Below, one piece after another: positions 1-64,000 of a stretch of DNA of 64,000 nt (position 1 is its first letter; each line of letters starts with the position of its first letter). The DNA is from Stenocarpella maydis (Eukaryota; Ascomycota; Sordariomycetes; Diaporthales; Diaporthaceae): assembly GCA_002270565.1 (NCBI GenBank), contig NQMI01000059.1:124001-188000 (forward strand), in the 5' to 3' direction. A program made the position numbers and the translations under genes. Under the pieces are notes generated by a model, which was not told where the DNA came from, ran no database searches, and was given only the letters and a program-made list of their open reading frames with translations.

Positions 1-438
1 CTTCTTATTGCAAGCCTTACAGATAACCACTGGAGTCCCACTAGTGATTCTAGCATCTGGGTAGAACTTCGGCTATGTATTAGTAGACCTCCTATTCTCT
101 CTAAGAAAATAGGTTCGAGCCTTATTGCGCCTCTGGCTGGTATCTCTGTTGCTACGCCACTGGTGATCAATATATGGTTATAAATAAAACCACTCCATGA
201 ACTGATTAGTATATTCAGTATTAAAGCGATATATATCGTTATTAATGCTGATTGTAGGGAAGTGCTGTAAGCTGATATTATTAATTTGGCTATTAACTTG
301 CTGGGAGGGCTCATCTGATGACTAGAAGCTAATATTTCTTGAGGATGGCTGGCGAGTAGGTGTATTATTATTGGAATTAGAGAACTTAGATATAGAATCC
401 GGTAGAGTAGAGCCTGATACTAAGGGTAATGGTGACAT
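1..438 (-). pseudogene. RIP-degraded CxxC (BED-finger-like) protein relic, 5' part only
   Basis: A minus-strand frame starting at an ATG at 438-436 runs to the left edge with only three in-frame stops, all TAA or TAG. The encoded stretch is Ser/Asn-rich at first, then contains an aromatic segment around QFMEWFYL, a basic RRNKARTYFLRENRR segment and, at the edge, PVVICKACNKK, a CxxC pair as in BED-type zinc fingers at the N-terminus of hAT-like transposases. The family assignment is tentative because the catalytic part lies outside the window. It is divergent from the H3-like relic that begins at 668. Confidence 0.45.
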
Positions 439-667
439 AGAGCCTGAGGCAGATATTATGATGTAAGGGATGAAGGATGAAGAATTAGGAAAAAGATTAG
501 GATAGAGTTAAAGATAATAAAAGGAATGAGATTTTAGATTATATGATTTAAAGTTTAAATCCCGCTTATATAAATAAATAACCCAGCTTTAGGTGTTAAA
601 TTTTTCTCAACTTAATTTTCATTTCCTTCTCTACCCTCCTCTTATATTACCTAATTACCTTACTATT

Positions 668-1378
668 ATGCCTCATTTATCTAACACTAAGGCATTATCT
701 GACTTAGATATAAAGGATATATCTGATGGAGTTTAAGATGATCCTGCTCTACTCCCTATGATGCCCTTACCTAGGTCTGGAAGTGAGATTCTAGAAACAC
801 TATTAAGATTATAAGTGATTCCCAAGCAAAGGAAGCATAATAAGAAGGTATAGAAAGCACTAAAAGGGACTTTAGCAGGAAATATAAGTCTTGTGAATAA
901 AGTCCTAGTTTAAGGCAATGGCTGTAAAAAGCCAATAGCAGTGAAATCAGGAGGTATATGGAGGAATAAGCCAGAATATAAGTAATAAACTGATTAGGAC
1001 AATGATTAGGATATTTACTTAAATTATATATAGGTGCTGCTTACTGAGAGATTTAATGCCTATAAAAGAGTACAGAGCTGGTTCTTCCGTTTATAAGTTT
1101 TAGTAGATTGGTTTGAGAAATTAGCAATCAAAGGCATCCCAACCTATGATGGCAATGGGAGGCAATTATTGGGCTTTAGGAAGCATCAGAAAAGTATTTA
1201 GTTATTATATTTAATGGTATGTTTTTTTTTTAATATTAAAATATTATTGAGCTAATACTTTTTTTTAGCAGGGCTTCAGTGTGCATTATATGCAAAGAGG
1301 ATAACAATATTGCTAAAGGACCTTTAGCTATTGAAAATTATAAGCAATAAGCTAAAAGGAAATATAATAATTTAATGA
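668..1378 (+). pseudogene. Histone H3/CENP-A-like relic A
   Basis: Plus-strand relic. An ATG at 668 opens a basic N-terminal region with TAA/TAG at Gln positions. The exon at about 1034-1216 encodes a clear H3 fold: a YREI helix start, KSTEL, RLVREI and LRWQ, with TGA standing where Arg (CGA) is expected at three or four conserved positions. A 52-nt intron (1217-1268, GTATGT to TTTTAG) is followed by an exon encoding LQCALYAKRITILLKDLQ, matching the H3 alpha-3 region (LCAIHAKRVTI..KDIQ). LRWQ and LQEA are closer to CENP-A than to canonical H3. The N-terminal splice junction is unresolved: a donor at 954 keeps the frame, one at 982 does not. The family is assigned by eye. Confidence 0.8.
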
Positions 1379-1423
1379 ATTCATTATTTATTACTAGCAA
1401 TAAAAGGCTTATCTTAATCACTA

Positions 1424-3457
1424 TTCTAATTATAATTTAATCCGGCTGCTAATCTACTCTGCCATTTTATCTAATTGCTCTAATGCCACCTAGCAGTCCA
1501 GCCGGGGGTCTGGTATGCTATTGTTGTTTTGTAAGGTAAGGCAGTCCCCATTTAAGGTTATATTTTCTCCCTTATAGAATACCACCTGATGTGTATTCTG
1601 GATCTTCCGGCCCTTAACTAATATAATAGTAAGGCTATACTTATAATTGCGAATGCTTGGGAGAGTTCTGGGGGTAAGGATGGTAGGCTTCCTGCTTATA
1701 AAGGCTGCATATATTCCCCAATCAATATTCCAACTGAAATTCCGGATAGAATTAATATAGAATTGGGAAGAGAGATTTATATGGTGGGTAGGTAAGCTAA
1801 TTCTCTTATGATGGCCTCTAAGGCTAAGGTAGCAACTAAAGAACGGAGATGATCTAGTTATTATTAGTGAATATTTTATAAAATAAATATAATTATAATT
1901 TTACCTATCCTCAATTATTTTACCTTCACCTATATAAATTGCCCGGGTGTAGAAGTAGCTATGCCTATAATTCATTAAATTAGGATATGAGTTAGGATAA
2001 ATTATACTTACTGCTGAGTATCCTGCTTATGAATATACTTCGGTTTTTTAGCTGCTGCCTTCTTTATTCTGTTTTATATTATTTGGGGCTTCTTTAATAG
2101 CTATTTCTTGGTTTGAATAATCTTATGCTAGATTACCGCCTCTGGGAGAGTAAGTATTTTTCAGATATTTAGGAAGGGAAGAATGTAAGGCTGGGGATTA
2201 GCGCTAATGTAGATATAGTTATTCTTAGGTAAATCTTCCCAATTAGATTTAAGGTAATCTTTAGATCTCTATTCGTTTAAGAGATTCTGAAAGATATTAT
2301 AGAATTGCTGCTCTTGCTTCTTGGCTGATTTATTAAAGTAAAGGTCCTCCTTAAATTATAGAGGACTATTAGGAAAGCATTCTAGGTAGACCTGATAAGC
2401 TCTAAGGAAATTAAAAGCTCGGCTAGGCTGGCATTAAATAGCCCAGAGCTTTATATATAGCCCTTATAGAGCTATCTCCCAGTAGCTCTGGAATAAATAA
2501 AGTAAAGCTTTTCTAGTTATACTTGTAAAAGCTTGCCCCTAAATATATATTAGCTGGTTGTGATTAGGATAGAGATTAGGATAAATTTACCCCAGTCTCT
2601 TGGACTTGCTTTTTTAAGTTCCTATTAGGCTTTAGGTAGACTAATTTATTTGGGTATTTCTTGTTGGTATGAATTTGCTGTAATACTTGTATGATATCCT
2701 TGATGGTAGTAGAGAAACTCCTTTTGTTTTAAGTAAGAGGGTAATAGCTAGTTATTATTTAAATGACTATAGACTCTTAAGCAGAATTAGGAGCATTTTC
2801 CTAATAGAGATCTAATGTACCCCTGATAAGATTATAGGAGCGGGCGTTTTCCTCTATGCTATATTAAGTAATATTGTATTGCTTAATCTGCTGAACCTCC
2901 TCTTTTATCTTAGCTTTAATTACCTAATCTATATTTTTATTAGTGGTGAGGATTCTGTGATTTTAGGCAATTTGGTCCGGGTGGGAGCTGTTATTATAGC
3001 TTTAAGGATTAGGATACTGATTAGGATAAGTTTAGTATAATAAACTTACTACTTGGCGTTCACTCTTTCTTAGTAGTGCTTTTTAAGTAGCTTGCGCATA
3101 GGTTGAGATATAGCTTTCTATTCTTTATTATTCCGCAGATCTTTAAGGGCTTAGTTAACTGCCTTGGTAACCTTATCTTTTGCCTTGTGGACTTCTTTTT
3201 CCTATTTAGTTATTGCCTGGACTTGCTTGTTGGCTTTAATTATATAAGGGTTTTATGAGTACTCCTTATTACATTTGCGTTTCAGTATATTGGGCTAAGA
3301 AAAATTAATTAGGATAATGATTAGGACGTTTACAGCATTAAATAATACTTACTAGTTGTATATAGTATCTGTAAAAATTTAGGGGATTTTTCTTAGGTGA
3401 TGTTGAGTTGGTAGAAGGTAAGTTGGCTGCTGCTTCTAATGCGCGTTTTTATGGTGG
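1424..3457 (-). pseudogene. RIP-degraded six-exon gene of unknown family
   Basis: Exons on the minus strand are about 3457-3354, 3294-3050, 2987-2591, 2538-2012, 1964-1905 and 1853-1424. The introns are 3295-3353, 2988-3049, 2539-2590, 1965-2011 and 1854-1904, all GT-AG. The frame is preserved across all five junctions (phases 0, 2, 0, 2, 2), which strongly supports the gene model. About 25 in-frame TAA/TAG codons occur where Gln would be natural, plus one TGA. The product would be roughly 600 residues: Lys/Gln-rich and probably coiled-coil early, hydrophobic/aromatic in the middle, ending in a beta-rich stretch. I do not recognise the family. The start codon is not identified (no ATG in frame). 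Confidence 0.7.
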
Positions 3458-3480
3458 GGTGCAGCCGTGCACGGGCCACC
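3453..3480. other. GC-rich hairpin in the divergent spacer
   Basis: Inside otherwise AT-rich DNA, about 3430-3530 is GC-rich. It contains an imperfect hairpin with GGTGG/CCACC outer arms and GTGCA/TGCAC inner arms, followed by the palindromes AGCGCT and CTGCAG. It separates the 5' end of the minus-strand relic from the second H3-like relic, so it may be the remnant of a shared promoter. That role is inference. Confidence 0.4.
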
Positions 3481-3649
3481 TAGCGCTGCACTAAGCTGCT
3501 GCTGCAGTGGGTCCCTAACAACCAAAACAGTAACAACTTCCAACTTAAACAACTACCTACTAATAACCATATAAAAAACAAACCTACTGGTATATATATA
3601 ATATTTTATTTAATAATATTCTTTTTAACTAATATTTATTTTAAAATAG

Positions 3650-4303
3650 GTTTTTTAGTTACTAGCCGACCTCTGCAAGCTGCAGCTAAGGCTGCATCCT
3701 TGACTATACTACTTTTTCCTGCTGCTAAGCCCGCAAGTAAGTTTCATTTATCCTAATCTTTATCCTAATCTTTCTACTAACAATTTCCAAGCTGTAATTA
3801 AGATAGCCTAAACTAAAAATGCCCGAGCTACTGGTAGAAAGGGTAAAAAGGTTGGTAGCAGATATCTTCCACCCCCTACTACAGCCAATAGCGGCAAGGT
3901 AGCTAAGCGTTATAGAAGATTCAAGCCTAGTAGTAAGTTATTATTATTATTTTTTATAATTATTCTAATATTATTTCTAGCTATTACTCTAAGGCAGATC
4001 TGATCTTTTTAGCAGTTAATATGTCTATTAATCCTAAAGCTTCCTTTTTAGTATCTTATCCGGGAGATTATAGGGGATGTAAGCTATAAACCCAAACGGA
4101 TTCAATCCTCTGCCTTAGCTGCCCTATAGGAGGCTGCTAAAGAATACATTACTATATGCATGGAGGGTAAGTCTATCCTAATCCATATCCTAATCAATAG
4201 CTAATATTTAATAGCTGCCAATCTATATGCTATTTATGGAAAGCATATTACTATTATGCAAAAGGATTTTAAGCTTGCTAATGCAATCTGTGAGATTATA
4301 TAG
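3650..4303 (+). pseudogene. Histone H3/CENP-A-like relic B
   Basis: Supported exons end at 3736 and then run 3792-3932, 3981-4166 and 4215-4303, with introns 3737-3791, 3933-3980 and 4167-4214 (55, 48 and 48 nt). All junctions keep the frame. The tail resembles the H3 tail (A-Q-T-K-N-A-R-A-T-G-R-K-G-K-K), followed by TLRQI, LILKLPF, LIREI, IQSSALAAL, then EAA, and after the last intron NLYAIYGKHITIMQKDFKLA. In-frame stops are TAG/TAA at Gln and TGA at Arg. Loop 1 is about one residue longer than canonical H3, and QEAA and IMQKD are CENP-A-like. The last intron interrupts the same Ala codon (phase 1) as in relic A. The 5' end is uncertain; an ATA near 3565 could be a mutated ATG. Confidence 0.85.
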
Positions 4304-4518
4304 GGTTATTATATTATCCGGTTAACTAGATGGATGGATAGTTATTAGGTGCCTTTAAAGGGCGGAAAGAAACTGCCTGCGTAGTAACCAGATGGTAAAG
4401 ATAAAGATAGTGTTTAGGAAAAGATTCTATATCATTCCATCCTAATCTGCATCCTAATTAGATATATAGGACAGAAGCTTAATAGAGCAATTGAAGATTT
4501 TATATTAATGAAATTAAA

Positions 4519-4618
4519 ACCCGTGGGTACCTGCTAAGGACCCATGGGTAATTTTATCCCTGCAATTACCCACGGGTCCTCGGGTACCCATTTGGAAATT
4601 ACCCACCCGCGGGTAATT
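4519..4618. repeat. Cluster of short GC-rich palindromes
   Basis: At the edge of the AT-rich block, about 100 bp contain ACCCGTGGGT, ACCCATGGGT, GGGTACCC (twice) and ACCCGCGGGT, several flanked by AATT on one or both sides. The repeats face each other and could form alternative stem-loops. No coding frame is present. It may be a transposon end or a block boundary, but no target duplication is visible. Confidence 0.5.
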
Positions 4619-4742
4619 CCTGGGCCTATCTAAGTACGTGAGGACCCTCCCTTTAGGTATAGGGAGGGTATTCCAGGAAGCTCCTAGAGGGCCCTCTGTC
4701 TGGGTGTGTAAAGGGCCTTCCCCTGGGTGATTATATACACTG

Positions 4743-5117
4743 AGAGAAAGCTTGGCGGTTAGGCATGGGTGTAGCTAGGCGATCAGCTAATGGCCTATCA
4801 TTGGGCTGTCATAATTCACAATCACAATAGTCATCTGTATGCGCCCCGTGGCTGTATCGTTAGGCAGACAACTTGGCAGTCAGCATAATGAATTAGCCGG
4901 CTTCTGCACTCTGGTGGGTGGTGGGTGGAGGGTTGCAAAGCTGACTTATTTTCCATGCTGACTGCTTGGCCTGGATTGGAAAAAGTGAGAGGAAGATCGG
5001 CGGTTAGGCATGAGTGCAGCCGGTGGCACAGCCAACAGCCCTCCATTCGGCTGTCATCATTCACAATTATAATGATTAAGCGGAGGTATCCCGTAGCTGT
5101 CTCGTTAGGCAGACAAA
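4743..5117. repeat. Diverged direct repeat of about 130 bp
   Basis: Copies at about 4743-4872 and 4987-5117 share GGCGGTTAGGCATG, GGCTGTCAT followed by ATTCACAAT, and TCGTTAGGCAGACAA in the same order, with many substitutions between. The copies are spaced about 245 bp apart. The first copy is richer in A/T at matching positions, consistent with mild RIP or simple divergence. There is no coding potential I can support. Confidence 0.6.
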
Positions 5118-5297
5118 CCTAGTCGGAATAAAGGTTTCTTACCCCCCGAATCCGAACACATGAGGTTCAACGCTCACTAGTATTCTGCACGCCTAGTCCC
5201 AAATATTCGGCCCTCTCTCAGCTGCTCCAAATCGCAATTCCAACAGCCGTTTTCGCAAGGCTCAGTGAGTGCTACTTAGCTTCATCATCATCTTCTG

Positions 5298-8200
5298 ATG
5301 ATGGAACCGGGTAATTCTAAGCTGCTTTGTATGCGCGCAGACGCATATGGCTTGGACAAGGGTACTGTTTGCCCCGATACCAACCCATCATCGATGCTAG
5401 GACATCCGAGTTAACTGTCTGAACAGCCGTGGACAAGCTGTTTACTTCCATCTTGGACCACCTCGCAGAGACAGACGTCTTTAGCAAGTCAGAGTCCCCT
5501 AGCGTATTCGTTGTTTACGCGCATGACAATGAAAAAGAAGGCACCGCCAACTCTTGGTGTGTTGTTCGTCTGATCAAATGGCTGAACGCCATCCGATCTC
5601 GAACCGTCTCCGACAAAGCGCCACTACCTCTGTGGGCATCACGTGTGGGAGGTTCCGATTCCATCAAGAACATTCTCTCCAACCAGTTTTGTTTGCTCCC
5701 CGACAGAGACATCTCCAACGACCCCGGTGCCGTCCACCGGGTGGATAAAGTTGTGGTTTGTGGTTCTGAAGTTCTGAAACGATATTATCAGAACAGTTTC
5801 ACTTCATCGTACATCGGCGCTATCATAACCTCATATGCAAAGAAGCCAGTCGATTCCCATGCATTGGAACGGAATATCAGAAGCATCGTAGAGGCCCAGT
5901 GCCAACATGATGCCTTCCATCACGTGCTTACTGAGCTTGCCTTTCTCAGTATTCGAAGTTCATACAGCAAAGATAACCATGGCATCATTCCCGTTACACT
6001 TGACCACGACCTCATGGCGTGGCTACCGTTTCGCGACAATTGCGACCTGGTTCTCAAGCTCAAGTCACTGAAGGACACTGATTTGCATCAACTATTTTTC
6101 AAGCTCCTGGAACAGATATACGTGGACGAGCACGTATTGATCAGAAAATGCAGAGAATGCTATGGCAAAGCCAAAGCGCGATTTCAGGCCGAACCTGACT
6201 TGTCAGAAGCCAGGAGTCAACAAATCGTCGACCAAGAGATCAGCAAGGCACAGAAAGCCCTGAGCGGGATTGAAAATGCTGCTTTCCGCAGTCGAAGACG
6301 GGATATGGATAGTGTTGGCATCGATGAGCATAACAACAGACAAAACCATCGACTTCAGGACGTCGCTGTCAAGCTTAAGTATCTATTTGACGAAAGCAAG
6401 GCCAAGGTGGACAGTGACAAACTTCGCGACTTCCTCGAGTGGCTGTCAACTTGCCCCTTCCATGTGCATCACAAGTCGGTGTCGAGCAGACTGATGCCAG
6501 AGTCCGGTACATGGCTCTCAAATCACTCCGTGTATCGGAACTTTTTGCAGTCGTCCTCATCATCCATCATGCTGGTTCGCGGTGTTAGGGGTTGCGGAAA
6601 GTCATCCATGTTCTCGGTGATGGTGGACCAGCTCCTGTCCAAAAATCAGAGCAATGGCCGCGAACCTGCTGTCGCCTACTACTACTGTGCTGATGAGCCA
6701 TCCGAGCCAGATCGTGCTTCTCCCGGTGGTATACTTCGAAGCATACTCAGACAGTTGGCAGTTGACGAGAAGGGGAACACGATCGATCCAAGCATCTTGG
6801 CAGAATATGAGAGGGCTGCTGACTCTACCAAAAGCCAAACCAACTTGGTCAGGCTGGGAAGTTACGGCTGTGCCGAGCTCATCCTGAAGGTTACAATGAG
6901 CAGGACGGCATATATAGCACTCGATGCGATTGATGAATTGCGACATGAGGCTCGTTCTGAGCTTATCGAAGCCCTCAATCGTATCGTCAATGAGTCCGAC
7001 GGACTGGTCAAGGTGCTTGTCACCAGTCGCAACGATGCCCAGATTGAAGGCCTCTTACAATCCGCAACCACGATAGAGGTTTCTCCTGCGGAAAATCAAT
7101 GCGATATCGAAAAGTTCGCTGCGTCACAACTGAGGGCAATAGTGCGTGGTCGACGACTTCTGAATGGCAGCGCATCAGAGGCGCTGCTGGAAAAGATGCG
7201 TATCACGTTGATCAATGGAGCGCGAGAGATGTGAGTTGACGTACCATAACCAACTGGCAGTGCTGACTCTTGAAACGGCAGGTTTTTGTGGGTTCAGCTA
7301 CAGATCGACTGTCTATGTCGCAAGAAGACAGAGAACGATATCATTACTGCTCTTGACGGCGGCCTGGCGGGAGACTTGGACAAGATCTACGCCGAAACCT
7401 ATGAATCATTCCTTGAATTGGACGAAACTGCAACATATGTTGTCCAAGGTGTCATCTCCTGGATTCTTTATGCGAAACGTCCTCTGACAATCGAGGCTCT
7501 ACGCAGCGCACTAGTGTTGAGCCCAGGTCTCGCGAGCCAACCTGGAGAAGTGACACTTCCCGACCTAGTCGATGTTTGCTACAACATGGTGGTTCTAGAC
7601 TCGGAAATGAACACTCTTCGCCTCTGCCACCCATCCGCTAGGGACTACATGAGCCAGCAAGTCATGTTCTCGGAGGTCTCTGGAAACCAGCTTTTGGCCG
7701 CATCCTGCCTTGAACAATGCTCTCAGGGCCTGACTGGTCCCCCAGAGCGACTCTCAGATCCCTATGCCATCGAGGACTTCTCCCTGTACGCCGCCTTGTA
7801 CTGGCCCGAGCACTTGAAAATGGCAGCACTACCCGCCATGGCCACATGTTCGGCTACTGAGGCAATGACTCGATTCATCTTTCATGAAGAGGATGGTGTT
7901 CTCAACGTGGCTTTCGACTGGTGGCTGGAATGGATCAACCAAGTCATGGAAGTGATTCCTCCGTACCAAGCCCTCAAAAAGACCCACGAATGTGTCACTT
8001 CTCGTGATGGGCCAACGCCGTTGTTCACTGCTTGTGTCTTCGGTTTGCGCAGTCTATTAGACTTGACACTATCCAATATGGAGGATGTCAATCTGGAGCA
8101 ACGGAGCGACACAGGTCATACGCCTCTTTACCTTGCCTGTACCTTTGGACATGGATCCGTCGCGTCAAAACTTCTCGAGCATGGAGCTGATGGCAATGCC

Positions 8201-11200
8201 ACTTGTGGAAGCTATGGAAATCCATTGCACGCAGCTTGTTTCCGGGGACATATCGATGTTGTCAAGACTCTCCTTGGTCATGGTGTTTCAGCACATGCTT
8301 CGACTGTAGCTTTCAAGAACGCACTGCATGCGGCATGCGAGGGATCCCGAGCCGATGTAGCAGACTTCCTCATCAAGACAAAATCAGTAATTAGGGACGG
8401 AGGAGACTACGACGACGCCCTCCAAAAGACCGCCGAGGCGGGCTTTCGGGATGCTGTTGAGTACTTGATGAAGCCCGATGTAGCCAGGAAATTTGGCCGA
8501 GACCCCGGCAAGAAAGAACGTCGACAGGTGCTTGTCCTTGGGACGATCAAAAAAGGCCGAGTTGACATGCTGCAATCTCTCCTACGATCCGACCCCGGAA
8601 TGACCGAGGAGCTACCAAAAGACGCTATGGCAGTCGCAGCTCTGCGCGGACATGTCGAGATGCTTGGTCTTCTTAACGATCTTGGCATGGACTTCGAGGC
8701 AGAGGGGAAGCTTGGGTCACCGTTGCGAAGCGCAAGTCTCCAGGGGAACACTCGTGCTGTCCGCAAGCTCCTGGAAATGGGTGCCGACGCTGCAGTAAGC
8801 TGTCCAAGAGGCGGTCCTCTACACGCAGCTTCCAGCAAGGGCCACGTCCATACCATGCGGCTGCTCATCTCTCACAAGGCAGATGTCAACCAGCATGGCA
8901 AGTCTCGTGGGACTTGCATACAGGCGGCAGCTTACAATGGCCATGAGGAAGCTGTCAAGTTGCTCATTGAAGAGGGTGCCGAGATCTACTGCGAGAGTAC
9001 CAAGTTCAAGGATGCACTTCACGCAGCAGTTCAAGGTGGCCACCTCGAGATTGCCTCGTTTCTACAAGAGAAATATCCACCTCCTCCTGGACGAAGTCTG
9101 CCAGCAATCGCACGCGGGGACCGCCGTGAGCGGTTTTGGTATTCCGAACAGGAGGATCTGGACCCAATGCTTGAGAGGGACCGCAGGTCAAGCAGTCCCC
9201 ATCCAGAGGTCACAGATGACGAGGGTGATGGCGACAGTGTGGAGTCGAAGGGCCCAAGTCAACTGGAACTCACCAATGGTGAACCAGCCAAATACGGCTT
9301 GGTGTTTGCGGCAACCATTGGAAATATTTCAACGATTCGTCAAGAGCTGCAATCCTCCACAGTGGTCGAGGATGGCATCACACAAGCTCTTGTGGCTGCC
9401 GCAGGGAAAGGAAACAATCAGGCTACCAAAGTGCTTCTGGAAGACGGGCTGAGGCACGTTGGATACCCGCGGCAGCCTGTAGAAAAGGGGCTTGTTGCTG
9501 CTGTAAAGCACGGGCAACTGGAGTCTTGCCGAATGCTGACAGACGCACTTGGAGATACTGTCTCTTTTCTAACATGGGCTTCTGCTCTCAAGGAGGCAGC
9601 AAAGATTGGAGAGCGAGTCATTTTGACACAGATTCTTGCCTGGGAGATGCTTGAAGTTCCTCCTTCTTATCCAGACAATACCAGCAGCGGCTTTCCCGGG
9701 CAAAGTAGATATTGGACCGATGAGGACGAGGATGAAAGTGAGAGCGTCCCAACAAGCCCCGTGTATGCTTGCAGAGATGCAATCGAGACTGCTTGTTGCT
9801 CCGGGCACCACGACGTGGCGAATTTTGTTTGGAATTGGATTTTCTCGAGAGGGACAGCCTTGCTAGGGACACGCTTCGATGAATGGGGAGCATTGTCTGT
9901 CACCTCGGCACGTTACGCCGATGCCTCGACCTTGGAGGCCTGTGTTGCGCTCGAAGAACTGTGCCCAGGCAGGCCACGGTTACGAAAGCAGTTGCTTTTA
10001 GCTGCCGTGCAGGGCCAGAATATCCGTACTCTCAACCTCCTTTTCGAGATGATCGAGCAAGGGACTTGTGATGAGAACGAGCTCATCCCATCGTTCATGG
10101 AAGCTTGCCGGGAGGGGTTCGATGTGGGAGCCTTGCAGATGTTGGACCGGAATAAGGACGTTCTCCAGGCCAACGAAATTTCCCAAGGAATGGCGGCAGC
10201 ATCAGCCTCAGGGCACGAGAGAATAGTGCTCAAGCTGCTCGTAATCTTGAAGTGCGAGCGAAGAGACGCCGCGTCCATCAACGATGCAGTCCAGAATGCT
10301 CTGCTCAGTGCGGCTGGAAGCGGGAAGTCGGACGTCATTCAGCACATACTCGATAATACGGACATTCGGGATCACAACGACTTCAACGCCATCATTACCC
10401 GCGCTCTAGTAACCGCATGTGAGTTGGGACACAAAAACGTGGTAGAGCTGTGTCTCGATGAGGGTGCCGACCCCGAGATGACTGTTCTAAAGGCACCTAC
10501 AGACGTGGTGCCGAGTCTTCAAGATGAAGACAGTCTGTTTGGCCACCGCTTCCCTCGTCCCTCTCAGTACCGTTCCTCGTCCCCTAGAGGCCAGGCGCCA
10601 TTCTTGCCCAGAAATCGGCCTCGACTTCATGCTAGGAGCGACACTCAACAGACAGATGCGTTACGGGCCAGCGTCCAGGCATTCGCTCGCATACGTGCTG
10701 TCGAAAGCATGCCTGGCTTTGACACCCAGTCTCCGACAGTGCGAGCCGAAGAGGAACAACAAGTGGAAATCGTGGGTCTCATACTCGACCATGTGATGGA
10801 TGTGGGCGATCGCAGCGGCGAGCAGGCTGCTCATCCACTGCAAATAGCCGCGCAATGGGGCAATAGTCAGGTGGTTCAACTTTTGCTTAAGCATGGCGCC
10901 GCCGATGGCTTCAGTCCGGAGCAGCTCACAGCCTTGATTCTACTGGCAGCCCGGCGGAGGACCGGAACTGCCCATCGCATCATCTTGGAACTGCTCAACT
11001 GTGATCGTGAAACATGTCTACCGACGACCAAAGATGGCTCTCTGGATCCTGCCATGCTAGGGACAATCGGCAATGCTATTAGCCTGTTGAGAGATCCCGC
11101 CAGGGCTAGAGACTTACTATCCAAGAGAGGCCTCTTTGCTTCAGAAAAGGCTGCTCGCGATCTGATGAAAAATGGAATGAGGCAGTTGATTCAGATCATA

Positions 11201-13471
11201 TTTCGCAAGTTGCCCGATCAGACGGCAGGTGGCGGTGTCTTTGGCGACCTCCTTCACGTGGCAACGGTTGCCGGTGACTTGTCCACCGTCAGGCAGCTGA
11301 TCAGACACGGCGTTGATGTGAATCACGCCATGTTTCCTAGCCAGTCGCCTCTTGGTGCTGCCGCTGAGTTTGGCCAACTCCAGGTCATGAAGGCGCTCAC
11401 AAGAGCGAAAGCCAGGGTCCACTCTGATGAACGGGGACCGATGGGTCAAGCATACGGTGCTCAGGAGCCAGCTGTAAAAGCTATCCTAGGAGGCCAGGCC
11501 TCGGCCTTGAAACTGCTGCTCGACGAAGGCGCGGACCCTAATCGTTTCCCTGGCGATGAGTCACTTCTCCTTCTTGCTGCTCGGAGCAAGACTCCAGCCA
11601 TGCTTAGATCCCTTCTGCAGGCTGGAGCTGATCCGAAAGCAGATCCTCATGCCTTGGTTACTGCCGCCCATGATGGCGAGCTGGATATGGTCATCTCCCT
11701 TCTTGACGCTGGCGCAGATGCAAACGCCCTGGCTATCCACGGGACGACCTACCGACAGCAGCACCTCTACAGCCCCCTGTATATTGCCTGCGAGAAGGGC
11801 CATACTGAGATCGTCCATGTACTCCTGGAACGCGGTGCTGATGCCAATCTCGAAGTTGGGGATCAGGATGGTCTTCCTCTTGTTGTCGCCGCCCGGCAAG
11901 GCCACCTGGACATTGTCGAGGCCCTCCTCCAGAATGGCTGCGATCCCACTGAATGGAGCGAAGGCTTCGGGGCAATTCCTGCTGTTGACCAGCGCAAATT
12001 CGGTCCAGCGCTGCGTGAACGGGACTTCCACCTGAATGGCGGCTCCCCCCAGGCTCGAGGCCATGTTGCGGCTCCCCGGGGCGGTCCGGCCCCCGATTCT
12101 GAGTCTACCGACTCTGAAGTGGAGGATGAATTCCATCTCAACGCTATTGAAAGCGCCTGCGCAGGCCAAAAGGGAGTCCTGGCTAGCTTAGGAACCCTCG
12201 AAGTCCTTCTCAAACGGGTCGACGATCCAGACAAACGGGAGGCAGTCTGCTTGGAAGCAATGCAGCAGGTTTCCGAAGCGCAGAACAACCGCATCTTTGA
12301 AGCACTGTTGGAACTCGTGCCTCTGGACTCTGCTGTGCTTGATCTCGCCAGCCAATGCGGCTCGGTGAAAGCTGTGCAGTCGATCTTGGGCCGAGGCATA
12401 AGCATCAATGCCGCCGGTCCAGGTGGCAAAACGCCGCTACAAGTGGCCGTCGACTACGGGCACTGGGAGTTGACACAGTTTCTGGTGGCCAACGGAGCGA
12501 ATCTGGAGACTGGACTGGACAAGGACTCGCCACTCAACCTCTATCGTCTCGTGGCTTCTATCATTGAATCCTACGCATTCTCCACACTGGCGAAGCACAG
12601 GAGCATTACAAGATGTGAGGAGATGGTTCAACAGCTCTTGAAGGCCGCCCAAGACTCTGGGGTGGTGGCCGCAGCAGATCAAGAGTTCCTGGACAGATCT
12701 CTCATTCTTGCTTGCCATGTTGGAAGTGTCGAAATGGCAACCAGTTTGCTCGAACTTGGCGCAAGCCTTGACAGCATGTCGGATCTTGCTGGGCATTCCC
12801 CTGACTACCACATGTCACCGTTGTTTGCTGCTATTGAGGGCAACCATCCGGGTATCTTGCGAGAACTGTTACAGCGGGCTGCTAACCCCAAGCAAAGCAG
12901 GGGCATCGCTTCCTTGTTGGGCGCAGCACTGGAGGCCTGCCTGGGAAAGACAAGCCCGGTTCTTGTACGAACGTTTCTTGATTGTGCCGGTAGCACCTGT
13001 ACCATTACCGAGCAGCATCTTGTGTCAGCCGCACGGAAATTGAAATGGGAGCGAGGCCCTGGAGAGTCCGATTTACAAATCATCCTCGAGCACCACTCAA
13101 CCCTCATACCATCGGAAGAAGTGATTGTCACTCTGTTGAGCACTGACGCTCCGACGGGTCGGGATCCACAACGGGCACTGCACTGCCTCTGCCGCCTTTT
13201 GCGGTTTGTGCTGGAGCGAAGTGACTATGGTGTTACGACACGAATGCTTCAGGCGGCGCACAATCGGGATTTGTTGGAGGTCCTACATGAGTACTGTGAA
13301 GAACGCGAAGCAGCTGACAGCGCGACCCGTGGTGGGAGCATATCGAGCCATGGGCCTGGTGACGGTACAGAGGATGAGTTTCAGGCGGCTCTATCGCAAA
13401 TAGAGTCATACCGAGGTCGCTCTAATGAGTCCTCACCACCAAGGAGCAGAGGGGGCTGTCTCTGTTGCTAG
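5298..13471 (+). CDS. Giant NLR-like protein: TIR/SEFIR-like + NACHT + ankyrin array
   Basis: Proposed CDS: join(5298..5310,5427..7230,7282..13471), 2668 residues. Residues about 25-135 (VFVVYAHDN, LIKWL, NQFCLLP, VVVCGSEVL) resemble a TIR/SEFIR-type domain. A NACHT NTPase follows: Walker A GVRGCGKS near 389-396 and Walker B YIALDAIDEL near 499-508, then LVTSR and a winged-helix stretch with CHPSARDYM near 721. From about 849 to the end is a long array of ankyrin repeats with acidic linkers. The C-terminus is RGGCLCC. Such proteins are intracellular sensors in fungal heterokaryon incompatibility and non-self response. The intron at 7231-7281 (GTGAGT to GGCAG) restores the frame. The long frame has no ATG before about residue 195, so I infer a 13-nt first exon at 5298 and an intron 5311-5426 with a TTAAC branch site. 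That start is the least certain part. Confidence 0.85.
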
Positions 13472-13674
13472 TCAGAGCAACAATGTATACCTCCCCCAAG
13501 TCTGTAACCCCTATTAATTGAAAAAATAGCCAAGAGGAGGCATTCTTGGCAAAACTCAACTTTCGTCAGGGAGAGAATGTTAGTCGGAGTCCAGTGGTCG
13601 TCAATATACACTACTTTATGGGGGGCTAAGCTTAAGGAGCAGGTGCAGCCAAGATGAGTGCAGCCGGAAAATAC

Positions 13675-13806
13675 TTATTCGCTGTCCAAGCAGTCGTGAT
13701 CCACAGGATTTGGGAGGTCTTCCAACAGTGGGACTTCGGATTCGTCGATAAGGATGGCTTCGAGATCATTAGAAGCCGGGAAATTTAGTAAACCGTCTGG
13801 GCGCAT
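13675..13806 (-). other. Small acidic ORF of 43 codons, possible gene remnant
   Basis: An ATG at 13806-13804 opens 43 codons ending in TAA at 13675. The peptide is acidic with several Leu/Pro/Asp clusters (LEAILIDESEVPLLEDLP) and its composition looks coding-like, but it stands alone with stops close upstream. It lies between the NLR gene and a convergent membrane-protein gene. It may be a remnant of a longer gene or chance. Confidence 0.2.
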
Positions 13807-14118
13807 AGTGGGTTAAGATCCCGTTTGTAAACTATTCTACATGAATAGTACTTGTATACTCGCGTCACTTACTTTTCTCATCTGGCGCGAACAACTTCTG
13901 AGTATTCCCAATTTCAACTCTCATTGGTCAGCATTCTAGGCTTTAGAAGCAGTATTACACCCGTCTATCGAGCTCAGTTTCCCCGGCACCAGAACGCCCA
14001 AGTCGGGATCAGGAGAGCATCCTTTGCCTTCAGTCTTCACCTTGTCCGGGGCCCGCAAGGCCCGTTCTAATATCAATATAGACCATGGCCCAGTTAGCCT
14101 ACGACTCACAGCCAGTAT

Positions 14119-15078
14119 TCACTCAGGGTCATAGTACTGCTGCTGCCCTCCCCGGAAAGGACCGGCGTGGCCAGAAGGCTCCGTCCCATCCGGCCCAGCC
14201 ACGCCGCCCCCGTCCATCAACGGGGCATAGCCCCCCCCACCACCACCCATGCTGATGGCGGAATGCGACGGCCTCTTTGCAGCCGCCGGCGCCGCGGCCT
14301 CGGCGGCGCCGCGCCGGTCCCTCCCGCGCCGGCTGCGCTCCCTGAAGCACATGACGCACAGCGCCCCCACGCAGGCGGCGGCGCCCGCGCCCAGGATGCT
14401 GCCGACGACTATCCCGCCGGTGCCCGCGCCGCCCTTCTGCGCGCACCGCACGGCGCCGTCGGCCTGGCTGAAGCTGCACGTCCTGCCCGGCACGCAGGTG
14501 GGGACCACGGCGGTGGTCGGGACGCAGGCCGTCTCCTCGGCGTCGTTGATGTAGGAGCAGGCGCTGGTGGCCACCGTGGTCGGGGTCATGCAGGTGATGG
14601 TCGTGTATGTTGTCCCCTTCAGGTGCTGGACCATCACCCATGTGTTCGTGGTGGACGGCGCGGCGGTCGCGGCGGGGCTTGACTGTTCGCTGTCGCTGTC
14701 GTCCTGGGCTGCGCGGATGGCGACGGCGTCTCTGACTGCCTCGAGGCCGTGCAGCCCGCCCATGTGTCGCAGCTCAATGTTGGTCCACTCTATCTCCGGG
14801 TTGGTCCTGCAGCGTTCGCCTGCCCGGGCTGCCTCGACCTCGGCGTCGTGTGCGGCGCAGCCAGCGTCGACGAGGCAGGACTGTAACATACTCTGGCTCT
14901 CTGAGAGATCAGACAGGCAGAGCGTGACTGCATCGTGGACTCCGCAGTGGATATCTGCTGCCATCTTGTATCTGTAGGCCAGAGAGCACTCCTCGAGCGG
15001 TTCTGCCACGATCGTGTTCGCCAACAAGGCGGCCAGAAATAATGCCTGAAAGCTTTGCAACATGCTTCCTAGCTTCAT
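14119..15078 (-). CDS. Secreted/single-pass membrane protein with Cys-rich ectodomain
   Basis: An intronless frame of 319 residues from the ATG at 15078. An ATG 19 codons upstream (15135) is in frame, but 15078 is chosen because it puts a classic signal peptide at the N-terminus (MKLGSMLQSFQALFLAALLA, cleavage near IVA-EP). A Cys-rich ectodomain follows with about eight Cys in the first 100 residues, then a Ser/Thr/Ala-rich stretch and a second Cys group (TCVPGRTCSF). One transmembrane helix (GGIVVGSILGAGAAACVGAL) leads into a basic stop-transfer segment and a Gly/Pro-rich cytoplasmic tail ending QQQYYDPE. The layout resembles fungal wall-sensor or receptor-like proteins, but I do not recognise a named family. 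It is convergent with the NLR gene. Confidence 0.75.
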   Translation of the reverse strand: MKLGSMLQSFQALFLAALLANTIVAEPLEECSLAYRYKMAADIHCGVHDAVTLCLSDLSESQSMLQSCLVDAGCAAHDAEVEAARAGERCRTNPEIEWTNIELRHMGGLHGLEAVRDAVAIRAAQDDSDSEQSSPAATAAPSTTNTWVMVQHLKGTTYTTITCMTPTTVATSACSYINDAEETACVPTTAVVPTCVPGRTCSFSQADGAVRCAQKGGAGTGGIVVGSILGAGAAACVGALCVMCFRERSRRGRDRRGAAEAAAPAAAKRPSHSAISMGGGGGGYAPLMDGGGVAGPDGTEPSGHAGPFRGGQQQYYDPE

Positions 15079-15135
15079 CCTTGTGTGATTTAGGCCGTCC
15101 GATGAAGATGATTGAAGTGGAATCTCGGGGTACAT

Positions 15136-17318
15136 ATCACGAGAAACAGGACGTGCTGGGTGTGAGCATGTGGTGACAGGTCGTCACACCGAAATAGACG
15201 ACCAAATTTGGGGGCAGCAGGTTGCAAAGTATCTTGGAAACCCAAGGGAAACTTTGCTGCTTATAATAGGAGGAGGAGGAGGAGGAGGAGAATGTTGCCC
15301 GCTGGAGCATCCCAAATCACAGTCAGATTCGCGCATTGCTGACGTCTCCCCACTGGCATCAGCCACGCTCGGTGCAGATCCATAATCTGTCAGAGCTCTG
15401 ATACACCGCTGCCTGATTCGCTCCAGCCAACAAAGTTAGACCTCCAGCTGTCACAAACGGGCCAGTCACCGTGTGGCACAACAGCATCGTGCAGCCCGTT
15501 GGTAACTGCGCCGCTGTGGTTGCTAGACACTGTGTGCGCTCGCGAGTGGACGGAGAGGAGACGAGGTGAAGAGTGGCTGCACAAAAGGATGTTCTGTTGG
15601 CAGGTATTGCGCTTACTGTGTCTTGTGTCACTATGCCCCTGAGGACGGCTTTTGCTTGAGTATGCTCCTGCGGATGTACGATACCATATCCTATCCGAGG
15701 AAACAGGCAAGGCAAACAAGTGCTTGACCGACAGGTGACAAGAGACATGCTGTTCTGACCCGGCAGTCAATGCTTGGCCGCAGGGGCTAGAATTCTGCTC
15801 TATTATAGACAGAGAAATCCTCCGGACATCTTCTTTTAGGCGCAGTGAATTCACACTCTCTGACTGCAACCGTGGATAACAGGAAGAGGCCGTACGGCAT
15901 GATGGCGAGGAGCTCGTTCACCTTGCAATCCATATTCCTCTTGTGCCGGTCGACTTCTATACGGGAGATGACGAAGAGGGAGGACTGGCGTGCTCTGCTG
16001 TTGGGGTTGGGGGGGGGGAGGTATTATTCATTAAGATGCGCTCGATGGGAGTGTGGGAGGTTGGCAGCGTGGGAGCCACCATCCGAGGGGTGGCTGCTTA
16101 TGAAAAGGAGTGCGAGACTCACGCCGTGGCCAAGTTGACTGCACCCCAGAAGTAGATCACCCATGCCGCACCCCCTGTATATAGCTTCCAATATGCCCGT
16201 CGATCCCTTGGCAAAAATGCCCGAGAAATGGTTAGTAGAAGTGGTGATAGTGGACTTAAATATGTAAGCCCATATGGCGGAGCGAAGAGGGTCCAACTAT
16301 GCCATCGTCTTGGGGCGCTGCAATAGACCAGACTGATGTTCGCGGCGAGTGACAGAAACGACGATTATGCCCCTGACAGCAATCTTCGCCCTGGCCCATC
16401 GCGGATTTGTGGCCTGTTCAACCCCCTTCTGCTTCGGTTGTCGCACGGCGCCGCTCAGGTCGTCCATGTTGGCTGCTTAGCAGCCGGCTCCGAGGCCGAG
16501 CAGTAAGAAAGAGAGGGCAACGGGATCGGTATTCAGCCAGTGGTGAGGTGAGGAGGCTCGGCAAGATCAAAAAAGTGCGGCGAAGTAGGGAAAACATAAT
16601 GGGTTAAGGCCCGGGGTCGCCTCATGCAATCTCGCATTTTGCTTCTCTCTCGTCTCACTTGCCTTCACACAAGCACGGCCACCGGCCAGGCGGGTTTATT
16701 TGCCTCTCCGTCGGAAGGATCACGTATGCGTACCACTAAGTCGCTCGAGTCCCGTGGTTTCATTCGCCAGGGCCTCGGCACTGTCGACCTACAACTCACC
16801 CTTTTGACCCCCAATGGCATTCTTCGCTGGTTCTATGGCCTGTCAGCATGTGGCGCAACTTTTTAGTACCCTGCCCGGGCGCGACCGGCATATAAGTTTA
16901 GCGATAGCTCATCCAGAGCACGGGCCACCCGTCTGCACAATCTCCATATCGAACCTTTGGCACGGATACCAGCTAGTATTGCGGCGATAATCCATACGGA
17001 GCGGTAGGCTCAGGGGTATCAACAGGGGCGGCCACCTTCATTTCAGGGGCAATTCGCGGCTTCTTGAGGAGCATGGGAGTGTGTGTTCTGGGAGTGCATG
17101 TTATGGGATATGGCGCGAAGCGTTACAAGCTGATGCGAGGAAGTACGGGTGGGTCTGTATGTCAGAACATTCCTCTCCGAACGTGTCGTCGGGGAATTGC
17201 AACATGAGCGCTTCTTCACAGGCAGGACAATGTGTCGAGGGCCGGGAACAATCGCATAAGGTTGGCATGTTATGATGCACAGAGTCGCCATCCCTGGCTC
17301 GTCGCCAATGTCCGCAAG
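15136..17318. other. Intergenic, about 2.2 kb, no supported gene
   Basis: Short frames here overlap on both strands and none has domain-like composition, a plausible start context or splice support. There is a purine microsatellite (GGA)n at about 15268-15291. Part of the left half should be the promoter of the minus-strand membrane-protein gene, and the right end is the 3' side of NST1. Confidence 0.6.
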
Positions 17319-20300
17319 CTAATGGCCAAAGGACGAACCCAACACAGGACTGCCGATCTGACCAGGCGCACCAAAAACGCCCAATGGCTGAGCCATCTTG
17401 TCCGGGTTCCACCGGATGCTCTTCATGCCAGTTTCATCAACCAAGTCGAAGCTTCCCCCGCCATTAGCCATGGTTCCCTCGGTTTCGCAGAGCGCCACAA
17501 TGTCGTTCTCTGTCAGCGGACCGTCGCCCATGGGGTTGAAGTCGACATATGTCTTCATTGCCTCCTGCAGTGAACTGAGAGGTATAAAGCCGTCCTTGGC
17601 AGGTTCCTTCATGGCGAGGTCGCGGCAGACATTGCACAGGATCTGCCGGATCGCAACGCTGGCTGGTGGTCGGGCTGACACCGCACGGTTGATGCCAATA
17701 GGCGCACTGAAGCCTAGGCTTGGGCTGGCAGGCCATCCAATAGGGCCCCCGAACCCCGGAGGAGCTACGGGCGCCTGAGCAAATGGGCTCATTCCAGGCG
17801 GCTGCATGGGGCTGCCCCACATGGAGGCGATTGCCGGGTCGGCGAAGGGAGCTGGCGGAAAAGCAGGTCCTGGGCGGCCCGGGGCGACGTAGCCTCGACG
17901 CATGCCTGTCTGGAAGTCGGGGAGCGTCGGTAGGACGTCCTCTGAGTCGTCCAGCAATGCGCTGCTTCCCAGGTGGTCCTGCGTGTCTTCGGGGTCCTGC
18001 CGTGGAGGTTTGGGCGGGGAGCCTGACTGTGGCCGCTGTCCATGCACTACGGACGAGGGCCGGCCGATAGGTGTGGGTCGACTGATTGGTTGAGCGGAAT
18101 GCAGCGACGGAGAGTCATAGCCTCCTCCGGACTGCTGTCGCACGTGTGTGCCCGGAGCTGCGTCCTTCGAAGAGGCGTTGAACGGTGAGACTAGATCAGA
18201 AGCCGGTTGGCCAAACCCAGGTGGTGGTACCGGCGCAGGAAAACCTCTACCAAGCATAGGGCTGCTGAGCCCCGGCGGGATCATTCCCGGCGGCGGCTGT
18301 CGGAAGCCGGGGGGGCGGGCGCAAATAGAGGATTTCCAAAGCCTGGGGGCGGGAGTCCAGGAGGGAATGGCATGCCCATAGGTGGGATATTAATGGGTGC
18401 TGGCTGACCAGAAGGGAACCTCGCGCCTCCGGATTGCGCCGGGGACATCGCTCGGGACACACTCGCGGAATGCTGACTTGCTGTGCTGCCTCTGGCACTC
18501 GGGGGCCCAGATGGCCGCGGGCTGGTCTGAGCGGGCGTGTTGGTGCTCGGAGACGGCTCGTGGCTCGTGGAACCAGACAGTGATGTCGTCCCCGGGCCTG
18601 AAGAGCTCGCATCCTGCTGCGAGGCCTGTCGGGGCCGTATCGGCGTTGGTGCCTTTGGCAAAGCTGGCGTGGCAACGGCAGGCTTCGGCGACGCAAAAGC
18701 CGCTGTCGGTGGCTGCTGAGGTAGTACGGGCAATGCTGGATTCGTTGGATGTGGGGCCGGCCGTTTCGGAAGCGTCATCGTAACAGGAGCCGCGGCCAGC
18801 GCTGCTGCTTTCTTAGCTGCGCGTTCCTCCTGTTTCTGCTTCTGGTTCAGTTTGGTCCCGTTCTCCGGCGATTTGGCCTCGAGCTCCTTCTGCCGTCTCT
18901 GCGACTCCTGCTTCTCCTTGAGTTCCTTGGCCTCACGGCCCGACCTCTCCCGCTCTTCCTTTTCTTTGAGACGAGCCTCCTCGCGGGCCTTCTTCTCGCG
19001 GTCCTTGGCCTCTTTCGCTTTCCGCTCCTGCTCGGCCTGGAGTTGCTTCTGGCGTTGTCGCTCGGCCTCCTTTCTTGCCCGTTCGTCTTCCTCGGCTTTC
19101 CTCTGGGCCTCCTTCTTCTTACGCTTCTCCTCAGCCTTCTGCTTGGCTTCCTCGGCCTTGCGCGCTTCTTCTCGCCGTCGCTCCTCCTCCTCGGCTGCTT
19201 TCTCGGCCTCCCTGCGCGCTTTCTCTTCGGCCTGGGCTTGCTTCTTCTGTGCTGCCTTCTCTTTCTTCTTCTGCGCCTCCCTCGCCTTCTTCTCTTTCCG
19301 GGCCGCCTCCCTCCGCAGCTCCTCTTCTTCCTCCTCCATGAGTTTGGCCTGTCGCTCCCTCGCCACCTTTTCGCGGTATGCTTGGAGTACCCTTTGCTCA
19401 AACATTCGCGCAGCGAAGATTTGGAACATCCGACGGCCTTCTTCCATGCGTTGCTCTTCGGTCATGGTGTCCTGCGGTCTGTCAGAAAATGTCGAGGTCA
19501 CTCGACGCAGGAGACAAGCTAAGCGAGACACGTACGTCGTCATCTTCCTCGTACTCGTCATCCTCTTGAGAATCATAGTCTTCGTCCTCGTCATCCTCAT
19601 ACTCCTCGTCGTCGACTGGTGGAGGTGGAGGGTGATCGTGACTGGGAAGCCCGCCATTGACACCATGTCCGTAGCTCCGGGAATACTGATCTTGAGCAAA
19701 GTCGCCCTCGCGAGCCATTCGTCGCTCGGCTAGCTGTTCCATCATTTCAATGAACTTCTTGCCGTCGTTTTTCAGTAGGTCATCGGCTACCGTCAATATG
19801 CCACCTAGAACAGACCCCAGTTACCATCTTAACACGGCTTGCAACCACGCATGGAGAGATTAGGAGCACCCATACCCTGAACAGTCAGACTGCTTCCGAA
19901 GTTGAAAAATTCGGAAGCGTAGTCGCGATGTATCTCCTCTTCGGGCTCCTCGTCGCTGTAGGCCTCGTCGTCGAGATCGTCCTCGCTGTAGGCCTCATCG
20001 TCGAGATCGTCCTCGTCATCTTCGCCGACGTGCTCTACTATTCGCCCGCGTGAGGGTTGAGGCCCTGCGTAGCTCGGAAACCGGTTGCCGTGGTGGAAGC
20101 CAAAGTGCCGCGACGCACCCATCAGGGGCGGGTGGCCGTCCTGTTGGGGGTGGTTGGCGAACTGCTTAAGCTCCTCGTAGTAGGCGTCGTAGAGGCCCTC
20201 CAGTTCCTCCTCTATGGCGTGACGCTTCCTGCCACACACGGAGCAGCTGCATGTGTGTTTCTGTTGCTCCTTCATCTTCTTAAGCACGGCCTCCTTCTCG

Positions 20301-20983
20301 ACTTTGACGAGTGACTTGCGCTCGTCCTCGCCAAGCCCAAGCCAGAATTCCTTGATCCTCTCCCGCTCCTCCTGGGAACTGGTATTCCAAATCCGCTCCT
20401 TGGAGATCCCAGATGGGTGGGGCGCGTTCAGCTGAGTTGTCGGGGAGTCCGGCTGCTCTGTGAGCTCTCCTGCCCCTGCGGCGCCCTTGTGTCTCTTCTT
20501 CTTGGATTTCTTGGACTTGGGTGCGGAACCAGGTATACAGCCGTTCGTTTGAGCATGTGCCTGGTGGGGTTGGTTGTCGAACTGGTCCTCGTCCTCGTCG
20601 CTGTCGTCCTGGCCGTGGTCGTGGTTTGGCCTGTTGCCCGCGGGGTCTGACGCGCCGTTGGCCTTTTCTGCGTTCAAGGCCGCCTCGGCGGCGGCCTTGG
20701 CGGCAGCCTTCTCACGACGCTTCTGCTTCTTCCGGTTGACAGTCGCTGGCGCCGGGGCGGAGCCGTTGCTCGTCACGCCAGATGCCCCGACGGCCTGGGG
20801 CTTTGCGCCAGAGGCAGCAGAGGTGGTGGGCGAGGGCTGTGCAGAATCGGGAGTAGACATGGTATCGGGCAACGTGATGAACTTTGAGCCGTCTCGGTTT
20901 CTGTATTTCGCGCCTTTGGCGGTCGGGGACATTGGAGCCGTGGCGGGGGGCGCAGGCTGGTTTCGAGACCCTTTCGACTTCAT
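17319..20983 (-). CDS. NST1: Stress response protein Nst1 (frameshifted in this assembly)
   Basis: Exons complement(17319..19471,19536..19804,19876..20983). The introns are 19805-19875 (GTATGG to TTCTAG) and 19472-19535 (GTACGT to CGCAG). The N-terminus has a Lys/Ala-rich region and an [14 protein letters not shown] segment followed by a [20 protein letters not shown] block, the conserved Nst1 'salt tolerance down-regulator' domain. Next are acidic stretches, [23 protein letters not shown], then a very long Glu/Lys/Arg/Ala coiled coil (about 180 residues) and a Pro/Gly-rich C-terminal half. Nst1 is a cytoplasmic negative regulator of salt tolerance. The exon total is 3530 nt, one short of a whole number of codons. 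The frame breaks at a 7-G run (18309-18315, plus strand), where one more base restores the [15 protein letters not shown] continuation, so a lost base or sequencing error is likely. With it, 1176 residues. Confidence 0.9.
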
Positions 20984-22304
20984 TTCGACTGGTTCAGTTT
21001 CCTACAAAGAGGCGGGTGCCGAGGTCATAGAGAGTAGTGCGGCGACGGCGCGGCCCGGGGGGTCGTCGAGGTCTAGGGAGCTCGGGGATGTACCGTGACC
21101 TATGCGGCGGGCAAGAGAGCAGGTCAGCTCAGATGTTCGGCAGCAAGGATCAATCTGACGCCTGCAGAGACTGTCCAAGGCCGGAGGGCCAAACGAGTGC
21201 TGCGGCCGTGTCGCGCTGGGCGGGAGCAGCTCGGGTGGCAGCTCTGGCTCGTATGCGACCGTGGCCGTGACGGCACATGGGACGGATCAAGCAGGGAAAC
21301 GAGACCAGGCACAGGTGCAGGTGCAGGGACTGGAACGGGAACAGGCGCGACTATGTAGGAAGTGCCTGGTGCACAGGAATATCGCGGTGGGTTTGGTGCG
21401 AGGCTTGTTCGTTGGGTTCAGGTGGGGGCTGCGATGGGCTCGCCTTGGCTTGGCCCTGCTTTGCCTTACCTGACAGCGTCTGAAGGGCTGGGGCTGGCTG
21501 CGGTTATTAGATAGCAGCTAGCAGCAGCAGACCAGAGCGAGGGGCAGATGGTTGATTGCGGGCGAGGGAGCCAGGACGCTGGACGCTGGACGGTGGGTCG
21601 TTGGCAGCAGGGGGGAAAACCGCAATGCAGGCTGCCACAAAAAAAGAGCGATGGTGATGCTGCCCGGTTGTCTGTCTTGTCGTCTTCCTAGCTAGAACTA
21701 GGACTCAAGGGGCGCCGTGGTGACACTGGCAATCAGTCAGTCACCTTTCCCAGAGTCCCAGTGTCGGCAACGTCGTTCCAACAATCGACCAGAGGGAGGG
21801 CGGCCGGCCCAGGTCCTCTCGGGGTATCCCCCTCGCACTGCCAAGCTGTGGCCGGTACATTCCCATGACTTCTGTGTCATCGCGGGCCAATGGGCCTCGC
21901 CCCATGTGACCTTGGGACCCACTCCTGCTCCGCGCCCGCCTTATCGGGCCTCGCAAGCTGGGCAAAGCAGCAAGCAAAAGCAGGGAGGAAGGCAGAGAAG
22001 AGGCAGGGGAGCCTGCAAGGCCACGAGGCCTGGATTGCGAGGCAGTCAATCATTTCGCAGCATCACTTGGTCCGACTGGGTTTTTGCACGTCTCGAAAAG
22101 TGCAAATTGCCACATCGGATTTCTTGATTTCCCATCTTGAAACATGACCAAATCGCTCACCCCCCATCTCAGCTCAACCATGACCTACACTAGTGTAGCA
22201 TCATCTGCTTGCTACCTTGGTTGCACTCCTCGCTCTCAGCGCAATCCCGGGCACTTTTCTACACATGATGCCGGCCTGGCTGAGGACCTCGACCGGGGCC
22301 AGTC
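20984..22304. other. Intergenic, NST1 upstream region
   Basis: About 1.3 kb with no supported gene. It should hold the NST1 promoter and 5' leader at its left and the 3' side of the beta-propeller pseudogene at its right. Short direct repeats occur (GGACGCT repeated near 21570, and CAGGTG repeats near 21305-21330). Frames seen here lack a plausible protein composition. Confidence 0.6.
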
Positions 22305-23352
22305 CTACGCAGTATCAACGGCCACGAGCTGGCCTCCAATGACGATATCGCCGTCTACTGGCGTCGCTAACCCGCCGGCCGTGGTAACATATAGGGTCGT
22401 CAAATCACTCTCGCGCCTCCCAAACTTCGCAGCCGTCGGCTCCGCGATGGCAGTTGAGTGCACGTCTCCGGCAACCACCACCACCTCTCCCGTGCGCGTG
22501 TTGACTCTCTGGATCACGTTTGCTCCTCCCGTCGTCATCCACGCATTCCCTTGGTCGTCGAGCGTAAAGTCGTCCCACTGGTCCCGGGCGGTCGGGGCGT
22601 GCGCGACCGTTTCGACATCGCCCACCGGCCGGCCATCACTAATGTTGAGCCGGGCCCTGTTAAGCTTCTTCTGGCCGATATTGCTAAAGTAGATCGTGTC
22701 ATTCCGAATCTTTATTCCGTCCGTGCCGGCGAGACCAAAGGCATAATCGAGTGTCGGGGTTGTGAGCGTGTCGTTGATCACTACCGCATACCCTCAGGTA
22801 TCGATGTCCTCAGAGTAGATGGCTCCGGTCCTGATGTCTCCGAGAACGAGGAGCTGTTTCTCTGGGCCTGATAGCAAGGCCATGCCATTGAGGAACACCG
22901 CAGGTCGTACATCGGCAATCTTTCTCAAAACTGGCGGCTGGGCCGAGACGGACTGGTTCGATGTTATACCCAAGCCGTGCAGATCAAGACTCCAGATGGA
23001 CCAGGACCCTACAACACTTTCACCAGTGTCCAGGGAGACATTGCCTCCCGCTATGGCATATACGTCCGGCTTGTACTCGACTATACCCGACAGCCCCAGC
23101 ACGCTCGTGAACTCGTGAACCAGAACCGCCCTGCCCGGAACCCCAGGGTCGATGAGCCAGACCTGAGGTGAGGTAAGGACGTTGATAAGAATCTGACCGC
23201 TCGGTCGGACTGCCAAGTTCTCCACATATGTGTCGTTAGGAAATTCGTATATGGTCCGCGTGGCGGCCTTCCGGGGAGAAGAGCCGCCTATTCCGGCGGT
23301 GATCGCGCAAGCCGAGAAATATACTCAGAGCGGCAATCACGCTGTACAGCAT
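22305..23352 (-). pseudogene. Six-bladed beta-propeller (SMP-30/NHL-like) protein, broken
   Basis: The main frame encodes a protein of the type often found secreted in ascomycetes: IYEFPNDTYVENLAVRPSG, SPQVWLIDP, FLNGMALL, IYFSNIGQKKLNR, WDDFTLDDQGNAWMTT and a C-terminal GGQLVAVDTA, all typical beta-propeller strand motifs. Two lesions are visible. An in-frame TGA at 22796-22794 sits between EDIDT and GYAVVINDT, where CGA (Arg) would fit. At the 5' end the signal peptide (ATG at 23352, MLYSVIAALSIFLGL) is in another frame from the body. A 41-nt GT-AG segment there could restore the frame but is short for an intron. A sequencing error cannot be excluded for either lesion. Confidence 0.7.
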
Positions 23353-26300
23353 TCTGGCGATTGTTCCAACTCTGTCCGAGTTCAAGGGCATTAGGACATG
23401 ACCTGCTTCGTGGCACGTCGTCCGTGCGCCGCCCGCTCAAGCCAACCTTTATATTGAGGCTGGGGTTCTCGGCCTCCACGCTGTATTTCGCGTCTGATCC
23501 GAGTACTTACAATCGCCGAACATCTCAGCCGGCAATGTATGGTGATAACGGAGTTAGCGGCGTTACTGATCTGGTCCAAATTCTGTACTATCACGGCGGT
23601 GGTGATAGACACACTACGCTATCGCTCTCAACCCATGGCAAAGTGGGCGTTGGTAAAGCGCCAGATCCTAATAACGACTCCATTGCTTCAAGTAGACCCA
23701 ACAGTAAGCTCGTCAGATGGGTCCCACTCGTCCATGATGGCCCACGAATTTGCAGACCGCGAGTCGATAAATACAAACGGGCCGAATCGCGGCTTGCGCA
23801 TGCGATCTGCCCGTCTAGTCGACGTCCAGGAAGTAGGACCACGCAAAAGAATTCGGAACGAAATTTTAGAGTAAATGCATCGCACCTCGCATTTAAACCC
23901 CCCCAAAATAAGCTCGGCGTATCGTGACCTGTGTGTCCTACTTATAGGAGATATGATGCGCCTATCCTCTTCTGGGGAATTGTGTGAGGGAATTCGAGAT
24001 AAACGTACCGTTTTCGTGTGGTATGTAGGTAGATCCCTCTCTATGCCATTCCAATTACTCGCGTGCGAGACATGGGCCGCGGCAACCGAAGTCAAGACAG
24101 ACGTCTTCAGGCTGCTGCAAGTTGGCAAAGGTACTGGCGCGGGCGTGCTTGCTTCCGGCAGCCGGTGCCCGGCCCCATGTATTAATATATTTACCGGATA
24201 CTCTGGAATCGGTTGCTGTCCATCTGCCGTCGATCCCCCTGATCGACGTTGCTGCTTATTATTCGTCCGCGCTCAGGCTGCCGTGCCTTGCCTGCGTAGT
24301 GTAGCCAACACACGAATGCGCATCTCGAGCGGCATGTGATGATGATGCCCCTTCTCCCCTGTCGCCAAATATGGGGTGCGTAGATCCGCAAGCCGACGGT
24401 ATTGGTGCGAGAGAGACAGGGCCGCGATAATTGATGACGAGACCAGATAGCCCCATGCCGGCCATCGGGGTGTTTTTGAGGGTTAGCAAGTTAGCCAGGG
24501 CTAGTGTATTTGGCTAGTGGTTTTCGCTCAAGGTAGCCCGCGCGCGACGTTCCCAAACCAAATTTGGCCTTCGTATCTTTGCCTCTATTCTTGGGTGCGT
24601 GCCCAGCTCCTTGGGTTATAGGGCCGAAACATCAGGTAATGGGTCTTCTCATGGCCTCAAGAGCCCTTGGGCCATTGGTTGCCTCCCCAAACAAGTGAAC
24701 AATGCCAGCACGCCCGTTCGTGGCCGCCACGTTCCCACCCCCAGACGGTTACCGGGATGACAAAGACCTTCGGCACAAATGGGGGAAGAATGAGCGTGGT
24801 GCTAAGCTGCTTGGTCAGGCCACTCCCTCGTGTCGCGATGCAGTGCCCTAATAAGGGGGGTTCCCCCTTGGACATGGTTGCACAGCCTCGCTGGCCCTCT
24901 GCAACCCGGGCGGTATGACGCGCATCGCTCTGCAGAGCGACCGCACAGTACCACTACACTAGCTTGCCCAGCCGCTTCCGGTGGCTCCACCGTCGGCAGC
25001 AGCGAGTCCAAGGGTTTTGAAGGGGTGGCCAGCGGCCGGTGCTGGGCCTGATTCGACATGATACGGTTAGTTTCGGGTTTCTGCTTTCGCTGGCGAGAAG
25101 CGAAGCACCAGTCAGGGCCGAGCTAAGCCCATGTTATTGTACGCAGCGCACGCGTCTCACGACCACGACATTGAGGTGCGGTGGACCTTAGCTCCGGGGT
25201 GGGAAGAAGTCGTTATTGTCGTTGACTCGTGCCATTATTTTTTTTTGTTGTTACTTGTCCCCGGCGTGACGGTGAGGCTGTTTACACCATACGTAGGTAC
25301 GGGGTAGTAATGTTGGCTTGGATGGAGTGGTATTGCAGTAGCCTGTCCCAAAGTGCCTGAGCCTCAAGATGCCCCTGAAACGACGAAGATGGAGATGAGT
25401 TGGGCTTGTCGCTGTGCTTTTGCGAGTGCGCATGTACTCGATACTGTGGGCTGTGTGCTGCAGGCAGGGTCTAGTAATCGCGTCGCATCACGTCCCACGG
25501 GACGAGGACGACCAATGCAACCTGTCGATAGTCGGCTGTACTATGTAGGCGTCGGGGGGGCAGACGTTTGCTGCAGCATTGACGATCAGGGCATGCATGT
25601 GAACACGAAGCTGGCGGATGGAAATAGAAACATGGCCTCCTGCTGTCGAGTGTGGCTGGCTAGTAAATGTGTTGTACGTTGTATATGTCAGTCTGTGCAA
25701 GATCAAGAGCAGCAGCAACAGCAAGCAACAGACAACGCATAAAAACACATCCCGAGGTGATCGTTGCACACCATTTCGTCACAGGGTTGCAGTGGGTGTG
25801 CAACCCCGATCCGTGTAGAAAAGCATCCGGGGGGTGCGTGTGGGCGTGTGGGCGTGTGGGCTGGCGGTCTGTTGCAAGCCACAGAGATCGGGGAGCTGTC
25901 TCGAGATGCCATTTGTCGATGGCCTCATATCCTCAGTCAGGCTCGGTGGCTCACGCTCACGTTGGACATTTTGTTAGGCCCACGCTCGCCCAATTTATTA
26001 TGGTGCGGGTCTGACAGCCTGTGACAGGAGAGTGGAGTGACAGCGACGGCCCTGGGGTTGTTTTTGATGTGGTCCCCCCTGCCGCTGCTGCTGTTGCTGC
26101 TGCAGGTGCAGGTGCAGGCACTCAGGACTCAGGTCAGTCAGGTCTACCATAGTACGGAGTACATAGTACACTAGGTAGTTGGGTACTGAGTACGCAGTAC
26201 CAGGCCTAGTAGTTAAACTATGTCGCTCCTCTTGGACGAACTGGAGCTTGGCACCACACGGGATCCCTGCCGGCGATCCACTGGCCCATCAAGGCGGGCG

Positions 26301-26970
26301 AAGCAAGAGCGACCCCCAATCCCCTCTCCCCCAATCTGTCTCAATTCAGTGCTGCAAGACCAGGGCCACCCCAACTTTTGGCACTTTGTCTACTACTGAC
26401 TAAAAACCGACCGACCTCAATTGCCTAGACTCTGTCCATGCATACGGGACTGCCTACACTAACTATTATTCCTATTCTCCCACCGTCCTTTCCACTCCCC
26501 CACGACATCCCAGTCCGAAACATTCATCCCATCCGCCCTCTCGCATCTCTCCACGCCGCCCAGCTGGTTTCACTGTGACTACTAGTCCTGCTCATCCAGC
26601 TACTTTACTTGGTGGTTTACTTGCTTGCCTTGGCTTGCCTGCTTGCTTGCTTGGTACCTCATTCTTTCTTCTCAACGATCCTTCAACCGCCCTAGCCCCT
26701 TTTTCTTCCCATCAGGCGCACTCGTTCGAGGAGGGAAAACAAGGACGATCGATCCTCACCGTTACATCCACCGCAGCCGGCACCAGGGACACACACAAGC
26801 GCAAAACAAAAACAAAACTCCCGCCACACCAGTCAGCAGCATTCGGTGCCCGACACGTCCCACTCCTATAAACCGCATCATAAGCTTTCCCAACCTGCGA
26901 CCCATCTCCAACCACCCCGTCCGAAAGAGCAATTGCTCGGTGAAGAGCCCTGCGATCCTTGCCCTCCACC
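23353..26970. other. Intergenic, about 3.6 kb, no supported gene
   Basis: Frames up to 188 codons exist (for example 23361-23927) but have no recognisable motif and overlap others. Near 26076-26127 is a CTG/CAGGTG-rich repeat. At 26153-26210 is a run of GTAC-containing short palindromes including TACGGAGTA. From about 26400 the strand becomes C/T-rich with CCAAC and CTCCC runs, typical of the 5' leader of the rho2 gene that follows. Confidence 0.6.
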
Positions 26971-28066
26971 ATGGCAAGCGCCGGGAGTGCTCAGAACGTC
27001 ATCCGGAGGTATTCCCACCCCTGATGATTCCGTCCCATTGCCCGCCCTCAGCCCTCGGGCCTGGCTTCATCAACTGGTTCTGACGTCGCCCTGCGCAGGA
27101 AGCTCGTCATCATTGGTGACGGAGCTTGCGGAAAGACCTCGCTGCTTAGCGTCTTCACACTAGGCTACTTCCCTACGGTTCGTCAATCCCCATATTTACG
27201 ACTTGCCACAACGGTCCTCTGCTTGTCTGAATAAATAATTAGACTGACTCGTGTCCGCCAGCATTATGTGAGTTGGTCTACCGGAAAGCCGCCGTTCCCG
27301 ACGCTCACGCCGATCCCCCAACCCCGTCTGTGCTACCGCGATGTCTAACGAGCTCGTCCGCGCCAGATACCGACTGTCTTCGAGAACTACGTTACCGACT
27401 GTAGGGTAGATGGCAAATCAGTTCAGCTTGCGCTATGGGATACGGCGGGACAGGAGGACTACGAGCGGCTGCGCCCCCTGGCATACTCCAAAGCACATGT
27501 CATCCTGATAGGATTCTCCGTGGATACGCCGGATTCGCTCGACAACGTCAAACACAAGGTGGGTTCTCTTCCTCGTACCCCGGATGCCGGCGCCTGCCAG
27601 TTACATGGCAACACAGGGCCTGTGCGACGGTTGGTTTCGCCTCCCGTGACTACATGTACCACCGGTACCGGCGACAAAGTCCATTCCACGAACATCTGGC
27701 CCGTTGCCCATCAGTCAATGCGCCAGCCGCTCGCCGGATTTGACTGCAGAAGCTGACAAGACTTGCGCCGAACAGTGGGTCGAGGAAGCAACGGAGAAGT
27801 GCCCGGGCGTGCCCATCATACTCGTCGGGTTGAAGAAAGATCTGAGAGAAGACCCAGTCGCCGTCGAGGAGATGCGTAAGAAGTCGCTCCGATTTGTCAC
27901 AGAACACGACGGTGAGGCGGCCGCACGAGAAGTGGGAGCTAAGAAATACCTCGAGTGCTCCAGCCTGAGCGGAGAGGGCGTCGACGACGTATTCGAGGCA
28001 GCGACCAGAGCAGCACTGCTCACGTTCGAGAAAGGGGAGGGCGGTGGCTGCTGTGTGATCCTGTGA
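26971..28066 (+). CDS. rho2: Rho-type small GTPase Rho2
   Basis: CDS join(26971..27008,27099..27177,27262..27267,27367..27558,27776..28066), 201 residues. P-loop GDGACGKT at residues 19-26, effector region PTVFENYV, switch [17 protein letters not shown], then a Rho-type insert and [13 protein letters not shown], ending in GGGCCVIL (CaaX box for geranylgeranylation). [15 protein letters not shown] and [14 protein letters not shown] are diagnostic of fungal Rho2 rather than Rho1, 3 or 4. Rho2 acts at the plasma membrane in cell-wall integrity signalling and polar growth. Exon 3 is only six nucleotides (His-Tyr, residues 40-41), flanked by CCGCCAG and GTGAGT. The donor of intron 2 (GTTCGT) is weak. 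The start is supported by CCACC before ATG. Confidence 0.93.
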
Positions 28067-28819
28067 GGATGCGGAAAGACTGGTTTTCCAGCGGGAAGGG
28101 GATATCACCAGGCGCCCATACGCGGGTCCCTAGCGGTATCTATTCGAGGCGGCGGCACAGCTTCAGGGAACGTCCCCGACACGGAATACATGGGCGGCCA
28201 ATTCTTCCTGCGCCGTCGACCACTTGGTATTTACGGGATATGAACAGGCCACCTGCGAGGGGCCATAACGCCACGGACGAAAATACACATGTCGACGGCT
28301 CGACAAATTCGGCAGCAGCCTTAGCCCTGCTGCCCTGCATATCTTTGACGGTATAATACCCACACGAAGGAGATCGGCGAGGAGCGCACGGTGTGCCCAA
28401 CTGCCGGCTACCAAGACCCGGTTTACGGTCGGGCGGAATGGAACGTGAAAAGGTACGTTGATATTTGGTGGGGGGGGTGGGGCAACGGGATGCGGACCAC
28501 GGGACACCGGGATCGGTCATTCGGAGCAGCATCGCAGAAATGCGCATCCTTCAGGCAGATTGGAATTGCAGCGTAGCAGGTTTTAACTATAGGCATCTAA
28601 TTTCCATTCTCTACACTCTGCGAAACGCAGACTCGCATATACGCTCAGGCGTGACTGATAGCAGAGGCCAAAGTTGTATGTCTGTCTTCTGGCTTTGTGG
28701 ATACATATGATACAGAACACCAGCAACTGCCTGTTCGTGGCGAACCCCGGCACTCCGGAGACACCACAACTCCTCACACCAGGCACCTGCAGCCAGTGCG
28801 GCTGGCCAATGCGACACGT

Positions 28820-29482
28820 CTACTGCCTCTTCCACTCATGGTTCCACGCCTTCTCGGGAGGCGTCTCCACCATCGGGCGGGCATACTCGATAGGCACGGC
28901 ATCCTTGCCCCAGACGCCAAACTTCTCCATGGCCTTGCGGTAGAGCCACCCCGTGGGCCTCGTGCCGGGGCCGCCCATGTTCCGCAGCGCCTCGCACGCG
29001 CCGGCCATGCTTTGCTGCAACTGCATCAGCTCCCTCTCGCGGGCCTCCTCCTGCCTGCGCCGCAGCAGCTGCCACGCGCGGTGGATGGTCCAGTGCCGCA
29101 GCCAGCGGTTGCGCGCCATGCGCAGCGGGGGCGGCAGCTGCGACCCCGCGTAGATGAACTTCATGAGGTCCGCCACCTTGGGGTCCAGCCTCGCCGCCAT
29201 CTGCGCGCGGCGCTTCTTGCGCGCGGCGGCGTCCAGGGGCTTCTGCCCGCCCTTGCCAGACTGGGACTGCTTGGGGGGCACGCGGGCGGGGGCGCGCGGG
29301 GTGGTGCTGAAGGCGCGGGGCGCCGCGGCGGGTGTTTTCGTCGGGGGTGGTGGCCGGGAGCTGATGGAGAGGGCGGCGGTGGCGCGCGCGAGGGACGTCA
29401 GCCCATCTTGGGGTGAGGGCGGCTGGCGGATGGTGGTGTGCGTGGGCCGGAGGAGGCCTCCCAGGCCCCTCGGTGCGAACAT
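28820..29482 (-). CDS. MRPL28: Mitochondrial large-subunit ribosomal protein mL40
   Basis: Single exon, 220 residues. The first 60 residues are Ser/Thr/Pro/Arg-rich without acids, fitting a mitochondrial presequence (SISSRPPP...RAFSTTPRAP). The body has LDPKVADLMKFI, MARNRWLRHWTIHRAWQLLRRRQEEARERELM, QQSMAGACEALRN, then GPGTRPTGWLYRKAMEKFGVWG and a C-terminal VPIEYARPMVETPPEKAWNHEWKR, which I recognise as the fungal mL40 (yeast MRPL28) family. It is part of the mitoribosome large subunit. It is convergent with rho2, with about 750 bp between the stop codons. Strong GC bias in the presequence region. Confidence 0.88.
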   Translation of the reverse strand: MFAPRGLGGLLRPTHTTIRQPPSPQDGLTSLARATAALSISSRPPPPTKTPAAAPRAFSTTPRAPARVPPKQSQSGKGGQKPLDAAARKKRRAQMAARLDPKVADLMKFIYAGSQLPPPLRMARNRWLRHWTIHRAWQLLRRRQEEARERELMQLQQSMAGACEALRNMGGPGTRPTGWLYRKAMEKFGVWGKDAVPIEYARPMVETPPEKAWNHEWKRQ

Positions 29483-31782
29483 CGTGTGGCGGTGTGGAGC
29501 TGGTCGGGCGGGTTCGAGTGCGGACGGTTCGAGAGGTGCGCGGCGCGCCTAGATACCTCGACAAGCAGGGTTCTTCGGGTTCGAGACGAACCGCAGGCTA
29601 GTGTTGCGACAGTGACCTCTGGTCGGTATCCGAACAGCCCAGCGTGGCTCCCTCCAGGCCCTCCTTTACCTCGAGTCACCGGCGAATGCCTCGGCTTGGG
29701 TGACGATCCTCGTGAACGGGGGGCTTGATGGCGTCCCTCCTGACGGTGCAGCGCTGGCAGTGGTTGCGTCGAGGCAGGGCGGATCGGGTCAATCTGCCGT
29801 TGGATCAATTAGAAGGACCTTATTTGCGGAGGAATCGGCCCCAGCGCGGTCGTTGTCCGTCAGGCAGGCAGGATAGACGTGCTTTGCCCCGATGGGAGGT
29901 GTTGGAGCATGGAGTACGTCTGGGCAAAGCATAGCTCGCCGCAACCCCAGAAAATCCAAGCGGCCGGATAAGCTCAGCTCCCGAGCCTCCGAGTAGGCGG
30001 GCGGGCAGGTACGTACTTTAACCTGTCTGAGATGGCCTGTCGGGTGTTGCCGAGCTGGGTTGCATCTCAGAGCCTCTTTTCAGGTGCAGTGGGTCCCGTG
30101 TGTGCTTGGCATCCTTGTCCGCAGTGAGGCTCTCTGGCTGTGCAGGGACACAACCACCAAGCACCGCTTTGAACAAGACCGTGGGCCGGTAACGCTCAAC
30201 GCTTTAGCAAAAGAGACACCACTACTTCGATTCCCCCCATGGGAAGAAGAAGGGCAAAGGCGAGTGAAAAAGAAAAAAAGTGGGTGTACCAGCTTGGGCT
30301 TGACTACACGAACCCGTAGGTTGTTCTGACATTGGCCGTTATCGCAAGGATTCACCACCCCATCGTCGCTAAGACAACTCGAAAGTCGCCCGCCCTCGCC
30401 ACTCGGCCATACTGGATCAGTGACAGGTTGCCAGGTGAAAGTCAGCCGACCGCATGGGCTTATATACGGACGAGAACCTGTGTGGCCGACTTCATACCAC
30501 CAACAATAGTGCGCATCTGACCCAGCCCAACGCCAACCAACTCCTCGACAGCTCTGGCCGCCAACCACAGTCTAGGCTGCCATCAGATGAGGGCAATTAT
30601 GCCAGTATGGACTTGATTGCAGTCCATCTGAATTCAAGTAAATCCCAGTGGCTCGCATACTGTACATTCGTCTGGCGCGCTTAGATCTCATGTCTACTTC
30701 CAGGTAGTCATGGAAAATAGAAGTAGACCGCCGCACTAGTTCACGAACGCTACAGTAAAGGCGCAGCGGTTAAGGGATAAGCGTAGCGAGGAAGTTACCC
30801 TCAAGTGGAGCAGAAAGGGCAATAACGAGCGGGGCTTTCTCTCCTCTTCATAAACAACGAGTCTTCAAGAGAATTTTGTATGTTTAAGGAGTATAGATGT
30901 AATTCCCAGGGGGAGACCCCCTAGACGCCTCTGCCTGTGGCGCTGCGCCTACGGCGAGCTTTCAACCTGTGGTGCTTCAACTTATGGTGCTCCCTCCAAC
31001 CCAGCTTACGCCTTATAAGGAGGCGTAGAGCTGCTGCTCCCTCCTTCCTCAACACTACGCAACACCCTTGTGATGTTGATGATGAATCCTCAGGTATGTA
31101 TAGTAGATGCAAAGGGACATTAATTGACCAACCCCCCATTTGAGAAACATATTGCCGCTTCGCACTGTAATAGACAAAGCTCCGCTTGTCGTTGCCCTTC
31201 CGCTTCACTCCAGGGCAGCTTCCTCGCTACGCTTAACAAGACATCCAAGCCGGCCGGCACATGAGACATAGGGTTGAATTGCAAGTGATAATGGCCAATC
31301 CCGGTGGGGAGCGCTAAGCGTGTTGTCATCCACGGTGCTTGTGTCTGTCCTTAGGCGCTCAATTAGAGGTTTACAGCAGAGGCGAGATGACACCAGGCTC
31401 CTTGATGAGCAACACTAATTGCGCTAGACTCATCCAGTTCCATCTATTCTCAAACCGGCCTTGTAAAGCCATTTTTAATACATTCTCGAAGTCTTTTAGT
31501 TACGAGTAGTGTAGCCAGCCGGTCGTCATTTCCTTCAATTTTTATGTTGTGGTTTAGTTTGCTTTTAATAATTGAAAATATTAATTCTCCATGTTTTCGG
31601 CAACGCATCCCCCATCACGGCTTCAGTCCGCCATCCAGTCAACACTCAATCAAACATCTGCTTCAAAACAACAACAAGACCTCGCAGTTCGGAGCTTCCA
31701 AGTCATTTATCTCTTTGATACAAGCTGCTGTCAACAAATTGTGTGAACCAACCGCAAAGACGAGAATACTATTTATTCAGCA
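29483..31782. other. Intergenic, about 2.3 kb with an inverted-repeat element
   Basis: Upstream of mL40 and of the hypothetical gene at 31783. No supported gene. The 30.7-31.3 kb part holds an inverted repeat listed separately. From about 31540 the sequence is AT-rich and then C/A-rich, resembling a 5' leader. Confidence 0.55.
30779..31235. mobile_element. Inverted-repeat element, MITE-like relic
   Basis: Arms of about 60 bp at 30779-30837 and 31176-31235 are inverted copies (about 80% identical by eye). The perfect outer part is TAAGCGTAGCGAGGAAG, and an inner AAAGC(C/T)CCGCT is shared. The 340 bp between has no frame of note. This suits a non-autonomous DNA transposon or the two ends of a small rearranged repeat. 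I could not define a target-site duplication. Confidence 0.5.
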
Positions 31783-32406
31783 ATGGCTTCCGGTCCTACA
31801 CCTCCGCTTGGTGCTGTCCCGGGCTTGATCTCAGACAATGGTTCAAATTCCTCTTGGTCAGACCTTGAAATGCCATTGACCCCGGGCATCCACACCCCAG
31901 AAGGACGAGGACGCAACGGCAATGGCCAGCGACCTGCCATGGCCCACCTTATTTCTAACAACACCAACCAACGTGCCGCACCCCCGGCCACTCACAACCT
32001 CCAGTCTGAGCACAACAACGCTGCCAGTCCCGCGCGGTCCCATCCACCCCGCCGTCGTCGTGCGGACTCGACCCACCCAGCCGTCTCGGACGTGCCTCAG
32101 CTGCCGGTCTTGACGCTCACAAGATCCATCTCGCCCCTCGAGATAGGGCCGCCGCTCATCCCCTCCCAGTCCAGCACCAGTCCACCCCCGCCACCGCGCT
32201 CGCGCCCTAGGGTCAGGTTCCTGGACGAGCCCAGCGCTGTCCACGCGTCCGCCCTGTCGTCGCCCCGCTGCCCGGTCCTCGCGGCGCAGCCGGGGGCCCT
32301 CCGCCGGGGCCGGCGCCTGGACATGCTGGCACACCCCTTTCATGTCTTCTCGGCCTGGGTCGGGAGGGCTTTCCGCAGGGGTCGGGGCCGTGACAGGCCC
32401 GCGTAG
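31783..32406 (+). CDS. Hypothetical disordered Pro/Ser/Arg-rich protein
   Basis: Intronless frame of 207 residues from an ATG in an acceptable context (CAGCAATGG) after an A/C-rich leader. The sequence is low in hydrophobic residues and rich in Pro, Ser, Arg and Asn, with repeated R-P pairs. The C-terminal part (RRGRRLDMLAHPFHVFSAWVGRAFRRGRGRDRP) has one amphipathic, basic helix-like segment. No known domain is recognised. The ORF could be real or chance in GC-rich DNA; the leader composition and orderly start favour a real gene. Confidence 0.5.
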   Translation: MASGPTPPLGAVPGLISDNGSNSSWSDLEMPLTPGIHTPEGRGRNGNGQRPAMAHLISNNTNQRAAPPATHNLQSEHNNAASPARSHPPRRRRADSTHPAVSDVPQLPVLTLTRSISPLEIGPPLIPSQSSTSPPPPPRSRPRVRFLDEPSAVHASALSSPRCPVLAAQPGALRRGRRLDMLAHPFHVFSAWVGRAFRRGRGRDRPA

Positions 32407-33195
32407 AAACCCTGGCTGGGCTGGCCTACGGGCCGGTGCGGGTGTGGCATCGTGAGCGTTTCGTCTTGACGCCAGGTCATCCGGGAGCAAAAGCTTTTGG
32501 CAGGTCTTACCCAAGCCGAGATAATCTGGCTGTTTGATTCGCCGTGTACAGGAGCTGTCGTTGCCCCCTTCTCATCCCTGCCCCACGGGCTATCTTGAAT
32601 TCGCGCTGGCGTTTTACTTGGATCAGCGGGTTGTAGACTGAATACAACATCTTTCACGCAAAGTCTCCCGGGCTTGGAGCCCACGACGCCTTGTGTCTAC
32701 AACATTCGATCTACATGGTAGCATTATTCAATAGCACACTTGGCTCTACTCATAAAATCATGCCTTTTAAATTTCCATGTCCTTTTATAAGCCTCTAAGC
32801 CCTTTGGGATGGCTGGGCTCTTTGTATATTTAATTCACCACTAGTCCCTTCCAAGGCATCTTGAAGTCTAACCGAAGCCTGGATGGCAGAGCTGGGAAGC
32901 CAACGCTTCGAGAACTTCACGTCAAGGCCACGCAAAGAGTATTTTAATGTGAGATTCATATCAGATACCCCATTTGCTATCTGGAAATAATATATATAAT
33001 AAGATACATGGACGTCAAATCATAGTCGCATACCGTAAAGCGTGACATGACCTTCGCCTTCACAAGGCCCAAAATCATTTTTCCCCAAGAATCCTCATCA
33101 AACATGCCAAGCCATTGTCCAAGTATGCAAACACGCCCCCGTCAATTAAGTAATCAAAAAAAGGAAAATGACCAGAGGCTTGCGCGCTTTCCAAT

Positions 33196-36100
33196 TTATT
33201 TCTTCTTCTTGCCGGTCAGGGCGCCGGTGAGAGAGCCCAGGCCGAGGCCGTCGAGCAGCCTGTTGAGGCCGAGCGTGCCCAGCAGGCCGTCGACGATGCC
33301 TCCCAGGCCGAGGCCGCTGAGGAGGCGGCCCACGATGCCGAGGACGCCGGTGAGCAGCAGGCCGACGGCGGCGATGATCTGGAAGAGCGGCTCGCCCAGG
33401 AGGCCCCAGAGGGGGTTGAGCTCCTTCTTGGCGTGGGGCATGTCCTCCAGCTTGCGCTTGGCGCCGTCGATGGTCTCGGTGACGGTTCCGGTGAGCTGTG
33501 TGTGGTGTGGTGTGTCAGTACGTGCGAGGGCTGGTATGCCTGGGCGGCGGCGGCGTGGGATCTGATTCCTTGCTTACCTCCTTGATGACCTCGGCGAGGT
33601 GGAACTCCTCGGGCGTGGCCTCGCGGGTCCCCGACTTGTGCTTGGCGTTGGCCTGGATGTGCCCGTCCGGGTCGAGGCCGCGGATGACGCCGTGCGCCTC
33701 GCGGAGGATGTTGCTGCCCTCCTCGATCAGGGGGCGGACCTCCTTGACGAGGGCCTCCTCGTCGCGCTCGTCCTCGGGCTTGCGCTCCGCGGCCTCGATC
33801 TTGGTGGTGATCATCTTGCAGATGGGCTTGATCTTGTCGAGGCACTGCTCGAGGCACATGGCCATCTGCGTCGCGAGCTTCTTGTCCGTCTCGGCCTGGA
33901 TGCGCGCCTCCTTCTCCTCCTCCGTCTCCCCCTCGGGCTCGGGCTCGGCGGGGATCTCGGACAGCAGGTTGACGTGGCCGACCACCTGGCCCTTGCTGTT
34001 GATAACGTCGCCGTCGTCGTCGACCTCCAGGCCCGAGCAGACGAGCGGGTCGCCGCTTGTGAGCTTGGCGACGATATTGCCGTTCTTGTCGACGACGTTG
34101 CCCTCCTGGTTGACGTGCAGGCCAGCCAGGGCGCCCTTCTCCTTCTGCACCTCCTCGGGCTCCCAGCGCTCGGCCTTGCCGATGACGTTGCCGTTGCTGT
34201 CGAGGATGTCGCCGTCCTGGTCGACGACACGGCCCGAGAGCTTCTTGGGGTCGCCCTCCACGAGGCGGCCGACGATGTCGCCGCCGGGGGTGACGACGTG
34301 GCCTTCCTTGTTGACGGTCAGGCCCTTGAGCTCGGCAAAGATTCCCTCCTTGGAGCCCTCACGCTCGCCCTCGGTGACAAGGTCCGCGTGGCCGATGACG
34401 TCGCCAGACTCGCTGAGGATCTCGCCGTTCTTGTTGCACATGCGGCCGATCATCTTGGAGATATCACCATCGACAACACGGCCGTAGATGACGCCGCTGG
34501 AGTCGACCACGTTGCCGGCCTTGTTGACGCGCTTGCCAGCGAGGATGGACTTGTCAACCTCAGCCTCGGGCTCGGGCTCAGGTTGTTCCTCCTCCTCCCA
34601 GCGCTCGGCCTTGCCGATGACATTGCCAGCCTTGTCGAGGATCTCGCCATCGGGGTCGACAGTCTTGCCCTGCAGGGTCTTCAGGTCGCCCTCGATGACC
34701 TGGCCGACCTGCTGCCCCTCCCACATGACCCTGCCCTTGCCGTCGATGGTGTTGCCCTCGAAGGACTCGAAGGGCTTGGACTCCATCATCTCTTGCAGCT
34801 CATTGTCAGGGATGGGCTCGGCGCGCCCAATCTCCTTGCCGCTGTCGTTCCAGATGATGCCGTTCTCGTCAACCTTCCGGCCGATGAGGTGTGACATGAT
34901 ACCCTGGGTGATGCGGCCGATGGCCTGGCCCTTGTCGTTGACGACGTTGCCCAGCTTGTTGACCTTTGCGCCCTTGAGGATGGAGTAGTCAATCTCAGGC
35001 TCGGGCTGCACCGTGGCCGTTGGGTAGCCACTGGCGTAGGTGTACTCGGTCTGCTGGTCGTCGGGGATCTGTGCCTCAGAGCCAGCAGCCTGCGTGCCCT
35101 CGGCCTGCGTGCCAGCCTCGGTGGCAGGTGCTTGGGTGTCCTCGTACTGAGTGGTGCCCTCGCCCTGCGTCTCGCCGTACTGGGTGGTACCCTCACGGGT
35201 CTGGGAGTCTGCCAGGGTACCATCCTGGAGCTGGGAGCCCTGGATCTGAGTGCCGTCCGGAAGCTGAGTGCCCTCGGGGAGGTTGGCCAGGTCAATCTGC
35301 GAGGCAGTGTAGCCCTCGGGAAGCTGGGTACCCTCTGGGAGCTCGCGGAGTGTGCCGGTCTGTGTCTGGCCCTCGGTTTGTTCTTCACCTGGCAGTTGTT
35401 GGCTGTTGTCAGCGGCGTAGGTGACCGAGTCCTCGGGTCGCAGCTCCTCACCGTCAAGTCCGTCGCCCTCGGTGTACTGGCTGTCCTCGGGCTTTGCCGT
35501 TGTGGTGGCCTGCTCGGTGGCCTCCTCTTCGGTGGTGGCCTCGGTGCCGCTCTTCTGGTCGGAACTCTGGGTTTGCGCTTGGGACTCCCCCGGCATAGTC
35601 AGGTTGGTGCCTTGGTCACCGATTTGGCTCTGGATCTTGCGGATGGACTCTGGAATCTCCGAGTCATCCTGCTGGGTATTCTTGCTACCACCGCCGAAGG
35701 AGGGAACAATCCTGCTGGCACCGCTGACAAAGTTGGAGAATCGAGAGCCAGACTGAGACTGTGCCTTTTGGGCGTCTTCGTTCTCAGTGGCCTGCTCGCT
35801 AGCCAGGTCTGCAGGTTCGGTCATGTCCTTGCCCTCGTCCTCGGGGATGTCATCCTTCTTGGACTCAGCAACCTGCTGGACGTCCTCAGCTGAGCCATGG
35901 GCATCCTCAGAGATATCGTCCTTGTTGAAGCCATTGGACATGAGACTGGGCTCCTTGGCGTTCCTGCTGAAACTATTGTTACTACCAGGTCCTCTGAGTG
36001 CGTCGTCGTCCCCTTCGTATCTCACTGACTTGGCGGTGCTACCGGCAGCCGACTTTGCGTCGCCGACCTTGGATTGCACTTGAGACTGTGCGTTATCACC

Positions 36101-36259
36101 TCCCTCCTGGAGCAGTTCCGGCTCTTGGACGCCCTTGTCATGTTGGAGTTGCTGCTGGGCTGTGCTGGTGGGGGCCTCAGAGCCGTCATCACCCTTGGAT
36201 GACTGCTGCTGCTTGTTCTTGCCCCATGGCCAACCTCCTGGGGCCTGTGTGTCCGCCAT
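33196..36259 (-). CDS. LEA-like DUF3659 repeat protein with C-terminal hydrophobic domain
   Basis: CDS complement(33196..33495,33578..36259), 993 residues. The intron 33496-33577 is GTAAGC to CACACAG and joins VIKE to LTGTV. The N-terminal 400 residues are acidic, Gln/Ser/Thr-rich and low-complexity with many G-T-Q repeats. The centre carries about nine copies of the DUF3659 unit (pattern: LxGxxVNKxGNVVDxxGxxIGRVxxGD, with AERWE between some). Near the C-terminus are an MCLEQCLDKIKP segment, a helix-rich part and a hydrophobic Gly/Leu stretch (LFQIIAAVGLLLTGVLGIVGRLL) ending GKKKK. The family is widespread in filamentous ascomycetes and compared to late-embryogenesis-abundant proteins; its role is not established. 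Confidence 0.85.
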
Positions 36260-37698
36260 GTTGATATTTGAGCACGTGAATGAGGAAGAAGCCTCGTAAC
36301 ACTAAGCTATGCTAAGGTGGTGTGGTGATGTAGCGTTGAGGTGCAACGCCTCAAGTCAGACAGCACAACAAGCGATGGGGTTTTGAGGAAATAGGATGAG
36401 TGGTAATTAGGGGTATCTCGAGAAATACACGATGAATGATTTGAATCTTGAGTGTCCTTCAGCTTTGGATAACGGCAGGGTCCGATCGAGCAGCCTGATC
36501 GCTTATATGCGTCCAAACCACCAGTTCAGAGGACCCTGATGGCTCCAGCCTAGCGGCAACTACAGCAGGCCGTCGCCAACTTTCTGGCAGGGAACGTCAT
36601 CTGTGGAATGGAGTTGGAATGCGCTCTCCAGCCTTACGTCACAGCCACACTCATCTCGATTGTGTCCCGTCGCGGGCAGCGGAGGGGATCATCGTACAAC
36701 GACAGTTGGGGGTGAGAACAGAAGCAGGAGAAGCAGGCATCAAGCCACAGGAGCTAGTCGAGCTCCCCGCGAATGACTTCATCGAGGGGGGCCCAGTAGT
36801 GACCTGTCTTTGTGGAAGCCCTTTCGATGACACCAGCCGGGCCCAGACCGCGTCAGGGTGCGAGCGGTTGCATGTCTCAGACCGGGGCACCGTTGGATAT
36901 TTGCCTGGCATACCGAGGTGAGGTGGACATGGGGAGGGTGCGCTAGGGGCGTGTAATACCATTGGCCGGGCTCAGGTAAATCGGAGACAGCGCCCAGCGT
37001 ATCATCGCATCCCGCAAGCGGCAAGAAACAGGTTATTGTGAAGGTGTGGCTTGTGTTCCTGGCTTGTGGCGAAGGACTTACACCAGTATGAAGTCAACCC
37101 AGCGCCGGGTCTCCTTACCACAGCCGCAAGTGGCCGCAAAGACATGCCATCATGGTCTTTCGGCCGGGTGGTGATCGACATGACGGCTCTTTTTGACCTC
37201 TTGCGACAGGTCGGGCACGTAGGAATACGTCATTGGGCCGGCTGGGATGAGGCCCTGTGGCTTGCTTCTTGATGCTGGATTCCGGTTTGGAAACAGGCCA
37301 CGGGTGAGTCGGCTCTCCTGCCGCTGCCGCTATGTTCTCTTTTCTCCTGTTCTCGCTGTTGATTCCATGTGCCGGGGATCCGGCATCCCGAGCTATCGTG
37401 CAATCTTGAGAATCGTATTTCTACTACCCCGACCATACAATGTCCGCTTGTGCCACCAGTTCGACTGCGTGTGGGCCTAGGCTTCTCGCGCCCATTCGGG
37501 ATCGACGGAATACCACCTTCAGGGTCACCACACGGACCAAGATCACCACTCGGACCGCTCCAGAATCGTTCTCAGATCGCCATTCAAGGAGACCCCCCCG
37601 TGGGGTACTTCATCTTCCTTATTTAGAACTCCTGACGCCGGCTCCCGTGTCTTTTTATTCTAGCAAGATCAACATGAAACTTCTCTGGCCCAAAGCAA
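36260..37698. other. Intergenic between the two DUF3659 genes
   Basis: About 1.4 kb with no supported gene. It contains the promoter of the 993-residue DUF3659 gene at its left. Frames here overlap in conflicting strands and do not resemble proteins. Confidence 0.6.
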
Positions 37699-38886
37699 CT
37701 ACGAAAACACAACTTTGGGCTGTGCCGGTTGCCCATTATTGTTGAAAACTGTTGGGATGCGTATGGTGAGCTGAATGCCCTCGGTGGTCGACTTGACGTC
37801 GAGGAATATGTCCGAAGGGCTGGGGTTCCTCGCCTTGGGCTCTTTCCTATGGCTCTGTGCATTTTCGCGGGGACGCGACTCTGACGAAGATCCCGCCCCG
37901 TCGCCTGACCCAGAATTCTTGGGCCTCTGTGCCGAACTGGAAGGTTTTGAAGGCGCCTTGCCAGTTTTCCTTTGACTACCTTCGCTGGCCTTCTTCCCGA
38001 AACCGGTCTTGTTGTCGTGGAATGAGCCGACGACATTCCCCTCGGAATCCAGTATGTTACCGAATGGGTCAACTCTCAAGCCGCCGGGTCCCTGACCGGC
38101 AGCAGCCATAGCTTTCATGACTTCTGCCAAGTCCCACGTTGGAGGTTGCTGTTTTGATTCTTGTTGCTGGCCCTCTCCGGTTTCCACCTCAGCCACGTAC
38201 CCGAGCAGTTCGTCGTCGTCGCCCAGCACATCGCCCCGGGCGTTCGATATTTTCCGCCCAACCATGGAGGGTAAATCACCCTCGACTCGGCCCAAGACAA
38301 CTCCATCGTCCAAGATATCTCCGAACTCATCGATAACCTTGCCCACGAGATGATCTTTAGGGATTTGGTATATGGGGAGTTTCTGGGGCGAATCTGAAGA
38401 TTGGCCTTCTGGTGGTGGTGTTGGTTGAGCGTTGAAGTCTATGGGGTCGATTGGGCCGATTTTGGGGATCCCCCCAATGGGCGCAACATAAGCCGGGCTG
38501 TCCTTTGGTGTCTTTTCCCGCAAACCACCTGGGCTCTGGCTGCGCTCACGGTCAGGGCTGTCGCCTGAGATTTTTTCTACCTCGGGGCCATCATCATTGT
38601 CCCTGCCAGGTTTAGGGCTGCCTTCGCGGTGCGCAGACTGGCGATGAATGTTGTCGGCACCGCTGTTGGCATGACTGCCGGCCCCAGGCGCACCAGGCCT
38701 AGAGCTGCCGCCGAAGTTGGTGTTTTGGTCCATTGGGATCTCGTAGGACCCTCGCAGTGGCCCCTTATGTGACACCTTCTCGGTCGACATGGACCGGTTG
38801 TGCATGGCACTGCTGCTTGTTGTAGAGTGTGTACGGACTATGCCTTCTGAGCCGATGGTAAGGCTTGACGACCGTGATCTAGACAA
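37699..38886 (-). CDS. Second DUF3659 protein, shorter paralog
   Basis: Intronless frame of 395 residues. The N-terminal 150 residues are disordered (Ser/Pro/Gly/Asp). The middle has IPKDHLVGKVIDEFGDILDDG, VVLGRVEGDLPSMVGRKISN, RGDVLGDDDELLGYV and later LRVDPFGNILDSEGNVVGSF, which are DUF3659 units of the same pattern as the upstream neighbour. It ends with a conserved-looking SDIFLDVKSTTEGIQLTIRIPTVFN segment. It lies in the same orientation as, and 1.4 kb from, the larger DUF3659 gene, suggesting an old tandem duplication followed by divergence. Function unknown. Confidence 0.8.
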   Translation of the reverse strand: MSRSRSSSLTIGSEGIVRTHSTTSSSAMHNRSMSTEKVSHKGPLRGSYEIPMDQNTNFGGSSRPGAPGAGSHANSGADNIHRQSAHREGSPKPGRDNDDGPEVEKISGDSPDRERSQSPGGLREKTPKDSPAYVAPIGGIPKIGPIDPIDFNAQPTPPPEGQSSDSPQKLPIYQIPKDHLVGKVIDEFGDILDDGVVLGRVEGDLPSMVGRKISNARGDVLGDDDELLGYVAEVETGEGQQQESKQQPPTWDLAEVMKAMAAAGQGPGGLRVDPFGNILDSEGNVVGSFHDNKTGFGKKASEGSQRKTGKAPSKPSSSAQRPKNSGSGDGAGSSSESRPRENAQSHRKEPKARNPSPSDIFLDVKSTTEGIQLTIRIPTVFNNNGQPAQPKVVFS

Positions 38887-41800
38887 AGCTGCCTGCGGCG
38901 GTAGGTTCCGGATGATGTGTTTTTTGTCGCGTCAGGCGGCGCGACAGGCGGCGTCGATGCGCTCAGCTTCACCTCCTGGCCAGCAGGTCACAAGAGCTCC
39001 GGTGGTGCATGCGGAAGAAGCCGTAGCATACGTCACTGCGATGGTTTGCGAGGCGGAGAATGGCTCTGCTTGACCCGGCCTGGTGCGAAGACAGGGGATG
39101 CTGCAGTTTGTGGGCTGGGTACAGTACAAAGGCACGGCGTAAGAAAGTAGTGTGAACGAGATGAGTCGGCAGCCGTTAATGTTGCCGTAGAACGCAGGAA
39201 CACGATGGGCACTTACCCATCAAGACTAGTAGATAGCAGAGAGATGATGTGCAGGCCGGCTGGACGAGCGTCAAGCCACATCTCTGAATGGCCATCATGC
39301 AGGTGACATCACGTTGGGTTTCGCGCATACACCATCGAAATGGGAAGGATGTGCTTCAATGAAGGGCCGTGAAAACCTGCTTTAGGCCCACATAAACACC
39401 CAGATCTGCTGCACACTCATGCGTAGATGGGGCTAGGGTGGAGTCCAGACTCGACGAGTGTTTGAAGTTGTGGCTGACGCCATGATGCGATGGAAATGAC
39501 CGCGCTGGCTCCCTCAAGCCACACCGGCGGCTTTGGATTGCAGCAGACCTCCCGGCCGCCTTGAACGGTTCTGGTTGACAGTTTCCCAGGACGTGGCCAG
39601 TGCCGAGAATGAAGAACCGTTTGAGCTGCCGCAGACGATTTACGGTCTGGGATGGCACCGCCTGGCTCCCAAGGCTGGCATTGCCTTCAAGGGCCCTGGT
39701 TTGTCGACCAACGTAATTGCAAATACACTTGAGTTGCGCAATTTTAGAGGTAATACGTTGCCGTAGCGAATAGTGGGACGCGTAGAGGACTGGGGGCCAC
39801 ACGCATACCGGCTTTCCCTTCCTCCTCATTATCAGAGGTCGCGTGTTGCGAGTTCCGTTCTTCGTACTCATCCCGAGACAGACACAGTGATATGATATAT
39901 CTCATCATATCCGGGGAGCGCGGAGCACGATGGCCTATCACGGGCGTACGGGCACGGTGGTTCCTGTGGATCCCACACGCCAGGGCTGGCGAGAATTGCC
40001 TGACCGATTCGACTGGTTGATGCGAAGAGGGATCCAGATGCGCACGGGAAACCAGAAGATGATAAAACCAAGGATCTCGCATAGCTGGTAAGCAATATAA
40101 CCCTGGGACAGGTGAGGCCAAGGACACCGGATGCATCTGTGTGTGTGTATCATGGCTCGAGACAGACGTTGAGCGACCGTGGAACAGCAAACCAACGCTT
40201 TTCGGCCTTGGGAAATGTCGCAGGGATGTAAAAAGAAAAAATAGAGAAAAGAAAATTAGAAAAAAAAGAGAAAAAAAAAGCGTGGTTCCCTTTTGGATGC
40301 TCTGGGGAAACGAACTGGCTCGCTGCGAGAGATATGTGGTCCAGGCGGCCTGCCGTTAGGCCAATGGGCGCCAATGGGCGAAGTTCAGCCACCCAGGTTG
40401 GAGTAGGGGCCATGTCCTGCTTAATTGTCGACTTATGTTTGTTTTGTTGCCTTGGGAGAGATTCGAGGGGAGGCCCTGGTATGCAGGTTTGCAGACCTTG
40501 TGGTTAGAGGTTGTCGCAGGTCGCGGGGACGGAAAATGGCTGCATGGCTCGGCCGACACGACTTGGCGCGCTGCAGAATCGGGTTGACGATATCTCGTTG
40601 GGGAGTCTGCGCCGAACATACTGGCTGAGAAGAGCACGCATTGTGCCTGTGCCTGGGCTTTGGTGCAGGAGGAGGCGAGGGCGGGTGGGCAGGTGAGCAT
40701 GCGGGTGAGGTAGCGAGTGAGGTTGGAGTGAGGACCAACGCTAGGAACCCACATGGGGTAACACAAGTACCAAAGTACCCAAGTACACTACTCAAGGACG
40801 CTAATCACGGCCATCAGCATGGTGCAACAGCGGGTGTGTGCTAGTGTAGTGCTACCGGACGGACGCCCCTGTCAGCCGACCTCGGGACGGCGTACCAGAA
40901 CCTCCAACGTTTTGGTACGGCGGATGTGCTGCCGTCTCAGTTCCCTCCCACGGCTGGGCTCATTTTCTTCTAGCGTGCCAGCCCTTGCACTCTGTCAGGT
41001 CCCAGGCGGCTCCTTGGCTGCGTGCCACCCGGACCGGTTCATGATCGCCTGCTCCCGTCAAAGTTTAAAACACTGCTACTACGGTAGCACGATGAACAAC
41101 CAGGACAACCCAGACAATCAAGACAAATCTCATGGCAACGACAACCTGGCCGGAAAAAAAAACCGACACCGCCACACTGCCACACGCCATTCAGCCCCAA
41201 CCCTCCAACTAGCTGATCATGTCGATCCCATTACCACACTATGCCAAGGTCATTGCCCCAGTGGTTGTAGTCGGAACGACTCGAAAACAGGGCAACTAAC
41301 ACCGGTGCTCTTGTTATGACGGGCATGGCGGTCTGGACCACTTGATCAACAGTAACTACAGCCTTTGGGCTGGGGCAAGTGCGCTACTGCGAAGAACAGG
41401 GGTGATTACGACGGGCAGAGGTGCCATGTGCGCACACCGACTGACCGATTGGGCTCCTGGGCAGCACTGGACGATGAGAGGACGCCCCGAAGACCTCTAG
41501 TGTAGACATGCAAATGTCAGCCAGCGCCTCTCCGCTAGGTGATCGACACCTAAACGCGTGGCCCGCAGGTGGTCTTGGATAGTTCCACCTACCATCGACT
41601 GCCACCCTGCGCCGGTGCTAACCCATTTCACAGTGATGCATCGCAGACATTGGCTCTTTTATAGCCGCGGATCCAGCTCTCGATTCGCACGAGGCGTCCT
41701 TCGCATTCTCGTCCTGAGAATATGTGCGTTGGGGTTTTGAATTTCCTCTAACACTGCGCTTCCTCGAGGAATGACGTCGTTTTGGTGGGGAGCTTGCGCC

Positions 41801-43855
41801 AGCGTGGCTAAACAGAGGGCGTCGCGCGAAAGCATAGTCGCAAGTGCCTTGTCTAGCCTCTGCGTTGTCCGCCGCCTGGCTCCGACGTCCAAGGGGGGAC
41901 GTTGCGAGCCGCCCGCCGCATTGCCATCAATTGGAGCTTGTTCAAGGGGGAAACAAGCCATCAAGCCGCAGGTCCTTGAGAGGCTTACGCCTCAGCAAGA
42001 AGTGGCTTGACCAGCCAGAAGGGGTTGGACAGGAGCAACTGCTCCATACTCTTACCAGGAGCTCCCTGCGAGAGCCCTGGCAGGCTTGCAGGCTTGCCAG
42101 CCTGCCAGCTGCCCACCGCCACACCTTCCGCGTTCTCTCGACGACACGTGAAAAAGCCTCGACTGACCGCATTGAATCATGAGTGTTGTGGGCTTCTGAT
42201 ATTCTATGAATATAGGCTCGAGGTGGATGCCGTGGAGGTCACACAACTCCCAAAAAATCAGCGCGCCGAGACTTGAATTCGCTCACACAGAGGTTCGTGG
42301 TCACACGAGCACTCACCTGTTCCCGAGCCGACGACGACGGCCACCGTATTCACACCTTGCGTTCTTCAGCCACGAGCACAGAGACGATCCAGACGGACAG
42401 GTGGCACTACCTGGCTACCCGCCGCTACCCAGAAACCGCCAGGACCGCTCGACGTTACATTGATCTGCACATTAAAAAGGTGGAGAAAGGCAGGTCGACC
42501 CCCCCGGGGCCCCATATCCCAGCCCCATTGGAGGGCCGGGACCATGAGCCATTGGCCGCTCCCAGCTCCCTGGAGGCGGCTCGAGAAATCCACTGTGGAA
42601 CCACGCCGTGGAACAAGCGGCCCTGTCCTATTGGACACAAGGCCTGACCTCACCCGTGACCGATCCTGGTTTCCAACCGCACATTCTTCCCTGCAGAGAG
42701 AGGGATGGAGAAAAGCTCTAACGTGTGGTCGGACAGGCGCAGTAGTTTACGAGCAGCAAGCAAGCAGGGGAGGGCGGGAGGTTAGAGCGGCGCACCTTCT
42801 TCTACCGAGACATGTCCGGTTCATGTCGTGAAGAACCCAGGAAGATTCTGGTGTCGCATTGGAGATGCTTGGGAGAATCGGCACCACCTCGCAGCTCGCC
42901 TGCCCGGGACGGGGGCACCCTGGCATCCCACCCCCAAATGAGTGATCATCCGGATCGGACAACAACCCACGCCACAGCCAAGATCACCCGAAAGCCTGAC
43001 ATTTTCGCCTCCGGCGGGTGGTGGCCCTGTGGCGCAACCCGTCGTAATCTCGCCGTGCGGAGTAAACTCTGTTCACAGAGATGCTGCAAGCAGCCGTCCT
43101 TCCCGTACCGCCTAGGGTTTCATCGAGCCGGGTTAGGACGGGTCAATGCCCCACATTGCCCATCAGCATGCACTTGAGGCGAAGATCTAGAACGTCATGC
43201 CCTCCTACACGAGGAGCTGCCCACCATCACAACTCGCGATTGATCCCTGGGATCTACAGTCAATCTAGATTTTTTTTTCTTATTCCCGAGGGAGGCGAAT
43301 CTTTGATACAGTAGATGGAGGCAAAATTACAGAGCAAAATGAATTAACATAGATTTGGTCGTAATCATCCCCCTGACGGAGTCTGTAAAAAATCCATAGC
43401 CCCTTTCATGTGTGTCATGACTCTTGAGAGATCGAGTCCCAAAAATTTCCAAGCATGCGCCGGCACCCACTGCAATGACATAAAAAATGCAAGAAAATTC
43501 CCCTGGAACCTCCCCGAAAAGGCATGCCTCCCGCGTGCGTCCCTTTGCTCTCAGTTCCTAGTCCCCAATTAGTTTCCATGTCGCCTCTCACTTCCTGGCT
43601 CGTTGCAGTAGTACATGATGGGGTATGGTGGGAAAAGCAGGCAAGCTAATCGCTCGGGACAGACACCGCGCAGCCAAAAAAAAAAAAAACAAGAGACTAG
43701 CCGACCAGGGAAAGGATGACAACGGTATTGGTACATGATTTTTGGGCCTCTGGTCTTCTAGTCCCCTGTCCGCCACAACATGACACACACCGTCTGGTAT
43801 TCGAAAAAGTCGTGGTTGGGGGGGGGTTGTCTTATGTCTCACTGTTTCTCTCCTT
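38887..43855. other. Long gene-poor stretch, about 5 kb
   Basis: I find no frame with recognisable domains or good splice structure. Features seen are a purine run with many AAAAAG units at 40227-40280, a short tandem GCCAATGGGC duplication near 40360, and C/T-rich stretches. Long frames such as 41659-41964 or 42366-42653 are mutually overlapping and look non-coding. No tRNA or rRNA was noticed. Confidence 0.55.
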
Positions 43856-44578
43856 TTAGCTGCCGTCCATGGTGCACCTCGGATTTTTTTTACGTTGTGT
43901 CCCTGCCCGTTCTTTAGATACAGAACAGATGTGGTTACAGTGTGGTGGTAGTGGTGGTGACGACGGTAAAAACTGGTGAGATATGTGGTATTTGGCTGAA
44001 CAGAGTGCGTGTTGCGAGTTTCCCTGTGGCAGTATGACAAAAAAAGAGAGGGAAAACCAAGATCCAGGGGGCGGCTTCTCCATCCATATGCAGGTAGGTT
44101 TGCAGCCCCTCCCCCATGCATAGCACCACACAGCCGGGTGGCAAGAAGGGTAAACAAGGGGGTTGTCTGGGGGCAGGCAACACATAGGATACGAAAAAGG
44201 TGAGAGCACATACAGCAGAGCCAGCTCAAGATCACCATGGATCTTGGCCTTGAGGGTGATTTCAATATCCAGGTTCAAGTCCAGCCTCAACCGCAGCGTG
44301 TCCGACTTGCCGCCGCCGCCGCCGCCCTGCTGTTGCTGCTGCATGGCCTGGTTGGCGACGTTGCCCATGGTGCCGGGGACACCACCGCCCATGGGCATCT
44401 GGTTCATGGGGCCTTGTTGTTGACGCTGCTGCATCTGGTTGTTCTGCTGTCGCGAGCGGCGGTTCGACCTCTTCGGGGGCTCGTACTGCTCCTCTGAGCC
44501 CGAGTCGGACTCGGACTCCTCGACCACCTGCTGCTGCTTCTTTTGCCTGCGGGGCTGGCGTTCTTGGGAGGAAGACAT
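43856..44578 (-). CDS. Small Gln-rich protein with conserved LDLNL C-terminal motif
   Basis: Proposed CDS complement(43856..43859,44214..44578), 122 residues. The N-terminus is basic and polar (SSSQERQPRRQKKQQQ), followed by an acidic SESDSGSEE segment, an Arg/Gln/Asn/Met-rich middle with a poly-Gln and poly-Gly run, and the C-terminus TLRLRLDLNLDIEITLKAKIHGDLELALL, an alternating hydrophobic beta-like motif. The exon ends CT at a GTATGT donor; the only downstream acceptor that closes the frame at once is GGCAG at 43861, leaving C+TAA. The same arrangement is seen in the paralog at 47760. The C-terminal motif recurs in several fungal proteins of unknown function. Confidence 0.75.
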   Translation of the reverse strand: MSSSQERQPRRQKKQQQVVEESESDSGSEEQYEPPKRSNRRSRQQNNQMQQRQQQGPMNQMPMGGGVPGTMGNVANQAMQQQQQGGGGGGKSDTLRLRLDLNLDIEITLKAKIHGDLELALLYVLSPFSYPMCCLPPDNPLVYPSCHPAVWCYAWGRGCKPTCIWMEKPPPGSWFSLSFFVILPQGNSQHALCSAKYHISHQFLPSSPPLPPHCNHICSVSKERAGTQRKKNPRCTMDGS

Positions 44579-45628
44579 GTTGACGGGTGGTGAAGATTAA
44601 CAGAATATGGACCTAGTAGGTGGTGGCCTGTATAATGGTGGGTGGAGGCTGTTGCTGGTGTCCGAGGGTGATGGCAGAGGATGAGGAAAAAGGCCGCCGG
44701 TGTAAGTGACTACCTTTCTTTTGTCTTAAAAAGAGGACGGATGTGTCAAGTGTCGTTCCCTCTTTCCATTACACGCCAGGCTTCAGTCAGATCAGCCGTG
44801 GCCTATATGGTGTCCCTCATGCCATCAAAACCTGATTTCGCCCATTCCTCTGGCACGATTTGTGCAGAGGCGTCGAAACGGGATGAGATCATACCTCACC
44901 CTCCTCGCCCGTGCTGGCGCTTTGGGAACTTCGTCATCTGCCATGCACCATCCTCTCAGATGTGATCTGGGCTTGAATCATAGCTTATCGGATCGATGCG
45001 GGCGTGGTGACTGCATGGGCGGGACCCCTGTGGATGCCGAGACGGGGCTTTGCCATGGGCGGGGCCAGACGTGATAGGCGGCGGGATGACCACCAAGATA
45101 CCATGGGATACATCACCAGCTGGACAGGCAGGGGGTCGCCGTCGATCAACACTCCGTTCTTTCCGCGCCCTGCCCAGGCCAGCCGTCTTCTCCTGTTGGG
45201 CCTCCTGTTGTTGCCAGTGTCAGCGAGCCCCTGGTTTGCGGCATGGTCGGCAAGCTGGGAAGAGACCCAGGCGCAACAAGATGGTGGGGTGGTGGTGGTT
45301 GGAGATTGACTTCGACTAAGATATTATGCCACACAGCTCGGCCCCATGCGAGCTGATGGGGCTGGTGGAGCGCAGACCAGCTCGTTCCTCCCCACCGGGG
45401 CACCCATTTTCCCCTGAACGCCCTGTCCTGTCCAGTGTCTGTCCAATCGTCCCTGCAGCCTGCCAGCCAAACCTCGCTGCCCGCTCCGTTTCGTGTCTGC
45501 CTCCAGACCGGCCATGACCCGCGGACCCGTCCGTTTTTCCTTCTTCTCACGCACACGCAACCCCTCCCACACCCCATCAGCAGCCAAGGCAGCCTGGTGT
45601 GGCGGTACAGCAAGAGGACCACACGACG
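44579..45628. other. Intergenic, about 1 kb, no supported gene
   Basis: Upstream region of the small Gln-rich gene and 3' side of the membrane protein at 45629. Contains C/T-rich segments and no frame I can support. Confidence 0.55.
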
Positions 45629-46664
45629 CTACTGCTCGTCGCCCTTCTTCCCTCCGACCCAGTGGCTGTTCACCCCCAGCTGCAGCTTCCGGAGCAGCTT
45701 GATCGGCGCCCACCTGTACGACGACATCCGGGGGTCAAACGCCGGCTGCTCATCATCCTGCTCCTCGTCCTCCCCTTGTCCTCCCCTCTCAGCCTTCGGT
45801 TTCAAGCTGCCATCTCGATCCCTCGACAGGAACACCTCCCACATCTTCCTCGTCCCTCCCCCGAGTGCCACCTCGACCTCGACCGCGATGAAGCGCCAGT
45901 CGTCCTCGTCAAACGTCAGGTGCTGCTCGTCCTCGCTCCACCCCCACGGCCCCACGACGTGCTCAGCCGTGTCCTTGCGGCTGCCGTACTTGATCATGCC
46001 CGTGTCCTTGTCGACATACAGCCAGTTGAGCATCGGTGGCTCGTCCTGGATTGTTGACACCAGGCCCTGATACCCTGCCTCGCTTGGGTACTTGAAGTAG
46101 TAGCCGTTGAACTTGTGACCTGGAAACGGCGCGTCCGGGTGGTCTATCCACATCTGCTTGCGTTTTCAGTCAGCCCCTTGTCTTTCCCCTCCATCTCGGT
46201 TTCCGTCGCCGTGGCTTCGGCCCATCCAACAGCGAGCAGAGTGCGGCAAGGGTTCCGCAGTCACCAGAAAGCGACCGTGCGCCCATCAGGCATTAGCTGT
46301 ATGGCGCATGCTGGCTCACCGCTGGCGCTACCGCTGGCGCTGGCGCTGGCCGCGGTTTGGCGCGTCCGAATCCTGGGGAAGGAGACCAGGCCATGATGCC
46401 ATAGCGCCCCGACCAAAGGCCCGACGAGACAGCTGTGGCTAGTGCCGCTATGCCGGAACAGGAAATGTTTGGGCCACTCACTCTGCCTGCTGCGAGGACA
46501 ATCCAGGATTCCTTGGGTGGGCCCCCGTTGATGGCCAGCGTCGCCGTCATGTTGAACTTGATCTTCTCCTTCAACTTTGCATTCTCCTGTTTCTTGGCGC
46601 TGATGCCCTGGGCCACGCCCGTCACTGTCGGTATCGACGCGAGGACAAGTAGGCCTATGACCAT
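45629..46664 (-). CDS. Small membrane-anchored fungal protein of unknown function
   Basis: CDS complement(45629..46153,46482..46664), 235 residues. The intron 46154-46481 (GTGAGT to AGCAG, 328 nt) joins ESWIVLAAGR to MWIDHPDAPFPGH. The N-terminus MVIGLLVLASIPTVTGVAQG is a signal-anchor-like helix, followed by a basic charged segment (KKQENAKLKEKIKF). The rest includes GHKFNGYYFKYPSEAGYQGLVSTIQDEPPMLNWLYVDKDT, VKYG-like and VGPWGW motifs and an acidic C-terminal part. I recognise a family common in filamentous ascomycetes with this order of motifs, but no function is known. Confidence 0.78.
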
Positions 46665-47759
46665 CGTGTCTGTTGTCTGTCGTCTCGTGTCGCTCTCTCG
46701 CCTCCCCTCCTGTCGTATCGTATCCTTGGCGATCTCCCCGTCTTGTCCGATCTGATGTGGGGACTCCTGACAAAATTAGAAGTCTGGTAGGTTGTCCGGG
46801 TTGCGGTCGTCTCGCGCGCGTTTCTTGCGGGTCTCTCGCGGCGTTCGTGCAGTCGTACAGTCAGTCCACGGAAAGCCAGGCTGTGAGGGAGAGCCAGACG
46901 GCAGCTTGCCAACTTGGCACCCATCTTCGTTCTATGCATCAGAGAGGGCACGGCCGTTTCGTCATCCTCCCCCGGGTCCAGCCTTACTGTTCCCACACGC
47001 CTGAAGCTCACCCTACCCTCCACGGCGAAGCTCCATCCCGGCTATGACTTCACAGCCTGCAGGGTCGGGAGATGGGGCCCACCACGTACCCACCTCACGC
47101 ATGTGTTCTGCAGACCCCATGAGTCGGTACCTGAAGGTACATGACCTGTCAACGCCGCAACACGCATTGGCAGCCAACCTTTTCTACTTCTGCCTCCCTC
47201 TCCAGCTTCCTCAACGTCATCCCCACATCATCTCGATGTCCTCAGTTCCCACAGGCGCGGTCTAGACCGCGGTTACACAAGCGCAGCGGTCCCTTGACTT
47301 GCGAAACAAGATTTCCATCCCCAGCTTTCTGCATCACCCAACCCATCCCGGGCCCACTGACGCAAATGCACAGAGGCCACGGGCTCGTCGGCCGCCAGCT
47401 GGGCTGAGGGTGTGAGACGATCGAAATGTGATCGGCCTCCTTCGTTGTAAAACATGTTTTTTGGGACACACTCGTCCCTTCTGCTTGTACTCACGGCAGC
47501 AGGACCATTGCGTCAAGGCTGCCAACTTTCTCATGCAGGGTCTCTTGTGATCTCATCCACAGGTTAAAAACATAGACATACCGGGGCGTGCACTTACCCG
47601 CCTCTATGAATTCCCATTTGTGTAAAGATAACTTTGTCATCTTAGTCCCTCAATACCCTCCGCCAGTATAGCAGGTATCGGAATTAACTCACTAGAGTCG
47701 CTCGATACCCTCGTCCCGTCCTAATCCCATTGTCACTGTCGTAACGATCCAGAGTAATC
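46665..47759. other. Intergenic between divergent genes
   Basis: About 1.1 kb separating the start of the minus-strand membrane protein and the plus-strand Gln-rich gene; it must contain both promoters. No additional gene is supported. Confidence 0.6.
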
Positions 47760-48764
47760 ATGTCGTCTCCGGTAGGTCGACGTCTGCCTGATAGCACTCC
47801 TATATCCCACATGTTACTGATTGCCATCACTTGTAGCAACAGGCAACGCCCAGGACCGAGGACAAGAAAGACTCCCAGGAGGAGTCATCTCGTCCTGGCC
47901 AGCATCGACAGGAGTCCCAACAACAAGGACAAAAGGAGACACAAAATCAGCAGGCACAAGGCCAACAGAAACAGGGCCAGGAGGCTGAGGAGACCAACCA
48001 CAACGCTCAACCTGCGTCTCATAACAACCAGGCCAGCGCCGAAGACGACCAAGAAGAGGACGGCCAGGACCAAGAACAATACGACGACGACGAAGAGCAG
48101 CAGTATGATGATGACCAGTACCAAGACCAAGAGGAGAACTATGACGACCAGGCCTACTCCGGCGACGAGCAGGAGCAGTACGAACCTAATAAAGAAGGCC
48201 AAGAGCAGGACAAAGAACAAGAAGTAGGGCAGAACGAAGACGAGCCGGAGCCGGAGCCCGAGATGCAGCGCGACTCGGCCGCCACGCCGGCGTCGGACCG
48301 GCCCGCCACGCCCAAGGACAACGAGGAGGCGACGCCGTACTGGGAGCAGGGCAACCAGGACGACGGGCAGGACAAGCAGCTGGCCGCGCCCGAGAAGAAG
48401 AAGAAGAAGAAGAGCAAGAAGAGCAGCAAGCGCCGGCAGCCGCGCTACGAGTCCGAGGACGAGGAGGGCGACTACCAGCAGGACGACAACGACTGGCAGC
48501 AGCAGCAGTACTGGCAGCAGCAGCAGCAGATGCAGATGATGCAGCAGCAGCAGATGATGCAGCAACAGCAGGGCGGCGGTGGCGACGGCGGCAGCAAGAA
48601 CCCGCTCAAGCTGAGGCTGGACCTGAACCTCGAGATCGAGATCGAGCTCAAGGCGCATATCCACGGTGACCTAGAGCTGGCTCTGCTGTAAGTTGACCAT
48701 GACCCCATAATCCCCTTATCCCCCCTTTCTTCTTGTTGCGTTTGCCCCATGCCTTTTCAGATGA
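47760..48764 (+). CDS. Gln/Glu-rich protein with conserved LDLNL C-terminal motif
   Basis: CDS join(47760..47771,47837..48687,48761..48764), 288 residues. Exon 1 is 12 nt (ATG TCG TCT CCG) before a GTAGGT intron ending TTGTAG. The body is acidic/polar, dominated by Gln, Glu, Asp and Tyr (repeated QEQYDDDE-type units), then a Lys run and poly-Gln/Met, and ends LKLRLDLNLEIEIELKAHIHGDLELALL. The last intron (48688-48760, GTAAGT to TTTCAG) leaves only A+TGA in the final exon. It is a paralog of the 122-residue gene at 43856, on the opposite strand. Probably disordered apart from the C-terminal motif; function unknown. Confidence 0.82.
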
Positions 48765-48815
48765 CCGCTTGGTCACTGCTGCCGTTGTGACCGGCACTCA
48801 ACTCCCCCCCCCCCC

Positions 48816-48820
48816 NNNNN
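48816..48820. other. Assembly gap (5 N)
   Basis: Five N bases inside a poly-C run, likely an unresolved homopolymer rather than missing sequence of any length. Confidence 0.95.
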
Positions 48821-50362
48821 CCCCCAACCTCTCTCGGTGATCCATCGTCCTGGGTGTCGTCTGTCGCCTTTTTCGAGTGTTGCAATATCGTACCAAGACT
48901 GCGCGCAGGTCATCCGGCTAATTCATGTGCTAATCAAGTACGATGTGATTTGTAGTGACGGTTGAATAATTCATTTTCGTCGATTCGACGCAGGCGGGTG
49001 GCCGTTTTCCCACGTTGATGGTGGCGTTCCAGGCGCGGCGGGGTTATGTGGAACAGTTGTATTATCTTTTTGGTCTTCTGTGTTGATTTTTCCATGATGT
49101 GATGATTACCTGAATAATTTCGGCTGGGTTTTGTTTTACCTGTTGGCGGAGCATCTTCCATGCCGTCTGGATTATCGTATTGCTGTTCTCGTGTGCACAA
49201 AACGATGCTTGTTGGATAGTGTCAGGTCGGTGGTATCTCACATAGACCTAAATGTAATGCCAAAAAAAAAAACTTGTCTGGAGTTTGACGTGCTCGAGCC
49301 TTCCCATGATTCGCAATGGGGCCTTTTGAGAACTTGAGTGGTGTTCTTCACTTCAACCTTTGCGTACCTCGTATTAAATGTTCCGTGTCGTGGAGTACAT
49401 TATCGCCGGTAGGCTAGAACAACAAATCAGTTGAGGCATGGGTATATCTCAACCTCTATAGCCGGGTAGCGGCCGTTGAGCTCAATCCGTCCGATTGTTC
49501 ATGCATGCCTATCACAGACCACCCTTGTCTCGGGGCCAGAACGACGCTACTGCCAATAGAACCAGAGCGATGGCGATGACAACCAGACAGGCTGACAACA
49601 AAGGGACAGCAGCCTCGGCCTTTGCACTGGACGGACCTGTCTAGCCCACCGTCCAGCGTGGTCGTCCCAGAAGGTGGCCAATGCTTTTTTTTTCTCCAGA
49701 GCTGCAGAGGCGTCTTCGTGGGCGCTTAGATGTCTCGCGACACGGCAGCTGTCATGCACAACGCGCCGGCGGCGTCCCGCCACGGAGAAGGTCGTACAAA
49801 GTGCGCGCCATTCCTGCTTCTTTGGTGTCGGTTGCCCGAAAAAATGTTCTTCGCGGTCGCACAAGGAAGTTCTCTTCAAAAAGGACGGCAGACGACGTCA
49901 CTGCAACTGTGGCGTGTAGTTGTGACTCGGGTTCTCCAGATGCTGGTCATTGGCGGCGCTCGAATAATAGTGCTGCTATTTTTGTGCGCAAGAAATCACA
50001 AGCATGTCCACAGCAGGTCCTGGTAAGTAGTTGCTAGAGAGGCCCGTCTCCCGATCGTTCGTGATCTGCGGGGCAAGCAAAGCTGACCGGTTCGGCCATG
50101 TTACCATCCGCTCCTTGAATGATCCTCTTGCCTGGAAATTCCATCCCGACCGTGTCTGCAGCCGGCGAATAGGTCGGTCTGACTTGTTTCGCCTTCATGG
50201 CTGTATTTATCAGGTCAGTGTCCGATGCCAGTAGTATTCCCGCCATACAAAGGAAACTATTCGGCGCGTTGATTGTCTTGTGCTGTTTCCAATCGCGCCT
50301 CTCTCGGTACCGCTGCCAGTGTTGATGACGACAAGTCTTCTGTGTTCCCTATCTTGCCATTA

Positions 50363-51105
50363 TCAACACAGAAAGGGCTTGTGCGTGCAAATGTTTGGAC
50401 AACTTGGCATCAAGGACGAACTCCAGTGGTTGTTGGCCCATTTCCGTGGTGGCTTCTCACAGAAGATTCTGGCTCTGCGTTGTTGTGCGACTGGGGCAAG
50501 CCTCTGCTCTTGTTTGATCGGACTGGACAGCTTCTGACCATCAGGAGCAGGTGACTGGATCAGCGACAAGACGGCCTTGTATGATGCGTGCCGAAGATGT
50601 AACGCCTTTCGATTAGTCCAAAGTCGCCCCGTGGTCGCCTGCGAAGAGCATCTTTCCTTTTTCCAAAATACCCCTGTCTCTGCGGTGGGCTTTCCTGGGA
50701 TACTTGCTGTGCGATGTAGTTCTGTGCAGCCTCCCCAGACAAAAGCATATATCCACGGCCATCTCACTGCCTCAACCTCTCTTCCTCTTGGTGGCACCAG
50801 CTTGATTCCCTGCTCCTGCCGCTCCGTAGCGTGCAAGTAAAACGGCAGCCCGTAGTCGGCCCTGTGTGCGTGAACAATCTTGATCCTGATTAACAGCGGC
50901 CATCCAGGGGCGACGACCGGTAGAGTATTGCGGAACTGTCTTCAACATTCTCGGCTCCGTAGTGATAATCTTGGCTCAACTGCGCATCGATAATCTTTAC
51001 CTTGAACCGTTCACGAGAAACGAAAGCTATCGAGAGGACGGCCATCTCTGAGCCTAGAACTCGTGCGCGCTTATCAGAAAAAGTGTTCCACACTGGTTGC
51101 GTCAC
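50363..51105 (-). pseudogene. Possible decayed coding stretch
   Basis: On the minus strand, 51105-50890 encodes a peptide with MAVLSIAFVSRERFKVKIIDAQLSQDYHYG, and in another frame just downstream (50836-50363) KIVHAHRADYGLPFYLHATERQEQGIKLVPPRGREVEAVRWPWIYAF continues with protein-like composition. Frame switches between the two and there is no start or splice site that joins them convincingly. It could be a broken gene or chance. I recognise no domain. Confidence 0.25.
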
Positions 51106-52607
51106 CTGCCTGTTGACGCTATCTTGTAGCGAAGAAATGTCGGCCGTTGACCTTCTAGTCGTGCTGTTGATTGGCCGTGGGTTGGTCCTGCCGAGCTACT
51201 CGCCGCCGTCCGTCTCGATCGGTCAGGTTGATGACAAGGATTTCCCTCTTGGCGCAGTCCGTCGGGAGCGCACTGCGGCCTAGTCGCCGTACTGGCCTTG
51301 TGATCAGATTCTCAGTACACCGAAAGTGTATTTCCTCGACACCGTCGTGGCTACAGCCGCCGAGAGCCGGAACACTCGGTGTTGCCAAACGGATCTGGAA
51401 AGATCAAGACTGTTTCGAAGACTAGTAAAATGGAGGTGGAAGAGAAAGATCTGCCGAGTACTTTCTAGACTGGTCCTGTAGACTTGAGAACCTGCAGGAG
51501 GGACATGCAGGAGGCGTGATGGAAAGGGAGAAAGGTGGGCTGAACAGGAGGGTATAGGAGAGATATAGGGTTTCTAGAAACTCCTACGTCGGTTGACCAA
51601 CTTTGTTAAACCAGCAAGCAGGATCGGTTCCTGACTACGAGGACTAACCGGGGGAATAAGGCTGACACAATGTTTGTCCAAAGGCGGAAATGTGGGCATT
51701 GCGTCGCAACGAACCAGGAATCTGTTCCGGCGCCCTGGCTCTTACAGAGCGTAGGACCCTGAGAAAGTTGGATGCAAGACTTTGGCACCCCGGGTGGATA
51801 GCGAGCTCACTTAAGCCCCGAACCATGTAATGTCAGCACCCCTGAGGATGCCATTGGCGGATGGGCAGCTGTGGACCCTTTGTGCTGCGACCTTCAAAAC
51901 CTTATTTCGACCCCTCGATGAGCAACAGGTTTTTCTCGTACGATGTTGGGTGTGGCCCCGAGTGCACACCATCAGCCGCTCCTCCGTCCAGTGAGGATCA
52001 CAGAGACGCCGAGGGATCGAGGTTCCTGATGGAGACAGCGCATAGTGCTACCCTGAGGCCAGTGACGGTGCCTTGGGAGCTGAGGGTGGTACGGGTGGAG
52101 TGGTGATCTATGCAGATGCAGTCGAATCTGCTTGGACAGTTCTGCGTGCCATCGTGACATGCCACCGCCAGTTAACCACTCTGGTCAACAAGGTGAGCCA
52201 AATCAGGGCATAGCCGGTGAGGGCTATCTTGTTAGTTGGACCTTTTTCGGGGGGACGTTTTATGGATGTCAAATCTTGGTATAGGCCATGGATGATGATT
52301 GGCGCGTGCTGGGTTGGGAGCTGGGAGGGGATCGAGATCTGCCATGTTAGTACACTACCTGGGCTGCTGGGTCGCATTCTTTCCTGAGGCGTTGACAAGG
52401 TTGAAGAGGAGCGCTGCACTATGTAAGCGAAACTATAGGTATGAATAAGGGTATAGACAGATTCAATGATCTGCATCTGGCCTGGTCCAAGTGCAGTGCA
52501 GCGCAGTGGCTGAGTGGTCAACCAAATACATAGGTATGCGCAACACTGGGTTCGACTGCAGCAGACATGGGGAAGGTGGCGGAATGTGGGCGCTTGTGCT
52601 GACGTTG

Positions 52608-52812
52608 CAGGTGACAGGGGGGTAGAAAATGTAGGCCCGCCAGAAAGTTCACAAGGGGATAGAATGCTTAAGCTAAGGCTATATTAAGCATATATTATAG
52701 ATATACTAAGTGCCTACCTGAGCCATATAATAAGAAAGAAAGAAAAGAAATAAATAAGTATAAGCTAAGCTAATATTTTATATATACTAAAATTTCTACC
52801 CCCTGTCACCTG
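52608..52812. mobile_element. Short MITE-like element with inverted ends
   Basis: The ends CAGGTGACAGGGG(G)GTAGAAAAT (52608-52630) and its inverse at 52791-52812 form 22-bp terminal inverted repeats with one indel and one mismatch. The roughly 160 bp interior becomes AT-rich with no coding potential, unlike its GC-balanced surroundings. The CAG-starting ends suit a non-autonomous hAT-like element. No clear target-site duplication is visible. Confidence 0.65.
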
Positions 52813-53010
52813 ATACCTGGCTGGGGTGCTGAGGTCCAGAACGGCTGGCCAATCCAGAAGCAGCCATAGGGTTGGTAGTAGTAGTCAGTGCCTGTCGGTC
52901 AGTCTTGTAGCTCTATCCTGAACCCCACTATTTGCCCATTTGGTAGTAACACTGGAGGGCCCTTCTCCCCCGCAATTGCCCGCGGTCTCTGGACTGAAAA
53001 AAATCCAATT

Positions 53011-53017
53011 TGAGTCA
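53011..53017 (+). promoter_or_regulatory. Gcn4/CPC1-type site TGAGTCA
   Basis: A perfect TGASTCA match about 375 bp upstream of the ILV2 start. Gcn4 (CPC1 in filamentous fungi) drives amino acid biosynthesis genes in general control. The link is by motif and context only. Confidence 0.55.
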
Positions 53018-53137
53018 TCACCCACTGACTTGACAGCCCGAGCAAGCAGGGCAAAAAAGTGAGGTGGGCGATCTCGGAGGCTAGTTCTTCCCACCTCAAG
53101 CCAAAGCTCCAATACCTTCCCCAGGGTCGCTGGCTGG

Positions 53138-53144
53138 TGACTCA
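53138..53144 (+). promoter_or_regulatory. Gcn4/CPC1-type site TGACTCA
   Basis: A second perfect TGASTCA match about 245 bp upstream of the ILV2 start, 120 bp from the first. Two consensus sites this close to a branched-chain amino acid gene make cross-pathway control likely. Confidence 0.65.
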
Positions 53145-53388
53145 AACCTTCGGGACCTGGTACTCTGGAATATATTAAACTGTAGTCTTCTTTCAGCCTG
53201 GATCTTCACTCGCCAACCTGTTGACACTGCTGCCACTACATCTTTGCACCATTGACGTCCCTCACGTTTGATGAACACGTCTCAAGGCCTTCCAATTCGT
53301 TAAATCGGCGAGGCGCGTAGTCTTGCTCTGATTCTCTCTCTCTTTTCCCTTCTTCCTCGAGACCATCTCCACTCCTCTACCCAACACA

Positions 53389-55750
53389 ATGCTCCGGTCC
53401 GGCAGCCACCAGGCCAGCAAGGCCTTCAAGGCCCTGGCGCAATCACAGTCAAAACGGTCATTCACCACCTCAAGCGCCCTCGCCTCGGCCTCAAGACGTA
53501 GGGCCGTCCACTCCACCGCCAGGAATTCTGCGACTGCCACAGCATCACAACCCACAGCTCCGTAAGTCGCCTGCGCAGCCTGTTCTTTCTGGCCCAATTG
53601 CTAATGCTAGCTGCTCTTTTAGTGATGTCCGAACGAAGCCAAGTCCATCTTTCAATGCGGCCTCAAGAAAACATGTCGAGCCTCTCGCCGACAAGGCGGC
53701 CGATATGGACGAGTCGTACGTGCCACTTTGTAGAACACTACACCCCGCCCCCTTTGCCATCGATTAGCACGGGAGAAAGAACAAGGTTGTGTTGACAGCC
53801 TGTACAGGTTCATTGGCAAGACCGGTGGAGAGATCTTCCACGAGATGATGCTGAGGCACAAGGTGGAGCATGTCTGTAAGTCTGGACGATAGCATTAGGC
53901 TGTGCGCCACGCTCTGTAGACTTACACACCTGCAGTTGGCTATCCCGGCGGTGCCATCCTTCCCGTTTTCGACGCCATCTACAACTCCAAACATTTCGAC
54001 TTCATCCTTCCAAAACACGAGCAGGGAGCTGGGCACATGGCCGAGGGTTATGCCCGCGCCTCAGGGAAGCCGGGTGTCGTCCTGGTCACATCTGGCCCGG
54101 GCGCTACAAATGTCGTTACGCCCATGGCAGATGCTCTTGCTGACGGCATACCTCTGATTGTCTTCACCGGGCAGGTCCCCACCAGCGCAATCGGGAGTGA
54201 CGCATTCCAGGAGGCCGATGTCATTGGTATCTCAAGGGCGTGCACCAAGTGGAACGTCATGGTCAAGAGCGTTGCCGAGCTGCCCAGGAGGATCAACGAG
54301 GCTTTCGAGATCGCTACCAGCGGCAGGCCTGGCCCCGTTCTTGTCGACCTTCCCAAGGACATCACAGCCGGTGTCCTTAGGAGGGCCATTCCCACCGAGT
54401 CTGCCCTGCCATTCCTCCCTAGTGCGGCGTCGCAGGCCATGGCAGAGCTCAGCAGTAAGCAACTGCAGGCTTCCATCCGCCGCGTGGCCGACCTGATCAA
54501 AATTGCCAAGCAGCCTGTCATCTACGCTGGAAACGGAGTCATTTGCTCGGAGAATGGTCCTGCCATGCTGAGGGCCCTGGCAGACAAGGCCTCTATACCC
54601 GTCACGACAACCTTGCAGGGCATGGGTTCCTTCGACGAGCTAGATGAGAAGTCCCTCCACATGCTGGGCATGCACGGCTCAGCATACGCCAACATGTCCA
54701 TGCAGGAGGCTGATTTGATCATTGCCCTGGGAGGACGTTTTGATGACCGTGTCACTCTGAGCATCCCTGGTTTCGCCCCCGGCGCCAAGGCCGCGGCGGC
54801 AGAGGGTCGTGGCGGTATTGTCCAGTTCGAGATCATGCCCAAGAACATAAACAAGGTGATTCAGGCCACCGAGGCTATCGAGGGTGATGTGGCCACCAAC
54901 CTGGAGTTGCTGCTGCCAATGGTCCAATCCAAGACTATGGAGGACCGCAAGGAGTGGTTTGGCAAGATCAACACATGGAAGCAGAAGTGGCCCTTGAATG
55001 ATTTCGAGAGGGCTGGGGATTCTGGCCGTATCAAGCCTCAGGAGATGATCGAGCAGCTTTCAGACCTGTGCAAGGACCGGAAAGAATCCACATACATCGC
55101 CACCGGTGTTGGCCAGCACCAAATGTGGACTGCGCAACACTTTCGTTGGAGACACCCGCGCACCCTGATCACCTCGGGCGGCCTGGGCACTATGGGCTTC
55201 GGCCTGCCCGCTGCCATTGGGGCAAAGGTCGCAAAGCCTGACTCTCTGGTCATCGACATCGACGGAGACGCCTCCTTCTGCATGACCTTGACTGAACTCA
55301 GCACCGCTGCGCAGTTCAACATTGGCGTCAAGGTCATCATCTTGAACAACGAGGAGCAAGGCATGGTCACGCAGTGGCAGAACCTCTTTTACCAGGACCG
55401 TTACAGCCACACCCATCAGAAGAACCCGGACTTCATGAAGCTCGCCGACGCCATGGGACTCCCTCACCGGCGCGTCTCCAAGCCCGAAGAGGTGGTTGAC
55501 AGCTTGAAGTGGCTGATCGACACGGACGGCCCGGCGGTGCTGGAAGTCATCACGGACAAGAAGGTACCTGTCCTGCCCATGGTGCCTGCAGGCCACGCCC
55601 TACATGAATTTATTACTTGGGATGCTGGTAAGTGTTTTCTGATGTATGAGGTTCAGAATTCCATACGTTGACTAACATTACCCAACAGCCAAGGACAAGG
55701 CCCGAAGGGAAACAATGAGAGAGCGAACGGGAGGACTCCACGGTAACTAA
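53389..55750 (+). CDS. ILV2: Acetolactate (acetohydroxyacid) synthase catalytic subunit
   Basis: CDS join(53389..53561,53623..53715,53808..53875,53936..55627,55689..55750), 695 residues. It makes acetolactate and acetohydroxybutyrate, the first common step of Val/Leu/Ile synthesis, in mitochondria. The first 60 residues are Ser/Ala/Arg-rich without acids (mitochondrial presequence). Seen in order: FGYPGGAILPVFDAIY, the catalytic Glu in KHEQGAGHMAEGYARA (about residue 139), SGPGATNVVTPMADAL, SGRPGPVLVDLPKD, the FAD-binding middle domain, and the ThDP motif starting DIDGDASF near 551 and ending at NN. QGMVTQWQNLFY near 590 holds the conserved active-site-channel Trp. The C-terminus is ETMRERTGGLHGN. 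All four introns are GT-AG and keep the frame. Confidence 0.97.
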
Positions 55751-56391
55751 TGAGCAGTCCCGACTATGCTCACACGAGGTCTTCCCACCCAGCATGTTTT
55801 TTTGTTTTGTTTTTGGCAACGCTTGTATCCTGAAAGGGGACGTACCTTCAGAACCTGCGGGGGAAAAAATGGTGGATGGTCGTTCAAAGTTATACCCATC
55901 TGCGGGTTGATCCATGTCAACAAGTTACATATGTGGCTCATTCCTCGTGCATCGAGGAGTTCTTTACTGGAGCATCGGGGGTTCTATATCTATCGGTTGT
56001 AAATAATTATTAAATTCGAGGTGACCCAGGTTGGCGCAATACACACAAACACACCCGCATATCAACACACCTACACCCGCATTCAGACCAACACACACAC
56101 ACACACAGAGAGAGGCAACAAGTTGCGGACGACAACCCCGTTGCTTCTGGCTCACAATGGCCCTCGGATCAAGCTGCCTTGACATGGTTCCATAGAAGCC
56201 GCACTGAGCAACGGAGATTGCGGCCACAGTAGACAGCTACCTATCTGGAATCATAATCTTGGGGACCGCGGCTGCGCCGTACCGTAGAAGCCTCTTGATG
56301 CCGCCCCACAAGTCTGCGCCCCAGCAGGTGCATGCGCGGACGTCGCTGAGACCAAGAACGCTTTTGGCAACGACAACTCCACTAGCAGCAG

Positions 56392-56417
56392 CAACAACAA
56401 CAACAACAACAACAACA
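56392..56417. repeat. (CAA)n microsatellite
   Basis: About 26 bp of uninterrupted CAA units. A CA-rich stretch also lies at about 56041-56106. Confidence 0.9.
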
Positions 56418-59400
56418 CGGAAACAGGGAGGCCTCAGGGGAATCGAGCCGATCCAGGGTTGTAAAATGCACACCGGAATCTCCGATCCTTGGTGGCCTCG
56501 CCTTTCAAGGAAACGATGAGCAGGTTTGTCCCCCGCCAGACACGGCATTGCAGAAATACGGCCTGCCCGTGCTCAGTCGTCGTCGGAATCTTGATTGGTA
56601 TATGTTTCCTCGGGGATGTTGGATCCCGAAGCCCCAGAAACTCGTATCACACGCAAACAGGCGGCCGACGTGGTTTCCGCTTTGGGGCAGGGCGGCCGAG
56701 GGGCGCAGTTCCGGCGAGGAAACAAAAGATAACAAAAAAAAAACTGAGACAGACTCTGAAGCGGCCCTGTCTGCAAGGCATAATAACTCTTCCGCGTTCA
56801 ATCTCGACTCCCTGAGGCGCAATGCGTCTCTCCCGCCGTACATATCTTTATCTTGCGTTCTATGAAGCTATCGGGGAAGGGGGGGGGGCAGCGCTTCCTG
56901 ATTGAGGAGGACCCTGCGGCGGGGACTCGGGGTGAGATTTGAGTTTGAGGACAACAGTCTCCTTACCCTGATGTTCAAGGTGAGGGACACCCTACTCCCC
57001 CTTCCCCTGCCCAGCGCTCCGATTGTAACGTGCAAAAACCACATGCGATGATGGACAACGGTCGGGACGACTTTCGGAAGCTCGAGCCGGGGACCACCCG
57101 GGGTGGGTGTAATATCTATCATAGGGCCAAAAACCCTCGGCACGCCCAATGGGACCGACCCTGTCGAATGAAGGCATCCTCCGTCATGTCCAGAAAATGG
57201 AGCCAAGACCACGCGTGGAGAGCAACGTTTGTTAGTGTACCATAGTAGACGCCGTCAACGGCCCTCATAAAACCGGGCCAGCTTCCCCACACCTTAATTT
57301 ATGTATTTGTGTTCCCCCCCCCCCTTCTCCGCTACCACTGGAACCCACTGCCTAGACAGCGTGACAGCCAGTGTAATGAAGCTGCCCCAGGGAAACAAAC
57401 ACAGGTGCAGGAGAAACTGATCAACGCCGGCCCTTGGCGTCCTAAAGAAACGCATTGACACTGACGACCGGAATCAGCCGACAGGCGGGACCCGCGGATA
57501 TATTAGAAACACCGAGGGCAGAAAAGCGGGGAGGCCTTATTCCTGAGTCTTGGGGGTTTCTGTTTTTTATTTTTTAATGGAAGCTTCGGGCACGGCTGCG
57601 CCGCTAAGCGGCGAGGCTGCGCGTCCGGCGACGACACGGGCAGGTCATCTCTGACTAACCAGTGGGCGCCCAGTACCGCAGCACTACTGTCAGGCATTGC
57701 CCAAGGGCCAGGGGCCTCCGGGAGATGCTCGGAAGCATGGTCCAGCAGAGCGGGCATGAAAACATCGGCAAGGCAATACGGTAGCGAGCAGCCAAGGTCG
57801 GGCCGGAGGCTCGTTCGTGGCGAATCATTTTTTGCTGGGCAAAGACAGTGCTGACGATGAACAAAGAGTCCTACTGGCAGAACCTGTGTTTCGGATGTAG
57901 AGTTATGCTGCAGCCCACCTGCCCACCAGGGCGACGGTGCCTGACAGATATGCAGACGGCACACCGGCACTGAGGGACGTTGCATCCTGGGTAGAGGTAG
58001 CTCTACGGCGGGGGTGGACAGCCGTTGGCTCCGTTCCCAGGAGACCTGTCCCTTGTGTACTTCACGACGGCTTGTTTTAGAGAGCATGCTGTCCAAGATG
58101 AATATCGGGAGGTCTCCGCACAGTACATGTGGTGGGAAGAGGGACGGACGCTTACGGAGGATTCGACTATGTTGACCCTCACCTGAGACCTGCCCGAAAC
58201 CTCTTCACAAGGGGCGTCCCACAGAATGCAAGGAGTGATACACACATGTCTGTCTAGCGAAGAAGATTCTGACGGCGGCAACGAATGCCGGTGCAGGTGT
58301 GCACATGTTTGTGGCTGCGGCCACTCTCTGTTAACCTCGTCGGATTCCCGAGGCGGAGGGGTGGGGGGCTCACAAGGGTCATTGGCCCCAACGAGGACGC
58401 GTTTCTGTCACGGATGAGTGACAGCTGCGGGTCCTATCGGCAGGGCTAGGGGCTAGGGATGAGTGGCTTGGCTGGGCAAGTGTTGCCGTGCGCGGGGACG
58501 GCGATGCGGCTTATTACAGTTTCGGCGGGATGGGACTGGTTGGGACTTGTGATGCGATAGAGACGTGGTCCGAGGGGCCGGTAGAGACGTTATATAGCCA
58601 AGCGCTGCCGGGTCCCGCAGAGGCTGCAAAAGTGCATCTTGCTGCACGGGATAGATTGGAGCCTCTGTCATGATGATGCACACCACGAACTGGTGAGCCC
58701 TGCTCGTGGCACACGGCCGTGTGACTGTTGACTCGGACGTGCATGTGCATGATTCCCACGTTGTTAAGGTTTCGGGGACGGACGAGCACGTGGGAGAGAC
58801 TAAGAGCCGCCAGAGAGGGAGGTCGGGGGGAAGAGGATATTGTTGATTTCGTGCACGCGTGGGGGAGATACGAACACTCTCTGTGTGTCCTGTACCACCA
58901 CAGTCAGTCGAGCCCATCCCGGCCCACGATTACTCCGTACCCGTCGAGGCATTGGTGGAGGGTCTGGAATCGGGGCCTCTTGGGTGAATGGACATGGCAG
59001 CCGCCGAGTAGCCGGGACCTGACCAGTGCCTTTCTGTTGACAGCCCTCGGGGCGGCCTGGATGGGATCTGCAAGGGCAGATGGGCGGGATACCCGTAGGC
59101 ATGGGCTTCCCCCAATTGCGTGCCCTCGCTAATCTAGAGACGGCACTCAGTCAGCCATGGCATCCCCGGAGGTAGAGCACGTGGTATGTGTACGTATGTA
59201 TACTCCGTAGTGTAGACTCTAACTGACGTGGTGACCAAAAGGCGACAGACAGCGACAGACAGCGACAGTGCATACTGCATTCCTGCATTGCATGCGGGAC
59301 AGGCGGCGCCGAGCAATTTCGGTCAGTGCGGTGGTGTGTGCGCCTTGTCGGCGGCAAACTCAATAGCGCAGCCTGTTTGGTGAATATTGAAGCTTGACGG

Positions 59401-59614
59401 GGTCCGAGAGTGTTATTACAAGTGGGGGAGCTCCCGAGGTGACATTAGGGCGGGTGTGTGGGAGCCTGCATGGCATCATCGAGCACACGCGCAATCCCAC
59501 CAAGGGCTGATCACGACGCAGTGCCTGCAGCGGGATTGAGTCGTGCGTCAGGTGTGTTGTCAGGCTGGCAGGCGGGGTCGAGGTGGAGGCCAAGGTTGTA
59601 GTTGGACGGCGAGG

Positions 59615-59662
<48 letters not shown>
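59615..59662. repeat. (GAC)16 microsatellite
   Basis: Sixteen perfect GAC units (48 bp). They read as poly-Asp in one frame, but the surrounding frame has no gene support. Confidence 0.95.
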
Positions 59663-59663
<1 letters not shown>

Positions 59664-59780
59664 TGGTATTGAAACTCTGTCTAATTATCCAAGGCTGTAC
59701 AAGCCAAAGTCGGCAGAGTATAGTACTACACTACTCCGTAGTCTACCTAGGTATGTACATTGTATAGACTAGATGTCTCC

Positions 59781-59815
59781 CCAGCCAAGCCCAGCCCAGC
59801 CCAGCCCAGCCCAGC
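59781..59815. repeat. (CCCAG)n minisatellite
   Basis: About five to six CCCAG units in tandem. Confidence 0.85.
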
Positions 59816-60138
59816 GCCTCGGGGAGGAAGCTATGGCAAACGCAGCCGCGTGGTGGTTCTGCACTCGCACTCGCTTGCTGCCTCATGCCTCGTGACCATG
59901 CCCATGCTCATGCCCCGGCTCAACGCTCTCGCTCTCTTCTAGCTCGAGCTACACTTGACTCTTGTAAAAGTATACCTGCCATCAGGCTGGCATTGTACTA
60001 CGCTGTGTGTCCCTGGAATAATCTAGACAGTGTTCGAGGCAGGCTGGGCAGGCTGGGCAGGCTCTGGTCTCACCCAGGCTACTGCTGTCGCTGCGGCTTG
60101 CTGCTTACATAGTACGGGGTACACCTCACTAGACTACA

Positions 60139-60208
60139 CTAGTATACCTGGTCTAGTATACCTGGTCTAGTATACCTGGTCTAGTATACCTGGTCTAGTA
60201 TACCTGGT
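60139..60208. repeat. 14-bp tandem repeat, five copies
   Basis: Five perfect copies of CTAGTATACCTGGT in tandem. Each unit includes the palindromes CTAG and GTATAC. Confidence 0.95.
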
Positions 60209-62659
60209 CTAGTGGTGTGTTGTGGCGTACGGAGTATTGTAGATTACATACATGCACTACATGGAGATGCGGCATGCAGATGTTGAGCGGTAGCGTCCAA
60301 GGTTGTTTCTGTTTTTAGAAACAAGCAGCACCAAGAGTTGGTGCGCGCTGGGCTCCGCTTTTCTGACACCAGCCAATTTGATGTGAGGAGAGCTGCAGCA
60401 ACCAGGTGACGCTGCGTTCAACGGCCGAATTCCCACCTGCAATCCTACACGTAATCCCGCAAACACCGACTCGACTCGCTCCGTGCACTCGACATGGACA
60501 TCAGCCAGCCACTTGATGTCAATCGGCACGTCAACCGGCACGCCAACCAACCATGGCCGGGAACAGGACGCTTCAGTTCCACATCTGCCCATCACCCAAC
60601 CCACCAACCCACCAGCCCACATCAACCTCCTGCACAATCTTGGGGGGTCCTGCTGCCGGGCTGCATATCAGAGTACACTACATTAGAGCAAAGGACCAAC
60701 GACCCCCACCGGATCGCACTAGCACTAGGACGCCCTCCGCCATCCATCAGCCGCGGAACACACCGCCGTCATGCCTAGCCATGGACTCGTCGACTGGGTA
60801 TCAGACTCGCAACGCCTGGCTAGCGTCTGCACTGTACACTACACTGCATCCGTACTCGAACAAGCATCAGCTAATGTGTGAGGTCGGCTGGTGTCGAGTT
60901 GCACCAGGCCGTCGCCTTCTCACTCCAACGACACTGCGCTGTGCAGCCAGCACCTGTATTACCTACCTGGGTACCTCCCTGCCCTCTGGCCATGGCATCG
61001 AGGCCCATATACGGGCGCACACTCGCAGGGATGCGTGTGGTGCTTGCATCGGCGGGCGCTCTTGCATCCTGCTGCTGTGGACACCGACCGGACAAATCTT
61101 GACATCTTGACGGACACGATCTGCACGCACGTGGCTCCCTGTTCCTTCATCGGCGGCGGCTCCCACCATGCGGCTTATCGCTCCTCTGCGCCCTCCTGCC
61201 GCCCTGTGCAACAATGCGCACAATGCACTTGTTCGGGCAGGACCACAGCAAGTAATTACCCCCAAGCCCATGGAAGCCAGAGACTGCACTCGGCATGATG
61301 CATCGTTCCCCATCCAGACGATGCCAGCGCCTTGTCAGCTCACCCATGACAGCCGCCCGGGCCCGCGTCAACCTTAATGGTACACCTTGTCAACTTGTCT
61401 CATGGTTGCTGGTCTCTGTGACAAGCTCCTCCCCGAGATATCTCGTCCGTGGGGTCGTAATTGGCAACCAAGACGTAGCTCTCACCGTGCTACGTCGTCG
61501 TTGTGGCATCGAATTGGCTTGCCCCGGGTCGCAACCGGCACCATGTCGGATCAGCAGCCTGGTGTGAGGTGAGGGCACACGGCCTTACTCTGCCCTACCC
61601 TACTTTATACCAGCACAAGAGGCGGCAGAGACTGAAACCTCGCTGTGGCGACACATCTATATACAGCCTGGTGGTCGTGTGTGGCTGCTTTCGTGCGTGG
61701 CTCTGGTCTCAACAGGTAGTGGCTGTGGGATTTTCAGCTGGGCCCAGCCCGGGCTGTTGGGGTCGATCATGGACCCGAGATGCAGGTGGAGGGCAGCCAG
61801 TCATCCACCATGCGTGCCCGCTTCGAAGGAGCGAGGCACCGGCTCAGGTGTTGGCTGAAGGTCTGGTGCACCATCAACTAGGGACCACGCTCACACTCAC
61901 ACGCGGTACATGCCCTGCTTTTCTCTTTCTAGCTGGGGCGCGCGGCGCTGCCCGCAGCAGCGAAGTCAATCATCAGTTGTGACAACCTCGACTGCGACAC
62001 AGTAGGCGTGTTGATTTGCGGCCAGAGGGCCTTGCACTGGAGCTCGAGGCCACAGAGCTCCTGTGAGTGGTTGGTATTTGCAGCTTTTGGTTTCAAGTAC
62101 TTCTAGCTCCTTTCCAAATCATCCGGAGCCGCGTCGAAACATGACTATACTACATAGGTGGTGATGAGCAAGGAGCATGGACCCCCAGCTCATTCATGGG
62201 GATCCCCCGTTGGGTAACGAGAGCTGGGTCCCCAGTCCGAGCAGGGCCCTGGGGGGGGGGTTCGACATCGAAGAGCCCCCGCCCGAGGTCCCGCGTCTTC
62301 CGCCTGCGACAGCCTGCTGCCACTGCTACCGCCACCGCTTCCGCTTGCCACCGCTGTTGCTACGGCCGTTACTGCAGCACCGCTAGCTGGTGCCCGGTAC
62401 GCACATCGTACGGTGTTGAGGGGCAGCCGGATTGGTAGCTCTACGGTGGCCCGCGAACCCGAGGCGTGGCGCACGCGCCCTTGGCATCCTGGCCCTGGAG
62501 TTTGGACGAGTGTGGGCTTGGAGCCTTGGGCTCGTTGCCGAGAGGCCCGGCCAACCACACTCCGTGGAGCGAAAAGGCTAGTAAAGTAATCACATCAACA
62601 GCAGAGAATGGAGTTGGGCCGTGGCAAGCCTCGAGTGACGGAGAGCTTGCAGTAGGGCA

Positions 62660-62745
62660 GGACAGGGCTGGGCAGGACAGGGCTGGCCTGGCATGGTAGG
62701 GCAGGCTGGCAGGCTGGCAGGAAGGCAGGCAGGGCAGGGAGGAGA
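62660..62745. repeat. G/C-rich minisatellite-like tract
   Basis: Degenerate tandem units of GGGCAGGACAGGGCTG followed by GCAGGCTG units; no coding support. Confidence 0.7.
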
Positions 62746-63550
62746 GGGGTGTGAAGAGGGGAGGGGGACGGAGGCGACGAACCGAACCTTGGATGATACG
62801 TACACCACAGACGGACAGACAGGCACGAGGCACACAGCAGTGGACAACAGAATACACGGCAGCGGCAGCAGCAGAGCAGACCTCGTCTGAGGTCTCATTT
62901 TCTGTCCTCGCTCCCCCTCTCCCCCTCCCCTCTCTCGTGAATCCGCACTCAACACTGACACGCACACCCGCACACAGGTCTCTCTCACCTTCCCCAGCAG
63001 CCAGCCAGCCAGCCAGCCAGCCATCAGCATCCAGCATCCATCGTCCACGAGCAGGCAGATTGCTGCGTATATAGACGTCGACAACCGGCAAGGCTCCTGC
63101 CGATCTCCCTCCCATTCAAGCACCCGACCATTCCCAATTCAACCCAGCCCTCCCACTCGTGACAGGCAGCGGTGGTCCTAGCACCTTGCCCTTCCGGGTT
63201 TAAACCAGTGCAGAAAGACTGCAAGATTGCAAGCCGGCCAGCAACAGGCGACAACCAGACTCGCCAGAGCCCATCAGCTCATAATCTCTCATCTCTCTAC
63301 CCGGCTGGCACCAGCGTACCAGTGCACCACCGCCCATCGCGCCGCCGCCCCATCTGTGTGCATACGCCCTCATATAACCCTTTTCATCCTCCTGTCGCTG
63401 GTCACACTGGGCCTGCTCAGTTCAGTCCTGGTCCTGCCCCCGATGACACGGCTTTGATTTTTGGGTTGAGACCATCCACTTCCATATCCAGGCGGATGAA
63501 AACCCATTACCCATTACCCATCCCATCTACATCAGTACCCAGTACTCAGT

Positions 63551-63580
63551 ACCCAGACCCAGACCCAGACCCAGACCCGT
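63551..63580. repeat. (CCCAGA)n minisatellite
   Basis: Tandem CCCAGA units, about four to five copies, in C/T/A-rich leader-like DNA. Confidence 0.8.
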
Positions 63581-63833
63581 ATCCACATCCCACACCCAGG
63601 CCCTGCGCAATAAGGTTGTCTTCCCAAAAGCCGCGTCTCAACCGACCTGGTCACCACCCGCTCGCACCCACTGCTCGCACGCACCTTTACCTATCTATAT
63701 TTGAGGCCGCACACTACTCTCGACCTCCTCCCCTCCTTACTTGCGGACGTTGATGTGATTGGCACTTCCTGGACGTGAAGAGCCTTGCACAATCTCACAC
63801 GCCAGAGCACAATCATTCATTCCCCCCCCCCCC

Positions 63834-63877
63834 NNNNNNNNNNNNNNNNNNNNNNNNNNNNNNNNNNNNNNNNNNNN
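63834..63877. other. Assembly gap (44 N)
   Basis: Forty-four N bases following a poly-C run. Confidence 0.97.
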
Positions 63878-64000
63878 CACCTACCCCCCCGAGGCCTTCT
63901 TTTCTTTTCACTTTTCTCCATCCTTCCCTCGTCACCATTATTACTCTTCCTTGACTTTCCCACATCATCGCTTCGGTTCAACACGATCCCTACCCTCTCC
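63878..64000 (+). promoter_or_regulatory. Probable 5' leader of a gene beyond the right edge
   Basis: Strongly C/T-rich with TTCTTTTC, CTCCATCC and CACATCATC runs and no ATG frame of length. This composition is typical just upstream of start codons in filamentous ascomycetes (compare the leaders before rho2 and ILV2). The gene itself is not in the window. Confidence 0.4.

Follow-up and report, generated by a model that had tools for sequence, protein, structure and literature searches.

The window, a stretch of 64,000 nucleotides from Stenocarpella maydis (contig NQMI01000059.1, positions 124,001 to 188,000), opens with the right two thirds of a DNA transposon that measures ~7.4 kb when whole and that occupies positions 1-4628, its right end lying at 4628. 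The element encodes, in order, a transposase (-), a histone H3-type gene termed H3a (+), a central gene (-) and a second H3-type gene termed H3b (+), flanked by TAGGCCCAGGAATTACC inverted repeats; most of the transposase gene of this copy falls upstream, outside the window. Scanning the 64,000 nucleotides for Rfam families and for tRNAs gave 0 matches. The features are listed below.

1..458, minus strand: 5' part (exon 1) of the probable hAT-type transposase gene, from the C267b reading in 4 exons; the other exons lie upstream at C267:122139-124000
483..502, minus strand: paired octamer, 1 mismatch, in the gap between transposase and H3a
668..977, plus strand: H3a exon 1, a long N-terminal region (about 103 codons) with no H3-type tail; mapped from related copies
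992..1011, minus strand: paired octamer within the first intron of H3a, in inverse orientation to the gene
1034..1216, plus strand: H3a exon 2, covering the H3 fold from alpha-N to alpha-2; PF00125, 28.9 bits, and PDB H3 chains, E 5.5e-15 (joined core, C279 copy)
1272..1373, plus strand: H3a exon 3, covering alpha-3 of the same fold; mapping, and phmmer with host H3
1433..3294, minus strand: central gene, modelled by read-through in 5 exons (3050-3294, 2591-2998, 2012-2538, 1905-1963, 1433-1834) of about 545 codons
2562..2581, minus strand: paired octamer in a central gene intron
3007..3026, minus strand: paired octamer in a central gene intron
3307..3326, minus strand: paired octamer with 1 mismatch, upstream of exon 1 in the central gene model
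3751..3770, plus strand: paired octamer, in what is likely an intron preceding the H3b start
3803..3932, plus strand: H3b exon 1, H3-type tail, lacking the start codon and several codons in the window copy; mapping
3981..4166, plus strand: H3b exon 2, alpha-N to alpha-2; mapping, and phmmer with host H3
4176..4195, plus strand: paired octamer in H3b intron 2
4215..4333, plus strand: H3b exon 3, alpha-3 and a C-terminal extension; mapping
4440..4459, plus strand: paired octamer with 1 mismatch, located between H3b and the element's right end
4519..4628, no strand assigned: the element's right end, containing CCCGTGGG-type palindromes as well as the terminal inverted repeat, whose last letters are ...GGTAATTCCTGGGCCTA; copy comparison

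Copies, ends and non-histone genes

Copies of the element lie on contigs C279, C267 (two), C273, C30, C257, C153 and C255 of the same genome, and C12 has an older relative. The C279, C267, C273 and C30 copies each contain several of the four genes, and those on C30 and C257 retain both ends and target duplications. In this family, an H3-like gene or genes and the transposase lie together between the inverted repeats. Terminal inverted repeats with an 8-bp target-site duplication, a combination expected of hAT elements, are exact in 7 of the 11 two-ended family members, including two that carry H3 genes (C257 and C30); one further member matches at 7/8 bases, and three (L041, L047 and the window's own C267 copy, in which 2/8 bases agree) have no such duplication. 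The same ends and octamer also occur on small elements that have transposed, lacking H3 genes. The element thus evidently spread by transposition, with inverted repeats of the TAGGCCCAGG type and target duplications of 8 bp, and the copies, repeats and duplications bear out the proposal of the first-pass annotation that the H3 genes, beside relic genes, sit on a repeated or mobile element. The paired octamer, TCCTAATC-N4-TCCTAATC, hardly occurs outside the family, which accounts for 29 of its 31 matches in the genome.

The transposase reading, matched in its own genome at C267:122139-124459, comprises 941 codons in 4 exons; the other 5 copies contain zero inserted bases relative to it, and 78 of its 85 stop sites show a sense codon in some copy. 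Dimer_Tnp_hAT (PF05699; E 0.012, 15.9 bits, cut-off 21.4) and zf-BED (PF02892; E 0.087, 13.3 bits, cut-off 20.6) both match below cut-off, each at the fitting end of the protein, and a genome scan with PF05699 gave no match anywhere, the controls being likewise silent. Read through in 4 copies, the catalytic core matched no Pfam family and gave no credible PDB match, and its likeness to an RNase H-like core was judged by eye. Because this core matches nothing, the hAT assignment rests on the ends, the target duplications, the weak domain matches and likeness to published elements. An 8-bp target duplication does not by itself single out hAT elements, and this, together with the unmatched core, would fit a P-element-like or other transposon with duplications of that length; such an identity is nevertheless very unlikely, given the matches to two hAT-associated domains at their expected ends, albeit below cut-off, and the fact that the published fungal H3 carriers are hAT elements.

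For the central gene, the three longest copies contain 10-30 stops in the reading frame versus 28-68 in the other two frames, and its exons in C279, C267b and C273 are free of indels except for one gapped codon. It gave no Pfam match above cut-off. Protein searches at E 0.001 returned no match for either the central gene (among 6025 candidates) or the transposase (among 6418); because both queries are RIP-damaged, these results are no proof of absence.

Two H3 genes and their relation to host H3 and CenH3

That the block holds two H3 folds, as had been noticed from the sequence alone, is confirmed by several searches. A genome scan with PF00125 matched window positions 1039-1212 at 28.9 bits (cut-off 26.4) with 6 stops inside, and in the C279 copy, the best of the related copies, two Histone stretches were found on the plus frame (Pfam Histone, E 4.2e-23 for the frame). 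Spliced H3b matched Pfam Histone at 5e-23 and PDB H3 chains at 3.5e-25. When the host H3 protein was searched by phmmer against all six frames of the whole window, matches fell in the H3a and H3b regions only, and none of 200 shuffles of window 1-4628 in 2-base blocks gave any hit. The region first assigned to H3a stands approximately, while that of H3b, originally placed at 3650-4303, is mapped here to 3803-4333.

H3b is intact in one copy (C279), where it encodes 144 aa. Its tail keeps MA(Q/R)TK4, in the canonical-type form MARTK in two copies, and a TGGK, but has no K9 and no ARKS, and so does not carry the full K4/K9/K14/K27 set; H3a has no H3 tail at all. The two genes are identical at just 27 of 90 core positions and have two introns in common, both in phase 1 and splitting codons aligned with T45 and D106 of H3. 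The first-pass annotation was therefore right to regard them as paralogs on account of a common phase-1 intron before alpha-3, to which a second common intron is now added.

The host H3 (C100) and CenH3 (C112) are single-copy, GC-rich loci that encode the same fold but place their introns elsewhere: neither has the two introns of H3a and H3b, and the intron of both is in phase 0 after L70 (by eye). An origin of the H3 genes as tandem fragments or copies of host H3 or CenH3 is rejected, since the host loci lie elsewhere, differ in intron places, and are closer to other H3s than to H3a or H3b. The initial lean towards CENP-A, and the suggestion of an accessory-region CENP-A family, have some backing in single residues (RWQ in H3a, QEAA and IMQKD in H3b copies). 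A mobile or accessory family of this type is, however, extremely unlikely. Core identity is no higher to host CenH3 than to host H3 for either gene (H3b, 43/101 versus 46/96; window H3a, 34/90 versus 35/86), loop 1 has the H3 length in H3a and one residue more in H3b compared with three more in host CenH3, the tail of H3b is of the canonical H3 type, and an ordinary CenH3 is present at C112. The H3 tree, for which 4 of 18 rows (P0006, P0007 and the H3b of C12 and of C255) were left out beforehand, does not decide placement; it sets H3a beside CenH3 with a support of 32 and a very long branch.

Decay by RIP and age of the spread

The TA/AT ratio is 1.22 in window 1-4628 versus 0.45-0.86 in equal stretches of 5001-64000, and transitions make up 286/289, 380/386 and 361/364 of the differences in the young copies. 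These are C-to-T and G-to-A changes at CpA/TpG in repeated DNA, the signature of RIP, so that the early description of a RIP-degraded block holds. The H3b genes of C267b, C273 and C257 differ from that of C279 by 0 transversions in 435 sites. By this transversion clock the spread was evidently recent, the genes at that time were open, entirely or for the most part, and later changes were nearly all due to RIP. It is highly probable that window 1-4628 belongs to a RIP-inactivated hAT-type transposon carrying H3a, H3b, the central gene and a transposase.

H3b contains 0, 6, 7 and 8 stops in C279, C267b, C273 and C257, respectively, and is thus open only in the first of these, although the same copy has 37 stops in the 824 transposase codons present and 12 in the 198 of H3a. 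This pattern could be read as domestication of the C279 H3b by the host, with selection preserving this gene in an otherwise decaying element, an explanation we consider improbable: the adjoining central gene is also lightly damaged in this copy (10 stops in 545 codons), and because only ~2.6 stops would be expected in the 144 H3b codons at that density, their lack may be due to chance.

Published carriers and the origin of the histone genes

Elements of this kind have already been reported, contrary to the initial impression that no such system had been described: Dhillon et al. (2019; PMC6710886) describe hAT elements that contain one or two H3 genes in Pseudocercospora fijiensis and in five further Mycosphaerellaceae, and an H3L transduplication element of 5.6 kb, with one H3L and a central ORF, is described for Pyrenophora tritici-repentis by Manning et al. 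(2013; PMC3538342). The element reported here is most probably an H3-carrying fungal hAT transposon. With the Pseudocercospora element (9.5 kb, with a DUF659 and 135-784 H3-like copies in each genome) it shares the hAT type, 8-bp target duplications, inverted repeats (there 18-20 bp), two H3-like genes (there in every full-length element) alongside an intact host H3 elsewhere, and RIP with CpA bias and AT-rich blocks (PMC6710886). Compared by description rather than by alignment, it differs in its length of about 7.4 kb, in occupying about eight sites without a DUF659 match, and in having two common introns per H3 gene, a central gene and one intact H3b; the Pseudocercospora H3 copies were read as intronless transcript capture, the second with a 16-residue insertion (PMC6710886). 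Since H3b intron 2 of the present element is 48 bases long, that insertion may be a 48-base intron that was read through. With the Pyrenophora element the present one shares the order transposase-central gene-H3 and the existence of shorter versions in which part of the gene set is missing (PMC3538342). There, the H3L genes number 26, are nearly identical and unmutated, and have ESTs, whereas the present element has two H3 genes and heavy RIP. Homologues of the transposase or central gene, those of the published elements included, were not found at E 0.001 in the collections searched, which do not contain those elements.

New relative to PMC6710886 and the available part of PMC3538342 are the two phase-1 introns common to H3a and H3b and absent from host H3 and CenH3, the H3b tail that keeps K4 without K9, and the nearly family-private paired octamer. 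The best database relatives of H3b are proteins of Botryotinia calthae (P0001, 54% over 72%) and Pseudogymnoascus destructans (P0003, 45% over 81%), which resemble it in IPKLPF (IRKLPF in host H3), a C-terminal extension, and a tail with K at 4 and R at 9; the comparison covers their protein sequences.

We slightly favour an origin as passive cargo, in which host H3, as a transcript or as a gene, was once taken up by a hAT element through transduplication and never served it. Accidental cargo is also the argument made for Pseudocercospora and for Pyrenophora (PMC6710886; PMC3538342). The small elements transposed while lacking H3 genes, and between H3b of C279 and the old C12 relic the transversions number 26, 18 and 19 by codon position; neither this comparison nor that with C255 gave the third-position excess of a selected gene. 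This, the undecided H3 tree with its long H3a branch and the movement of small elements without H3 speak against long-term service of the histones. Less easily accommodated by passive cargo are the two introns common to H3a and H3b but found in neither host gene, the low identity of the two cores, the H3 genes still being open, RIP aside, when the copies spread, and the presence of introns where the published copies are called intronless.

Details of the window copy may hint that the histones are long-standing parts of the element and not a recent accident. It is possible, if somewhat short of an even chance, that the H3 genes are long-time companions of the hAT lineage, with no fresh host H3 copy involved. 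More doubtful is a role in which the H3b protein would enter nucleosomes with host H4 and, bearing K4 without K9 or ARKS, would yield chromatin unable to take the K9 mark, from which the element would benefit; the alternative is that the H3 genes are passengers. The broadest version, a speculative and rather unlikely one, would make the Pyrenophora, Pseudocercospora and present captures one family, an old fungal hAT lineage with working H3 variants across ascomycete classes, whose K9-less H3b (both ARKS lost) would shield element DNA from silencing marks, perhaps recruited via the paired octamer.

The host depends on its core histones, which are essential and sensitive to dosage. Should passive cargo prove correct after all, the element would add another independent case of H3 amplification with RIP, perhaps one from beyond the Dothideomycetes. 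The private common introns, the two diverged paralogs, the K9-less tail and a gene order like that of the Pyrenophora element make the non-cargo reading testable with public genomes. If that reading is true, a transposon encoding its own histone would be attacking chromatin silencing directly at the genetic level, or shielding itself from it.

Two histone H3 genes at the left of the window

In the genome analysed (53.5 Mb, 312 contigs; the window is 124001-188000 of contig C267), window positions 1 to about 4630 form an AT-rich block (GC 0.346) with a RIP signature, the TA/AT ratio being 1.22 there and 0.45-0.86 in equal stretches of 5001-64000. Two H3 folds had been proposed for this block in the first-pass annotation, and both are borne out:

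668-1373, plus strand: H3a, histone fold H3, three exons
3803-4333, plus strand: H3b, histone fold H3, three exons

A six-frame scan of the window found matches to host H3 (contig C100) in these two regions only, and none of 200 shuffles gave a match; read in the same frame, the element copy on contig C279 matches Pfam Histone at E 4.2e-23.

Each gene has two phase 1 introns, at codons aligning with T45 and D106 in H3 numbering. By eye, the introns of host H3 and host CenH3 (contig C112) lie at other places and in phase 0, for example after the leucine of FQRL/FARL. The common introns indicate that H3a and H3b descend from one intron-bearing gene, despite identity at just 27 of 90 core positions. 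The suggested leaning towards CENP-A found no support: the H3b core is identical to host H3 at 46/96 positions and to host CenH3 at 43/101, which puts it closer to H3, and window H3a shows 35/86 and 34/90, respectively. An H3 tree placed H3a and H3b without resolution.

Directly adjoining the element, at window positions 5429-13471, are a NACHT-type (NPHP3_N) reading frame and then a 2061-aa ankyrin-repeat frame, which perhaps constitute one fungal NLR-like gene. DUF3659 repeats occur in two minus-strand frames further along (33518-36259 and 37702-38886). Judged by its H3, CenH3, and other genes, the host is a filamentous ascomycete. Its acetolactate synthase has PDB 7egv as best match (970.5 bits, against 888.2 for the runner-up); 7egv is a Trichoderma structure, which would be a weak pointer to Sordariomycetes.

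A mobile element and its copies

A genome search with the C279 copy recovered long relatives on contigs C279, C267 (two pieces, one of them the window's), C273, C30, C257, and C255; use of the left part as query added C153, and C12 holds an older relative with 67-80% identity. Copies terminate in the inverted repeat TAGGCCCAGGAATTACC, and exact 8-bp target duplications flank 7 of the 11 family members with both ends seen. Two of these seven carry H3 genes: C257, a 3.0 kb copy with an internal deletion, and C30, which is rearranged. One further member has 7 of 8 bp duplicated, and three, the window's own C267 complex among them, have no duplication. Together, the repeats, the duplications, and the spread over several contigs confirm the earlier suggestion of a mobile element. 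Its length of ~7.4 kb was obtained by adding the left end from C267 to the body of the C279 copy, every single copy being incomplete.

Eight identical bases, TGTCCAAC, flank the C267 element on its left (piece L011, 3034-3041) and the C279 element on its right (piece L009, 5840-5847); they point to a single target duplication split between the two contigs, and hence to recombination between copies or an assembly misjoin there. Several copies also contain an inserted LTR-like repeat of 507 bases, which among the matches listed recurs on many contigs, at more than 40 sites and with 94-100% similarity (piece L010, 2775-3795). RIP is apparently absent from this repeat, and in C279 two inverted copies of it join at an N.

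From left to right, the element carries a transposase gene (minus strand; 941 codons and four exons in C267a, one of the two C267 copies), H3a (plus), a central gene (minus; 545 codons, five modelled exons), and H3b (plus). Inserted bases in the transposase reading number zero in each of five other copies compared. Most stop sites are matched by a sense codon in at least one copy (transposase 78/85, central gene 49/54, H3a 15/18, H3b 11/11), and stops are more numerous in the two alternative frames of the same exons. The C279 H3b is stop-free, with 144 intact codons.

The best name for the element is hAT, an assignment that leans on published likeness. Its inverted repeats and 8-bp target duplications are hAT-type features, and the transposase shows weak matches to Dimer_Tnp_hAT at its C-terminus (E 0.012, below cut-off) and to zf-BED near its N-terminus (E 0.087). 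Counting against this name, the catalytic core had no matches in Pfam or solved structures, and the transposase had none in the protein database. Six small elements (pieces L032, L034, L045, L048, L055, and L056; 292-985 bases) have the same ends as the H3 element and are flanked by 8-bp target duplications (7/8 in one); they were likely mobilised by its transposase.

The paired octamer TCCTAATC-N4-TCCTAATC, with a 12-bp period, has 31 exact matches in the genome, 29 of them in this transposon family, compared with 0 for a reversed control. H3 elements hold 27 of these; two lie in small elements on C290 and C263, which have the H3 element's ends and exact target duplications, and two in ordinary GC-rich DNA on C291. 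Allowing up to two mismatches, the window contains eight, all within 1-4628 (shuffles 0.02):

483-502, 992-1011, 2562-2581, 3007-3026, 3307-3326, 3751-3770, 4176-4195, 4440-4459, both orientations: paired octamers

All eight lie outside the modelled exons, which make up 68% of 1-4628. A splice signal is unlikely, since both orientations relative to the genes occur; conceivably, the octamers are binding sites for an element protein.

Age, the H3b tail, and known systems

Differences between the young copies are almost exclusively transitions (286/289 for C279-C267b, 380/386 for C279-C273, 361/364 for C267b-C273), most frequently in CpA/TpG context. Over 435 coding sites, H3b shows no transversions from C279 in C267b, C273, or C257. 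Both patterns argue that the young copies were nearly identical when they spread and underwent RIP afterwards. C255 has 12 such transversions and C12 has 63; these copies are older. The C12 relic of H3b (pieces L043/L035, C12:522876-524711) has introns placed as in H3b; its tail differs, being rich in lysine and built from repeated KKAVT-like units. Next to it lie an assembly gap and a lengthy array of a 16-base-like repeat.

The H3b tail reads MAQTKNTRATGGK in C279 and MARTKNA.ATGGK (dot, stop), or a close variant of it, in C273 and C257; K4 and the TGGK lysine are present, and K9 and any ARKS motif are absent. Seven database relatives of H3b were compared at the protein level; a clear tail is missing from P0006 and P0007, and P0002 was counted from an internal methionine. 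Position 4 is K in all five tailed relatives (P0001-P0005) and position 9 in none, being R in P0001 (Botryotinia calthae), P0002, and P0003 (Pseudogymnoascus destructans), Q in P0004, and P in P0005. This K4-kept, K9-less pattern is the ground for, and no test of, a bolder and rather improbable reading, in which working element histones would have been carried for long across ascomycete classes, their K9-less nucleosomes escaping silencing.

The first-pass annotation knew of no described system of this kind. RIP-affected hAT elements that carry one or two H3-like genes and have 8-bp target duplications are already described from Pseudocercospora fijiensis and five of its relatives (PMC6710886), an account restated in a 2026 Pseudocercospora paper (PMC13041039). 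An H3-carrying hAT element with a central ORF is likewise on record for Pyrenophora tritici-repentis (PMC3538342); the present element is thus a further case of a known kind. The published H3 captures are described as separate and intronless (PMC6710886), whereas H3a and H3b share two introns. What is new is this pair of common introns, a tail lacking K9, the presence of a central gene together with two H3 genes, and the octamer. The present element raises an idea that deserves testing, namely that it and the published captures perhaps form one family. The finding would gain greater weight if the H3 genes were working parts of the element.
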